Source: Candidatus Pacearchaeota archaeon (GTDB taxonomy: Archaea > Nanobdellota > Nanobdellia > Pacearchaeales > GW2011-AR1). From it: DNA of 47,487 nucleotides. Both the position numbers and the translations under genes were made by a program. Below, in pieces: positions 1-47,487 of this stretch (the stretch's first letter is position 1; every line of letters starts with the position of its first letter). The DNA lies in contig JAGLQO010000001.1 in the NCBI GenBank assembly GCA_023136775.1, forward strand, positions 1-47,487. Direction: 5' to 3'. The notes under the pieces are model-generated. The model worked only from the letters and a program-made list of their open reading frames with translations. It was not told the origin of the DNA and ran no database searches.

Positions 1-109
1 ATTTATTTGTTTCTGGACAGCGCTCGTTTCTGGAAAAAGAATTATAGTTTTAAGAATAGGATATAGAAAAAATGTGTATTAGTTTGGAAATAATTTCGAA
101 GTAGCAAAC

Positions 110-117
110 TTTATAAA
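110..117 (+). promoter_or_regulatory. TATA box for L7Ae
   Basis: The octamer TTTATAAA fits an archaeal TATA box. Transcription would start about 26 nt downstream, near position 140. That is just before the ATG of a 16-codon leader frame and about 55 nt before the L7Ae start, so the L7Ae mRNA probably has a short leader. This is motif evidence only. Confidence 0.5.
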
Positions 118-143
118 CCAAAATTTCAACTAAGTTATAACCA

Positions 144-194
144 ATGAAGGAACTCCTGAGGGTCTTCTTTGATAAATTAAATACACAAAAATAA
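144..194 (+). CDS. possible 16-residue leader peptide before L7Ae
   Basis: An ATG at 144 opens a 16-codon frame (MKELLRVFFDKLNTQK). Its TAA at 192-194 touches the L7Ae ATG at 195, and the two frames are in phase, separated only by that stop. The likely transcription start is within a few bases of this ATG, so ribosomes loading on a nearly leaderless mRNA would meet it first and could reinitiate at L7Ae. The peptide resembles nothing I know. Chance is possible because the frame is very short. Archaeal L7Ae is known to repress its own mRNA by binding a kink-turn in the leader; the same stretch could instead form a structure, but I cannot draw a convincing kink-turn. Confidence 0.3.
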   Translation: MKELLRVFFDKLNTQK

Positions 195-491
195 ATGGCA
201 TCCACATATGATATTGTAGAGAAAGCGGCTAAAACTGGGAAAGTTGACAAGGGTGTTAACGAAGTTACAAAAGCTGTTGAGCGAGGAATCGCAAAACTAG
301 TTGTTGTAGCAACTGACGTAAGCCCAAAAGAACTTATTCAACATTTACCTATTCTTTGTAAAGAGAAAGGTATCAAGTTTGCAGAAGTTGAGTCCAGAGA
401 GAAATTAGGAATTTCTGTTGGAATCAATAGACCAACTGCAGCTGTTGCGGTTCTAGAAGTTGGCGAAGCTTCTATAGACTCTCTTAATTAA
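195..491 (+). CDS. rpl7ae: 50S ribosomal protein L7Ae
   Basis: This 98-residue RNA-binding protein of the L7Ae/L30e/Gadd45 fold belongs to the large ribosomal subunit. In archaea the same protein also binds kink-turns in box C/D and H/ACA guide RNPs and in RNase P. The family signature runs from the N-terminal G-V-N-E-V-T-K-A-V-E-R-G stretch (about residues 20-31, the RNA contact) through VVVATDVSPKELIQHLP to the C-terminal GISVGINRPTAAVAVLE. It is near the short end of the family (about 115-125 residues), with little N-terminal extension. It heads the classical archaeal order L7Ae, S28e, L24e, although about 160 nt and a separate TATA box precede S28e. Confidence 0.95.
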   Translation: MASTYDIVEKAAKTGKVDKGVNEVTKAVERGIAKLVVVATDVSPKELIQHLPILCKEKGIKFAEVESREKLGISVGINRPTAAVAVLEVGEASIDSLN

Positions 492-559
492 TTCCTTAAT
501 TGGAAACTAGAACTTGCAAGTACCTTTTTATAGGTCAGTGTAGTTCATAAATTATAATC

Positions 560-636
560 AAAAAATAAAATGGCTTGACGAAAGAGTACCAAAATATATA
601 AACAAAACAAGAAAAATAATGGCTCTCGAAGAGTAC
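560..636 (+). repeat. duplicated start-codon-like leader block upstream of S28e
   Basis: Two related blocks lie in tandem: one around 560-590 (AAAATAAAATGGCTTGACGA then AAGAGTACC) and a diverged one at 612-636 (AATGGCTCTCGAAGAGTAC). The first is nearly identical to 40273-40307, where the same bases encode the start MVARRKST of a nucleotidyltransferase; here one CGA codon has become TGA. In both places an ATGGCAAAA start of a lysine-rich protein follows. A TATA-like AAATATATAAAC at 591-602 lies between the two blocks and probably drives S28e. This looks like a copied 5' region. Confidence 0.45.
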
Positions 637-650
637 AAAAATACAAAATA

Positions 651-950
651 ATGGCAAAACAAGAACAAGGAAAAAAACAAGAAAAGCAAAAGGGCGGATC
701 TAAAGGTAGTGAGAGTTTAACTGCTGAAGGTGCTGTTCCTGCAATTGTTGAAGCAGTTCTTGGAAGAGGCGGAACACGAGGAGAAATAACTCAAGTTAAA
801 TGTAAAATTTTACAAGGTAAAAATCGAGGTAAGTCTATGAGGCGAAACGTTCGAGGGCCTATTAAGAAGCGAGATATTTTAATGCTTAGAGAAACTGAAA
901 TTGAAGCTAGAAGAATAGGTAAAAGAATTAAGAGAGGAGGGTCTCGATAA
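651..950 (+). CDS. rps28e: 30S ribosomal protein S28e
   Basis: This 99-residue protein contains the S28e OB-fold core from about residue 28 to 99, with G-R-G-G-T-R-G-E-I-T-Q-V-K, then NRGKSMRRNVRGPIKKRDIL and a C-terminal LRETEIEARR, which is the family signature. S28e sits at the mRNA exit site of the small subunit. Archaeal S28e is usually about 70 residues; the extra roughly 25 N-terminal residues are Lys/Gln/Gly-rich and probably disordered. I keep the ATG at 651 because it follows the shared leader block and no better start lies nearer the core. The stop shares one base with the start of L24e, so the two are translationally coupled. Confidence 0.93.
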   Translation: MAKQEQGKKQEKQKGGSKGSESLTAEGAVPAIVEAVLGRGGTRGEITQVKCKILQGKNRGKSMRRNVRGPIKKRDILMLRETEIEARRIGKRIKRGGSR

Positions 951-1228
951 TGCCAACTTGCTCATTTTGTAAAAAGATGTATAATTTTCCTAGAGGAACT
1001 ACTGTTGTTCAATTAGATTCATCAGTTAAATATTTTTGTTCTTCTAAGTGTAGAAAGAATCAAGAAATGGGAAGACTGAACAAAAAAGTTAAGTGGATTG
1101 TAAAATCAGATTTAGTAAAAGAAGATAAGGCAAAGAAACAAGCTTCATACGAAGCTCGAAAAGAAATCCTAGAAGCTGAAAAAGCAGAAAAGGTTGCAAA
1201 GGCAGCAGCAAAAAAAGCTAAAAAATAA
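950..1228 (+). CDS. rpl24e: 50S ribosomal protein L24e
   Basis: This 92-residue zinc-ribbon ribosomal protein of the large subunit has zinc ligands Cys4, Cys7, Cys30 and Cys34 (CSFC and CSSKC), separated by the expected basic/aromatic segment, followed by the conserved R-K-N-Q and V-K-W motifs. The C-terminal third is a Lys/Ala/Glu-rich helix longer than in many archaea. The ATG overlaps the S28e stop by one base. A long imperfect palindrome begins in the stop codon of this gene and is the likely 3' end of the transcript. Confidence 0.95.
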   Translation: MPTCSFCKKMYNFPRGTTVVQLDSSVKYFCSSKCRKNQEMGRLNKKVKWIVKSDLVKEDKAKKQASYEARKEILEAEKAEKVAKAAAKKAKK

Positions 1229-1330
1229 TTTTGATTTTATATGAAAATTTCTTGGTAAATATTTTTTTACGTACCGCTGTACGCTGCAAAAATCTTTACG
1301 CTGCGAAATTTTCTGTCTAAAATCAAAATT
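1227..1330. repeat. family-2 long hairpin element, copy 1
   Basis: The arms AATTTTGATTTTA (from 1227) and TAAAATCAAAATT (to 1330) enclose GAAAATTTC/GAAATTTTC, then GGTAAA/TTTAC and a GTAC-CGCT-GTAC tip, so about 104 nt fold into one long stem. The left arm starts inside the L24e stop codon. A second copy at 38508-38612 shares the inner arms and the following GTTGAT-TTGTTAT flank. The outer arms differ by at least two compensated changes (T-A to C-G and G-C to T-A). It could be a transcript-end structure or a MITE-like element. Confidence 0.7.
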
Positions 1331-3562
<2,232 letters not shown>

Positions 3563-3563
<1 letters not shown>

Positions 3564-3865
3564 TGGGATGTAATTGTAATAATTGTGATTATGGAAAAGA
3601 AAAAATTAAAGAGAGTAAGATTAAGGCTTACTTTTGTCCAAATTGTAAATCTGTAAATGTAAAATATGTTTTTGAATTAAAAAATGCTTTTGGTGTTATT
3701 CCAAAGATGAGATGTTTAGATTGTAAAACAGAGATGGCTAGTTTTCCAATTGTTACAACTAACGAAGGTGAAATGAAAAATTCAATTGATAATAAACCTG
3801 TTAAGAAAGTTAAGGGAGTTGTTAAACCAAAAGCGGTTATTAAAAATGGAGAAAATAAAAAATGA
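3563..3865 (+). CDS. zinc-ribbon protein between gyrB and gyrA
   Basis: A 100-residue protein I cannot assign to a characterised family. It has three cysteine clusters: Cys3, Cys5 and Cys8 at the N-terminus (CNCNNC), then CPNC (25-28) and CLDC (51-54), the last two spaced as a zinc ribbon. From about residue 65 it is a Lys/Pro/Val-rich, probably disordered tail. The start overlaps the gyrB stop by one base (TAATG), and its stop overlaps the gyrA start by four (ATGA), so all three are probably translated together. A DNA-binding or gyrase-associated role is suggested by context only. The N-terminal CxCxxC could bind a further metal. Confidence 0.8.
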
Positions 3866-6453
3866 GTGAAGAAAAAATTATTGCAAATGAGGATATTCAG
3901 GGAATGGATAATATGGAAGCAGCAGAAAAAGAAGCTGAAGCATTTGATAAGAAAAGAGAAGTTTTGAAAAGTTCAGTTAACGCTAAAGAATTAATTGATG
4001 CAGAAATTTCTAGTGAAATGAGGGAAGCTTATTTGAATTATGCAATGTCGGTTATTGTGGCTAGGGCTTTACCTTCGGCGGAAGATGGTTTGAAACCAGT
4101 TCATCGAAGAATTCTTTGGGGAATGAATGAGATGGGAGTTTATCATAATAAACAAACTAAGAAATCCGGTAGAATTGTAGGAGATGTTATGGGTAAGTAC
4201 CATCCACACGGAGATGCCTCTATTTATGACGCTATGGTTAGAATGGCTCAGTCGTGGTCTCTTAGATATCCTTTAGTTGTTGGTCAGGGTAATTTTGGTT
4301 CTATGGACGGAGATGGAGCTGCGGCTTCAAGGTATACCGAAGCTAAGATGGAAAAGATTTCTATGGAAATTCTTGATGATGTAGAAAAAGATACTGTCGA
4401 AATGATGAAGAATTATGATAATAGTTTGGAGGAGCCAACGATTATGCCTGGACGACTTCCTAATTTATTTTTGAATGGAGCTTCTGGTATCGCTGTTGGT
4501 ATGGCTACAAATATTCCACCTCATAATTTAAAGAATGTATGTGATGCAATTACAGTTTATTTGGACAATAGGGAATGTAGTGATACTGATTTAATTTCGG
4601 CTATTAAAGCGCCTGACTTTCCAACTGGCGGAACTGTTAGTGGAGAGATTAGAAGAATTTACACTGAAGGTAAAGGTAGATTGATTCTTGATGGTAAGAG
4701 CGTTATTGAAGAACCAAAAAATGCAAAAGGTAAAACAAAAATTATAATTACAGAAATTCCTTATCAGGTTAATAAGGCAAATTTGGTTGAGCAAATTGCA
4801 ACACTTGTTCGAGATAAAAAACTTCCAGACATTTCTGATATTCGAGATGAATCTTCTAAAGGAAAAGTTAGAGTTGTAATTGAACTTAGAAGGGGAAGTG
4901 AACCCAAATTCACATTAAATAGATTGTATAAATATACGCAGTTAAGAATTAGTTTTAATGCAAATATGCTAGCTCTGGTAAATAGGGTTCCAACACAATT
5001 AACTCTTAGAAAATATATTGAAACTTATGTTGGACATAGACAAATTATTATTCGAAAAACAAAAGAATTTGATTTGAAAAAAGCCAATAAGAGACTTCAT
5101 ATTGTTGAAGGTTTATTGATCGCTCAATCTAATATTGATGAAGTTGTTCATTTAATTAGAAAAGCTAAAGGAAAAGTTGATGCGGCATCTCAACTTAAAC
5201 ATAAGTATTCTTTAACAGATGTTCAGACAGAAGCTATTCTTGAAATGAAGTTACATCAAATTACTTCTCTAGAATTTGATAAGTTAAAGGGCGAAGAAAA
5301 GAACTTGAGAGACTTGATTGATAAATTAAATAAGATTTTAGGAAATGAAGATTTAATTCTTAAGATTATTAGAAGGGAGTTGGATGAATTGAAGGAGAAA
5401 TTCGGAGATAACAGGAGAACAAAACTTGTTGGAGCTGTTGGAGATTTTGAAGAAAGTGATTTGGTTGATAAGAAAGATGTTGTTGTTACGATTACCGAAA
5501 GAGGATATATTAAGAGAATTGATTTAGCTCAATATAAAGAACAGAAGCGAGGAGGCAAAGGGGTTATCGGGTCAGATTTAACTGAAGGAGATTTTGTTAA
5601 AGAATTGTTAACTTGTAATACTCATGATTATATGTTGTTCTTTACGGATAAGGGGAAAGTTCATTGGTTAAAGGCTCATGAAGTTCCAGCAAGTGCTAAG
5701 TCGACTAAAGGTAAAGCCATTATTAATTTACTTGAGATTAAAGATGAAAAAGTTACATCTGTTTTAGCGGTTAAAGAATTTAATGATTATTTGATGATGG
5801 CGACTGAGAAAGGTGTTGTTAAGAAAATTGAGTTATCTCAATTTTCAAATCCAAGGAAGGGTGGAATTAAGGCGATTAAAGTTGCTGAGACTGAAGACAC
5901 TTTGATTAGTGTTAAGCCGATGAAGGAAAATCAAGAAGTATTGTTGGTCACGAAGAAAGGTCAAGCTATTCGATTTAAGGGAAGTGAAGTAAGGGCAATG
6001 GGTCGAGCATCATATGGAGTATCTGGAATTAAGATGGGCAGTGAAGATAAGGTTGTTTCTCTAGAAGTTCTTCCGCTTGAAAATCAGAGTCAACATTCAA
6101 TTTTGACAATTACAACTAATGGTTATGGGAAGCGAAGCGAGATTGAAGATTATAGATTAACTGGACGAGCAGGAAAGGGAGTTATTAATATGAGAGTTAC
6201 TGATAAGACTGGAGATATTGTAACTTCGCAATCTGTTACAGTTAAGGATAATATTATTGTTACAACTGAAAAAGGAATTGTAATTAGAACTCCAATAACA
6301 AATATTAGAGTGATGGGTCGAGCAACTCAAGGGGTTAGAATAATTAACTTGAAAGGTGAAGACAAGGTATCTGATTTAACGCGAGTTCCAAATGAAGAAG
6401 CAATCATTGTTGAAGAAAAGGTTGAAAGAATAGAAGGTCAACAATCTCTTTAA
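3862..6453 (+). CDS. gyrA: DNA gyrase subunit A
   Basis: The DNA-cleaving and wrapping subunit of gyrase, 863 residues. The breakage-reunion domain begins around residue 45 with SSEMREAYLNYAMSVI and includes GLKPVHRRIL, GKYHPHGDASIYDAMVRMAQ and the catalytic tyrosine Tyr158 in AASRYTEAKM. The C-terminal beta-pinwheel carries the GyrA box as QKRGGKG at 561-567, so this is gyrase rather than topoisomerase IV, and further blade repeats follow (RKGGIK, ASYGVSG, GRAGKG). About 38 acidic N-terminal residues precede the usual start. It follows the zinc-ribbon gene with a 4-nt overlap. Confidence 0.98.
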   Translation: MSEEKIIANEDIQGMDNMEAAEKEAEAFDKKREVLKSSVNAKELIDAEISSEMREAYLNYAMSVIVARALPSAEDGLKPVHRRILWGMNEMGVYHNKQTKKSGRIVGDVMGKYHPHGDASIYDAMVRMAQSWSLRYPLVVGQGNFGSMDGDGAAASRYTEAKMEKISMEILDDVEKDTVEMMKNYDNSLEEPTIMPGRLPNLFLNGASGIAVGMATNIPPHNLKNVCDAITVYLDNRECSDTDLISAIKAPDFPTGGTVSGEIRRIYTEGKGRLILDGKSVIEEPKNAKGKTKIIITEIPYQVNKANLVEQIATLVRDKKLPDISDIRDESSKGKVRVVIELRRGSEPKFTLNRLYKYTQLRISFNANMLALVNRVPTQLTLRKYIETYVGHRQIIIRKTKEFDLKKANKRLHIVEGLLIAQSNIDEVVHLIRKAKGKVDAASQLKHKYSLTDVQTEAILEMKLHQITSLEFDKLKGEEKNLRDLIDKLNKILGNEDLILKIIRRELDELKEKFGDNRRTKLVGAVGDFEESDLVDKKDVVVTITERGYIKRIDLAQYKEQKRGGKGVIGSDLTEGDFVKELLTCNTHDYMLFFTDKGKVHWLKAHEVPASAKSTKGKAIINLLEIKDEKVTSVLAVKEFNDYLMMATEKGVVKKIELSQFSNPRKGGIKAIKVAETEDTLISVKPMKENQEVLLVTKKGQAIRFKGSEVRAMGRASYGVSGIKMGSEDKVVSLEVLPLENQSQHSILTITTNGYGKRSEIEDYRLTGRAGKGVINMRVTDKTGDIVTSQSVTVKDNIIVTTEKGIVIRTPITNIRVMGRATQGVRIINLKGEDKVSDLTRVPNEEAIIVEEKVERIEGQQSL

Positions 6454-6456
6454 TTT

Positions 6457-6834
6457 TTGACTGAATATATTAGTCACAAAGGTTTTTATTTGCCAATACC
6501 ATGTTATTTTATGGTTGAAGTGCTTAAATTTTCTGGCGATTTTGATTCTTTGATTGAAACTGACAAGGAAATGTTGAGAGATTTTTTTATGAATTTTTAT
6601 TCAAAGGCGAAGATGAAACTTTCAAATGAAATTTCTTTGGAATTTGTTATTAAAAATTATAAAGAATTTGGAAAATCAAAGAAATATACTATTAATTTTA
6701 GGCTAATTGCTCCGACGAATATTTTGAGAGTAAGTGCAACTGAGTGGGATTTGAAAAAAGTAATTCACAAAGCAAGTGACAAAATGCTTAATGAGATTGA
6801 AGGCAAATTTCATGTAAGCAATCAGCATGGGTGA
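6457..6834 (+). CDS. possible HPF/RaiA-like ribosome-associated protein
   Basis: A protein of up to 125 residues with weak likeness to the S30AE (hibernation factor/RaiA) fold: a helix rich in Lys around residues 35-55, strands LEFVIKNY, KYTINFRLIA and ILRVSAT, then WDLKKVIHKASDKMLNEIEG, which parallels the D-x3-AID-x3-DKLxxQ helix of that family. Hibernation factors bind the small subunit and idle the ribosome. The frame starts with TTG three bases after the gyrA stop; an in-frame ATG at 6511 (residue 19) is the alternative and fits the fold equally well. It is probably cotranscribed with gyrA. The family call is by pattern only. Confidence 0.45.
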   Translation: MTEYISHKGFYLPIPCYFMVEVLKFSGDFDSLIETDKEMLRDFFMNFYSKAKMKLSNEISLEFVIKNYKEFGKSKKYTINFRLIAPTNILRVSATEWDLKKVIHKASDKMLNEIEGKFHVSNQHG

Positions 6835-7118
6835 ATTTTTTGGGATTCGCGGACGGAGGTTGCGGGTAATGGGTGAGCGGGTTATTTAGATAAGTTTCGC
6901 TTATCATATTTATTTGCTTTCACGTGTGTTGTACTTATTCGCCTTCGACTTTCGACGAGTTTCAACATGTTTGGTTAATGAAGTTGCGTAATTTTGAAGC
7001 TAATGTGGTAAGTAGGGGAGGAGGTTGAGATAGAGTTCGTTGTTTGATTAATCTATGAAGCGTAATAATATGTTTTATTTTAATTAAAAATTATCAATTG
7101 TAAATCTGAAGGATTATT
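6835..7118. other. gene-free stretch between convergent genes
   Basis: No gene is visible. It separates the gyrase operon from a convergent minus-strand gene. The first half is more GC-rich than its surroundings and contains a perfect 6-bp hairpin at 6889-6905 (GATAAG-TTTCG-CTTATC) plus the phrase TTTCAACATGTTTGGTTAATG, which resembles phrases in the gaps near 1525, 11230 and 35860. Confidence 0.5.
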
Positions 7119-7589
7119 TTATTTTCCTATAGCTTTTTCTATTATTTTTTCTTCTGGCGTAATTGTTTGATCTTTAAATATTGTTGGTTGTTCTTCTACC
7201 TCTATTTTTTTCTTAAATAAGGTTATTCCTGATAAGAAATTTAAAATTATGTTTACAATATATGCTAATAGTGTATATACTATTAAATCCATTATTAAGT
7301 TTCCCATCTTTATTATTGAACTTTCTCCGGACATTTGTAATTCTGCAAAAATTAAAGGGAATCCTATTTTAATTTTTGCATTTAGATTTCCTGACATAAA
7401 AGAAGATATGGGAAATGTTGTGGCTGTTATTATGGCAACAATTATGAAAACTATAATGAATCCATTTGCCATTTTTGAATTGGGTATAAGAATTTTTTTT
7501 AATTTTTTATTAGATTTGTTTTTTTTTGAGTCATCTCCTACGTAGTTATAATCTATTGGTGATGCTGATGTTACTGATTCTTTTATCAT
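7119..7589 (-). CDS. unknown two-helix membrane protein
   Basis: This 156-residue protein is not recognised. The first 40 residues are polar and basic with a Lys/Asn cluster, then come two hydrophobic segments, about 43-67 (FIIVFIIVAIITATTFPISSF) and about 97-120 (LIMDLIVYTLLAYIVNIILNF). The region between them is probably outside the cytoplasm, and the tail (125-156) is acidic and polar. This suggests a small inner-membrane protein with both ends in the cytoplasm. It is followed by no gene on its strand and starts 50 nt beyond the end of aIF2-gamma, so it may share that transcript. Function cannot be inferred. Confidence 0.65.
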   Translation of the reverse strand: MIKESVTSASPIDYNYVGDDSKKNKSNKKLKKILIPNSKMANGFIIVFIIVAIITATTFPISSFMSGNLNAKIKIGFPLIFAELQMSGESSIIKMGNLIMDLIVYTLLAYIVNIILNFLSGITLFKKKIEVEEQPTIFKDQTITPEEKIIEKAIGK

Positions 7590-7639
7590 ATAAAATAAAT
7601 GTGAAGATGTTTTATAACATTTATGGAATAGAAATTATT

Positions 7640-8848
7640 TTATATTATTTCACCGAAGCCGATTAGTCTCCAGTGACCGTTGAAATTTCTTGCGATTCCA
7701 ATTGATTCTCCTTTAAGTGGAACTACTGGAATTTTTAATGATAATTCAACAGAATTTTGTCTTGTTTTTGTTATTTGTCCGACGGTAATTGAAGTGTTAA
7801 GGCTTAACATTAGCATTTCGTTTGGTTTCATTCCAGATACTGGTTCGTGTTTTCCTGTTCCGAAAACTTCTTCGAATAAATTAAATTTCATAGTTATGTT
7901 TTCCTCTATTTTTGGCAACTTTCCTTCTAGTGAGGCCACTCCTCCAGATAAAGCATCAGCTTTTGTTAGTGATGGGTCTAATTCTGTTTCTATTGCTAGA
8001 GAGCCTCCAGGGTATGCTGTTGTAATTTGATGTTCGCCTTTTTGCATTGATACAATTTTTGATTTAACTGTTTTGTACATGTATTGATTTCCTTTCTTAT
8101 ATGAATATCCAGGTTTGATTTCTATTGTGTCTCCGATTTTTAATACTCCTTGTTTTAAAGCGCCTCCCAAAATTCCTCCGTGGAGTTTATCTATCGAAGT
8201 TCCTGGTTTGTTAATATCGAAACTTCGTGCTACTAGAAATAATGGCATTTCATTTTCTTTTGGTTTTGTAATTTCGACATTGCAAAGTTCTTCTAAAACT
8301 TTATCTAAATTAATTTCCTGTATTGCTGAGATTGGAATAATTGGAGCATTTTCGGCTATAGTTCCTTTGACAAATTCTTTAATATTTTTGTAATTTTGTA
8401 TAGCTTTTTCTTTTGGTATAAGATCAATTTTGTTTTGAACAATAATTATTTTTTTGATTTTCTTTGCTTTTAATGCTACTAGATGTTCTTGTGTTTGCGG
8501 CTTTATTCCTTCGTTGGCAGCTACTACTAAAATTGCAGCGTCCATAATGGCAGCACCTGAAAGCATTGTTGCCATAAGCATTTCGTGTCCTGGTGCATCA
8601 ACAAAAGTAATATATCTAACTGGTTTGCCAGAGGATTCTTTGTCAACTGTAAAAGTATTATTTTCTTGTCTGACTATTGCATCTGCATAACCGAGTTTGA
8701 TTGTAATTCCTCGCTTTAATTCTTCGGAGTGTGTATCTGCCCATTTTCCAGAAAGTCTTTGTAATAATGTTGTTTTTCCGTGGTCGATGTGTCCGACGAT
8801 TCCTACATTTATTGTATCAATTTTTGAGATGTCAATATTTTCTTCCAT
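7640..8848 (-). CDS. eif2g: translation initiation factor aIF2, gamma subunit
   Basis: The GTPase core of the heterotrimer that brings initiator Met-tRNA to the archaeal small subunit, 402 residues. It shows G1 GHIDHGKT (19-26), G2 RGITI (46-50), G3 DAPGH (84-88) and G4 NKID, followed by the two beta-barrel domains with the signatures FDINKPGT, LHGGILGG and GRNFNGHWRLIGFG-like ending. The segment between GYADA (53-57) and YITFVDAPGH, which in most archaeal and eukaryotic gamma subunits carries a four-cysteine zinc knuckle, has no cysteine here. A TATA-like CTTTTAAAG lies about 25 nt upstream on the minus strand, so the mRNA is probably leaderless. Confidence 0.96.
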   Translation of the reverse strand: MEENIDISKIDTINVGIVGHIDHGKTTLLQRLSGKWADTHSEELKRGITIKLGYADAIVRQENNTFTVDKESSGKPVRYITFVDAPGHEMLMATMLSGAAIMDAAILVVAANEGIKPQTQEHLVALKAKKIKKIIIVQNKIDLIPKEKAIQNYKNIKEFVKGTIAENAPIIPISAIQEINLDKVLEELCNVEITKPKENEMPLFLVARSFDINKPGTSIDKLHGGILGGALKQGVLKIGDTIEIKPGYSYKKGNQYMYKTVKSKIVSMQKGEHQITTAYPGGSLAIETELDPSLTKADALSGGVASLEGKLPKIEENITMKFNLFEEVFGTGKHEPVSGMKPNEMLMLSLNTSITVGQITKTRQNSVELSLKIPVVPLKGESIGIARNFNGHWRLIGFGEII

Positions 8849-9037
8849 ATAAATGAATGATAATTAGACTTTAAAAGAGTTGTTGATAAAAAATTCAAAT
8901 CCAAAACCGCGTCAATTAGACAACTTCGTTGTCGTATAAATAATAGTTTTTTCACTCGCTAACGCTCTTTCACTCACGCGCTCAAAACCCGCTCCGAATC
9001 ACGCTCCAAAGCAAAAATAGTAAAAGCAGCCAAGTAT
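8849..9037. other. upstream gap with a TTC-core hairpin and CGCTC runs
   Basis: Together with the adjoining repeat copy this makes a gene-free stretch of about 350 nt. It contains the perfect hairpin GACAAC-TTC-GTTGTC at 8919-8933 and a run of short CGCTC-type direct repeats around 8950-9010. The first 30 nt hold the aIF2-gamma promoter. Confidence 0.5.
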
Positions 9038-9201
9038 GCGAAATTAAATTTTAGCGACAGGTTGTCCTCTGGACAGGCGCGTAAAGAAATTTAATTTCGC
9101 ATTATATCGTTTATTTTATTTTCAATTTGTTATTAGCGAATTAAAAATAAAATAAACCAACTTGATTTTTCTCCTAGAGGCCTTTTTCTAAAAAAGGGGT
9201 C
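9038..9201 (-). repeat. family-1 structured repeat, copy A
   Basis: Read on the minus strand, this copy has three hairpins in order. Hairpin I (9177-9201, CCTTTTT/AAAAAGG with a CTA loop) touches the stop codon of the next gene. Hairpin II (9109-9157) is an AT-rich stem of about 21 bp around the loop CTAATAA. Hairpin III (9038-9100) is exactly 63 nt, with outer arms GCGAAATTAAATTT/AAATTTAATTTCGC and an inner GTCC-AGA-GGAC tip. Hairpin III is identical to copy C and differs from copy B only by mostly compensated changes. Copy B lies in inverted orientation 2 kb away. Confidence 0.8.
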
Positions 9202-9842
9202 TATTCGGTGGCAGTTGTTTCTTCAATAATTGTAGCTTCGGCGTTTATTGATTTTACTAAACCGAAAGAAGATATCATAAATCCACCGACTCTCATTACT
9301 AATTCTACTCCTACTATGAAAAGTAAATAATATGGGACATTATTGAAGAGTGTTGGAATTTCTGATATTCTTGCAGTTAAGTTTGCTGCGTCAAAAAATC
9401 CTGCAGCTGTCGTTATTGAAATTGATAGAAGTGTGAATGGTAGCATTTTGGCTAAATCTTGTGATAGGTTTTCACTCATGTGAGCTGTTGCCCTAACTGC
9501 TGCCACTAAGGCTGCAGAAACTAGTAATACTGCGTTGGTGCTCATGCCTTCGGATATGACTAATAGAAAAATTGCCAAAATTCCAAACCAGAAGAATGTC
9601 ATTATAGGGAGTAGTACGACATATTCAATTATATAAAATAATGCAGCGAAAAATTTCATTACGGTTGGGTTGCTGTATCTATTGTATTGATTTAGGTTAA
9701 GAGAGATGATATTTTTTTTTGCTAAAAATCTGTAGAAGAAATATACGAATACTGAGTATGCTACTATAAGCACTGTGAAAAATGATAGTTTTAGGATTAA
9801 ACTATCTCCATTCATGAATATATTTAAGATATTTTCTAGCAT
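9201..9842 (-). CDS. unknown polytopic membrane protein
   Basis: A 213-residue protein with about five hydrophobic segments (roughly 17-39, 68-95, 100-115, 135-150 and 168-195) and a short acidic Thr/Glu-rich tail. I do not recognise the family; such proteins are common in DPANN genomes without known function. It ends exactly at hairpin I of repeat copy A, which could end its transcript. It lies 88 nt beyond the S6e gene on the same strand, so cotranscription with S6e is possible. Confidence 0.7.
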   Translation of the reverse strand: MLENILNIFMNGDSLILKLSFFTVLIVAYSVFVYFFYRFLAKKNIISLNLNQYNRYSNPTVMKFFAALFYIIEYVVLLPIMTFFWFGILAIFLLVISEGMSTNAVLLVSAALVAAVRATAHMSENLSQDLAKMLPFTLLSISITTAAGFFDAANLTARISEIPTLFNNVPYYLLFIVGVELVMRVGGFMISSFGLVKSINAEATIIEETTATE

Positions 9843-9929
9843 TTTGTCACCTTAAGTTAGAAAATATCTTTTAGTTTATAAAATTAGTTGTTGAGATTTG
9901 AAATGAATTTTTTGAATGAGTAATAAAAT

Positions 9930-10349
9930 TTATTCTGTTTTTTCTTCTACTGGTGTTTCAAATAAAGAATCGAATTTCTTGGATCCCTCTTTTAGAACTT
10001 TGGAGTTAATTTGAACTGTGTCTAAAGAAATTTCTTTTCCTCTAACAGTTTTTCTAAGTTTTAATCCATTTGGTCTTCGGTTAACTTTTCTTTCTCCTTT
10101 TGGCTTCTTATGCATACCTTTTCCATATCCAAGTAAAACTTTCTTTAGGCCTGGTCCGTCAATTTCAATTCTTCCCATGAATCCAGACCTGTCCGAAGTT
10201 CCTGTAATTTCTAATTCGTAACCACTTAAGTCGCTAGAAAATTCTTTACCGTCAATTTTATCTCCGATTGATTTTCCAACTAGAGCTTCGTCCTCGCTTT
10301 CTACTTTGAAAGTCTTTCCTTTATGTGATATGTTTATTTTGAATACCAT
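9930..10349 (-). CDS. rps6e: 30S ribosomal protein S6e
   Basis: This small-subunit protein shows the family pattern FKINISHKGKTF, then GKSIGDKIDG, GYELEITGTSDRSGFMGR (the conserved ITGGSDxxGFPM-like motif), the basic stretch around KKPKGERKVNRRPNGLKLRKTVRG and DTVQINSKVLKEG. I place the start at the ATG at 10349, giving 139 residues, because S6e proteins begin just before the F-K-I/L-x-I-S motif; an in-frame TTG at 10385 would add 12 unrelated residues. The gene sits inside the roughly 2-kb interval bounded by inverted repeat copies A and B. Confidence 0.93.
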   Translation of the reverse strand: MVFKINISHKGKTFKVESEDEALVGKSIGDKIDGKEFSSDLSGYELEITGTSDRSGFMGRIEIDGPGLKKVLLGYGKGMHKKPKGERKVNRRPNGLKLRKTVRGKEISLDTVQINSKVLKEGSKKFDSLFETPVEEKTE

Positions 10350-10459
10350 GTTGTTTTGTTTTTTATTCCGTGGTTCTCGGCTCAATATTATTGGCTCCCC
10401 ACAGCAAAATTGTGTAATATTAGTTGCAAATTTGGGTTTTTAAGTTTTGCTGTTAAAAT

Positions 10460-10993
10460 TTAGAAAAAGAAATCTTCACTTTCTTCGTCATTATCATCAT
10501 AAAATAGTTCTCCCCATTCTCCTACTTTTTTCTCTATATAGTTAGTAGCTTTTCTTCCTTTTAGCTTGTGTTTTTTTAGGTGAGTTACTATATCCTCAAT
10601 TACATCTTCGAAATTAAATTCTTCTAAAGTTTTACAATCATTAAATATATTGTTTATATTTTTCTTAGATATTCCACTTTTTTGCAATATTATTGATTTT
10701 TCTAGTTCTCCTAATTTTTTTCTTGGAGTTGGAATATTTTTTTGATAAGTGCCTGCTTCTACTAAGTCTTCTGACCAGTAATTTAATATTTCATACATGT
10801 GCGTTATTGCTTCTTTAGATTTTAAGTCACCAACAATTATATCTTCAATTGCATAATCTATATTTTCTTTATATCCTAATTTTATGAGATTTGGGTCGTT
10901 ATATCCGTTAAATATTTCTTCTATCTGTTTCATACTGAATTCGCGTTTTTCTAATTCTAAGACATTTTTTTTGATTTCATCATTTATATCCAT
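10460..10993 (-). CDS. unknown helical acidic protein
   Basis: This 177-residue soluble protein is not recognised. It appears all-helical and strongly charged, with an N-terminal helix (residues 1-30), a middle region ending in KNIPTPRKKLGELEK (about 84-98), and an acidic end NDEESEDFFF. It has no cysteine cluster, membrane segment or catalytic motif that I can see. It lies 110 nt upstream of S6e on the same strand, inside the interval bounded by the inverted repeats, and could be the first gene of the S6e transcript. Confidence 0.65.
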   Translation of the reverse strand: MDINDEIKKNVLELEKREFSMKQIEEIFNGYNDPNLIKLGYKENIDYAIEDIIVGDLKSKEAITHMYEILNYWSEDLVEAGTYQKNIPTPRKKLGELEKSIILQKSGISKKNINNIFNDCKTLEEFNFEDVIEDIVTHLKKHKLKGRKATNYIEKKVGEWGELFYDDNDEESEDFFF

Positions 10994-11066
10994 TAGGCTT
11001 TATTGTTTTTGATATTTATAAGAATTATTATACTCTGAGTAGTTGGCGATAAACTCTTGCTGTAAA

Positions 11067-11230
11067 GACCCCTTTTTTAGAAAAAGGCCTCTTGGAGAAA
11101 AATCAAATAGTTTTAATTTAAAATAAATTTTCTAATAAAAAATTGATTTTAAATTAAATAATATAAGGCGAAATTGTATTTTTTAACGGTGCCGTCCAAA
11201 GGACAACCTGCACCTAAAATACAATTTCGC
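11067..11230 (+). repeat. family-1 structured repeat, copy B (inverted relative to A)
   Basis: Same order as copy A: hairpin I at 11067-11092, hairpin II at 11111-11158 (about 20-bp stem, loop CTAATAA), hairpin III at 11168-11230 (63 nt). Against copies A and C, hairpin III has four clean paired substitutions: A9-T55 to G-C, A10-T54 to T-A, C22-G46 to G-C and G23-C45 to T-A. The tip GTCC-ARA-GGAC and the following AACCTG are constant. Hairpin II differs widely in sequence but still pairs, keeping its loop. The flank GCATGCTTGGTTGCTTTTGC also matches copy A. Confidence 0.8.
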
Positions 11231-11250
11231 ATGCTTGGTTGCTTTTGCTA

Positions 11251-11799
11251 TTATACCTTAATTAATTTGTGATAAACCTTAGCTGTTATGTGACAATCTG
11301 CTAAAGCATCGTGGGCTTTTGTGTAATCTATGTCGAAGTAGTCGGCTATTGTTCCAAGGTTGCTTCTAAGGTCAAATGGAATATTTCCTTCTTTCTTTAG
11401 GTTTCTCCAGATTCTCATAGTATCTTCATGTTCGGTATTTAGCTTTGAGATTGAATTTCCTTGGTCGAATAAAGCCCCAAGAAATCCTCTGTCGAAATGG
11501 AAATTGTGTCCGACTAAAAGAGTGTCTCTTAAATCGTGTTTATCCACGAATGAATTAATTTGACTGCAAGCAATTTTTGGTTTGACTGCTATTTTATCAT
11601 GTTCTACTAAATTGATTCCGTTTACTTTTAGAGCGGAGCGGTTTGAATTATAGGCGTCGTGTTTTACAAAGATGTGGTTTTCTGCAATTATTTTTAAGAA
11701 ATCTTTTTCCACATCAACTAGTAACATTCCTACAGTTAGAGTTTTATTAAATCTAGGAGATAAGCCTGTTGTTTCGGTATCCATTACTAATCTTAACAT
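11251..11799 (-). CDS. DEDDh 3'-5' exonuclease (DnaQ-like)
   Basis: This 182-residue exonuclease belongs to the RNase T/DnaQ superfamily. The four acidic metal ligands and the catalytic histidine are visible: Asp7 and Glu9 in MDTETTG, Asp103 in HNFHFDRGFL, and His163 with Asp168 in HDALADC. The length fits a stand-alone proofreading or RNA/DNA-trimming nuclease, without polymerase or helicase domains. Substrate cannot be told from sequence. It lies downstream of the radical SAM gene on the same strand (39-nt gap), so the two may share a transcript; on its 3' side is repeat copy B. Confidence 0.9.
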   Translation of the reverse strand: MLRLVMDTETTGLSPRFNKTLTVGMLLVDVEKDFLKIIAENHIFVKHDAYNSNRSALKVNGINLVEHDKIAVKPKIACSQINSFVDKHDLRDTLLVGHNFHFDRGFLGALFDQGNSISKLNTEHEDTMRIWRNLKKEGNIPFDLRSNLGTIADYFDIDYTKAHDALADCHITAKVYHKLIKV

Positions 11800-11838
11800 A
11801 AAAGAAAAAATGATTGAGAGTTTATATGGATTTAGCTA

Positions 11839-12897
11839 TTATTCTCCAATCAAACTATATTCCAACCGTTCATTTCCCCAAGTAGGATGCTCTTCAATCC
11901 GAGCGATTTTCAAATCTGTTTTGTCGTAGAGTTTTTCTACATCATCCATTTCTATTAAAAATCTTTTACGTTCAGTGTCATCGTAGAAATTTTTAGTGTA
12001 TTTTTTTATTGTTTCAATTTGAGTTTCTGGTTTATTATATTCAACTGCGAAGTAAACAACTGTTCCTTCGTCAGTTCTGTTTCCATAAGGTAAAATATCG
12101 TGCATTAATAATCTGTTAATATATTGATAGCAGTCTTTTGTTTTTGCAGTGCATAAATGAACGTTTATTTTTAATTTATCATTAATGGCTTTTCGGACAA
12201 GTTGTCTTCCGACGGTAATTGAATCTCTAACTGTATAAGTATCTTCATTCAATGCATATTCTTCAGTTATTCTTTTGAAGTTTGTTTCTGATAATTCAAA
12301 TTCATTTAAATTTGCAAAACCAATTATACCATCGAGATTTTTTATAAATTCGTATAATTCATCTTTTTTTTCTGGAATCATTGGAACTTCAATTCCTGTA
12401 TTTTCAACTCCAAAAATTTTTGACGCCATTTTTATTTTTTCAAATTCTTTTTGTTTCAGCTCATCGTTTTTTTCTGCTAAGAAAGTCGGATGAAATCTAA
12501 CTTCGTCAACACAAGTTTTTAATTTCAATAATTTTTTCTCATCGACTAAAGGAAGAGGTAAATAAATATGATTATGAAATTTTTCTCCAAATTCTTTTTT
12601 CAAGGCAGTTGCGTAGCAAAGAGTTTTCTCAAAATAAACTAAGGGGTCTCCGCCTGTTATTCCTGCACCTTTCGCGTTGTTTGCGTGAGCTTCTTCGATT
12701 ACATCTTTAACGGTTTTTATTGGGCGTTCATTTGCATAAGTTGTCGCCGTATCTTTTCGATTAACCGACAAAGAACAATACCAACATTTACGAGAACACT
12801 TTCCACCCATAAACAAAACTAGCTTTTCTCCTCTAATGCAAAACTTACAGCCTTCGGCTATGTCTTTGTTGCAGTATGATTCAAATTTGGTTTTCAT
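11839..12897 (-). CDS. radical SAM protein related to pyruvate-formate-lyase activating enzymes
   Basis: A 352-residue radical SAM enzyme with the cluster motif CSRKCWYC at 34-41 (CxxxCxxC), preceded by another pair, Cys17 and Cys20 (GCKFC). Next come GITGGDPL (the SAM-binding GGE-like motif) and a TIM-barrel body. The long C-terminal part (about 230-352), with DSITVGRQLVRKA and HLCTAKTKDC, matches my memory of an uncharacterised archaeal family (COG2108 type), but I cannot verify this. The substrate is unknown. The minus-strand TATA box at 12917-12927 (CCCTATAAACC) lies about 25 nt before the ATG, so the mRNA is probably leaderless. Confidence 0.85.
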   Translation of the reverse strand: MKTKFESYCNKDIAEGCKFCIRGEKLVLFMGGKCSRKCWYCSLSVNRKDTATTYANERPIKTVKDVIEEAHANNAKGAGITGGDPLVYFEKTLCYATALKKEFGEKFHNHIYLPLPLVDEKKLLKLKTCVDEVRFHPTFLAEKNDELKQKEFEKIKMASKIFGVENTGIEVPMIPEKKDELYEFIKNLDGIIGFANLNEFELSETNFKRITEEYALNEDTYTVRDSITVGRQLVRKAINDKLKINVHLCTAKTKDCYQYINRLLMHDILPYGNRTDEGTVVYFAVEYNKPETQIETIKKYTKNFYDDTERKRFLIEMDDVEKLYDKTDLKIARIEEHPTWGNERLEYSLIGE

Positions 12898-12916
12898 AAA
12901 TATGTAAGCGGATTTT

Positions 12917-12927
12917 GGTTTATAGGG
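12917..12927 (-). promoter_or_regulatory. TATA box for the radical SAM gene
   Basis: CCCTATAAACC on the minus strand lies about 25 nt before the ATG at 12897, the spacing expected for a leaderless archaeal mRNA. The rest of the gap to 13058 contains a 7-bp hairpin CTATTGA/TCAATAG near 12986-13007 and a probable ATATAAA promoter for the NYN gene near 13030. Confidence 0.5.
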
Positions 12928-13057
12928 CTTTTGGGAGCCGAAATCCTTAAATAGCTAAACATATTAAGAATATTAACATGCTCCCTATTGATCTCCGGGT
13001 CAATAGATGATTTTTCTTTTTAATTAACAATATAAATGAGTCTATGCTGTATTTTCT

Positions 13058-13636
13058 ATGGAAAAAGTGATTGTGATGATTGATGCGGGATTCTTGTCCA
13101 AGGTAAGTAGAGAATTAGGCGATGGCCATTATTTCAAGTATGATTTATTAAAATTTTCAAAGATGCTTTGTGGAAATCATGGTTCTATTTTTAAGCATTT
13201 ATTTTTTTATAATGCTCCACCATACCAATCTAATAAGCCTACGGAATTTGAAAAGAAGAAAAAAGAAGAGTATGACTCTTTTGTTAGCAAATTAGACCTT
13301 GATGAATGCGTTACTATAAAAGAAGGAAGATGTCAAAGATTGAGAAATAATGGAAAATTTATATATAAACAAAAAGGAGTTGATACCTTGCTGACGATGG
13401 GACTTATGGATGTTCCAATAAAGTATCCAAAAGTAAAACAAATAATTCTAATTGCATCTGATAGTGATTTTGTTCCCGTGATAGAAAGGCTAAAAGATTT
13501 AGGAATCGAAATGATTCTGTATACATATTTTGACAGAAATAGAAACTCTAATTTTTCAAGGTCAAACGAATTGATAAAATCTGTTAGTAGATACGTTAAG
13601 TTAAGAAAGGAAGATTTTGAAGGAAATAAGTTTTAA
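13058..13636 (+). CDS. NYN/LabA-type PIN-like nuclease
   Basis: A 192-residue single-domain NYN (DUF88/LabA-like) protein, a PIN-like metal-dependent RNase fold. Putative acidic metal ligands are Asp9 (MIDAGF), Asp109 (KGVDTLL) and Asp135/Asp137 (ASDSDFVPVI). The core reads strand-helix as in the family: IDAGFLS at the start, F-Y-N-A at 50-53, GVD in the middle, then the S-D-S-D-F motif and a Rossmann-like end. An AATATAAATGA box about 27 nt before the ATG predicts a leaderless mRNA. The neighbour is a restriction-modification gene on the opposite strand, so a defence role is possible, though many NYN proteins act in RNA metabolism. Confidence 0.85.
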   Translation: MEKVIVMIDAGFLSKVSRELGDGHYFKYDLLKFSKMLCGNHGSIFKHLFFYNAPPYQSNKPTEFEKKKKEEYDSFVSKLDLDECVTIKEGRCQRLRNNGKFIYKQKGVDTLLTMGLMDVPIKYPKVKQIILIASDSDFVPVIERLKDLGIEMILYTYFDRNRNSNFSRSNELIKSVSRYVKLRKEDFEGNKF

Positions 13637-13707
13637 TATTTGGTTTCCATAAATATAGAGGATAAAATCGGTTTAAATGAGTTGGGGTGAAGTATTAGAG
13701 AAGGAGT

Positions 13708-16700
13708 TTAAAGAAATTTTCTTAATACCTTTTCTTTTAGTTTTGGAATAAATTTTATTTTATTTTTTAAGTCATCAACTTGTTTTTCAATTTCTTTTAG
13801 TTTTTTAAGAATTTCTTCTTGTTCTTTAAGGCTTAAATTTGGAATTTTTAAGTTGCTTAACAAAGTCTGATTGAGACTTTTTATATTCGACCCCTTGCTT
13901 TCATTAAATAATTTATTTCTAATTTCATTTGTTTTTAGATAGTAACATAAGAATTTAGAATTATAATTATTATTTAATAATCTTAATCTTATTGTAAATC
14001 CAGAAAATGATGTTTTTTCAAATAGGTTATCTACGTATAAAAATCTTCCAACTAGGTTTGCAGATCCATTTGATCTAACGACCAGAATATCGTTACAATT
14101 TAGCTCGTAGTTTTCTGCTAGTTCTCCAGATATTTCAGTTTCTTCCAGTTCGTCAAGGTTTGGCGAAAAATGTTCTTGGAAGTCCTTGACTCCAACAATT
14201 TTTACGAGTTCTCCATTGGATTTTTTGTCAAAGTTTAAACCATTTTTGAATTCAACCAAATCAGATAAATTAATATATTCCGAGCGTATATTTTTCAAAT
14301 TTAGTTCAATTTTATTATTTAATATGGAGATTTTCTCTTTTGAATTTTCTTCTTCTTCTTCTAGTGCCCTAATTTCTCTGATAATGTCATTTTGAATTTT
14401 TTTGGGAGGAATGGGAATTTCTAAATTTTGTAAATATGTTTTAGAGATATTTCGTAGCCCCTGTCCAGTTAATCCAAATTGAATATGGTTAAAATTGACA
14501 TTAAAAAAATTGAATATATATTGATTTAATAGTTCAACGTTATTTGAGCTAAAAATAAAATTATGATCTGAAGCAGAGAATTTATTATCAATAAATATTG
14601 ACGAGTTTCCACCATCTCCAATAATTATATTTTCATCTTCGTAGTCATATCTATCTACATATTTATTTAAAATTTTACTTGAAGTATAGAAGGGATATTT
14701 CCCATTATCGTTCCCATAACTTGCAGCTCTTTTTGATTTTGATTTAAATTCGATATTATTTTCTAATTTAATTAAGTCCCATTTAGTGTCTATAGATATT
14801 TTTCTCGATGGGTTGATTGAAATAATTTTATCAAATTCTGGTCTATTAAATGTAATCATATCAATTAAATTAATTCTTGATATATGGTTTTTTAATTCTT
14901 CATCAATTTCTCTATCGAATTTATCTTCAAAAGCATCATAAATATATGTACTAACTTTTTCCCCATTGTTGTATGAGTTCGAATCAAACAATTTGGTACA
15001 TTCATCAATTGTTTTTCCCTTTTTTATAGGATGGATGCCTTCAGTTCCACGCCTATTGCTAAATTCATAACCTAAAAAGTTTTTTTCTATTTTTCTCTCT
15101 CCCGAATCTACCAAGACAATTTTTTGGCCGTATGTTAGAATATAATATAATAGTTTTTCTTTTTCGGTGTTAATAATCTTGTTTAATAATTCCTCAGAAG
15201 ATTTGTGTCTAATTGTTTTTTTGTAGCTTTTAAAAAAATTGGAATTTAGAATTGCTTCAGTTGGGTTTCGTTTAAAGATAGAAAGATAATCTTCAAACGA
15301 AATTTCTGGGAAATTAAAATTTACATATTTAGAAAAAATATTTTCAAAGTTATCTACTGTTATATCTTTAAAATCTTCGCAGAATTGATTTATTGAATTT
15401 TCAATATTCTTCCAATCATAATCACTTCTTCTTTCTAGAAATAGCGTAACTGTTTCAGTATTTGTTGCCATAAATGTTCCTTTTCCTAAGCCAACCATTG
15501 ATTTAATCTTAAAGTATTTTAATAGTATCCCTCTTGTTTTTGAATAATTTCCTAGGTTTGATAGAAATGTTACAGGTAAAATAATTCCCGCTACACCTCC
15601 TTCATTTAGTAATTGCTTGCTTCTTTCAATGAATAAGCACTCAATCTCTGAACTTTGCTCTGTCAATCCCTTGTATAAATCGAAATCTTTGTTTGCCAAT
15701 TCCCTATCTTTAAAATTCCCTTTAAACCCTGGAACTGAATAAGGGGGGTTAGAAATAATTACATCAAACTGCTTATTATCTTGAGGAAAGTTTTTATCAT
15801 TATGCTTTAATTTTCCAGTATAGGATTTGGATTTTTTAAAATTATCCAATCCATCACCAATAATCACATTGGCAATACCATCACCATTCAAATAGCATCC
15901 AACTTTTGCAGTTTTAACTAATCTATAATCCTGTTCAATGCCGTATATATATTCGTGTGCCCAAATAAATTCATTATTTTTCCAAGTTAAAATTTGTTTT
16001 TTTATTTTTTCAGAATAGTCGGATTCTTTTATATTATCAATAATTTGCTGAATTTCATCCATAGATTCAATTAGAAAATGTCCGCTTCCTGCAGCATAAT
16101 CAATTACGTTTGGCAATAAGTCTCCAGAATTATTTTCATTTAATTTATTTTTTATTATTTTTGTTAGAGGTATGGATTTGCAAATAAACCTTGCTACTGG
16201 AACTGCAGTAAAAAATTGTCCAGACTCTTGTTTTAACCCCGTCGTTAATAACAGTTCAAAGAAATTACTTAAGTATTGTTGCTTTTTGTTATATCTGAAC
16301 CTATATGTTTGTAGCAATTCGACAACCTCTTTTAGAACTTTTGCATTTTCTTCAAATGTTTCATTGTCAAAAACTTCTTTTATGGCAAATTCATTATTCT
16401 TTTGAAGTCTAAGCTTTGTTATTTCTTCAAGTATTTGCTCTCTAACTTCTTCTTTTAACATTCCGAATTTATCATTAAATTCCTTTTCGCTTAGATCGGT
16501 AACGGTCTTTGATAACAGCTCCTTCATCCCCTTTCTGTATAAATCGGTTAATCTTTTCTGAAAGGAAATATTGTCATCTTTTCCCTCTATCCATTGAAAA
16601 TGTAATTCCTCCGAAGATTTTCTTTGTTCATCTATAATTTTGCATAGAAATAATGTAAAAATTTTATTAAATGCATTTGGTTTATCTGAAACTACATTGT

Positions 16701-17400
16701 GCCTTAGGATTTCTGAAAATCTATGAAATATAAAACTACTATCTTCTTCTGTTATTGGTTTTAATTGTTCAATTGTTAAGGATTTAGATTCAAAGTCATA
16801 GCAATCAACCCAATTTTCAAATATGCCGTTTGGTTTAGTTATTTTATTCCATCTATCAAAAAAATCTTTAACATTACTTGTTTCTCGATATGAATCTTCA
16901 ATATTGATTATTTTATTAATAAATTCAGCTTTATTTTTTTCAATTTTTGAAGTATATAGCATTAAATATTCAGCATTGGTGTCTTGCTGAAAATAAGTAA
17001 ATAGTTGTCCACCACTCTTATTTAAACTCTTTAACTCTTTTTCAAACTCTTTTCCCCAAGTTTTACATTCTATCATTAAAAAAGCTTTTTTATTTTTCAG
17101 TACAAGTATGTCCAACCTTCCACTTGTTCCGTGCCCAGTAGGATAAACTTTTTCTAATATTAAATCTTCTGGATCATAACCTTTTTCTAACAATCTATCT
17201 ACACATTCTAATACAACCCAATTTTCCTCTTGTGAAAAATTTTGAGTAGTTTTGCTATCGCATTTTACCTTTTTACCGAAATTAATTTTACTATTTTCAA
17301 AATCAACTTCGATAGAATAACTATTATATTTTTTTGTAAAAATTCCAATAGAATTATCTTTAGGGCTAAAGCCCAGCGCTTTCACCATCTCTTTTTCCAT
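13708..17400 (-). CDS. single-chain restriction-modification-specificity enzyme (type IIG-like)
   Basis: A 1230-residue fusion of all three restriction functions. The N-terminal nuclease (about 60-150) is an HsdR-N-like PD-(D/E)xK domain: Asp97 in GRLDILV, Glu111 and Lys113 in IECKTW, then GQLFTYFQQ (131-139). The central N6-adenine methyltransferase has SAM motif I DYAAGSGHF (about 433-441) and the catalytic NPPY at 551-554. After about residue 880 come two HsdS-type target-recognition domains separated by coiled coils (IPIPPKKIQNDIIREI and a glutamate-rich helix; then IPNLSLKEQEEILKKL near the end). No helicase motor is present, so it is type IIG/BcgI-like rather than type I, and a single polypeptide would methylate and cut. 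The reading frame is intact. It is transcribed away from the HExxH gene. Confidence 0.9.
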   Translation of the reverse strand: MEKEMVKALGFSPKDNSIGIFTKKYNSYSIEVDFENSKINFGKKVKCDSKTTQNFSQEENWVVLECVDRLLEKGYDPEDLILEKVYPTGHGTSGRLDILVLKNKKAFLMIECKTWGKEFEKELKSLNKSGGQLFTYFQQDTNAEYLMLYTSKIEKNKAEFINKIINIEDSYRETSNVKDFFDRWNKITKPNGIFENWVDCYDFESKSLTIEQLKPITEEDSSFIFHRFSEILRHNVVSDKPNAFNKIFTLFLCKIIDEQRKSSEELHFQWIEGKDDNISFQKRLTDLYRKGMKELLSKTVTDLSEKEFNDKFGMLKEEVREQILEEITKLRLQKNNEFAIKEVFDNETFEENAKVLKEVVELLQTYRFRYNKKQQYLSNFFELLLTTGLKQESGQFFTAVPVARFICKSIPLTKIIKNKLNENNSGDLLPNVIDYAAGSGHFLIESMDEIQQIIDNIKESDYSEKIKKQILTWKNNEFIWAHEYIYGIEQDYRLVKTAKVGCYLNGDGIANVIIGDGLDNFKKSKSYTGKLKHNDKNFPQDNKQFDVIISNPPYSVPGFKGNFKDRELANKDFDLYKGLTEQSSEIECLFIERSKQLLNEGGVAGIILPVTFLSNLGNYSKTRGILLKYFKIKSMVGLGKGTFMATNTETVTLFLERRSDYDWKNIENSINQFCEDFKDITVDNFENIFSKYVNFNFPEISFEDYLSIFKRNPTEAILNSNFFKSYKKTIRHKSSEELLNKIINTEKEKLLYYILTYGQKIVLVDSGERKIEKNFLGYEFSNRRGTEGIHPIKKGKTIDECTKLFDSNSYNNGEKVSTYIYDAFEDKFDREIDEELKNHISRINLIDMITFNRPEFDKIISINPSRKISIDTKWDLIKLENNIEFKSKSKRAASYGNDNGKYPFYTSSKILNKYVDRYDYEDENIIIGDGGNSSIFIDNKFSASDHNFIFSSNNVELLNQYIFNFFNVNFNHIQFGLTGQGLRNISKTYLQNLEIPIPPKKIQNDIIREIRALEEEEENSKEKISILNNKIELNLKNIRSEYINLSDLVEFKNGLNFDKKSNGELVKIVGVKDFQEHFSPNLDELEETEISGELAENYELNCNDILVVRSNGSANLVGRFLYVDNLFEKTSFSGFTIRLRLLNNNYNSKFLCYYLKTNEIRNKLFNESKGSNIKSLNQTLLSNLKIPNLSLKEQEEILKKLKEIEKQVDDLKNKIKFIPKLKEKVLRKFL

Positions 17401-17556
17401 AATAGTACAATATTCTTTAATCTTAATAAACTTAATTGAATAAATAATTTAACATTCATTCCGAACCATTGTAAAACAAATGTTTCGCTTCAATAAATTA
17501 AATTACTTGTGATATTCACAATGGGAATTTTGAAAAATTATAATTAAGAATTTATA

Positions 17557-18084
17557 GTGGACTGGTTTAATTTTAAGATGGAAAAAAGAATAAAAGAATC
17601 ATTTGAAATAATAATGGATAGGATTTCAGCTGAGAAAAATTTTGAAATTTTGAAAATTTCTGGAAATAAAATAAAATTAAATGGACCAGAAGGTAAATTA
17701 TGGTATATTTTATCTGAGTCTGGAAATTTTGATGAGTTATCAGATAATGCTTTTATTGGGTTAATAGTTCATGAATTAGCACATTATTGGAGTCCTGATA
17801 TTTCGGAAGAGTATAATTTTTATGCAAATACTTATGTTCCTTTAAGAAATGAATATGAATCTTTGCCTAATTTGGAAACGCAAGAAAAGAAGGAATTAAG
17901 AAACAAAATTATTACTTTAGAAAGAAGATTTGATTGCAAGGAGATAAGAAGACGATATAATCAACTAGAAAATGATACAGATAATTTGGCTATACTTTGG
18001 GGGTTTAAAGAAGAAATAGTATCTATTAATAATGAAAGAAATGATGCGAAAACAAGAGTAATCTCAGGCCCTCAAGATTTCTAA
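17557..18084 (+). CDS. putative HExxH zinc metallopeptidase-like protein
   Basis: A protein of 175 residues (GTG start at 17557) or 168 residues (ATG at 17578, which I consider equally likely). It has a zinc-protease motif: His72, Glu73 and His76 in GLIVHELAHYW, with an acidic candidate third ligand around 138-142 in the motif END-x-DNLAILWGF; the D-x-x-A-x-x-W-G-F pattern is usual in small stand-alone metallopeptidases. A charged helical stretch (100-135) lies between. It has no signal peptide or membrane helix, so it is presumably cytoplasmic. It is divergent from the restriction-modification gene, sharing the intergenic region 17401-17556, which has a TTATAATTAA box about 28 nt before the ATG. 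It may belong to the defence patch; the substrate is unknown. Confidence 0.6.
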   Translation: MDWFNFKMEKRIKESFEIIMDRISAEKNFEILKISGNKIKLNGPEGKLWYILSESGNFDELSDNAFIGLIVHELAHYWSPDISEEYNFYANTYVPLRNEYESLPNLETQEKKELRNKIITLERRFDCKEIRRRYNQLENDTDNLAILWGFKEEIVSINNERNDAKTRVISGPQDF

Positions 18085-18108
18085 AAATTAACATCCACTC
18101 CCCAAATC

Positions 18109-18227
18109 GGGAATTTCAAAGAAATTCCCTCACAAAATCAAATCATCTGCGACAAAGTCGGTAAGGGATTTGGAATCTAAAATCCTGTGCGGATTTCCCC
18201 TGACGATTTTTCCGACCACGGAAAAAT
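18109..18227. other. cluster of four perfect hairpins
   Basis: Between convergent genes four perfect stems follow each other: GGGAATTTC-AAA-GAAATTCCC (18109-18129), CGAC-AAA-GTCG (18150-18160), AAATCC-TGTGC-GGATTT (18180-18196) and ATTTTTCCG-ACCA-CGGAAAAAT (18206-18227). None is followed by a long T-run. They probably mark the 3' ends of both flanking genes. Confidence 0.6.
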
Positions 18228-18237
18228 GTCAATGTCT

Positions 18238-19974
18238 TTATATTCCCCACGTCGTATTCAACCGTCTCTTAACAACAGCAATTTCCTGCAAAACTGTTTT
18301 CTCTTCTGAAGATAATAAATCTTTATGCTCTTTGAATTTTCTAAACTCAGTCTCAGATAAATTTGTATAAAGAGACTCGCCAACTTTTATTTGTCTTTCG
18401 AAATTAACTCCAGGCATTGAGATCGCAACCTCTTTTCCTTTGACGGCATTAGAAACCGTTGCTCGGTCAACTTGCATTTCTTTTATCTGTCCAATTTTTA
18501 CATCTTCCTTATTGATGAATCTCTCACCCCTTTTTAGAAGTCCACCCATAACTTCAATTCCAAAAACCGCAGGTGAAGAATTTCTAAAACAAAAATCCAA
18601 AACAGTTAACTTACAAATTGTAGGAAGTTCTTTGAGTTTCTTTCTTTCAATTTCTTTCGCTTTTTCAACTTTCCATTCTTCTAAATCTTCAATGATTTTA
18701 TATACAACTGGATTTGTCAAAACTTTAATATTTCGAAGTTCATCAACCTCAGCATCCTCACTCATCCCTATATTAAATCCGATAATTACCTTGTCTTCTT
18801 CTGGCAAAGTGTTCGCCATGTAAACATCTTTCTTAGATATTGGACCAATTCCAGCTTTAATCACAGGGATGTTATGTTGCTCTAGTAAAACCAAAAGAGC
18901 TTCTAAGCTTCCTAAAGAATCTGCTTTTGCAACGATTCCGTATTCGCTGGTCCTGATTTCTTCAGACATTTCATTTTCAAATTCTTCAGAAATTTGTTCA
19001 AAATTATTTTCTTTGGTAATAACTTGAAATGGCATACCTGGTAAAATTTCATCTTTAGCGACAATTTGCATTTTGATTCCAGTTGCGGCACTGACAGTTT
19101 CCTCTGTTTTATATCCTTTGTTTAGAGGTTGAGCTTCACTTATATTTCTAATTTTTGTTTTAACAGTTTCATCAAAAGATGCGATTGCTATTTCGTCAGT
19201 ATTTGATAATTTACCGTCGTACAAAATACATTCCAAGTAGTTAGATGCTTTGTCTTTTTTAACTTCCAAAATAACTCCCTTTCCTGTTTCTTTAATTTCG
19301 ATTTTGTCTTTTAGGAATTTTTGAGAAAGGGCAGTTATCATTGCTAATATTTCGTTTACGCCTTCTCCTGTTTTTGCTGAGCATGGGACAATTGCTACGG
19401 CTGTTGTGAAATCGTCAATCTTGGAGTACATTTCAGCAGTAACGCCATGAGAATGTAGTGCTCCAATAATTGTATAAAATTTTTCATCAAAATTTTGTTT
19501 TACATTGATTGCTTGATTTTCAACGGATTCTAAAGAAAGTAAAGATTCACTGGTTTTCCATCCTGAAATATTATCTACTTTGTTTAATGCGATTATGAAA
19601 GGTGTTTTATTTACTTTTAGGATTTGTAAAACTTCTGCGGTTTGTGGTTTTATCCCGTCATTAATATCAATTACTAAAACTGCAATATCAGCTAAACTTC
19701 CTCCACGTTTTCTAAGATTTGTAAAAGCTGCGTGACCCGGTGTGTCGATAAATAAAAGTCCAGGAATTTCCAAAGGAATTTTAAATTTTTCTAAAACTGT
19801 TGAAGCTCTTTTTTCGATATTATCTTGAGGTAGAGTTGTAAAAGAAATTTTTTGAGTAATCCCTCCAGCTTCGCCTTCTTGAATAGCAGTTCCTCTAATA
19901 GCATCTAAAATAGATGTCTTTCCGTGGTCAACGTGCCCTGCAACGGTCACGATTGGTTGCCTTATAGATTTCAT
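18238..19974 (-). CDS. infB: translation initiation factor aIF5B
   Basis: The ribosome-dependent GTPase that joins the subunits, archaeal IF2/eIF5B type, 578 residues. G1 is GHVDHGKT (13-20), the switch I Gly-Gly-Ile-Thr is at 37-40, G3 DTPGH at 77-81 and G4 NKVD at 131-134. Domain II follows GEGVNEILAMI, domain III includes VVAKADSLGSLEALL, and domain IV ends in SRKFKEHKDLLSSEE-like helix. No intein interrupts the P-loop, where some archaea carry one. The length is typical for archaea, which lack the long eukaryotic N-terminus. A TCTTTTAAG box about 30 nt upstream suggests a short or absent leader. It converges on the HExxH gene through the hairpin cluster. Confidence 0.97.
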   Translation of the reverse strand: MKSIRQPIVTVAGHVDHGKTSILDAIRGTAIQEGEAGGITQKISFTTLPQDNIEKRASTVLEKFKIPLEIPGLLFIDTPGHAAFTNLRKRGGSLADIAVLVIDINDGIKPQTAEVLQILKVNKTPFIIALNKVDNISGWKTSESLLSLESVENQAINVKQNFDEKFYTIIGALHSHGVTAEMYSKIDDFTTAVAIVPCSAKTGEGVNEILAMITALSQKFLKDKIEIKETGKGVILEVKKDKASNYLECILYDGKLSNTDEIAIASFDETVKTKIRNISEAQPLNKGYKTEETVSAATGIKMQIVAKDEILPGMPFQVITKENNFEQISEEFENEMSEEIRTSEYGIVAKADSLGSLEALLVLLEQHNIPVIKAGIGPISKKDVYMANTLPEEDKVIIGFNIGMSEDAEVDELRNIKVLTNPVVYKIIEDLEEWKVEKAKEIERKKLKELPTICKLTVLDFCFRNSSPAVFGIEVMGGLLKRGERFINKEDVKIGQIKEMQVDRATVSNAVKGKEVAISMPGVNFERQIKVGESLYTNLSETEFRKFKEHKDLLSSEEKTVLQEIAVVKRRLNTTWGI

Positions 19975-20084
19975 AAAAATAGAAGATAATTATGGCTTAA
20001 AAGATTAACTAAAGGGAGAAGTAAGATTTAACATGATTGTTTTTGTATAATAGTTTTTAAAAACAATAGAAGATTTTTGAAGTT

Positions 20085-20720
20085 ATGAGAGAGGATGATA
20101 AGGGTTTTAGATTTTATGTAGGAAATATGTTTGGTGGGAAAACTGCTAAAATGATTTTTGATTTGCAGCGAGCAGATTATGCGGGAAAAAAAGTTCAAGC
20201 CTTTAAGTTGTCTTGGGATAATAGGTATAAAGAGGGTTTTATTACAGCGAATAATGGGCAATTGAAATATCCTGCTGTGTCGGTTCCAAATCTTTCTTCG
20301 TTGGAAAAATCGTTAAAGCCCGATACAGAAATTTTGGCGATAGAAGAAGCTCATTTTTGGGATGAGAGATTAAAGGAATTTATTTTAGAACATGAGAATA
20401 ACATGTTACTTATTTCAACGGGATTGCAATTTAATTATAGAGGAGAGTCTTTTCATTTGAGGAGTCCTGAAGACATACAGATAGATTCAAAATATGTTAC
20501 GGTTGCGGATTTAATGGGAATTTCTACCGATGTTCGTCAGGAATGGCCAGTTTGCACATATGAAAATGGGAAGATTTGTGGAGATGTGGCATACTATCCT
20601 CAAAGGTGGAGAGAAGATGGGAGTCTTTCAAAATATTCTGATGATACTATTGTGATTGGGGCAAAAAATGCTTATGCTCCAAGATGTAGAGAGCATTTTG
20701 TTCGACCCAAAAAGGAATAG
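20085..20720 (+). CDS. tdk: thymidine kinase (TK1 type)
   Basis: This enzyme phosphorylates deoxythymidine to dTMP, allowing salvage of thymidine from neighbours. It has 211 residues. The P-loop is GNMFGGKT (13-20), the Walker B and catalytic glutamate lie in IEEAHFW (Glu88, family pattern DEAQFF), and the lasso loop is FNYRGESF (116-123), matching the FRGEPF motif. The C-terminal zinc domain is only partly canonical: CTYENGKIC and RCREH carry three cysteines and a histidine, with unusual spacing in the first pair. A TATA-like AGTTTTTAAAAAC about 25 nt upstream fits a leaderless mRNA. The gene is single and divergent from aIF5B. Confidence 0.9.
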   Translation: MREDDKGFRFYVGNMFGGKTAKMIFDLQRADYAGKKVQAFKLSWDNRYKEGFITANNGQLKYPAVSVPNLSSLEKSLKPDTEILAIEEAHFWDERLKEFILEHENNMLLISTGLQFNYRGESFHLRSPEDIQIDSKYVTVADLMGISTDVRQEWPVCTYENGKICGDVAYYPQRWREDGSLSKYSDDTIVIGAKNAYAPRCREHFVRPKKE

Positions 20721-20851
20721 TATAGTTTTAGAGTAATTACGGGTGAAGAATAGATAAATTGTATTTTTAGATCTAAAACAATAGATGCTCAATTAATTGG
20801 CAACAATTATTTTTTATGGATAGGGAGAATAAAAAGGTTATTTAAAATATA

Positions 20852-21634
20852 TTAATTGTATTTTTCTTGAAGCTCTAAATGATATCCTTCTTGTTTCAGT
20901 TTTTCAAATTCTTTAAAGAATTTTTTTTGGAGTCTTGTTTCAGCTACTGCATTTGAAAATGCGAATGGGACTAAGTACACTTTTTCAATTATGTCTGTTG
21001 ATGAAATATTTTGAAGTTGTTTTTCTTCCATTATTTTATCTCCCGTCATTTGTGCTACTATTAAAATATCTATTATCCCATTGTCTAGATTCTCGAAAAG
21101 ATCAGCTGGATCTTTGGCGGAATATGCGTTAAATTCATAACTCCAAAAATTATCACTATAGCTGTATTCTCCAACTAATCCCAATTTTAGATTTAATTTT
21201 TTTACATCTTCATATGATTTTATGTTATAATTTTTTTCTGTCTTGTAGAAAAATACAAAAGAATCATACCAAAAAAAATATTTTGGAGTCTCTGTTTCTT
21301 TATCCGTATTTAAATTTAAGTCCCTTGCTCTCTCCTCATTGTAGAATGCATCTAGAATTATATTTGCGTCCCCCTTTTTTATTTCATTTAAGGCAGAAAT
21401 CCAACTAGGCAGTACTTTTATTTCACAGTCTATATTTAAGTTTGAACATATTTTTCTTGCAAAATCTACATTAATTCCACTTACTTGACCGTTTTCTGTG
21501 AATTCGTGAGGCGGATATTCTGAGCCAATGATTATTAATGAATCTTGCGTCTTATTTAAAGTTAAAATTAAAGCTAGAGAGATAATGAGTACTATTCCAA
21601 CTATTGATGCCATTAAGATAAATTTTCTTTTCAT
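20852..21634 (-). CDS. membrane-anchored family 3 solute-binding protein
   Basis: An extracytoplasmic binding protein of the amino-acid (family 3, PBP II-like) type. I start at the ATG at 21634, giving 260 residues, because it places a Lys-rich start and a hydrophobic anchor (IVGIVLIISLALILTL) at the N-terminus; the open frame runs back to 21724 but that part does not look like a leader. After the anchor come the family motifs IIGSEYPPHEF, GINVDFARKI and LPSWISALNEIKKGDANII, then AFSNAVAET-x4-KFFKEFEKL near the end. No lipobox cysteine is visible, so it is held by the helix. No permease or ATPase gene is next to it. It could feed a distant transporter or act as a sensor. Confidence 0.8.
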   Translation of the reverse strand: MKRKFILMASIVGIVLIISLALILTLNKTQDSLIIIGSEYPPHEFTENGQVSGINVDFARKICSNLNIDCEIKVLPSWISALNEIKKGDANIILDAFYNEERARDLNLNTDKETETPKYFFWYDSFVFFYKTEKNYNIKSYEDVKKLNLKLGLVGEYSYSDNFWSYEFNAYSAKDPADLFENLDNGIIDILIVAQMTGDKIMEEKQLQNISSTDIIEKVYLVPFAFSNAVAETRLQKKFFKEFEKLKQEGYHLELQEKYN

Positions 21635-21731
21635 GTATAATATAGTGTTTTCTAGTTTAATTTTCTTATGCAAATATGTTCGTTTTAGGGAGAATGACAA
21701 AACATAAAAGCCAAATTTTCTCATTAAATAT

Positions 21732-22025
21732 ATGAAATATAAACTTGAAAATTTGGAAGAGCAATATTATTTAGAATTAGAAAAAATAGTGTCAACAATA
21801 AAAGAAAAAAAAGCGAAAACTATTTTATTACAACTTCCTGACGGATTAAAACCATGGGGTCCAACATTGATTGATTATTTAGAAAAAGAAACTGGTGCCA
21901 AATTTTCAATTTGGCTTGGAGACTGTTTTGGCTCATGTGACATTCCAAATTCAAATTGTGATTTATTAATTCAATTCGGACATGCTCCATGGGGCAAGGG
22001 ATTTAGTCATACAGAAAAAGATTGA
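21732..22025 (+). CDS. stand-alone first domain of Dph2-like protein
   Basis: A 97-residue protein matching only the N-terminal domain of archaeal Dph2, the [4Fe-4S] radical enzyme that starts diphthamide synthesis on aEF2. Recognisable features are ILLQLPDGLKPW (31-42), LGDCFGSCDIP (62-72, with the first cluster cysteine corresponding to Cys69) and LLIQFGHAPWGKG (78-90). Full Dph2 has about 330 residues, with one cluster cysteine in each of three domains; domains 2 and 3 are missing and nothing downstream continues them before pyrG 60 nt later. It may be a remnant or a domain reused for another role. The frame is clean and begins with ATG. Confidence 0.7.
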   Translation: MKYKLENLEEQYYLELEKIVSTIKEKKAKTILLQLPDGLKPWGPTLIDYLEKETGAKFSIWLGDCFGSCDIPNSNCDLLIQFGHAPWGKGFSHTEKD

Positions 22026-22057
22026 TTATTTTTGTTTGTGTATTTTATTACATAAAT

Positions 22058-22067
22058 CTTTATAACG
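22058..22067 (+). promoter_or_regulatory. TATA box for pyrG
   Basis: TCTTTATAAC lies with its centre about 26 nt before the pyrG ATG at 22088, the ideal distance for a leaderless archaeal mRNA. It is one of the clearest promoters in the window. Confidence 0.6.
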
Positions 22068-22087
22068 ATATTAATCAGAATTAAAAG

Positions 22088-23698
22088 ATGACGAAGTATA
22101 TTTTTGTTTCAGGTGGTGTAATCTCAGGTGTGGGTAAGGGTGTTGCAACTGCTTCTATTGGTCGAATTTTGAAGGAGTATGGGTTTTCAGTTACAGCTGT
22201 TAAGATTGATCCATATATTAATTGTGATGCGGGAACGATGAGGCCGACTGAACATGGGGAAGTTTGGGTAACTGAAGATGGTGGAGAGATTGATCAAGAT
22301 TTGGGAAATTATGAAAGATTTTTAGAGCATCCAATTTTAAAATCAAATGCTATTACAACTGGACAGGTTTACAAGGAGTTGATTGATAAAGAAAGGCGTG
22401 GAGATTTTTTAGGTGAGACTGTTTCGTTTATTCCGCATGTACCTGATGAGATTAAAAAAAGAATTGTTGCTGCTGGAAAAGGTTATGATATTTGTTTAGT
22501 TGAGATTGGAGGGGTAATCGGAGATTATGAAAATATTCCGTTTTTGTTTGCTGCTAAAAGTTTGGAATTAGAATTAGGAGTAGAGAATGTTTGTCATGTA
22601 ATGGTTACGTATATGCCAATTCCTGGACATATCGATGAGATGAAAACTAAGCCAACTCAGTTAGCAATTAAGATGCTTCGAGAAAATGGCATTCAACCAG
22701 ATTTTATTTTATGTCGAGGTAAATTGCCTTTGGATAATATTCGTAAGAAAAAAATTGAGAGATATTCTAATGTACAGCCAGGTCATGTAATTTCTGCTCC
22801 TGATGTTGTTGGAGATGAAACTGCGAATACAATTTATGTTGTTCCTTTGAATTTTGAGAAAGATGAACTTGGAAGTAAACTTATGAATAAATTAAAGTTA
22901 GAAAAAAGAAAAGAACCTGAGTGGGATGCTTGGTCAGAGATGGTTAGGAGAACTACGAAACCTTCTCGATATGTTGATATTGCAATTGTTGGTAAATATT
23001 TAGAGGTTGGTAATTTCCAATTGACGGATTCTTATTTGTCTGTTTCTGCTGCTCTTTCTCATGCTGGGGCTGCGAATGATGTTGGGATAAATATTCATTG
23101 GATTTCTTCAAAAAAAATCGAAAACGGAGAAGTTGATTTTTCAAAGTATGATGGAATTTTAGTTCCAGGTGGGTTTGGAAGTTCTGGGGTTGAGGGAAAA
23201 ATTGCGGCTGTTCAATATGCTCGTGAAAATGATATTCCTTATTTGGGACTTTGCTATGGACTTCAAATGGCGGTAATTGAATTTGCTAGAAATGTTTGTG
23301 GACTTGATGCTAATACGACAGAGGTGGACAAAGATGTTGTTCATAAAATAGTTGATATTTTGCCAGAACAGGCTAATGTTAAATCTAAGGGGGGAACTAT
23401 GCGACTTGGAAGTTATCAGGCTTTGTTAAAAGAAACTTCTGGAATTGCAAAAATTTATGGTGGTAATAAAGTTAGTGAACGACATAGGCATAGATACGAA
23501 GTTAATCCTGAATATCATGAGGCTTTGGAGGAAAATGGATTGATTATTTCTGGTAAAAGTCCTGATGGAAAATTAGCAGAGTTTATTGAAATTCCAAATA
23601 AGAAATTTTTCTTTGCAACTCAATCTCATCCAGAATTTAAAAGTTGTCCGATGAAACCAGCCCCAATGTTTGATGCATTCATTAAATCGATGTTGTGA
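22088..23698 (+). CDS. pyrG: CTP synthase
   Basis: Makes CTP from UTP, ATP and glutamine; 536 residues, a normal length. The amidoligase domain has FVSGGVISGVGKGV at 6-19, KIDPYINCDAGTMRP and GEVWVTEDGGEIDQDLGNYERF. The C-terminal class I glutamine amidotransferase shows the oxyanion loop PGGFG, the nucleophile Cys389 in GLCYGLQMA, and SHPEF, with the catalytic His-Glu pair. The N-terminal and amidotransferase parts are both complete, so the enzyme should be active. It is a single gene with its own TATA box, on the plus strand after the Dph2-like fragment. Confidence 0.98.
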   Translation: MTKYIFVSGGVISGVGKGVATASIGRILKEYGFSVTAVKIDPYINCDAGTMRPTEHGEVWVTEDGGEIDQDLGNYERFLEHPILKSNAITTGQVYKELIDKERRGDFLGETVSFIPHVPDEIKKRIVAAGKGYDICLVEIGGVIGDYENIPFLFAAKSLELELGVENVCHVMVTYMPIPGHIDEMKTKPTQLAIKMLRENGIQPDFILCRGKLPLDNIRKKKIERYSNVQPGHVISAPDVVGDETANTIYVVPLNFEKDELGSKLMNKLKLEKRKEPEWDAWSEMVRRTTKPSRYVDIAIVGKYLEVGNFQLTDSYLSVSAALSHAGAANDVGINIHWISSKKIENGEVDFSKYDGILVPGGFGSSGVEGKIAAVQYARENDIPYLGLCYGLQMAVIEFARNVCGLDANTTEVDKDVVHKIVDILPEQANVKSKGGTMRLGSYQALLKETSGIAKIYGGNKVSERHRHRYEVNPEYHEALEENGLIISGKSPDGKLAEFIEIPNKKFFFATQSHPEFKSCPMKPAPMFDAFIKSML

Positions 23699-23744
23699 TT
23701 AATTTTATCTTAATCTTTTTAAAGAATGATTCGTAGAAGTTATT

Positions 23745-24788
23745 ATGAAAAAGGTGTTATTTGTGTTTGTGTTTTTATTCTTAATTAATTTTGTGTCAGC
23801 GATTCCTGAAACAGAGGTTTCTTATTTTTATTCAACTACTTGTTCGCATTGTTCTGTGGTTTTAGAGTCGGGAATTTTAGAAAATTTATCGCAGGAAGAA
23901 AATGTTAATGTAAATAAATATGAAATTACTAGTCCTGTTAATCGAGAAAAATATTTGGATTATGTTAATCAGTTAGAGGTTGAGCGAAGTGGGATTCCAT
24001 TTATGGTTATCGAACAAAATGGGGGACTTTCTTATTTGATGGGGGATTCTCCAATAATTGAAGATTCTTTAGACGCTATAATTAATTTTAGAAGTTCTAC
24101 TCCTGGGAATGTCGATTTTGTTGCTGACAAGTTAACTCTTGGGGTTGTGGTAATTTCAGCTTTAATTGATTCAATAAATCCTTGTGCATTTGGAGTTTTA
24201 TTATTTTTAATGACGGTGTTGCTTTCGATGGGGTCGAGCAAACGAGCTCTTAAGTCTGGAATGATTTATACTCTTGTTATATTTTTAGTTTATTTATTAG
24301 CAGGACTTGGAATTATGCGATTAATTACATCATTTTCAATTTTAGATAAGGTGAAAATATTTGCGGGAATTATTGTTTTAATTGGTGGGTTTATTGAACT
24401 CAAAGATTTTTTTTGGGAAGGGAAGGGAGTTAGTTTGAAAATTCCAAAGGGGGCAAAACCTAAGTTAGAAAAATATGTTCATAAGGGAACTTTACCAGCT
24501 TTGATTGTTCTTGGAGCTTTGGTGGCCTTAGTTGAACTTCCTTGTACGGGTGGAATTTATTTAGCGATTTTAAGTTTGATTGCTGAACATGGAATGCTTG
24601 GAATTTTTTATCTAATATTATATAATTTAATTTTTGTCTTGCCGTTAATTTTGATTACTTGTTTTATCTATAAGGGAACTAGAGTTGAAAAGATAAATAT
24701 TTGGGTTCAAAAGAATAAGAGATTTATGAGACTTGGTGCTGGATTGGTTATGTTATTTTTGGCAGCTAGTTTATTGGGTGTGGTGTAA
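23745..24788 (+). CDS. thioredoxin-like domain fused to CcdA/DsbD-type membrane domain
   Basis: A 347-residue membrane protein. A signal peptide (1-19) leads to an external thioredoxin-like domain with the active-site pair Cys33-Cys36 (TTCSHC) and a cis-proline in GIPF (residue 85). From about 131 come six hydrophobic segments of the DsbD-beta/CcdA type, with the redox cysteines Cys147 (NPCAFG) and Cys267 (LPCTGG). It probably carries reducing equivalents from a cytoplasmic thioredoxin across the membrane to its own outer domain. It is the first gene of a plus-strand cluster containing Fe-S and flavin proteins. A CTTTTTAAAG box about 25 nt upstream serves as promoter. Confidence 0.85.
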   Translation: MKKVLFVFVFLFLINFVSAIPETEVSYFYSTTCSHCSVVLESGILENLSQEENVNVNKYEITSPVNREKYLDYVNQLEVERSGIPFMVIEQNGGLSYLMGDSPIIEDSLDAIINFRSSTPGNVDFVADKLTLGVVVISALIDSINPCAFGVLLFLMTVLLSMGSSKRALKSGMIYTLVIFLVYLLAGLGIMRLITSFSILDKVKIFAGIIVLIGGFIELKDFFWEGKGVSLKIPKGAKPKLEKYVHKGTLPALIVLGALVALVELPCTGGIYLAILSLIAEHGMLGIFYLILYNLIFVLPLILITCFIYKGTRVEKINIWVQKNKRFMRLGAGLVMLFLAASLLGVV

Positions 24789-24833
24789 TTACATCACAAT
24801 TAATTTTAAGTAGGTAAATTTGTAATTATTTAT

Positions 24834-25571
24834 ATGGGATTGTTTAATTTATTTAGTAAAGAGAAGGTTTTGTATTATCCTGGATGTTTGACTAAAGGAG
24901 TTTTGAAGCAAGAATTTGAAAATTATAAGGATGTCTTTAATATATTAAAACTTGATTTTATTCTTTTGTCGGACAGTGAATCTTGTTGCGGGCTTCCAGT
25001 TTTTAATGCGGGTTATAAAAAAGATGCTAGAAAATTAGCTAAGAAAAATTTTGAATTTTTTAAGGAAAATGGAATTACTAAAATTGTAACGAGTTGTCCG
25101 TCTTGTTATCATACTTTTAAGGATGTTTATCCTGAGTTGGTGAGAGATTGGGATATTGAGGTTGAGCATGCGACTGTTACTATTCTTAATGCCATTAAAA
25201 AACGGGGAATAAAATATATGGGTAGCGAAGAGGATAGGGTTGTTGTTAGTTATCATGATCCTTGTCATCTTGGTCGATATAGCGAAATTTATAATGAACC
25301 ACGGGAAATTATACATTTACTTGGTGGTAAATTAATAGAGTTGTCTTTTAACCGAGAGAATGCAATGTGTTGTGGTGCAGGTGGTGGAGTGAGGGCGAAT
25401 TTTCAGGAGATTGCGAAGAAAATTGCGGAGAAACGAATTGCTGGAATGAGTGAAGATGTCATTCAAATTTTGAGTCCTTGTGGACTTTGTCATGCTAATA
25501 TTAAAACGGCGACTGATAAAAGTAGGGAATTTTCTACTTTTGTTTTGGGACGACTTCGAGGTATGCGATGA
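24834..25571 (+). CDS. CCG-domain (HdrB/GlpC-like) iron-sulfur oxidoreductase subunit
   Basis: A 245-residue protein with two CCG domains. The first has Cys18, Cys51-Cys52-Gly53 and Cys88/Cys91 (SCPSC); the second has Cys144, Cys179-Cys180-Gly181 and Cys216/Cys219 (PCGLC). In HdrB-type proteins these motifs bind noncubane [4Fe-4S] clusters and pass electrons to or from a substrate. It resembles the isolated C-terminal half of GlpC/LldE-type proteins. Its partner iron-sulfur half is encoded separately at 27396. The end overlaps the next flavoprotein start by 4 nt. The electron acceptor and substrate are unknown. Confidence 0.88.
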   Translation: MGLFNLFSKEKVLYYPGCLTKGVLKQEFENYKDVFNILKLDFILLSDSESCCGLPVFNAGYKKDARKLAKKNFEFFKENGITKIVTSCPSCYHTFKDVYPELVRDWDIEVEHATVTILNAIKKRGIKYMGSEEDRVVVSYHDPCHLGRYSEIYNEPREIIHLLGGKLIELSFNRENAMCCGAGGGVRANFQEIAKKIAEKRIAGMSEDVIQILSPCGLCHANIKTATDKSREFSTFVLGRLRGMR

Positions 25572-26686
25572 ATAAAAATTTGATGAATGTTTATGGAGTT
25601 GATGCTTCTAAGATGAAAGGAACTCCGTTGGATGTATTTTTGCCAGAGACAATTGATGAAGTTAAAAGAATTGTGACTACAAATAAAAGAATTTGTATAA
25701 GAGGTGGAGCTACTGGGTTGGCAGGTGGAGCTGTCCCTGAGAATAACGTTGATGTTATTTTGGATATGTCTAAGTTGGATAAAATTTCTAATTTGAGCGG
25801 AGAACATAGATTGGTTGAAATTGAGGCTGGCGTTATACTCGACGATTTGCGAGAATATTTATATGAATTTGGTTTAGAGTTTCCTGTTAAACCTTCTAGT
25901 CATATGGTTTGTACTATTGGGGGCATGATTGCAACTGATGCTGTTGGGAATCGTGCGATTAAATATGGGAAGACTAGCCATTGGATAAAATGGGTTGAGG
26001 TGATTGATTGTAATGGTAAATTAGAGAGAAAGGGAATAACGGAGTTATCAGATTATGCTGGATTGGAGGGAATTACAGGGGTTATAGTAAGGGCTTGTTT
26101 GAAATTGTCTTCTGTTAAAACTAGAACTGCGAGTTTGGTTAAGGTTGGAGATTTGGATGATATTGTTGCCACGGTTAGAGAATATAAAAGAAATACATCT
26201 GTTTCTATGATTGAGTTTTTAGATAAGGGAATTAGTAAAAAAATTGGACTTGAAGATACTTATCATTTAATTATTGAGTACGAGGATGATTCTGGGAAAT
26301 TTAAGGGAAGAGATTACGATAAACTTCTTGCGAAGAGGGATGAGGTTTATCCTCTGATTGCGAGTGATGGGTTTGTTAGAATTGAAGATCCTAAAATTAT
26401 GCTTGATAAATTTCCTAAGTTGATGAGGTGGTTGGAGGATAGAAAGATTCCTACTTTTGGGCATATTGGTGTTGGGATTATTCATCCGTGTTTTGATTAT
26501 AATCAAGAAAAATGTATTCCTGAAATGATGAAGGTTGTTAAGCGACTTGGTGGTGCGATTTCTGGGGAGCATGGGATTGGGATTTTGAAAAAAGCTTTTG
26601 TTGAGTTTAATGATAAGAAGATTTTAGAAAATGTAAAAAAGCGAACTGATACTTTAAGTAAATTTAATATGGGAAAGGTGATATGA
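25568..26686 (+). CDS. FAD-linked oxidase, GlcD/D-lactate dehydrogenase-like
   Basis: A flavoprotein of the vanillyl-alcohol oxidase (PCMH) family, 372 residues, shorter than GlcD (about 460-500). FAD-binding motifs are RGGATGLAGGAVP (about 44-56) and the CTIGGMIATDAVGN stretch (about 117-130), and the family end GHIGVGIIHP then GGAISGEHGIGILKK. The family oxidises 2-hydroxy acids such as glycolate or D-lactate; the substrate here is not shown by sequence. It overlaps the CCG-domain gene by 4 nt, so a complex of flavoprotein, CCG protein and the 2x[4Fe-4S] protein is likely, similar to a split GlcDEF. A 77-nt gap with short repeats follows. Confidence 0.88.
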   Translation: MNKNLMNVYGVDASKMKGTPLDVFLPETIDEVKRIVTTNKRICIRGGATGLAGGAVPENNVDVILDMSKLDKISNLSGEHRLVEIEAGVILDDLREYLYEFGLEFPVKPSSHMVCTIGGMIATDAVGNRAIKYGKTSHWIKWVEVIDCNGKLERKGITELSDYAGLEGITGVIVRACLKLSSVKTRTASLVKVGDLDDIVATVREYKRNTSVSMIEFLDKGISKKIGLEDTYHLIIEYEDDSGKFKGRDYDKLLAKRDEVYPLIASDGFVRIEDPKIMLDKFPKLMRWLEDRKIPTFGHIGVGIIHPCFDYNQEKCIPEMMKVVKRLGGAISGEHGIGILKKAFVEFNDKKILENVKKRTDTLSKFNMGKVI

Positions 26687-26763
26687 AAATCGGACTAGTG
26701 AGTAGTTTGCAGTTGGCAGTTAGTAGTGGCTCACTGGCGCTCGTAGTGGGGAGTTTATTATAA

Positions 26764-27402
26764 ATGGAAGAAATATTTTTTGAAAAATTGCGAGAGAAGG
26801 TTTTGCCATATTTTGAGAGAGAGGGGCATGGCTTTGACCATGTTGATAGGGTTTACAAACTAGCTTTGAAAATTATTGAGGATGAGAATATTGATATAGA
26901 TATTGTTAAGGCTGCTGTGCTTCTTCATGATATTGCTCGGAGCAAGGAAGGGCTTGGAAAAAATAATATTTGTCATGCTGAGGAAGGTGCTAAGATGGCG
27001 GTGGAAATTTTGAAAGAAAGTGATTTTCCAGATGATAAAATTGATGCAGTTGCTTATGCTATTTCTGTCCATAGGTATCGTAAAGGGTCAAAGGCAGAGA
27101 CGGAGGAAGCTAAGATATTACAGGATGCTGATAGGCTTGATGCACTTGGTGCTGTGATTATTACTAGAATGATGGAGTTCGTTGTAAAACATAATCTTCT
27201 TGTTTATGATTCTACTTCTTTTGATAATAACGAATCTCATGGTCCTAGGTCTACGGTTATTGGGCATATTCGTGGTAAGCTTTTGAAGATGACGCCTGAT
27301 AGTTTTTATACCAAGAGAGCTAGAGAACTTGCAAAAGGTCGTTATGAATTTGTTAAAGATTTTGCTGAGAGATATGTGAAAGAGGTAGAGGGAGAATGGT
27401 AA
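26764..27402 (+). CDS. HD-domain phosphohydrolase
   Basis: A 212-residue metal-dependent hydrolase of the HD superfamily. The ligands are visible: His26 (HGFDHVDRV), His55-Asp56 (LLHDIARS), and Asp121/Asp123 in the LQDADRLDALGA region, with His103 nearby. Proteins of this kind remove phosphate from nucleotides or related molecules; some are involved in (p)ppGpp or dNTP turnover, but no such domain is visible. It sits inside the redox operon between the flavoprotein and the ferredoxin-like gene, overlapping the latter by 7 nt. Its role there is unclear. Confidence 0.85.
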   Translation: MEEIFFEKLREKVLPYFEREGHGFDHVDRVYKLALKIIEDENIDIDIVKAAVLLHDIARSKEGLGKNNICHAEEGAKMAVEILKESDFPDDKIDAVAYAISVHRYRKGSKAETEEAKILQDADRLDALGAVIITRMMEFVVKHNLLVYDSTSFDNNESHGPRSTVIGHIRGKLLKMTPDSFYTKRARELAKGRYEFVKDFAERYVKEVEGEW

Positions 27403-27815
27403 CAAAAACAACAAAACCAATTCCGAGTAAGACTGATAAGATTGAAGCTGGAAATTTAATGGAAGAGGTTGCGGAGATTTTTGAGAATTGTATTCAGTGC
27501 GGGATGTGTAAATCTATTTGTCCTGTTTTTAAAATTTTAAAGGAAGAGCGAGTTTCAGCTCGTGGACATGCAATTTTATTATCAAAGAAAATTTTAGATA
27601 AAGCGTTATTCGAGTGTACTCTTTGTAAAGCTTGTGAGCAAAAATGTCCATTGGATTTGAAAATTTGTGACGCTGTTCGGAAGGGCAGAGAAGCTTTAGT
27701 ACTAAAAGGAAAGGGCTTAAAATCAAACGAAGAAATGATTACAAACATTCGAAAGACTGGGAATCCTTTTGGAAAAAATATTGGAGATAATCCAGAGAAG
27801 TTATATTGTTGTTAA
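27396..27815 (+). CDS. 2x[4Fe-4S] HdrC/GlpC-like protein
   Basis: A 139-residue protein with two [4Fe-4S] motifs, Cys32/35/38/42 (CIQCGMCKSIC) and Cys74/77/80/84 (CTLCKACEQKC), and a helical tail ending in Cys-Cys. This is the N-terminal half of GlpC/HdrC-type proteins that move electrons between a flavoprotein and a CCG subunit. The CCG subunit and the flavoprotein are encoded just upstream, so the three probably form one oxidoreductase. The gene overlaps the HD hydrolase gene by 7 nt and ends directly at a terminator-like hairpin (27815-27839) starting in its stop codon. Confidence 0.85.
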   Translation: MVTKTTKPIPSKTDKIEAGNLMEEVAEIFENCIQCGMCKSICPVFKILKEERVSARGHAILLSKKILDKALFECTLCKACEQKCPLDLKICDAVRKGREALVLKGKGLKSNEEMITNIRKTGNPFGKNIGDNPEKLYCC

Positions 27816-27839
27816 GCGCAGGGGAATGTCCCCTTCGCT
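27815..27839 (+). terminator. gene-end hairpin after the redox operon
   Basis: AGCG...CGCT and AGGGG/CCCCT enclose the loop AATGT, starting in the last base of the stop codon. The stem is strong but no T-run follows, so it is terminator-like rather than a proven terminator. The style, starting inside a stop codon, is the same as in the family-2 hairpins. Confidence 0.45.
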
Positions 27840-27858
27840 GTGTACCCCTTTAATTAGT

Positions 27859-27977
27859 TTTAATATAGTTTCAATTTGCTAATAACAAATTGAAACTATA
27901 TTAAACAATATAGGGCGAAATTAAATTTCTTTACGCGCCTGTCCAGAGGACAACCTGTCGCTAAAATTTAATTTCGC
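27859..27977 (+). repeat. family-1 structured repeat, copy C
   Basis: Hairpin II (27859-27905) is a perfect 20-bp stem around CTAATAA. Hairpin III (27915-27977) is 63 nt and identical to the reverse complement of 9038-9100. Hairpin I is reduced to an ACCCCTTT remnant. Downstream, a lone arm GAAATTTAATTTCG (about 28014-28028) resembles one side of hairpin III and cuts into the decayed gene fragment next door. This copy lies in a gap of about 330 nt between the redox operon and a minus-strand gene. Confidence 0.8.
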
Positions 27978-28020
27978 GGGGGCATTGTTGCGCGACTTTT
28001 CCGCGCTTTTGGATTGAAAT

Positions 28021-28146
28021 TTAATTTCGTGTATCTATTAAAGAATAGTATTTTGGGTTTCTAATTTTTATATAAGAAATTCTTGAATTATGATTATTGA
28101 GTAGATTATCCATTAATTCAATTGATGGTTTGAGTTTAGAAAATTT
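28021..28146 (-). pseudogene. decayed partial copy of the neighbouring unknown gene
   Basis: In a frame different from its neighbour, the minus strand encodes about 41 residues beginning KFSKLKPSIELMDNLL and continuing to IKIRNPKYYSLID before a stop. They align with residues 37-75 of the adjacent 128-residue protein (NKLKPSIKLLNDII, MKIRDPKYTTLIK). The copy lacks the N-terminus and is cut at its C-terminal side by the GAAATTTAATTTCG arm of the repeat. It is a truncated tandem paralogue, not an active gene. Confidence 0.65.
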
Positions 28147-28148
28147 AA

Positions 28149-28535
28149 TTACCAAGATTTTTCATTTTCTATTATATGTCTTATTATTTCTCTTCTCTTT
28201 TGTTCTTCTTTTTCTACTTCTGGATGATTGAAATTATATAATCCTTTAACAATTTCTCTTGCTTTATATGGAATAGCAAAAGACTCATTTTCTGAATTGT
28301 ATTCTATAAATTCCATTTTTATTAGGGTGGTATATTTAGGATCTCTAATTTTCATTTTTAATATACTTGTGTTGTAATTTGGATGTTCAATTATGTCATT
28401 TAATAATTTTATAGAAGGTTTTAGTTTGTTTATCATTATCAAATAATTTTCAGATTCATTTTTTAACCTTAAATTTAATGCATCAGAAAATAATTCCCAA
28501 TTTTCAGAAATTATTGTAGTTAATTTTTTTACCAT
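28149..28535 (-). CDS. unknown small protein with a decayed paralogue
   Basis: A 128-residue soluble protein I do not recognise. It has a predicted helical start (1-30), a central strand-rich part with KLKPSIKLLNDII and MKIRDPKYTTLIKMEFI, and a basic helical end with KEEQKRREIIRHIIENE (about 107-123). The shape could be winged-helix-like, since the strand pair follows helices, but this is only an impression. An ACTTTTATATGG box about 25 nt upstream predicts a leaderless mRNA. A second, broken copy follows immediately, so this locus has duplicated. Confidence 0.6.
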   Translation of the reverse strand: MVKKLTTIISENWELFSDALNLRLKNESENYLIMINKLKPSIKLLNDIIEHPNYNTSILKMKIRDPKYTTLIKMEFIEYNSENESFAIPYKAREIVKGLYNFNHPEVEKEEQKRREIIRHIIENEKSW

Positions 28536-28576
28536 ATATTATGGTGAAATAATCCATATAAAAGTATTATTGCGAT

Positions 28577-30265
28577 TTATTTATGAGCGAACCAAAATTC
28601 ATATTTATCTTTTGATTTTTTATATAGATTTACAAAACCGAATCTTTCAAATTGTATGGCTGTTCCAGTTTTCAATCTTCTCAATGCTGGTTCTCCTTTT
28701 CCGTAGATGTAAGTTCCGTCGGGCATCATTATTTCAACATCTATATTCTCAACATCTGCAGGTAGCCATTGAATATATTTTGGTTTTAAATCTGGTTTTG
28801 GTTCTGTTGAAACGTAAGAAAGTGTTGATATTCTTATTCTTTCGGTATTATCAGCTTTGAAATTTAATAAGTGCATTAGTCTAAAATTTCCACTTAGCAT
28901 GTCGTCTGCATCTTTTTTTGTAACTAAGAAATTTTGATTGGTTTCATATTGTCTGTTCCCGAGTTTGTTATTTGGATGAAGTGGAATTTTTGCGGTCATT
29001 TCTGGACAACCTTTAATTGTTATTTTTTTTGGTTCTTCTAGGAAAAAATATCTTGGAGCATTTTCTAAGAGTTTTTTATTATAAGTATATAATGTTTCAA
29101 TTGGAGTTGTTATATTTGTTTTTTTTAATCCTAGGTTTAAAATAAATTGACGAACTGCTTCTGGCTGAATTCCTCTGTCTCTTAAAGATTGTAAAGACCA
29201 TGTTCTGGGGTCGTTCCATCCGATGTAGGTTCCTGAGCTTACTTCAAAAGCTCCTTTTGATTTTGAAATTTTTACTCCTTCTACTGCAAAAAGTCCGTTG
29301 TATATACTCTCTGGATTTCCCCAATTAAATATGTCGCGAATGAAATCCTGAATCCTTGTTGACATTTGATGTTCAATTCCTCGTAAAACATGAGTGACGT
29401 TAAATAGATGGTCGTCGATTGCCCATGAAAATTCCATTGAGGGATAAACTCTAAATTTACTTTTTGTTCTTGGGTGGGGTCTGTCGCTAATTTTAAACAT
29501 AACTCTGTCTCTGAATGCTGGGTCAGAATCGGTCATGGAGGTTTTTAACCTAACGGTCATTGAGCCCATTTTTGATTTGAACATTTCCGCCCATCTTTTC
29601 ATTTGAACTTCTGGTCCCAAATTTCTACATGCACATTCTATTCCTTTAACTTTTAATTCATGCATTTCTTCCTGTTCACAATGACAAACATACATATATC
29701 CTTTTTTTAATAATTCTTCTGCATATTTATAATACATTTCTGTTCTGTCTGATTTATAGATTGGTTTTTTATCGTAGTCAATTCCAAGCCAAGAGATTCC
29801 TTCTTCAATAAGTTTGTAGGCTTCGGGTTTGATTTGTTTTGCTTCGCTTCCGATTGTATCATCCATTACTAAGAGGAATTTTCCTTTGTACATTTTTACA
29901 TATTCTTGATTTAAAACTGCGGCTCTTGCGTTTCCAATATGTAAAGCTCCTGAAGGGAAGGGTGCTAATCTCATGACTACATTGTTTTTTTTAGCATTAG
30001 GTAATTCCTTTAATCCTTCTCGAATTTCTCTTTTAGAGGTGGTTGCGTCAGACTCTTCAAATTCTTCTTTTTGTTTTTCTGGTGTCATTGCATTGACGTT
30101 ATTTAGAACTCTTAAAATTGTAGGAATAATATTTTTAATTTCAGATTTTTCAAGACCTTCTGCGAAAAGTCCTGCTAGAACTGCATTTTGATTTGCTTTT
30201 CCTCCATGCTTAACTGCGTTTTCTAATGCGTAAGCTTTGATTGTTTCTTTCGAAATTTCTGTCAT
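28577..30265 (-). CDS. gltX: glutamyl-tRNA synthetase (archaeal type)
   Basis: Charges tRNA-Glu, and possibly also tRNA-Gln in a nondiscriminating form; 562 residues, of archaeal/eukaryotic GluRS type. The class I signatures are HIGH as HIGN at 109-112 (PSGALHIGNARAAV) and KMSKS as KISKSKG at about 332-338. A roughly 100-residue N-terminal extension is normal in this group. The C-terminal half is the beta-barrel anticodon domain (about 410-562), unlike the helical cage of bacterial GluRS. A TCTTTAAAAC box about 25-30 nt upstream suggests a leaderless mRNA. The gene is complete with an ATG start. Confidence 0.97.
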   Translation of the reverse strand: MTEISKETIKAYALENAVKHGGKANQNAVLAGLFAEGLEKSEIKNIIPTILRVLNNVNAMTPEKQKEEFEESDATTSKREIREGLKELPNAKKNNVVMRLAPFPSGALHIGNARAAVLNQEYVKMYKGKFLLVMDDTIGSEAKQIKPEAYKLIEEGISWLGIDYDKKPIYKSDRTEMYYKYAEELLKKGYMYVCHCEQEEMHELKVKGIECACRNLGPEVQMKRWAEMFKSKMGSMTVRLKTSMTDSDPAFRDRVMFKISDRPHPRTKSKFRVYPSMEFSWAIDDHLFNVTHVLRGIEHQMSTRIQDFIRDIFNWGNPESIYNGLFAVEGVKISKSKGAFEVSSGTYIGWNDPRTWSLQSLRDRGIQPEAVRQFILNLGLKKTNITTPIETLYTYNKKLLENAPRYFFLEEPKKITIKGCPEMTAKIPLHPNNKLGNRQYETNQNFLVTKKDADDMLSGNFRLMHLLNFKADNTERIRISTLSYVSTEPKPDLKPKYIQWLPADVENIDVEIMMPDGTYIYGKGEPALRRLKTGTAIQFERFGFVNLYKKSKDKYEFWFAHK

Positions 30266-30374
30266 AATATACTAAGAAGGATTGTAGTTTTAAAGATTTA
30301 TGCTAAATTAAAAATATTCGATGTGTGGATTTGTGTTCCACTTTCTTTAAAAGTAAATTTCTTGTTTTCAAGAT

Positions 30375-30527
30375 ATGAGAATAGTGATACTTAGGGAGAG
30401 ATATAAAATTTTTTATAATCAATGTATGCAAGCATATAAAGAGTGTAATAACTTTAATTTGGGTGTAGAGTTTTGTCCTGGGATGCTTAATTCTGAGGTG
30501 AAATTTATACGATGCAACAAATTTTGA
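30375..30527 (+). CDS. possible 50-residue leader protein before the ABC operon
   Basis: An ATG at 30375 opens a 50-codon frame with four cysteines that ends 13 codons... more exactly at 30527, overlapping the start of the ABC ATPase (30512) by 16 nt in another frame. The overlap is of the kind used in translational coupling. The sequence is basic and resembles no family known to me, and a chance frame is possible. The rest of the gap 30266-30511 shows nothing else beyond the gltX promoter. Confidence 0.2.
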   Translation: MRIVILRERYKIFYNQCMQAYKECNNFNLGVEFCPGMLNSEVKFIRCNKF

Positions 30528-31246
30528 ATTTAGATAATGTTTGGAAGGTTTACGACATGAATAGAGCTGGTTATTTAGTAGTCCTTAAAGAGATTGATAT
30601 CGCTGTTATGCAAGGAGAATTTATAGCTATTACTGGACCTAGTGGTAGTGGTAAAAGTACTATGATGAATATCGTTGGAGCATTAGATATTCCCTCATGG
30701 GGGAGAGTTAATCTTAAAGGTCGTGACGTTTCTGATATGAGTGAATCAGAATTAGCAGAACTTAGAAGTAAGTCCATTGGATTTATTTTTCAAAAATTTA
30801 ATTTAATTCCTACATTGACTGCCCTTCAAAATGTTATGCTTCCTATGGAATTTATTGATGCTCCTGAAAGGGAGGCTAAAGAAAGGGCTCAGAAATTATT
30901 AGATATGCTTGGACTTGGAGATAGATCTCATCATAAGCCCGGTGAATTATCGGGGGGACAACAGCAACGAGTTGCGATTGCAAGGAGTCTTTCTAACGAT
31001 CCAGAAATTATCTTAGCTGATGAGCCTACTGGAAATTTAGATTCTAAGACTGGAAGTTTCGTTCTGGAATTCCTTCAAAAATTAAACAAAGAGGGAAAAA
31101 CAATTATTTTAATTACTCATGATTTGGAATTGATTAAATATGCTACTAGAATTATCCATATACTTGACGGGAAAGTTGAAAAAGATACTGGATCAAAAAA
31201 CATTCAAAGGAGTTTTGTGAAAGGGGGTTTAAAAAATGAAAAGTAA
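30512..31246 (+). CDS. MacB/LolD-type ABC transporter ATPase
   Basis: The ATPase of an ABC system of the LolD/MacB/FtsE class, 244 residues. It shows Walker [10 protein letters not shown] (42-50), the Q-loop Gln94, the signature LSGGQQQR (146-153), Walker B IILADEP (166-172) and the LDSKTG D-loop. In this class the partner is a four-helix FtsX-like permease and the system drives mechanical work on extracytoplasmic proteins or export, not small-molecule import. The permease is encoded two genes on. It overlaps the exported-protein gene by 11 nt, so translation is coupled. Confidence 0.93.
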
Positions 31247-32198
31247 ATTTATTTTAAGTATGATGATTTTGTTTATGTCTTCATCTTTTGTGCTGGCTGC
31301 AACATTTGTTGAAGATTTTGATGTTATTTCGATTTCAGATTCTTCTATTCTAGAAATTCAATCGTTAAAGTATGAACCTTATCCGGCAAATCCTGGAGAG
31401 TATATTGATTTATGGATTTTGATAAATAAAGGCGGAAGTGGAAGTAGCGATGTTATTTTTGAACTTATTCCAGAATATCCATATAGTTTAGATTCTAATG
31501 AGGATACAGTTCGTAGTTTTAATAGCGTGTATGGAGAGTCTATACTTTTAGAATATAAAATTCGTATTGATGAAGATGCAGTTGAGGGTGTAAATAAGAT
31601 AGACTTTAGGTATAAGTTGGATTCGGGTTCTTGGATTATAAAAGATTTTGATATCAAAATTAGTGATGCTCAAACTCAATTTGATGGAGTTATTCAGGAG
31701 ATTGAGGGAACTTCTATATCTCTTGCTCTCGCTAATACTGGTAAGAATATTGCAAACTCAGTAATTGTTAAAATTCCAAAGCAAGAAAATTTTCAGGCTA
31801 TGGGGACTTCTGGTCAGATGGTCGGTAATTTAGATAATGGGGATTATACAATCGTTGGATTTGATGTTAAAGATATTGGAGATAAAAATGTAATAATGTT
31901 TCAAATTGATTATACAGATAGTATAGATGAAAGACGAAGTATTATTTTAGAATTGCCTTTAAATTTAAATTCAAAATCTAGTGGGTCAGAGATTCCATCA
32001 GAATTTGCGTCTAAGCGAGGGAATGGAATCCCTCCAACATCATCTACGATAGACTGGATGAATTATGTTTGGATTGGAATTGGATTTATACTATTAATTA
32101 TTCTTTATAAAAAAAGAGAATCAATTAAAGGATTATTTAGTAAAAAGAAAAAAGTAACTGGAAAACCAGATTGGATGAAAAATTCTAATAAAAATTAA
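31236..32198 (+). CDS. exported CARDB-like protein with C-terminal membrane anchor
   Basis: A 320-residue protein with a signal peptide (1-22), an extracellular region of about 240 residues that looks like two immunoglobulin-like beta-sandwich domains of the CARDB/NEW3 type (SLKYEPYPANPGEYIDLWILINKGG at about 43-67 carries that pattern; a second around SISLALANTGKNIANSVIVKI), a linker with Pro/Ser/Gly, and a C-terminal helix about 276-295, followed by a Lys-rich cytoplasmic tail. It is encoded between the ATPase and permease of one ABC system, where bacterial MacB systems have a membrane-fusion protein. It is probably the outer partner of that system. Confidence 0.75.
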   Translation: MKSKFILSMMILFMSSSFVLAATFVEDFDVISISDSSILEIQSLKYEPYPANPGEYIDLWILINKGGSGSSDVIFELIPEYPYSLDSNEDTVRSFNSVYGESILLEYKIRIDEDAVEGVNKIDFRYKLDSGSWIIKDFDIKISDAQTQFDGVIQEIEGTSISLALANTGKNIANSVIVKIPKQENFQAMGTSGQMVGNLDNGDYTIVGFDVKDIGDKNVIMFQIDYTDSIDERRSIILELPLNLNSKSSGSEIPSEFASKRGNGIPPTSSTIDWMNYVWIGIGFILLIILYKKRESIKGLFSKKKKVTGKPDWMKNSNKN

Positions 32199-32278
32199 GA
32201 ATCGTTTGCCCTAATTATTTTTCGATAGGGTTTATATTCACAATGTCAAGTAGTTCTTGATGAAAAGGAAACAGTAAA

Positions 32279-33526
32279 ATGAGAATACAAAAATCAATAC
32301 AATTAGCATGGAATATGTTAACAAATAGTAAGCTTAGAAGTTGGTTAACTATAATTGGAATTATAATTGGAATTGGAGCAGTTATTGCAATAATGGCAAT
32401 TAGTGAAGGGGCTCAGGTTAGCTTGGAAGCTTCGCTTGGTGGACTTGGTGCAGATATAATGACCATAACTCCGGGATATAGCACGGCTTCTACTAGGGGA
32501 GGAATGCGTAGACTTCTTGAAAGCACTAGCTTAGATGATGAAGATCAGGAAAATTTAACTAAAAAAGATATTACGGTTTTGAAATCAATTGGTAATATTA
32601 AATATGTAGTTGGTCGAGTTACAGAATCTGCGGATATAGATTATGATGGAAAGAGTATAACGAGGACTGTTACTGGAGTAGAAACTGAGGATTGGCATAA
32701 TATTGTTATTGATGAATTATCTCAAGGAAGATATTTGCAGAAGGGTGATGTTAATTCAGTTGTTATTGGAGATAAACTTGCTAATGAAATTTTTGATGGT
32801 ATTGAGCTTAATAGATTTATAGAAATAGAGGGAAAGCAGTTTAAGGTCATTGGAATTTTGACTGAGGGTTCAGATATTTATATGCCAATAGATAGAGCTC
32901 GAGATATTTTAGAAGATGTTGGTGATGAGGAATTCGATTCGATTAATGTTCAAGTCAGTGATCCCACAATGTCGGAAGAGACTATGGAGGAGATTATAGA
33001 TAGATTAATGATGCTTAGGGGAATTTTAAAGGAAGATGAAAGGGATTTTACGGTTACTTCAATGCAAGATGTTCAGGCTTCAATTAATGAGATGATGGAA
33101 ACTATGACTTTATTTTTAAGTGCTATCGCTGCGATATCTCTTTTGGTGGGTGCTGTCGGAATTTCTAATACTATGTTTACTTCTGTTTTAGAAAAGACTA
33201 ATGAGATTGGGATAATGAAAGCTATTGGGGCTAAAAATAAAGATATTATGAGAATCTTTTTATTTAATTCTGGGATGATTGGATTTGTCGGTGGAATTGG
33301 TGGGGTTATTGTTGGAAGTTTGGCAGCGATGTTAATTGGGGGAAGCAGCTCTGGAACAGCTTCAAGAGGAGTTACTGGGTCTTTACTTAATAGTGGGGCG
33401 ATTATTACATGGGAATTAATTGTCGGAGCATTTTTGTTTTCTATTATTATTGGAATGATTGCCGGAGCTATTCCAGCGTATAGAGCTAGTAGATTAAAAC
33501 CAGTTGATGCATTGCGGTATGAATAA
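32279..33526 (+). CDS. MacB/FtsX-type ABC transporter permease
   Basis: A 415-residue permease with the typical four-helix layout: helix 1 at about 22-45, then the MacB-type extracytoplasmic domain (about 50-265, with the MITPGYSTAS start and LTKKDITVLKSI), and three C-terminal helices at about 275-300, 325-350 and 380-405. Conserved end motifs ISNTMFTSVLEKTNEIGIMKAIGAKNKDIMRIFL and AIPAYRASRLKPVDALRYE are diagnostic. It works with the ATPase at 30512. The 80-nt gap before it has no obvious promoter, so it is likely in the same operon. Confidence 0.93.
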   Translation: MRIQKSIQLAWNMLTNSKLRSWLTIIGIIIGIGAVIAIMAISEGAQVSLEASLGGLGADIMTITPGYSTASTRGGMRRLLESTSLDDEDQENLTKKDITVLKSIGNIKYVVGRVTESADIDYDGKSITRTVTGVETEDWHNIVIDELSQGRYLQKGDVNSVVIGDKLANEIFDGIELNRFIEIEGKQFKVIGILTEGSDIYMPIDRARDILEDVGDEEFDSINVQVSDPTMSEETMEEIIDRLMMLRGILKEDERDFTVTSMQDVQASINEMMETMTLFLSAIAAISLLVGAVGISNTMFTSVLEKTNEIGIMKAIGAKNKDIMRIFLFNSGMIGFVGGIGGVIVGSLAAMLIGGSSSGTASRGVTGSLLNSGAIITWELIVGAFLFSIIIGMIAGAIPAYRASRLKPVDALRYE

Positions 33527-33671
33527 TGCAATTGATTTATTATATTTAAGGCAAGGTGGTTTTGTTCCTAAATTCCTATCTTGCTCTTGATTCAATTATT
33601 ATTTAATTTTGGAGAGAATGAAATTCGTGATTGAGTAGATAAGTCGTGAGCAAGGAGTGAATTAAAAATAA

Positions 33672-33688
33672 TCGAATCGAAGATTCGA
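33672..33688. terminator. bidirectional gene-end hairpin
   Basis: TCGAATC-GAA-GATTCGA is a perfect 7-bp stem between two convergent genes, followed on the plus strand by A-rich sequence. It probably marks the shared transcript end, in either direction. The triloop GAA/TTC is the same as in other small hairpins of the window. Confidence 0.45.
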
Positions 33689-33705
33689 CAAATAAAAAAA
33701 TTATT

Positions 33706-34095
33706 TTACCAGCCCATTACTCCGACGGTTGGATTACTTGGTTGATTTATGTCTAATTTTTTTTCTAGGAGTTCCATTCGATTTTCGAGTTTGTAAATTT
33801 TATTATCTAAATCAGATATTTTCCCATCTACTTCTCTTTTATTATATCCATCTTTTTCGGTAGAAAAATTATCTGTCGTTGTTGTGGAAGTATCATTAGA
33901 GTTCATGAATCCGAAAAATTCTGTGTTTGATGTTGGTTCAGGGGTTTTTTCAGGGGTTATATTCCCATTGTTTTCGAGTTCTACGAATCCATCATTTGTA
34001 GTTGGAATATTTATTTCTTCTTTTGGAATTTTAACGACACCTCGTCTTTGCAGTTCTCTAATGTCAATCATTCTTCCTGTCTTCTTGAAAATCAT
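33706..34095 (-). CDS. unknown protein with C-terminal coiled coil
   Basis: A 129-residue protein with a short basic beginning (residues 9-26, MIDIRELQRRGVVKIPKE), a low-complexity middle rich in Thr, Asn, Pro and Glu (30-85) that is probably disordered, and a coiled coil near 88-117 (DGKISDLDNKIYKLENRM, heptad-like). It ends NPTVGVMGW. I recognise no family. It is divergent from the 524-residue gene, with two leaderless promoters back to back: minus TCTTTAAATAT around 34117-34127, plus GATTTAAATATA around 34134-34145. This arrangement suggests the pair is coordinated. Function unknown. Confidence 0.65.
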   Translation of the reverse strand: MIFKKTGRMIDIRELQRRGVVKIPKEEINIPTTNDGFVELENNGNITPEKTPEPTSNTEFFGFMNSNDTSTTTTDNFSTEKDGYNKREVDGKISDLDNKIYKLENRMELLEKKLDINQPSNPTVGVMGW

Positions 34096-34164
34096 AATTA
34101 ATTAAATGGCTTCTAATATTTAAAGATATGGAAGATTTAAATATAATAAATTCTATATTTGATT

Positions 34165-35736
34165 ATGGCTAAGGATTTGAAATGGGCTATTGAAGAGGTG
34201 ATGAAAAAATCTAAGAATAGTTTGGGGGCGATTGGTATGGGTGATGTTGATGATGAGGATCCAAATAAGTTTAAGTTTCATCCAGTATCTTCTCATAAGC
34301 TTGTCTTTGATTCTCAACAGGTTCAGTTGGAGCCTATTTATTATTGGATACTTGATTTTATGCAGGGTGTTGGCTGGAAGATGGAAAAGATTGTTGACAA
34401 TTTTCAAGCATCGCCGGGGTCTGGGCAATTTTCTGAAATGAGTATGAAGGCGACTAAGATGCAAGAAGAGGGGATGAAAATGCTTGGGGCTTTGAATCAA
34501 GTTGTTAAATCTGTTTTGAATTTAGTTTATGATTTGAAAGAGTTTGAACTTAGGCTTGATAGTTATAAGGATGCTGCTAGTGAAGATAAAGAAAAAAAGG
34601 CTGAGGGTATTTTGTCATTGAAACAGGTATGGTTGGATAATGTTGATTTGAAGAGGGGGCGAGGTTCGATTCACCAGATGGCTGCAGAGATGGGATTTAC
34701 TACAATTCGAGAAGCTTTTATGGTGGCTAATACTCAAGAAGATTTGAAAAAGATGAATGAAGATGAACATGGCGGGTTAATTAATGATCAGGTTTTAAGA
34801 ATTTTAATTCCACGTTTAAGTGATTTTCATAAATGGGTAGAATATTCAAATAAGGAATTAACAAAAAGATTTAGTATAGAAAAAAATTATTTGAAATCGC
34901 AAGTTGAGACGATAAAATTATATTCTGGTTGGATGAAGCCGTATTTTGCTGCTGCCGAAAAACTTAAGCAAGAGGGTTTTGATAATAATGCTGCTCTTGT
35001 GAATGCGTTTTCTACTTCGATGTTTGAGTTGCAATTGTTTGGTTCTAAGGGGGTTAAGCCTAGTTCTAAGTTTGGGAGATATACTCCGCGACGAGGGTAT
35101 AATCAGGTTATTTTGATTAAGTTAGAATATCGTGGACATGTTTCTCAGAGGGTTACTCAGAAAGGGGATTATGGTTATGGGATGGGGGGAAAGGTTGATA
35201 TGACTTTTGATGCTTATTCTTTAAATGATGAAGAGCTTAATGCCGCAAAAAAATTATTAGACGATGAAACTGTCGGTGATGGGTTGGAATTTTCTGCGGA
35301 TATTGCTGGAGGGGCATTGAAAGAATTAAAAAAAGATTTAGATTATTTTTTAATGTCAAAGGAAGAGAAGGACAAATTAGATAAGGAGGGTGAAAAAGAA
35401 GGGAAGAAAAAAGAATCTCAAGATATTAATCCGTTTTCGGCTTTGTTTGGGCTTGGTAAGAAGAAGCCAAAGAAAAAAGAAGAGAAGGGTGAGAAAAAAG
35501 ATGTTGCTCCTGAGAATATTGTTAAGGATAATCCAATTGAGAAAGCTATGAGGGCTGAGGCGATTGAAGGTGCTTCGGGTAAGCTTTATCTTTGTTATGA
35601 TATTTATAAGAAATCTCATGGGATGGTTGCACCTCCTGAGCCGTTTGATGATTATGACGCTGGTACGGTTAAGAAATTAAGTGAGGGTGGAAGTGTTGAT
35701 TTGAAGAGGGCAATGAAGGGTTGGTCGGCGGATTAA
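34165..35736 (+). CDS. large unknown soluble helical protein of a lineage-specific cluster
   Basis: A protein of 523 residues if it starts at the ATG at 34165, which fits the GATTTAAATATA box about 26 nt upstream; a TTG at 34159 would add two residues. I do not recognise a family. The body is mainly helical with no signal or membrane segment: KMEKIVDNFQA, a conserved-looking block VDLKRGRGSIHQMAAEMG (about 171-188), and FSIEKNYLKSQVETIKLYSGWMKPY (about 234-258). A Lys/Glu-rich charged spacer (about 390-460) follows, then a C-terminal segment with GKLYLCYDIYKKSHGMV. It is followed by an acidic gene and a TIM-barrel gene on the same strand. Cytoplasmic; perhaps structural. Confidence 0.7.
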   Translation: MAKDLKWAIEEVMKKSKNSLGAIGMGDVDDEDPNKFKFHPVSSHKLVFDSQQVQLEPIYYWILDFMQGVGWKMEKIVDNFQASPGSGQFSEMSMKATKMQEEGMKMLGALNQVVKSVLNLVYDLKEFELRLDSYKDAASEDKEKKAEGILSLKQVWLDNVDLKRGRGSIHQMAAEMGFTTIREAFMVANTQEDLKKMNEDEHGGLINDQVLRILIPRLSDFHKWVEYSNKELTKRFSIEKNYLKSQVETIKLYSGWMKPYFAAAEKLKQEGFDNNAALVNAFSTSMFELQLFGSKGVKPSSKFGRYTPRRGYNQVILIKLEYRGHVSQRVTQKGDYGYGMGGKVDMTFDAYSLNDEELNAAKKLLDDETVGDGLEFSADIAGGALKELKKDLDYFLMSKEEKDKLDKEGEKEGKKKESQDINPFSALFGLGKKKPKKKEEKGEKKDVAPENIVKDNPIEKAMRAEAIEGASGKLYLCYDIYKKSHGMVAPPEPFDDYDAGTVKKLSEGGSVDLKRAMKGWSAD

Positions 35737-36065
35737 GTAAATCCTTTGGATTTACAGTTGGTAGTTTTTAGTTTTTAGTGGGGGCAATTTGGAGAGCTTC
35801 GCTCTTCACTATTTATTCGCTCGTTCGGACGTTCGTCCTTTCCACTCGTCTCAACATGCTTGGCAACTAATCGCTTTCGCTCCCGTAACTTGTTTATTTA
35901 ATTGCTCGGTTTCACCTTGCTTTTTCGTCGCTTTAATTTTAAAAAATAAGCGTCGAAGAACGACGCAACAATGTCTTCTACTACCAGCGAAGCGAACTAA
36001 AAACGACTAGTATTAATAGATGCTGTTTATAGCAAGATAAATAAAGTTTGTTTCTAAGTAATTAT
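35737..36065. other. gene-free stretch with hairpins after the large unknown gene
   Basis: No gene is visible. Directly after the stop is a perfect hairpin GTAAATCC-TTT-GGATTTAC (35737-35755), probably the transcript end. A TTC-core stem GGAGAGC-TTC-GCTCTTC lies at 35791-35807, and an arm pair GCGTCG/CGACGC lies near 35950-35970. The phrase CTCAACATGCTTGGCAACT (about 35850) recurs in other gaps. Confidence 0.55.
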
Positions 36066-36560
36066 ATGGAAGAAGAAAAAGGCAAAGAAATTTTGGACGA
36101 TGAGTCTGATGAAGAAATTGAAGAGGAAGATAAGGGTAAAAAGTTAGATGATGATTTTTTTATTGGGAAGACTAAATTGACTATTTCTCCTAATTTTAAA
36201 CCTGTAAGGAAAAGTTTGGAAAAAATGGTTACTAAAGAGATGTTTGAGGAGGCTTTTCCTGAGAAATTTGAGAGAGATGATGAAGAGGAGGAAGAGGTTT
36301 ATGTTCCGGCTACGGATGAGGAGGCTTATAATGAAGTGAGGGAGGACGAGAATATTTTTGAAGATGTTTCGGGGACTGATTTTTATGCGGAAAAGAATAA
36401 GGGGATATATTCTGAAGATAATGCTCGAAAGGATAAGTATGCACCCGTAAATGTGTTTGGTAAACCGGGTGACGATAAAGTTGAGAGGGTATCGGTTTTT
36501 AATCCTGAGTTATCTGAAGAAATAAGGAAAAGCCGTAAGAGTTCTACTACGTTAAATTAG
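36066..36560 (+). CDS. unknown acidic, probably disordered protein
   Basis: A 164-residue protein from the ATG at 36066; a TTG 18 nt earlier could add six residues. About a third is Asp/Glu, in clusters at the N-terminus (DDESDEEIEEEDKG) and around residues 74-105. The short KTKLTISPNFKPVRKSLEKM stretch (about 35-55) and the KDKYAPVNVFGKPGDDK region (about 121-137) look ordered or binding-like. No domain is recognised. Its place between the 523-residue gene and the TIM-barrel gene, about 45 nt before the latter, suggests a common transcript and an adaptor-like role, by inference only. Confidence 0.65.
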   Translation: MEEEKGKEILDDESDEEIEEEDKGKKLDDDFFIGKTKLTISPNFKPVRKSLEKMVTKEMFEEAFPEKFERDDEEEEEVYVPATDEEAYNEVREDENIFEDVSGTDFYAEKNKGIYSEDNARKDKYAPVNVFGKPGDDKVERVSVFNPELSEEIRKSRKSSTTLN

Positions 36561-36604
36561 TATAATTTAAATAATAAGTTTTATTTATTTTTCTAGGTGA
36601 GGAT

Positions 36605-38509
36605 ATGGAGTATAGTAATATAAGTTTTGAGAATTTTTATCAGGGTGGTGATAGCGCTTTTAATTCTGAGTATGGTGGATTTGAGGGCAAACGAATTAGT
36701 GCTTCGCAACTTGGATTTCCTGGGTCCCCCCAGACTGCAAATCAATTAGGGGAAACTGTTAATGCTTTGAAGCAGGGAGTTAAAGCTTTTGAGGTTACCA
36801 TGCTTACGCCCGATACTGCTGAAACTATTCCTACTCAACATTTTAGCGAGATGAGGGCTTTGATGAAATTGTCTGGCGTTAAGCCTTCGGTTCATGGTCC
36901 GTTAATTGATGCTGCTGGATTTGATGAAAAAGGTGGATGGGGTGGAGAATCTGGTCGTGCTAATAATGAAAGACGAATGTTTGGAACTTTGGAGAAGGCT
37001 CAAATTTTGGGTCCTGACGGAAATATTCCAGTTGTGTTTCATATTAGTGCTGGGATGCCTGGGACTGAATGGATGCCTGGAGGCGAGGGCGAAGATAGGG
37101 CTGTTATGAATAGGGGTGTTGCCATTAATCGAGAGACTGGTCAATCGATTGGACTTAGTCGTGAACATAAATTTAGACCTGGTATGGATCCAAATAAAAG
37201 TTGGATTGAGGACGAAGAAGCTGGGGGTTACAAGGAAGTTAAAGGTGGACCTGCTGGTATTTTATTTTCGGCTGAGGGGTCTGTTGATTCGGCAAATTCT
37301 ACGGAATGGGATAAAAAGATTTTGGAAGTTGCTGAGATGAATAAAAGAACAGAAGAAATTATAGGAGCGGCTCCTATGAATTTGGCGGAATATAGAAACG
37401 CATATTTTTCTAAGGATGGTAAGAAAATTGTTTCTGCTGATAAGGATGGTAAAATGAGTGACCTCCCGATGATTAGTACTGAGGCTCAGGCCAAGTCCTA
37501 TGATCAAATGAGGCGAGCTACTCTTTTTGCGAAAAATGCCGAGCAATCTTTTGGGAGTGCATTTCATAATGCATGGGCGTATGGGACTAAGGATCAGAGA
37601 GAAGAGTTGGAAGAATTATCAAATAATTATTCTGAAAAAATTAAGGGAGCAAGGGTTGAGGGTAAAATTTGCGGGGCTTTTGATAGACAGCAAATTTTAG
37701 GTAATGCGATAGATCAATTAGATAATATAACTAAAGGTCATGCTCCTGAACTCTTCCAAGAGGCTGGAGAATTTGCTTCGGACAAAGCTGCTACTACTTT
37801 TGGAAATTTAGCTATGAAATCTTATGATAAGTTTGAAGGCAAGGCTCCGATGATTGCAATTGAACCTGTTCATTTTGGGATGGGGCTTTCAAAGACTGAA
37901 GAGGTTATGGATGTTGTTGAGAAAGCTCGTGAAACTTTTTCAAAACAGTTGATTGATAAAAAAGGTTTGGGTCAAAATGAGGCCGATAAAATTGCTGAGG
38001 AAAAAATCGGAGTTACTTGGGATGTTGGGCATATTAATATGATGAAGAAATATGGGTTTGAGGATAAAGATATTTTAGAGGCTTCTGAAAAAATTGCACC
38101 GATGGTTAAACATATTCATATTACGGATAATTTTGGTCATGCAGATACTCATCTTGCTCCCGGTATGGGAAATGTTCCGATAAAAGAAATTTTGGAGCGG
38201 TTAGAAAAGAATGGGGAATTTGATAAGATGAGGAAAATTGTTGAGGCAGGTGCTTTTGTTCAGCATTTTAAGAAATCGCCATTTCCATTGTCGTTGGCTG
38301 CTTTTGGTTCTCCTATTTATGGGATGAAGGCTGGTCCTGGATGGAATCAGGTTATGGATGTTCAAGGAAGTTATTCAGGTGGATTTGGAACAATTAACCC
38401 AGAGCAACATCATTCAATGTATGGAGCCGGTTTTACAACAATGCCAACTGAACTCGGCGGACAAATGCCGGGGGGAAGTTCTAGGTTCGGCGGAACCCCA
38501 ATGGCTTAA
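36605..38509 (+). CDS. xylose-isomerase/endonuclease-IV-like TIM barrel with a large insertion
   Basis: A 634-residue protein with the AP-endonuclease-2/sugar-isomerase TIM-barrel pattern. Likely metal ligands all appear in barrel order: His97 (SVHGPL), His146 (VFHISAG), Glu420 (AIEPVHF), Asp473 and His476 (TWDVGHI), His505 (HIHITD), Asp514 and His516 (DTHLAPGMG) and Glu547 (VEAGAF). This is compatible with the nine-ligand trinuclear zinc site of endonuclease IV or with a sugar isomerase. Nfo-type proteins have about 280 residues; here about 230 residues of mostly helical insertion (roughly 150-410) lie between the second and third ligand groups, and a Gly/Met-rich tail follows 580. An AGGTGAGG ribosome site precedes the ATG. 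Confidence 0.75.
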   Translation: MEYSNISFENFYQGGDSAFNSEYGGFEGKRISASQLGFPGSPQTANQLGETVNALKQGVKAFEVTMLTPDTAETIPTQHFSEMRALMKLSGVKPSVHGPLIDAAGFDEKGGWGGESGRANNERRMFGTLEKAQILGPDGNIPVVFHISAGMPGTEWMPGGEGEDRAVMNRGVAINRETGQSIGLSREHKFRPGMDPNKSWIEDEEAGGYKEVKGGPAGILFSAEGSVDSANSTEWDKKILEVAEMNKRTEEIIGAAPMNLAEYRNAYFSKDGKKIVSADKDGKMSDLPMISTEAQAKSYDQMRRATLFAKNAEQSFGSAFHNAWAYGTKDQREELEELSNNYSEKIKGARVEGKICGAFDRQQILGNAIDQLDNITKGHAPELFQEAGEFASDKAATTFGNLAMKSYDKFEGKAPMIAIEPVHFGMGLSKTEEVMDVVEKARETFSKQLIDKKGLGQNEADKIAEEKIGVTWDVGHINMMKKYGFEDKDILEASEKIAPMVKHIHITDNFGHADTHLAPGMGNVPIKEILERLEKNGEFDKMRKIVEAGAFVQHFKKSPFPLSLAAFGSPIYGMKAGPGWNQVMDVQGSYSGGFGTINPEQHHSMYGAGFTTMPTELGGQMPGGSSRFGGTPMA

Positions 38510-38612
38510 TTCTTATTTTAAACGAAAATTTCTTGGTAAAAGAAATTCTCACGTACGCTTGTACGCTACGAATTTTTTTACCCTGCGAAATTTTCTGTTT
38601 AAAATAAGAATT
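38508..38612. repeat. family-2 long hairpin element, copy 2
   Basis: Arms AATTCTTATTTTAAAC (from 38508) and GTTTAAAATAAGAATT (to 38612) form a perfect 16-bp base, with GAAAATTTC/GAAATTTTC, GGTAAA/TTTACC and AAATTC/GAATTT above it and a GTAC tip. It begins in the stop codon of the TIM-barrel gene. Copy 1 at 1227-1330 shares inner arms and the right flank. Confidence 0.7.
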
Positions 38613-38893
38613 GTTGATTTTTGTTATTGGTTGCTTTGTATGGGAATTATTTGGTTGGATTTTTGCAGGATTTTTAGTTTCTGAAAAGTCTGTTGCTGAA
38701 TGAATTGCATTGTTTTTGATTTAGGTCTTTAGGAGAATCTTCGATTCTCATATTTTGCAGTTGGCTTTTTTTTCACGGACTCCGTTCTAAAAAAACACAG
38801 TCTGCACCTTGGCTGCTTAATCGCGAAAATGATTTTCGCTCCAATGTGTTAAAGGCTTTTGTTCGTTAGCACTCGCTCCAATAAATTAAATTT
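38613..38893. other. gene-free stretch with TTC-core hairpin
   Basis: No gene is visible. It includes GAGAATC-TTC-GATTCTC (38733-38749) and GCGAAAA-TGA-TTTTCGC (38823-38839). The phrases TTTTGCAGTTGGC and CACCTTGGCTGCTTAAT are shared with gaps near 26706, 35751 and 11230. Confidence 0.5.
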
Positions 38894-39736
38894 TTATTCG
38901 TTAACTACAAAATAAGTTCCAACCATTATAATAAGAATTCCAATAATAGTTGTTATCTCTGGTATTTCTTTTAATAAAATAAAGGCAAAAAAAGCTGGCC
39001 AAATTACATCAAGTAACATTAAATTTCCAGCATGTGAAGTCTTAATTTTACCAAGAGAACTGTAAATTAAAATGAAATAAATAATACCAATAATTCCGAC
39101 ACTGGAAGCGATTAAGGTGTTACCAATAGAAAACTTTGGGAAATCTAAAAATAGTAATGGAAGTAAAAACGGAGTGGCAATAAGATTTTGCCAGAAGGTC
39201 AAGGATGTTTTATTATAATTCTTGAATGTTTTTGATAAAACATAAATTAATCCAGCAAGCATCCCAGCAATTGCTCCAGCTAAATATCCGAGAATACTTC
39301 CTTCTAAAAAATTTCTAGGAGACAGTATCAAAATTATACCCACAAAGGAAATTAATAATCCAATTAATCCTTTCTTGGAAATCTTTTCTCCTAAAATGAA
39401 GTGAGAAAAAATTATAATCCAAGCAGGAAATAAATATAATAATATAACAGCAATAGAAACTGGTAGTTTTGAAATTGCATAAAAATAAAGAAGTATGATT
39501 ATTCCATGTATAGCTCCAAATAAAATCATTTTTTTAATATCTTTTTTTAGTGGAGATAATTTCTTTCTAAAAAATAAAAAATAAATTCCTAAAAATAATG
39601 CTCCAAGTGAAGTTCTAAAGAATGCCAGATTATAAGGACCGATGCTTTCACCAAATTTTACAAGAATAGGGGTGAAGGAAATAATAATGCCAGCAATTAT
39701 TATTTGAAGATATGTGGAGATATTTTCTTTTTGCAT
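38894..39736 (-). CDS. EamA-family (DMT superfamily) transporter
   Basis: A 280-residue membrane protein with about ten hydrophobic helices in two five-helix halves, as in EamA/RhaT exporters. The first half shows NLAFFRTSLGALFLGIYFLFF (about 34-54) and the FGAIHGIIILLYFYAI stretch; helix 4 has PAWIIIFSHFILGEKISKKG (about 104-123), a usual family mark. The second half repeats the pattern around LLDVIWPAFFAFILLKEIPE (about 243-262). It probably exports small metabolites such as amino acids; the substrate is not known. It stands alone, with its 3' end facing the family-2 hairpin. Confidence 0.88.
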   Translation of the reverse strand: MQKENISTYLQIIIAGIIISFTPILVKFGESIGPYNLAFFRTSLGALFLGIYFLFFRKKLSPLKKDIKKMILFGAIHGIIILLYFYAISKLPVSIAVILLYLFPAWIIIFSHFILGEKISKKGLIGLLISFVGIILILSPRNFLEGSILGYLAGAIAGMLAGLIYVLSKTFKNYNKTSLTFWQNLIATPFLLPLLFLDFPKFSIGNTLIASSVGIIGIIYFILIYSSLGKIKTSHAGNLMLLDVIWPAFFAFILLKEIPEITTIIGILIIMVGTYFVVNE

Positions 39737-39789
39737 AATATTAATATAAAAATATTCTTTAAATTATTACCTCTTTTCTTTATTCCCCC

Positions 39790-39800
39790 AAGATTTATAA
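39790..39800 (+). promoter_or_regulatory. TATA box of the DUF4258/DUF2283 pair
   Basis: AGATTTATAAAA lies about 30 nt before the ATG at 39828, suggesting a nearly leaderless transcript that would cover both small genes. Confidence 0.5.
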
Positions 39801-39827
39801 AATATAATCACTGTTTATTAGTGGAAG

Positions 39828-40043
39828 ATGGTGAGTTTTCTTTTGAGTAATCATGCAAAGTCGAGGATGCTTCAAAGGGGGATTGCAATAAATGAAATTA
39901 GGGACTGTGTAGAATTTCCAGATTATAAAATAACTAAAAATAATAAAATAGAAATGTTCAAGAAATTAAATAATAAGGTTTTGAGATTAATTTGTGTCCA
40001 AGAAAATAAATTTATAAAGGTTATAACCCTTATGTGGAAATAG
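39828..40043 (+). CDS. DUF4258 protein, putative toxin-like partner
   Basis: A 71-residue protein with the DUF4258 pattern: S-x-HAKSRMLQRGI (about 7-19), EIRDCVEFPDYKI (about 24-36) and a strand-rich end VLRLICVQENKFIKVITLMW. DUF4258 proteins often sit beside DUF2283 proteins and are predicted toxin-antitoxin pairs of an RNase-like fold related to RelE; activity has rarely been tested. The DUF2283 gene starts 7 nt after this stop, supporting the pairing. The function as toxin is inferred from family context. Confidence 0.75.
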   Translation: MVSFLLSNHAKSRMLQRGIAINEIRDCVEFPDYKITKNNKIEMFKKLNNKVLRLICVQENKFIKVITLMWK

Positions 40044-40050
40044 AAATAAG

Positions 40051-40275
40051 ATGGATATTTTAAATAATGCTATGAGAATAAGTCTTGATAATGATGCTGA
40101 TGTTGCATATATTTATTTCAAGGAAATATCTTCAGGAGAGGTAGTTCAAACGATATCTTTAAATGATTCAATTAATATAGATTTAGATAGAGAGGGGAAA
40201 ACTTTAGGTATTGAAATAATAGATGCAAGTAAAAATTTACCCGCTACTGTATTTACGAATAAAATAGTAGCATAA
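40051..40275 (+). CDS. DUF2283 protein, putative antitoxin-like partner
   Basis: A 74-residue protein of the DUF2283 family, with the diagnostic D-x-x-A-D-V-A-Y-I-Y-F motif (about 13-22) and the DLDREGKTLGIEIIDAS stretch (about 44-60). The usual family start would be at the ATG at 40072 (residue 8), giving 67 residues; the first ATG is kept because it directly follows the previous stop. It forms a pair with the DUF4258 gene 7 nt upstream. Such pairs are predicted toxin-antitoxin modules of unproven activity. Confidence 0.78.
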   Translation: MDILNNAMRISLDNDADVAYIYFKEISSGEVVQTISLNDSINIDLDREGKTLGIEIIDASKNLPATVFTNKIVA

Positions 40276-40307
40276 AAAATAAAATGGTGGCTCGACGAAA
40301 GAGTACC
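40273..40307 (+). repeat. leader block shared with the S28e upstream region
   Basis: This stretch matches 560-590: AAAAAATAAAATGG then TCGACGAAAGAGTACC. Here it forms the first codons of the nucleotidyltransferase, whereas at S28e it is interrupted by a TGA. In both cases a lysine-rich protein beginning ATGGCAAAA follows. Confidence 0.5.
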
Positions 40308-41294
40308 GATATAAAAAATAAAATTATGGCAAAAAAGAAAACTAAGGTGAAGGCAGTTTCTTCTAAAAAGAAATCTGTTTCTAAGTCTAAAACTTCAGAT
40401 AAAAAAGTTGTAAAACCAAAAAAAGTTGCCGAAATTGTTTCTCCAACTGTTATTCCGAAGAAAAAAGCAAAACCTAGGACAAGTAAGATTCCCGCAACTA
40501 TGAAGATTACTAATGAACGGGAAATTGCAGCCGATTTTGCTACTAAGGTTTATGATAAGTTTGATCAGATAATTAAATCAATTGTCCTATTTGGTTCTAG
40601 TGCTAAAAAATCAACTACGATTACTTCGGATATAGATATTATTGTAATTATTGACGATGTTTCTGTTAAGTGGGATGAAGAGTTAATTGCATGGTATAGA
40701 GAAGAGCTTGGAAAATTAATTCAATTTAATCCTTATGCTAAATCGCTTCATATTAATACGGTTAAGTTAACTACTTGGTGGGACGATATGATGAGGGGCG
40801 ACCCAGTCGTTATTAATATTTTAAGATATGGGGATGCTTTAATTGATTTTGGTGGATTTTTTAATCCGTTAAGGATTTTACTAAAAGAGGGAAAAATTAG
40901 GTCTACTCCAGAATCTATTTATACACTTCTTCAAAGGGCTCCGGCTCATATGACTAGGGCTAGACAATCTATGCTTGCTGCGGTTGATGGGCTTTATTGG
41001 ACAATGGTTGATGCTTCACATGCGGCTTTGATTTCTGCAAATATTATGCCTTCGAGTCCAGAGGAAATTCCAAAAGTGCTTGATGAACATTTTGTTCAGA
41101 CTAGAAAGTTGAATAAAAGATTTGTATCTTATTATGTGGAAATACATAAGGTTGCAAAGGAAATTATTCATGGGACAAAGGGTGTTATTAAGGGTAGAGA
41201 GTTAGATGATTATTTTTTGAAGGCTGATGCATTTCTTGGAGAAATGGCAAAATTAGTTGATTCGTATATTGATAAAAAGGCTGGAGAGAAGTAA
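40284..41294 (+). CDS. MNT-type nucleotidyltransferase with lysine-rich N-terminus
   Basis: A 336-residue protein. Residues 1-70 are very rich in Lys and Ser and probably disordered. The nucleotidyltransferase core follows: LFGSSAKKS (about 102-110) with SDIDIIVII (about 114-122), the G-S-x-D-x-D metal site. The C-terminal helical part (about 215-330) contains MTRARQSMLAAVDGLYWTMVDASHAAL and may be HEPN-like, but the usual R-x4-6-H motif is not clear. Related MNT-HEPN pairs are toxin-antitoxin systems; here both would be in one chain. It starts 8 nt after the DUF2283 gene. An in-frame ATG at 40326 is an alternative start. Confidence 0.7.
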   Translation: MVARRKSTDIKNKIMAKKKTKVKAVSSKKKSVSKSKTSDKKVVKPKKVAEIVSPTVIPKKKAKPRTSKIPATMKITNEREIAADFATKVYDKFDQIIKSIVLFGSSAKKSTTITSDIDIIVIIDDVSVKWDEELIAWYREELGKLIQFNPYAKSLHINTVKLTTWWDDMMRGDPVVINILRYGDALIDFGGFFNPLRILLKEGKIRSTPESIYTLLQRAPAHMTRARQSMLAAVDGLYWTMVDASHAALISANIMPSSPEEIPKVLDEHFVQTRKLNKRFVSYYVEIHKVAKEIIHGTKGVIKGRELDDYFLKADAFLGEMAKLVDSYIDKKAGEK

Positions 41295-41924
41295 TTAATC
41301 TGATTCCGCAATAGCTTCTAATTTTCCAGATATTGAATTCAATCTTTTTTTTGCAATAGCTTGCATCACATAAGAGTTTAGGGTCCCATGGATTTTATAT
41401 TCATCAAAAGTTGCTAACGCATTCATTACTAATTTTTCATTTTCAGAATCTCCAAATTCTCCTATTTTCCCTGGGGTATTAATCATCCTTTCCTTTAAGT
41501 TGTTGGAGATATCAATGGATGGAGTGCCATCTTCTCTTGAATGATATGATAAAATATTTTTACTAGTTAAATCATTTAACATGCCTTTTCTTTTTTCAGT
41601 ATAACTTATTCCAGCGTCGTGCAATGATTGCAATGATTGCACGAGGTGTTCATTTACCTGTCCAGGATCTTCGACTTTCTTTTTATCTTCTTCGGATGCT
41701 GTGTCATAATTTTGTTTAGTCATAAGGTGATTTCTTGCTAAATATGCATTATTAATTGCTGTTCCTATAAATGAATCAAGTTGTTCCCCACTAGATAAAA
41801 ACGTTTTATACATTTCTTCCATTGCTTCAATTTGCATATTTTGGTTTTCTATTCCTAATTGAGCATATCCAAAAGCATCTAAATGAGATCTATTGAAACT
41901 AGGTTTTGAATTTTCTTTTCCCAT
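41295..41924 (-). CDS. unknown helical protein
   Basis: A 209-residue protein. I choose the ATG at 41924 because a TTATATAG box lies about 27 nt upstream; the frame runs further back without resembling a protein. It is predicted mostly helical, with SHLDAFGYAQLGIENQNMQIEAMEEMYKTF near the start and an internal SLQSLHD repeat caused by a 9-bp DNA duplication (about 41620-41640). No motif or domain is recognised. It converges with the nucleotidyltransferase, their stops being adjacent. No signal peptide or membrane helix is seen. Confidence 0.6.
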   Translation of the reverse strand: MGKENSKPSFNRSHLDAFGYAQLGIENQNMQIEAMEEMYKTFLSSGEQLDSFIGTAINNAYLARNHLMTKQNYDTASEEDKKKVEDPGQVNEHLVQSLQSLHDAGISYTEKRKGMLNDLTSKNILSYHSREDGTPSIDISNNLKERMINTPGKIGEFGDSENEKLVMNALATFDEYKIHGTLNSYVMQAIAKKRLNSISGKLEAIAESD

Positions 41925-42054
41925 AATAGACAATAGTATTAGAGCTATATAAGCCTTTCTATCTGTTGTTTCTAAGTAGTAGTGACAGACGTAAATCTTT
42001 TGAGATTTATGGACTGAGGGCAGTGGGCTGGGGTATCGGGTGGAAAACATTGTT

Positions 42055-42071
42055 ACGTGGTTTATCCACGT
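42055..42071. terminator. hairpin downstream of the PEP-synthase-like gene
   Basis: ACGTGG-TTTAT-CCACGT is a perfect 6-bp stem followed by TTTTT on the plus strand. It lies about 110 nt beyond the minus-strand stop at 42178 and just upstream of the unknown gene's promoter. It could end transcription or be an operator-like palindrome. Confidence 0.35.
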
Positions 42072-42177
42072 TTTTGATTAGTAAGTAATAAATAATCATA
42101 GACAGGATAACTTAGTAACTTATTCATTTTTTATTTTGGTTTTACAAAGATGTCTTTGTTTTGTATTTCCAATAATT

Positions 42178-44394
42178 CTAGTTGAATATATCTTCTTTTC
42201 TTGGCTTTTCTTCAGAAATTGGTTCCTCTTCAGGATTTTCTTTTTCTTGATTATGTTGTTCTACTGGTTCAATTTCTGGTTCTGTTGGATTTTTTAAATT
42301 TTCTTCTTTGTGTTCGTTTTCTACTGATTCGGTAGAAACTTCTTCAGGATTTTCTTCTGCTGGTTTTTCCATGTCTTCTTCAACGGGTTCTTCTGGCATT
42401 TCAGAGTTTTCTTCTTTCATAGTTTGAGACTCACCTCCTTCTTGTAGGTTATTCCCAATCTTTTCGTCTTCTGACACATCCACTATATTATTGTTTTCTT
42501 TGATGTCTTCAGTGTAATCTTTTCCGTTTTCTAGTTTGTAGATTAATTCTGACAATTTTCGAGCGTTAGCTGGATTTGTTGTTATAGAATCAATTCCGCG
42601 TTTAATTAAAAATTCTATTGTTTGTTCTTTGTTGGTAGCTTTCCCGTAAATAGAAGTTTCAATGTTGTTGGATTTACATTCTCTGATTACTCTGGATATT
42701 AATTTCAGAATTGCCCATGAGGGTGCTTGAAATATTTCTTGTATGTGGTCGTTTTCCTCTTCAGCCGCTAAGGTGTATTCTGTTAAGTTGTCAATATTTA
42801 TTGATATGAAATTTATTTCTTCATCACAAATATCTTTTATTAAAATTGCAGCGGCTGGAGTTTCAATTGATATTCCTAGTTTAATGTCATCCATATCTAA
42901 TTCTTTTAGCAACTCTTTTGTTTGTTTTATTTCATCTGGAGAAATTACTTGGGGTAGCATTATTCCTATGTTTTTATTTTCGTTTGTATTTTTTATTGCT
43001 AATAATTCTTTTTCGAAAATATTTTTGTGTTTTAGAGAAAATCTTATTCCATGATTTCCAAGAGCAGGATTTCTTTCGGGTTTTCCGTGGGTTTCTAATA
43101 AACTTCCATATTTATCGCTTTGGATGTCGGTTGTTCTTATCCAGATATTTTTTTCTGTAATTGAATCTGTTATTTTTTTGAGATACTCTTCTATCATTTC
43201 TTGATATTCTTCCAATAAATTTTCTTCTTCGTATCTTAAAGGGTGTTTTCTTCCTCTTGCTATGATTTTATCTATTTTAATTAATCCAATTCCATCACAT
43301 TTGATGTTTGTTGCTAATTCGGTGTCTTCGTGGGCATTTGCGATAATTTTTATTTTGGTGTTAGTTTTTATTATAGGGAGTAAGTTTTCTTCGTCATTAA
43401 ATCCTTTTTGTTTTTTAATTTCTTTAGTTCCTACAATATGTAGATTTTCATTTTCTATTGCGAATTGAATGGCTTGTGGATTTTTAAAATGTTTTTCTAT
43501 TTTTATTGCAATTTCTGTTAATTGTTTTATTTCATAAGTTTTCAAAACTCTTGTTGAAGATTTAGCTTCTGGAAGATTTATGAATTTAGTTTGTCCATTT
43601 CCAGTTCTAATAATTGCTAATTTTTTATCAGATATTTTTTCATCAACAATTTCCATTTCTCTTGTGAGTTCATATATGTCTGGAATTATTTTTTTTGAAA
43701 TATCTCCACATCCAAAAATTACTTCTATTAAGATATTTTCGTCTTCTACGTTTTCTGTTTTTGTGAAAATTGTTCCAGATTTATCAGAGTTTACCATTTT
43801 TTGGATTATCACACTTGTTTTTACAAAATCGTCTAATCCATTTTTTTTTCTAAATAAAATTGAACTAGGAGTAAATGGGTAAGTAAAACATATTTTTATT
43901 TTATCGATTAATTTATTGTTTTCTCGAATATTGATAAAATTTCTTCTTTCTTGATTTTGATTGCTTAATTCTTCATCTACTGAAGCTTTGATAGAAACAA
44001 AAATTGGTTCACGAGATGATTTTAAAATAGATAGGGCACCTGGAGAATCTTTTAGTTCGGATAGGTCTATATTAAAATTGTCATAAGCTTCTAGAATTTC
44101 TTCTTTCATTTCTTTTGGCATTTTGGCATTGGCTATTAAATTTTGTATTTCTTCGCTCTTTTCTTTTAAATTTTCTTTATCACTTATGTCTATTTTTTTT
44201 AGAATAGATTTTATTTCGTCTTCTATTTTATTCTCTCTTAAATAGAATTGGAAGGCTTCAGTTGTTATAGTAAATCCTTGAGGTGTTGGAAATTTTGCAT
44301 TAAATAATTCTCCTAAGTTTACGGCTTTTTTGCCGACTAGGTTTATATCATTATTAGAAATATTTGAAAACCATATAATGTGTTTATCACTCAT
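42178..44394 (-). CDS. PEP-synthase-like pseudoenzyme lacking the phosphohistidine domain
   Basis: A 738-residue protein built like phosphoenolpyruvate synthase but altered at its active parts. Residues 16-50 (NLVGKKAVNLGEL, PTPQGFTITT) are the start of the ATP-grasp domain. The central swivelling domain with the phosphorylated histidine is absent: at about 325-345 the chain goes from the end of the ATP-binding domain straight to the barrel (TKIKIIANAH, DGIGLI at 367-372). In the barrel NPMLGWRG is NPALGNHG, the ND-L-T-Q motif is NIDNLTEY, and the catalytic CGQAP region reads SIYGKATN. The ATP-grasp RSSATAED region is SIKASVDEE. Residues from about 630 form a long Glu/Pro/Asn-rich disordered tail. 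Probably catalytically inactive; role unknown. Confidence 0.8.
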   Translation of the reverse strand: MSDKHIIWFSNISNNDINLVGKKAVNLGELFNAKFPTPQGFTITTEAFQFYLRENKIEDEIKSILKKIDISDKENLKEKSEEIQNLIANAKMPKEMKEEILEAYDNFNIDLSELKDSPGALSILKSSREPIFVSIKASVDEELSNQNQERRNFINIRENNKLIDKIKICFTYPFTPSSILFRKKNGLDDFVKTSVIIQKMVNSDKSGTIFTKTENVEDENILIEVIFGCGDISKKIIPDIYELTREMEIVDEKISDKKLAIIRTGNGQTKFINLPEAKSSTRVLKTYEIKQLTEIAIKIEKHFKNPQAIQFAIENENLHIVGTKEIKKQKGFNDEENLLPIIKTNTKIKIIANAHEDTELATNIKCDGIGLIKIDKIIARGRKHPLRYEEENLLEEYQEMIEEYLKKITDSITEKNIWIRTTDIQSDKYGSLLETHGKPERNPALGNHGIRFSLKHKNIFEKELLAIKNTNENKNIGIMLPQVISPDEIKQTKELLKELDMDDIKLGISIETPAAAILIKDICDEEINFISINIDNLTEYTLAAEEENDHIQEIFQAPSWAILKLISRVIRECKSNNIETSIYGKATNKEQTIEFLIKRGIDSITTNPANARKLSELIYKLENGKDYTEDIKENNNIVDVSEDEKIGNNLQEGGESQTMKEENSEMPEEPVEEDMEKPAEENPEEVSTESVENEHKEENLKNPTEPEIEPVEQHNQEKENPEEEPISEEKPRKEDIFN

Positions 44395-44413
44395 TATTTT
44401 TTAAGTCTGGGAT

Positions 44414-44425
44414 ATTATATAAAGA
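44414..44425 (-). promoter_or_regulatory. TATA box of the PEP-synthase-like gene
   Basis: TCTTTATATAAT on the minus strand lies about 25 nt before the ATG at 44394. This is the last clear archaeal promoter before the bacterial-like block begins around 44450. Confidence 0.5.
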
Positions 44426-44516
44426 TTTGTGCGATATAATTGCAGAGAGAAGATGTGTTTAACTGTAATATACATATTATAATGTAGTATATTAGACCAT
44501 ATAGGTTTTAAGAAAT

Positions 44517-44551
44517 AAAAAAAGAACTTCCAATGGAGCGGTTCTTTTTTT
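44517..44551 (-). terminator. intrinsic terminator of the bacterial-like block
   Basis: On the minus strand, AAGAACCGCTCC and GGAAGTTCTT pair around ATT and end in seven Ts, a classical rho-independent terminator, about 25 nt after the 72-residue membrane-protein gene. No such element is seen in the archaeal part. Confidence 0.6.
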
Positions 44552-44575
44552 AGTTGAATTTAGATATGGTCAGTA

Positions 44576-44794
44576 TTACAAAATTAGAAATATAAGGGTT
44601 GCAACAATTAAAGCTGTAATAAATAATAAACAAATAGTAATGATTGGAAGAATATTTCCCACAATTATTAAAACTGTGCTATCATCAATCATTCCTGTTG
44701 CTCCAACTACTTGTAATATTGTCCCAAGAATTACTACAAGCACAACCGATGTAAAGAAAATTTTTAGCAAGGCTTTTATTTCATCTTTCTTCAT
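44576..44794 (-). CDS. small two-helix membrane protein
   Basis: A 72-residue protein with a charged start (MKKDEIKALL) and two hydrophobic helices, about 10-32 and 45-72. A strong Shine-Dalgarno GGGGGAG ends a few bases before the ATG, as in the other genes of this block. It is last in a minus-strand operon beginning upstream with the ankyrin gene and is followed by an intrinsic terminator. I do not recognise it; small phage or inner-membrane proteins look similar. Confidence 0.55.
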   Translation of the reverse strand: MKKDEIKALLKIFFTSVVLVVILGTILQVVGATGMIDDSTVLIIVGNILPIITICLLFITALIVATLIFLIL

Positions 44795-44803
44795 TATCTC
44801 CCC

Positions 44804-45076
44804 CTACATTTGTTTGGCTGCAAAAATCATTATATCCCTGATAGTTTTGAATTCCCATGCTTTCTCATCTGGAATACTTATTGCAAGTTTTTCTTCTATG
44901 CAGTGAATTAGGCAATAAGTGTCCAGACTATCCAGTCCCAAATCTTGAAGTAGTTTCGATTCTGGCTTTACCTTAGCTAGATTGATACCAAAGATATCAT
45001 AATGTTCTTTGCCAGTTAAAATTTCTTTGATGCAGTCAAAAGCTTTTTCTTTTTTTGCAGAAAGTTCATTAATCAT
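44804..45076 (-). CDS. acyl carrier protein-like
   Basis: A 90-residue protein of the acyl carrier protein family. The phosphopantetheine serine is Ser50 in LGLDSLD (family LGxDSLx), followed by the helix CLIHCIEEKLAISIPDEKAW and the final FKTIRDI helix. An N-terminal Lys-rich segment and residues 20-45 (with KVKPESKLLQDLG) precede it. It has a Shine-Dalgarno GGGGAG about 8 nt upstream, and its ATG overlaps the stop of the previous gene. ACPs serve fatty-acid and other synthesis; archaea rarely use them. No synthase genes are seen nearby, and the neighbours are unknown small membrane proteins. Confidence 0.85.
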   Translation of the reverse strand: MINELSAKKEKAFDCIKEILTGKEHYDIFGINLAKVKPESKLLQDLGLDSLDTYCLIHCIEEKLAISIPDEKAWEFKTIRDIMIFAAKQM

Positions 45077-45329
45077 TTTCTTTCTCCCCTTTCTTTATTT
45101 TAAGTATAATTTTAATAGAACAATACACCATTATTCCAGTTGCGATTACAATAAGCGAAGGTCTGTCAGTTGTTTCCATTTCTATAGTCATATAATTCCA
45201 AGCAACTACGGAAACTGCAATGGAGACCATTATTATAATAACGAGTTCTATCCATTTACGAGCTATTTTGAAATAATGCTTTCTTGTAGCCTCTTTAACT
45301 TCTTGAGACATTTCATTTTTTTTCTTCAT
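45069..45329 (-). CDS. small membrane protein, one or two helices
   Basis: An 86-residue protein. I choose the ATG at 45329 because AAGGAG lies a few bases upstream in ideal spacing; the frame extends to 45386 but the earlier start lacks such a site. It has a basic start with KEATRKHYFKIARKW, then two hydrophobic stretches (about 26-46 and 54-75). Its stop overlaps the ACP start. It resembles no family I know. The place next to the ACP suggests a membrane lipid or cell-envelope role, by context only. Confidence 0.55.
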   Translation of the reverse strand: MKKKNEMSQEVKEATRKHYFKIARKWIELVIIIMVSIAVSVVAWNYMTIEMETTDRPSLIVIATGIMVYCSIKIILKIKKGEKEND

Positions 45330-45427
45330 TTCTTTCTCCTTATAACTATCAATACATATGAGAATCTTCTTTCTGTTTTTCTTCATGTTGCGCTCCTATT
45401 TGTTCTGTTTATTTATTTTTCAAAGAA

Positions 45428-45458
45428 AAGAACGATTCGGAAAAGCCAAACCGTTCTT
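45428..45458 (-). terminator. intrinsic terminator-like hairpin
   Basis: On the minus strand AAGAACGGTTTGG and CCGAATCGTTCTT pair imperfectly around CTTTT and are followed by a T-rich stretch, about 10 nt after the stop of the 152-residue gene. This would end that transcript. The next genes then need their own start or read-through. Confidence 0.5.
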
Positions 45459-45468
45459 GAGAGAATTG

Positions 45469-45927
45469 CTAATCATCCATTCTTTCAAATTCAAAATATT
45501 TTGTTGTCACATTTACAAGATAGAGTTTATTTTTTACAAATATGATTTTAAATATTTCTCTTTTGGGCCAGCGTATTAAATAGGGGTCATTACGATATTC
45601 GATGACCTGCCATTCGCCTTCGTAATAATCTCCGTTGGGAAATGACTCAGCGTAGATATAACCTTCTTCGAAACGCAGAATAGTTCCTTCTTTTGCTTCA
45701 TCACGATTAATCAAATCTCCAAAAGTTAAAACTTCCCAGTTCCCTAAAATCTTTTCTTCCGCTTCAATTATTGAGACGTAATGTTTGTTTTCTGGGAATT
45801 CATCAGTGTTTCTGGATGGTAGAATAACTAAAAAGTATAGTATTATTAAAACGACAACGAGTGCAATCAATTCTGTTACAATTTTCTGAGATATGGATTT
45901 TTCATACCACCATTTTTTAATTTTCAT
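45469..45927 (-). CDS. membrane-anchored protein with a small beta-domain
   Basis: A 152-residue protein with a basic N-terminus (MKIKKWWYEKSISQK), one helix (about 18-36) and then an outward domain from about 40. That domain has ILGNWEVLTF, EGYIYAESFPNGDYYEGEW, then IRWPKREIFKIIFVKNKLYLV; the GNWEV...GEW pattern suggests a lipocalin-like or similar small beta-barrel, but I cannot assign a family. A GGAGG-type Shine-Dalgarno lies about 10 nt upstream, and the start overlaps the previous gene by 4 nt. Confidence 0.55.
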   Translation of the reverse strand: MKIKKWWYEKSISQKIVTELIALVVVLIILYFLVILPSRNTDEFPENKHYVSIIEAEEKILGNWEVLTFGDLINRDEAKEGTILRFEEGYIYAESFPNGDYYEGEWQVIEYRNDPYLIRWPKREIFKIIFVKNKLYLVNVTTKYFEFERMDD

Positions 45928-46253
45928 TTCTTTTCTCCTCCTTCGTCTAAAATAATTTCAGGTAATCCAGCAGTTTTATTCAATTCAATAAAACAATTGC
46001 TAATCCATTCATTGAATTCTTCAGTGTCAAATAAAATTGACATTCTCTGAATTTGTTTTCTTTGTTTTTTGGCGAGAACTTTAATTTTTTTGAGTTTGGC
46101 TCTTAGATCTTTAAGGGATTTTCTCTCCCTATGAGATTGAGTTACAATTGGAGTTATAATCACCAGAGTGAAAAGTCGATGATACCAAGATCCTCGAATC
46201 CAATTTGAAAAAGATTCGGCTTTTTCACTGTTCATTTGTTTGATTATTCCCAT
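45924..46253 (-). CDS. unknown small basic protein
   Basis: A 109-residue protein with a Shine-Dalgarno AAGGAG about 8 nt upstream and a 4-nt overlap with the next gene. It has a short hydrophobic stretch (about 26-40, RLFTLVIITPIV) that may be one membrane helix, then a strongly basic helix (about 43-68, HRERKSLKDLRAKLKKIK) and an end with FDTEEFNEWISNCFIELN. No family is recognised. It is the second gene of the operon headed by the ankyrin-repeat gene. Confidence 0.5.
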   Translation of the reverse strand: MGIIKQMNSEKAESFSNWIRGSWYHRLFTLVIITPIVTQSHRERKSLKDLRAKLKKIKVLAKKQRKQIQRMSILFDTEEFNEWISNCFIELNKTAGLPEIILDEGGEKK

Positions 46254-46297
46254 TTCTTTTCTCCTTTTTTATTTTAAAATAAAAACTGCAAAGAATA

Positions 46298-47487
46298 TCA
46301 TGCTTCAATAGAAGTACTCTTGCGTTTTATAATCGCTTTCGGCGACTCAAATGCTTCATCGGGCGAAGGGTAAAGCAGAACAATACAGTCATCAATGAAA
46401 AATGACATATATTGAATTCCTGAACTTTCATTATCAATCTTATATTTCCAATCGGAAACAGGATTTTCGACAATAGGGGGTTTCCCTGTCTGAAATGCAA
46501 TTTTGATATTCTTTAGCTTGAATTTCTCGAGGTTAATCTCAAGCACAGAATTTCCAGAAGAATTTTCACTTAATATAACTTCAAGTTCTTCAGTATTTCC
46601 ATCAAGCTTATGAGAAAGAAATTCCCTTTCATATGTATGAAAATTCTTTACCCTACAAATTTTCCCCCCAGAAACCATTTCGCTTTCAAGAATATCATTA
46701 ACATAAAGAAAAATACTTTTATCTTCGCTTTCTACAGAGTACCATTTCCCCTTTTTGTCATCTCCAGCTGGGACGTTCTTAACTTTCATGTATTCCCACT
46801 CATTCAATTCACAACTTTTTTCATGAACAACAGGAGCAATCCTGGCCATTAATCCATCAGCAATAAAATTAAAGCGGATAATATGATGTTTTTTATTTAG
46901 CTTAGATGCAACTTTGTGAAATAGCTCTTGTCCCCTTACGGTTTTAGCATCAAAGCGTTGGAAATATTTTCTTGTGATGTACTTGGGGTTATTCAAATCT
47001 AATAATTTCATAATTTTCTCCTTTTCATTCTCTTCTTTGGTTTTAGTAGAATCCCTACAATTGGGATTATTTTCCTTAACATACTCTTTAACACCAGTAA
47101 TTTGGGACTTCATAATTTTCTCCTCAGCAGCTTCCTCAAGTATATCTTTGCAGATTTTTGCACACCCAACAACTTTCGATTCATAAGAGCTCTTAAGAAT
47201 TTCATTTACAAAATCAAGCGCTGTTCTACCTTTGCCAGTTTTCATATTAAAATCAGCACCTTTTTTAAGTAAAAATGATAGAGTTCTATACAAGGAAGGT
47301 GCAGCTTCTATATTAATGAAATCTATTAAATAATGTAAAACATTCCATCCTCGCGTATCTCGTTGAGTAATAGTATAGTTCAATAATAATTCAATAATCT
47401 TTTCGTTACCTGGACGAATCGAATAATGAAGAGGACTTCTGCCAGCATTATCAAATACCTGAGTATCTACTCTGAAATCAAGAAGCA
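46298..47487 (-). CDS. ankyrin-repeat protein, 5' end beyond the window
   Basis: A partial gene read in from the right edge; the frame stays open there, so the true start is outside (an internal TTG at 47383 is not the start). At the N-terminal end of the visible part are ankyrin repeats: GRSPLHYSIRPGNEKIIELLL, then RGWNVLHYLIDF and a longer one ending FLLKKGADFNMKTGKGRTALDFV. The rest (about 290 residues) is not repeat-like, with a central strand-rich part and no membrane helix. It is the first visible gene of the bacterial-like operon. Ankyrin repeats bind proteins; the partner is unknown. Confidence 0.75.
   Translation of the reverse strand, partial: LLDFRVDTQVFDNAGRSPLHYSIRPGNEKIIELLLNYTITQRDTRGWNVLHYLIDFINIEAAPSLYRTLSFLLKKGADFNMKTGKGRTALDFVNEILKSSYESKVVGCAKICKDILEEAAEEKIMKSQITGVKEYVKENNPNCRDSTKTKEENEKEKIMKLLDLNNPKYITRKYFQRFDAKTVRGQELFHKVASKLNKKHHIIRFNFIADGLMARIAPVVHEKSCELNEWEYMKVKNVPAGDDKKGKWYSVESEDKSIFLYVNDILESEMVSGGKICRVKNFHTYEREFLSHKLDGNTEELEVILSENSSGNSVLEINLEKFKLKNIKIAFQTGKPPIVENPVSDWKYKIDNESSGIQYMSFFIDDCIVLLYPSPDEAFESPKAIIKRKSTSIEA

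Follow-up and report, generated by a model that had tools for sequence, protein, structure and literature searches.

The window analysed here is the whole stretch of 47,487 nucleotides from a Candidatus Pacearchaeota archaeon, whose family consists of tiny archaea not yet cultured. Its genes, aIF5B, aIF2-gamma and GluRS among them, and its nearest named matches (Pacearchaeota, Woesearchaeota) likewise suggest a DPANN archaeon of the Nanoarchaeota/Pacearchaeota kind. Its PpsA locus holds an open reading frame on the reverse strand that runs from ATG (at the 44394 end) to TAG over 738 amino acids with no interruption. The features of the locus are as follows.

36605-38509, forward strand: xylose-isomerase-like barrel protein, syntenic neighbour (Pfam, synteny)
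40284-41294, forward strand: nucleotidyltransferase-like syntenic neighbour (Pfam NTP_transf_2, 3.3e-8; 61-74% identity across the genus loci)
41295-42050, reverse strand: co-oriented downstream gene of 251 aa that matched no Pfam family (across the genus this slot is taken by genes that are unrelated or highly diverged)
42178-44394, reverse strand: domain-less native (type A) PEP synthase, 738 aa, predicted pseudoenzyme (intact ORF, positional orthology, tree)
42178-42201, reverse strand: C-terminal motif RKEDIFN-stop (common to intact native PpsA of the genus, as KEDIFN/D/S)
42202-42525, reverse strand: acidic disordered tail, aa 624-731 (pLDDT <50 from residue 636; ancestral to the intact orthologs)
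42553-43392, reverse strand: PEP-utilizers_C / PEP-binding barrel, aa 335-614, site decayed (Pfam PF02896, 5.2e-51)
43369-43416, reverse strand: junction without the ~110-aa phosphohistidine (swivelling) domain, with the linker KKQKGFNDEEN instead (alignment with orthologs keeping TSEGGxTAHAA)
43405-44343, reverse strand: PPDK_N / ATP-grasp nucleotide domain, aa 18-330, ATP site decayed (Pfam PF01326, 1.2e-54)

Architecture and setting of the window protein

The ATP-grasp and barrel domains of the window protein are joined directly by a linker of about 10 residues, at the site where its relatives carry a domain of about 110 residues. Pfam found no PEP-utilizers (PF00391) mobile domain in the protein, and the His column is a gap in the alignment. 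PF00391 had a match in 37/40 relatives and none in the window protein or in those of genomes G008 and G050; it was also missing from nine further domain-less copies. An AlphaFold2 model, built on a 40-sequence alignment, gave two mostly confident domains, with pLDDT blocks mainly at 85-97 and low values at the junction. Its best PDB matches were PEP synthase (2ols) and PPDK (1kbl), and the model held no third domain and no cryptic swivelling domain of the kind that would have spoken against the earlier sequence-only reading.

With PEP synthase PpsA (EC 2.7.9.2; 2ols, 8a8e, 9dae), the window protein shares both outer domains, their order and fold, and the PpsA locus of the genus. It differs in the absence of the phosphohistidine domain and of key ATP-site, PEP-site and Cys residues, and it falls far below the NCBIfam cut-offs: the PEP-synthase models NF005057 and TIGR01418 matched it in two pieces, at 344.9 bits against 598 and 337.7 bits against 739.75. 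PPDK (1kbl), the source of our numbering, has homologous ATP-grasp and barrel domains and, unlike the window protein, a swivelling His domain and both active sites. Enzyme I of the PTS has no ATP-grasp domain and keeps its catalytic residues. Its PEP-binding domain (2bg5, 2xz7) is a barrel homologous to that of the window protein (2.3e-26 for 2bg5).

The window locus is flanked by the same neighbours as intact PpsA in the genus, and the window protein is 49-55% identical to the PpsA of genus members in its N-terminal half. This synteny, together with its placement inside the genus in the gene tree (100/96), identifies it as the native PpsA ("type A") in positional orthology, still at the ancestral locus. 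The same synteny rejected a separate paralog. The sequence-only reading took for a derivative what is the native protein, and the regulatory or scaffolding role that it proposed may still apply. At the genus loci L062-L074, the gene after PpsA was co-oriented, 215-341 aa long and without a Pfam family where scanned. It was mostly not alignable across species, which suggests that the position is constant and its gene either changes fast or is exchanged.

The tail of the window protein (about 115 aa, of which 41 are D/E and 11 K/R) was also compared across the family. The acidic disordered tail of type A proteins varies, and in many of them the last residues form a short motif, summarised as xL[DG]IF outside the window's genus: KEDIFN in the window protein and its genus (g1), LDIF in several genera, and LGIF or LGIL in g36 and G112. 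Rows whose frame runs off the 3' end of the locus are truncated and were left uncounted. Among domain-less copies, the LGIF/L end was kept in G207, G177, G183, G050 and G204, and a terminal motif was missing in G008, G145, G202, G165 and the g102 copies. By this comparison, the tail is ancestral and present in catalytic orthologs too, and is no hallmark of a derivative; the sequence-only reading was right that an acidic tail exists and wrong to take it as a mark of the altered protein. In a search of six genomes for LDIF ends, the sole long frame with both an acidic tail and that end was PpsA. The candidate notion that KEDIFN/LDIF ends mark many proteins was rejected, the other pattern matches not lying at the ends of long frames, apart from a single match in G030 (L245), whose frame is 231 aa long.

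In many other genera of the family, PpsA is followed by two genes that we call F1 and F2 (for example L069:3081-4284, L176:9624-11244 and L173:8952-10383). F1 is a coiled-coil-like protein. The C-terminal half of F2 is similar to the N-domain of the secretion ATPases FlaI/GspE (profile E 0.002, fold 9e-6), a likeness that points to no function for PpsA. In g36 and g102 the order LemA-PpsA-F1-F2 was identical for intact and domain-less members. The PpsA locus of the window's genus has no F1/F2 cluster, and the fast-changing gene stands there instead.

Decay of the active sites

Family residues are numbered as in PPDK and were mapped onto the copies by motif; substitutions in the window protein are written as family residue, position, window residue. 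In PPDK numbering the ATP-site set is Lys22, Arg92, Asp321, Glu323, Gln335 and Arg337. The window protein showed the ATP-site changes R136K, D308A, E310Q, Q322G and R324K, and the loop SFAGQQ was gone; only the Lys22 equivalent remained of the ATP-site residues. The PEP site carried R373K, N535D and D536N, and the catalytic Cys was replaced by Tyr583 (TSIYGK). These positions correspond to R561 (K373), Asn768-Asp769 (D535-N536) and Cys831 (Y583) of PPDK. K23, R420, R451 and E511 were kept. Across the window protein, active-site motif columns were kept in 12/28 cases vs 95/132 for other invariant columns (p = 0.004).

The other domain-less copies told a similar story. The SFAGQQ glycine, Asp321, Arg561 and Asp769 were gone from all of them wherever those positions are present, and the catalytic Cys was gone from all except that of G008. 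Lys22 and Arg617 were found in every domain-less copy, and Glu745 in all but one, which has Asp there. Across these copies, decay of the ATP and PEP sites ran in parallel, and few copies have decayed as far as that of the window.

Set against a catalytic PpsA, the window protein has the PPDK_N domain and the barrel, and has neither the phosphohistidine domain with its catalytic His nor the equivalents of Arg561, Asn768-Asp769 and Cys831. From these losses we predict that catalysis by the known PEP synthase route is not possible for it. The sequence-only reading had said as much, and its three grounds were confirmed: two outer folds kept around a lost phosphohistidine domain (by Pfam and alignment), Tyr-Gly in place of the catalytic Cys motif, and altered ATP-site residues. 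With catalytic motifs lost and an open frame under purifying selection, the protein would be a pseudoenzyme of the PpsA family, and it should not be annotated as PEP synthase. A separate case was seen in G161 (contig C55, locus L139), where a type A-like PpsA lies in a 1436-aa frame with K22 changed to L and R92 to H, and with the phosphohistidine domain and barrel intact.

A second PpsA and repeated domain loss

The sequence-only reading had proposed a search for homologues with the same domain loss and for a complete ppsA elsewhere in the genome, and both were found. We searched 181 genomes of the family with a domain-less protein as query, and this returned 13 domain-less copies in three genera. 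Two were in g1 (G000, the window's own genome, and G008), nine in g36 (G050, G204, G165, G207, G202, G145, G177, G183 and, in pieces, G171), and two in g102 (G169 and G155). In g1, 14/16 genomes have a type A with the phosphohistidine domain; intact relatives carry the 110-residue domain with its His, plus the Cys.

The complete PpsA of the window's genome ("type B") lies on contig C17, is 801 aa long and has the motifs GGRTCHAAI and GICGQAPSD. Its identity to the window protein is low, at about 27%, and that to the type B of G008 is 82%. It was present in 2/16 genomes of the genus, exactly the two with a domain-less gene. Type B proteins have neither the acidic tail nor its terminal motif. 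Other families of the class commonly carry such proteins (60-72% identity) and this family seldom does, and because of this distribution type B looks to have been acquired by transfer. As an observation apart, type B matches were split near query residue 420 in open frames of about 1210 aa (G215:C8 and G197:C38, with similar cases in G349, G417 and G326), a pattern that would be given by some 400 aa, perhaps an intein, inserted beside the phosphohistidine motif.

Type B was found in all 13 genomes with a domain-less copy (in G171 as a partial gene at a contig edge). Domain-less type A occurred in 13/18 scorable type B carriers vs 0/~148 genomes that lack type B and have a type A match (Fisher p = 1e-15, uncorrected for kinship); the carriers G140 and G194 were not scorable and were left out of the count. 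At the level of genera, the figures were 3/7 with type B vs 0/75 (p = 4e-4). A relatedness-corrected pair test of type B against domain loss had 2 pairs only, too few for significance. Full-length type A was present in five type B carriers (G023, G030, G212, G215 and G197), and in two of the five it has every catalytic residue that was checked. Three type B carriers of genus g115 keep the phosphohistidine domain yet are without some catalytic residues, including G197 (His to Asn, Cys to Leu) and G215 (Cys to Tyr). They look like the same process at a different stage.

How often the domain was lost was judged from a gene tree built without the columns of the missing domain. The g1 domain-less copies nested inside g1 (100/96), and the g36 copies formed one clade (100/98). 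The g102 pair stood near its intact congener G120 in a quick tree (starred); the careful tree does not resolve its placement and groups the g36 and g102 copies weakly (71/67). A single ancient loss, with all domain-less rows in one clade, was rejected (AU p = 1.6e-77). By itself the gene tree did not reject (p = 0.35) a clade made up of the window copy and that of G008. In a species tree built on GyrA, aIF5B and two neighbours, G008 came out as sister to G009 and G015, both with intact type A and no type B, and G000 and G008 as sister species were rejected (p = 1.6e-4). The two g1 domain-less copies have in common 17 derived residues that are absent in intact g1, several at active-site positions, which may reflect either convergence or shared descent. 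From these trees we claim at least two losses of the domain, and four (G000, G008, g36 and g102) are likely. The two central facts, an acquired type B and a loss that recurred in parallel among relatives, had escaped the sequence-only reading.

What the domain-less protein may be kept for

We consider it probable, at roughly 0.72, that the native PpsA became a pseudoenzyme after takeover by type B and was kept for a pre-existing non-catalytic role. Type B would have been acquired and would have taken over pyruvate-to-PEP conversion. The native type A, freed from catalysis, would then have lost its phosphohistidine domain and its ATP- and PEP-site residues, while being retained for a non-catalytic job already present in the parent PpsA. 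The phosphohistidine domain has a single known task, the transfer of phosphate from one active site to the other. The domain would be dispensable for the retained role, and it was cut out more than once; its excision may also have spared the protein unproductive ATP hydrolysis or phosphate retention. The domain-less copies do retain the acidic tail along with the fold; several keep the terminal motif as well, and those of two genera the PpsA-F1-F2 cluster.

The retained job may be structural or regulatory, the two-domain body and the C-terminal docking motif of the acidic tail binding a partner, which in the sister genera probably lies within the F1/F2 cluster. A structural role is plausible because archaeal PpsA forms large homomultimers (PMC8100219). 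A more specific version, to which we give somewhat less than even odds, is that native PpsA has a second role as a scaffold or docking protein, through the xL[DG]IF end of its tail and, outside the window's genus, through F1/F2, and that it was stripped repeatedly and independently after foreign takeover. Catalytically dead paralogs have been reviewed (PMC10211241), and the prozyme of trypanosome AdoMetDC is one that tunes its enzyme (PMC5201418). Like these pseudoenzymes, the window protein keeps an enzyme fold under selection after loss of catalytic motifs. The difference is that here a native ortholog was displaced by a xenolog and the same whole domain was excised repeatedly. In open-licence literature we found no PpsA pseudoenzyme, and no PPDK-like protein without a phosphohistidine domain.

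Among the rivals we rank regulation of type B above slow decay, and slow decay above trans-complementation. The first, that the window protein is a regulatory subunit which modulates type B by binding it or forming an assembly with it, is unlikely and still the best of them. Domain-less copies exist only alongside type B, and the large homomultimers of archaeal PpsA (8a8e, 9dae) make hetero-assembly conceivable. However, the two proteins are as divergent as noted above, type B does without a domain-less type A in G023 and G030, and it is widespread in sister families, where type B alone was scored. Furthermore, the tail motif and the PpsA-F1-F2 cluster occur in genomes without type B.

The second rival, a functionless gene made redundant by type B and slowly being lost, would fit the eroded active sites and a loss that follows redundancy. 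The branch of the window copy is also long (1.06 changes per column), from which we take its constraint to be relaxed. Yet NG86 dN/dS was 0.12-0.20 for domain-less pairs vs 0.04-0.12 for intact pairs, with dS near saturation. Among about 300 replacements between the window protein and intact relatives there were zero stops; single-base changes in the window gene produce stops at 7.5% of the replacement rate, so that by a rough estimate some 20 would be expected under drift. The g36 clade of nine sampled species has open frames wherever these are complete, its domain-less pairs being mostly 56-74% identical (the outlier G183 at 40%). The missing stops and this conserved clade argue against a decaying gene, as do the two domains that fold confidently in the model and the intact RKEDIFN motif, and we hold this explanation to be improbable. 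A pseudogene, which the sequence-only reading had already dismissed on the strength of the 738 uninterrupted codons, was rejected on the frame, the dN/dS values and the stop estimate together.

Less probable still is an active enzyme, with its phosphohistidine domain given in trans by type B or by a stand-alone mobile domain. Both halves are retained and folded, and K23, R420, R451 and E511 are in place; against this, the residues of the chemistry are gone (D308A, E310Q, R373K, D536N, C583Y), mostly in the other domain-less copies as well, and a type B query in the window's own genome matched only the window gene and C17, with no separate mobile domain seen. An assembly or binning artefact, in which the domain was dropped or C17 came from another organism, can be invoked for a draft genome whose C17 is just 5.7 kb, but is scarcely credible given the same architecture with differing linkers in independent assemblies of 13 species, the two genes of G008 on large contigs (369 kb for type B, 256 kb for the domain-less gene), and the agreement of C17 with the window in tetranucleotide signature (0.982).

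If the native PpsA was indeed kept for a non-catalytic role after takeover by type B, these genomes would amount to a natural replicated experiment, in which an enzyme of central metabolism was relieved by a xenolog and pared down alike in separate lineages. Such repeated paring would expose a hidden non-catalytic job in the parent PpsA, and the set of genomes, the short C-terminal motif and the conserved gene cluster offer a handle for finding it. For annotation, the lesson is that gluconeogenesis is over-called in these genomes when PpsA is recognised by nothing but its outer domains.

Other genes of the window were noted in passing. An acyl-carrier-protein-like ORF (44804-45076, reverse strand; PP-binding, 5.7e-9) lies just upstream of the PpsA-like gene. 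In this archaeal genome gyrB and gyrA are adjacent at 1662-6453 on the forward strand, and gyrA was unmatched in 3/16 genus drafts. An ankyrin-repeat protein (46298-47485, reverse strand) runs off the window, and a single-chain restriction-modification protein of 1230 aa (13708-17400, reverse strand) combines HSDR_N, N6_Mtase and Methylase_S.
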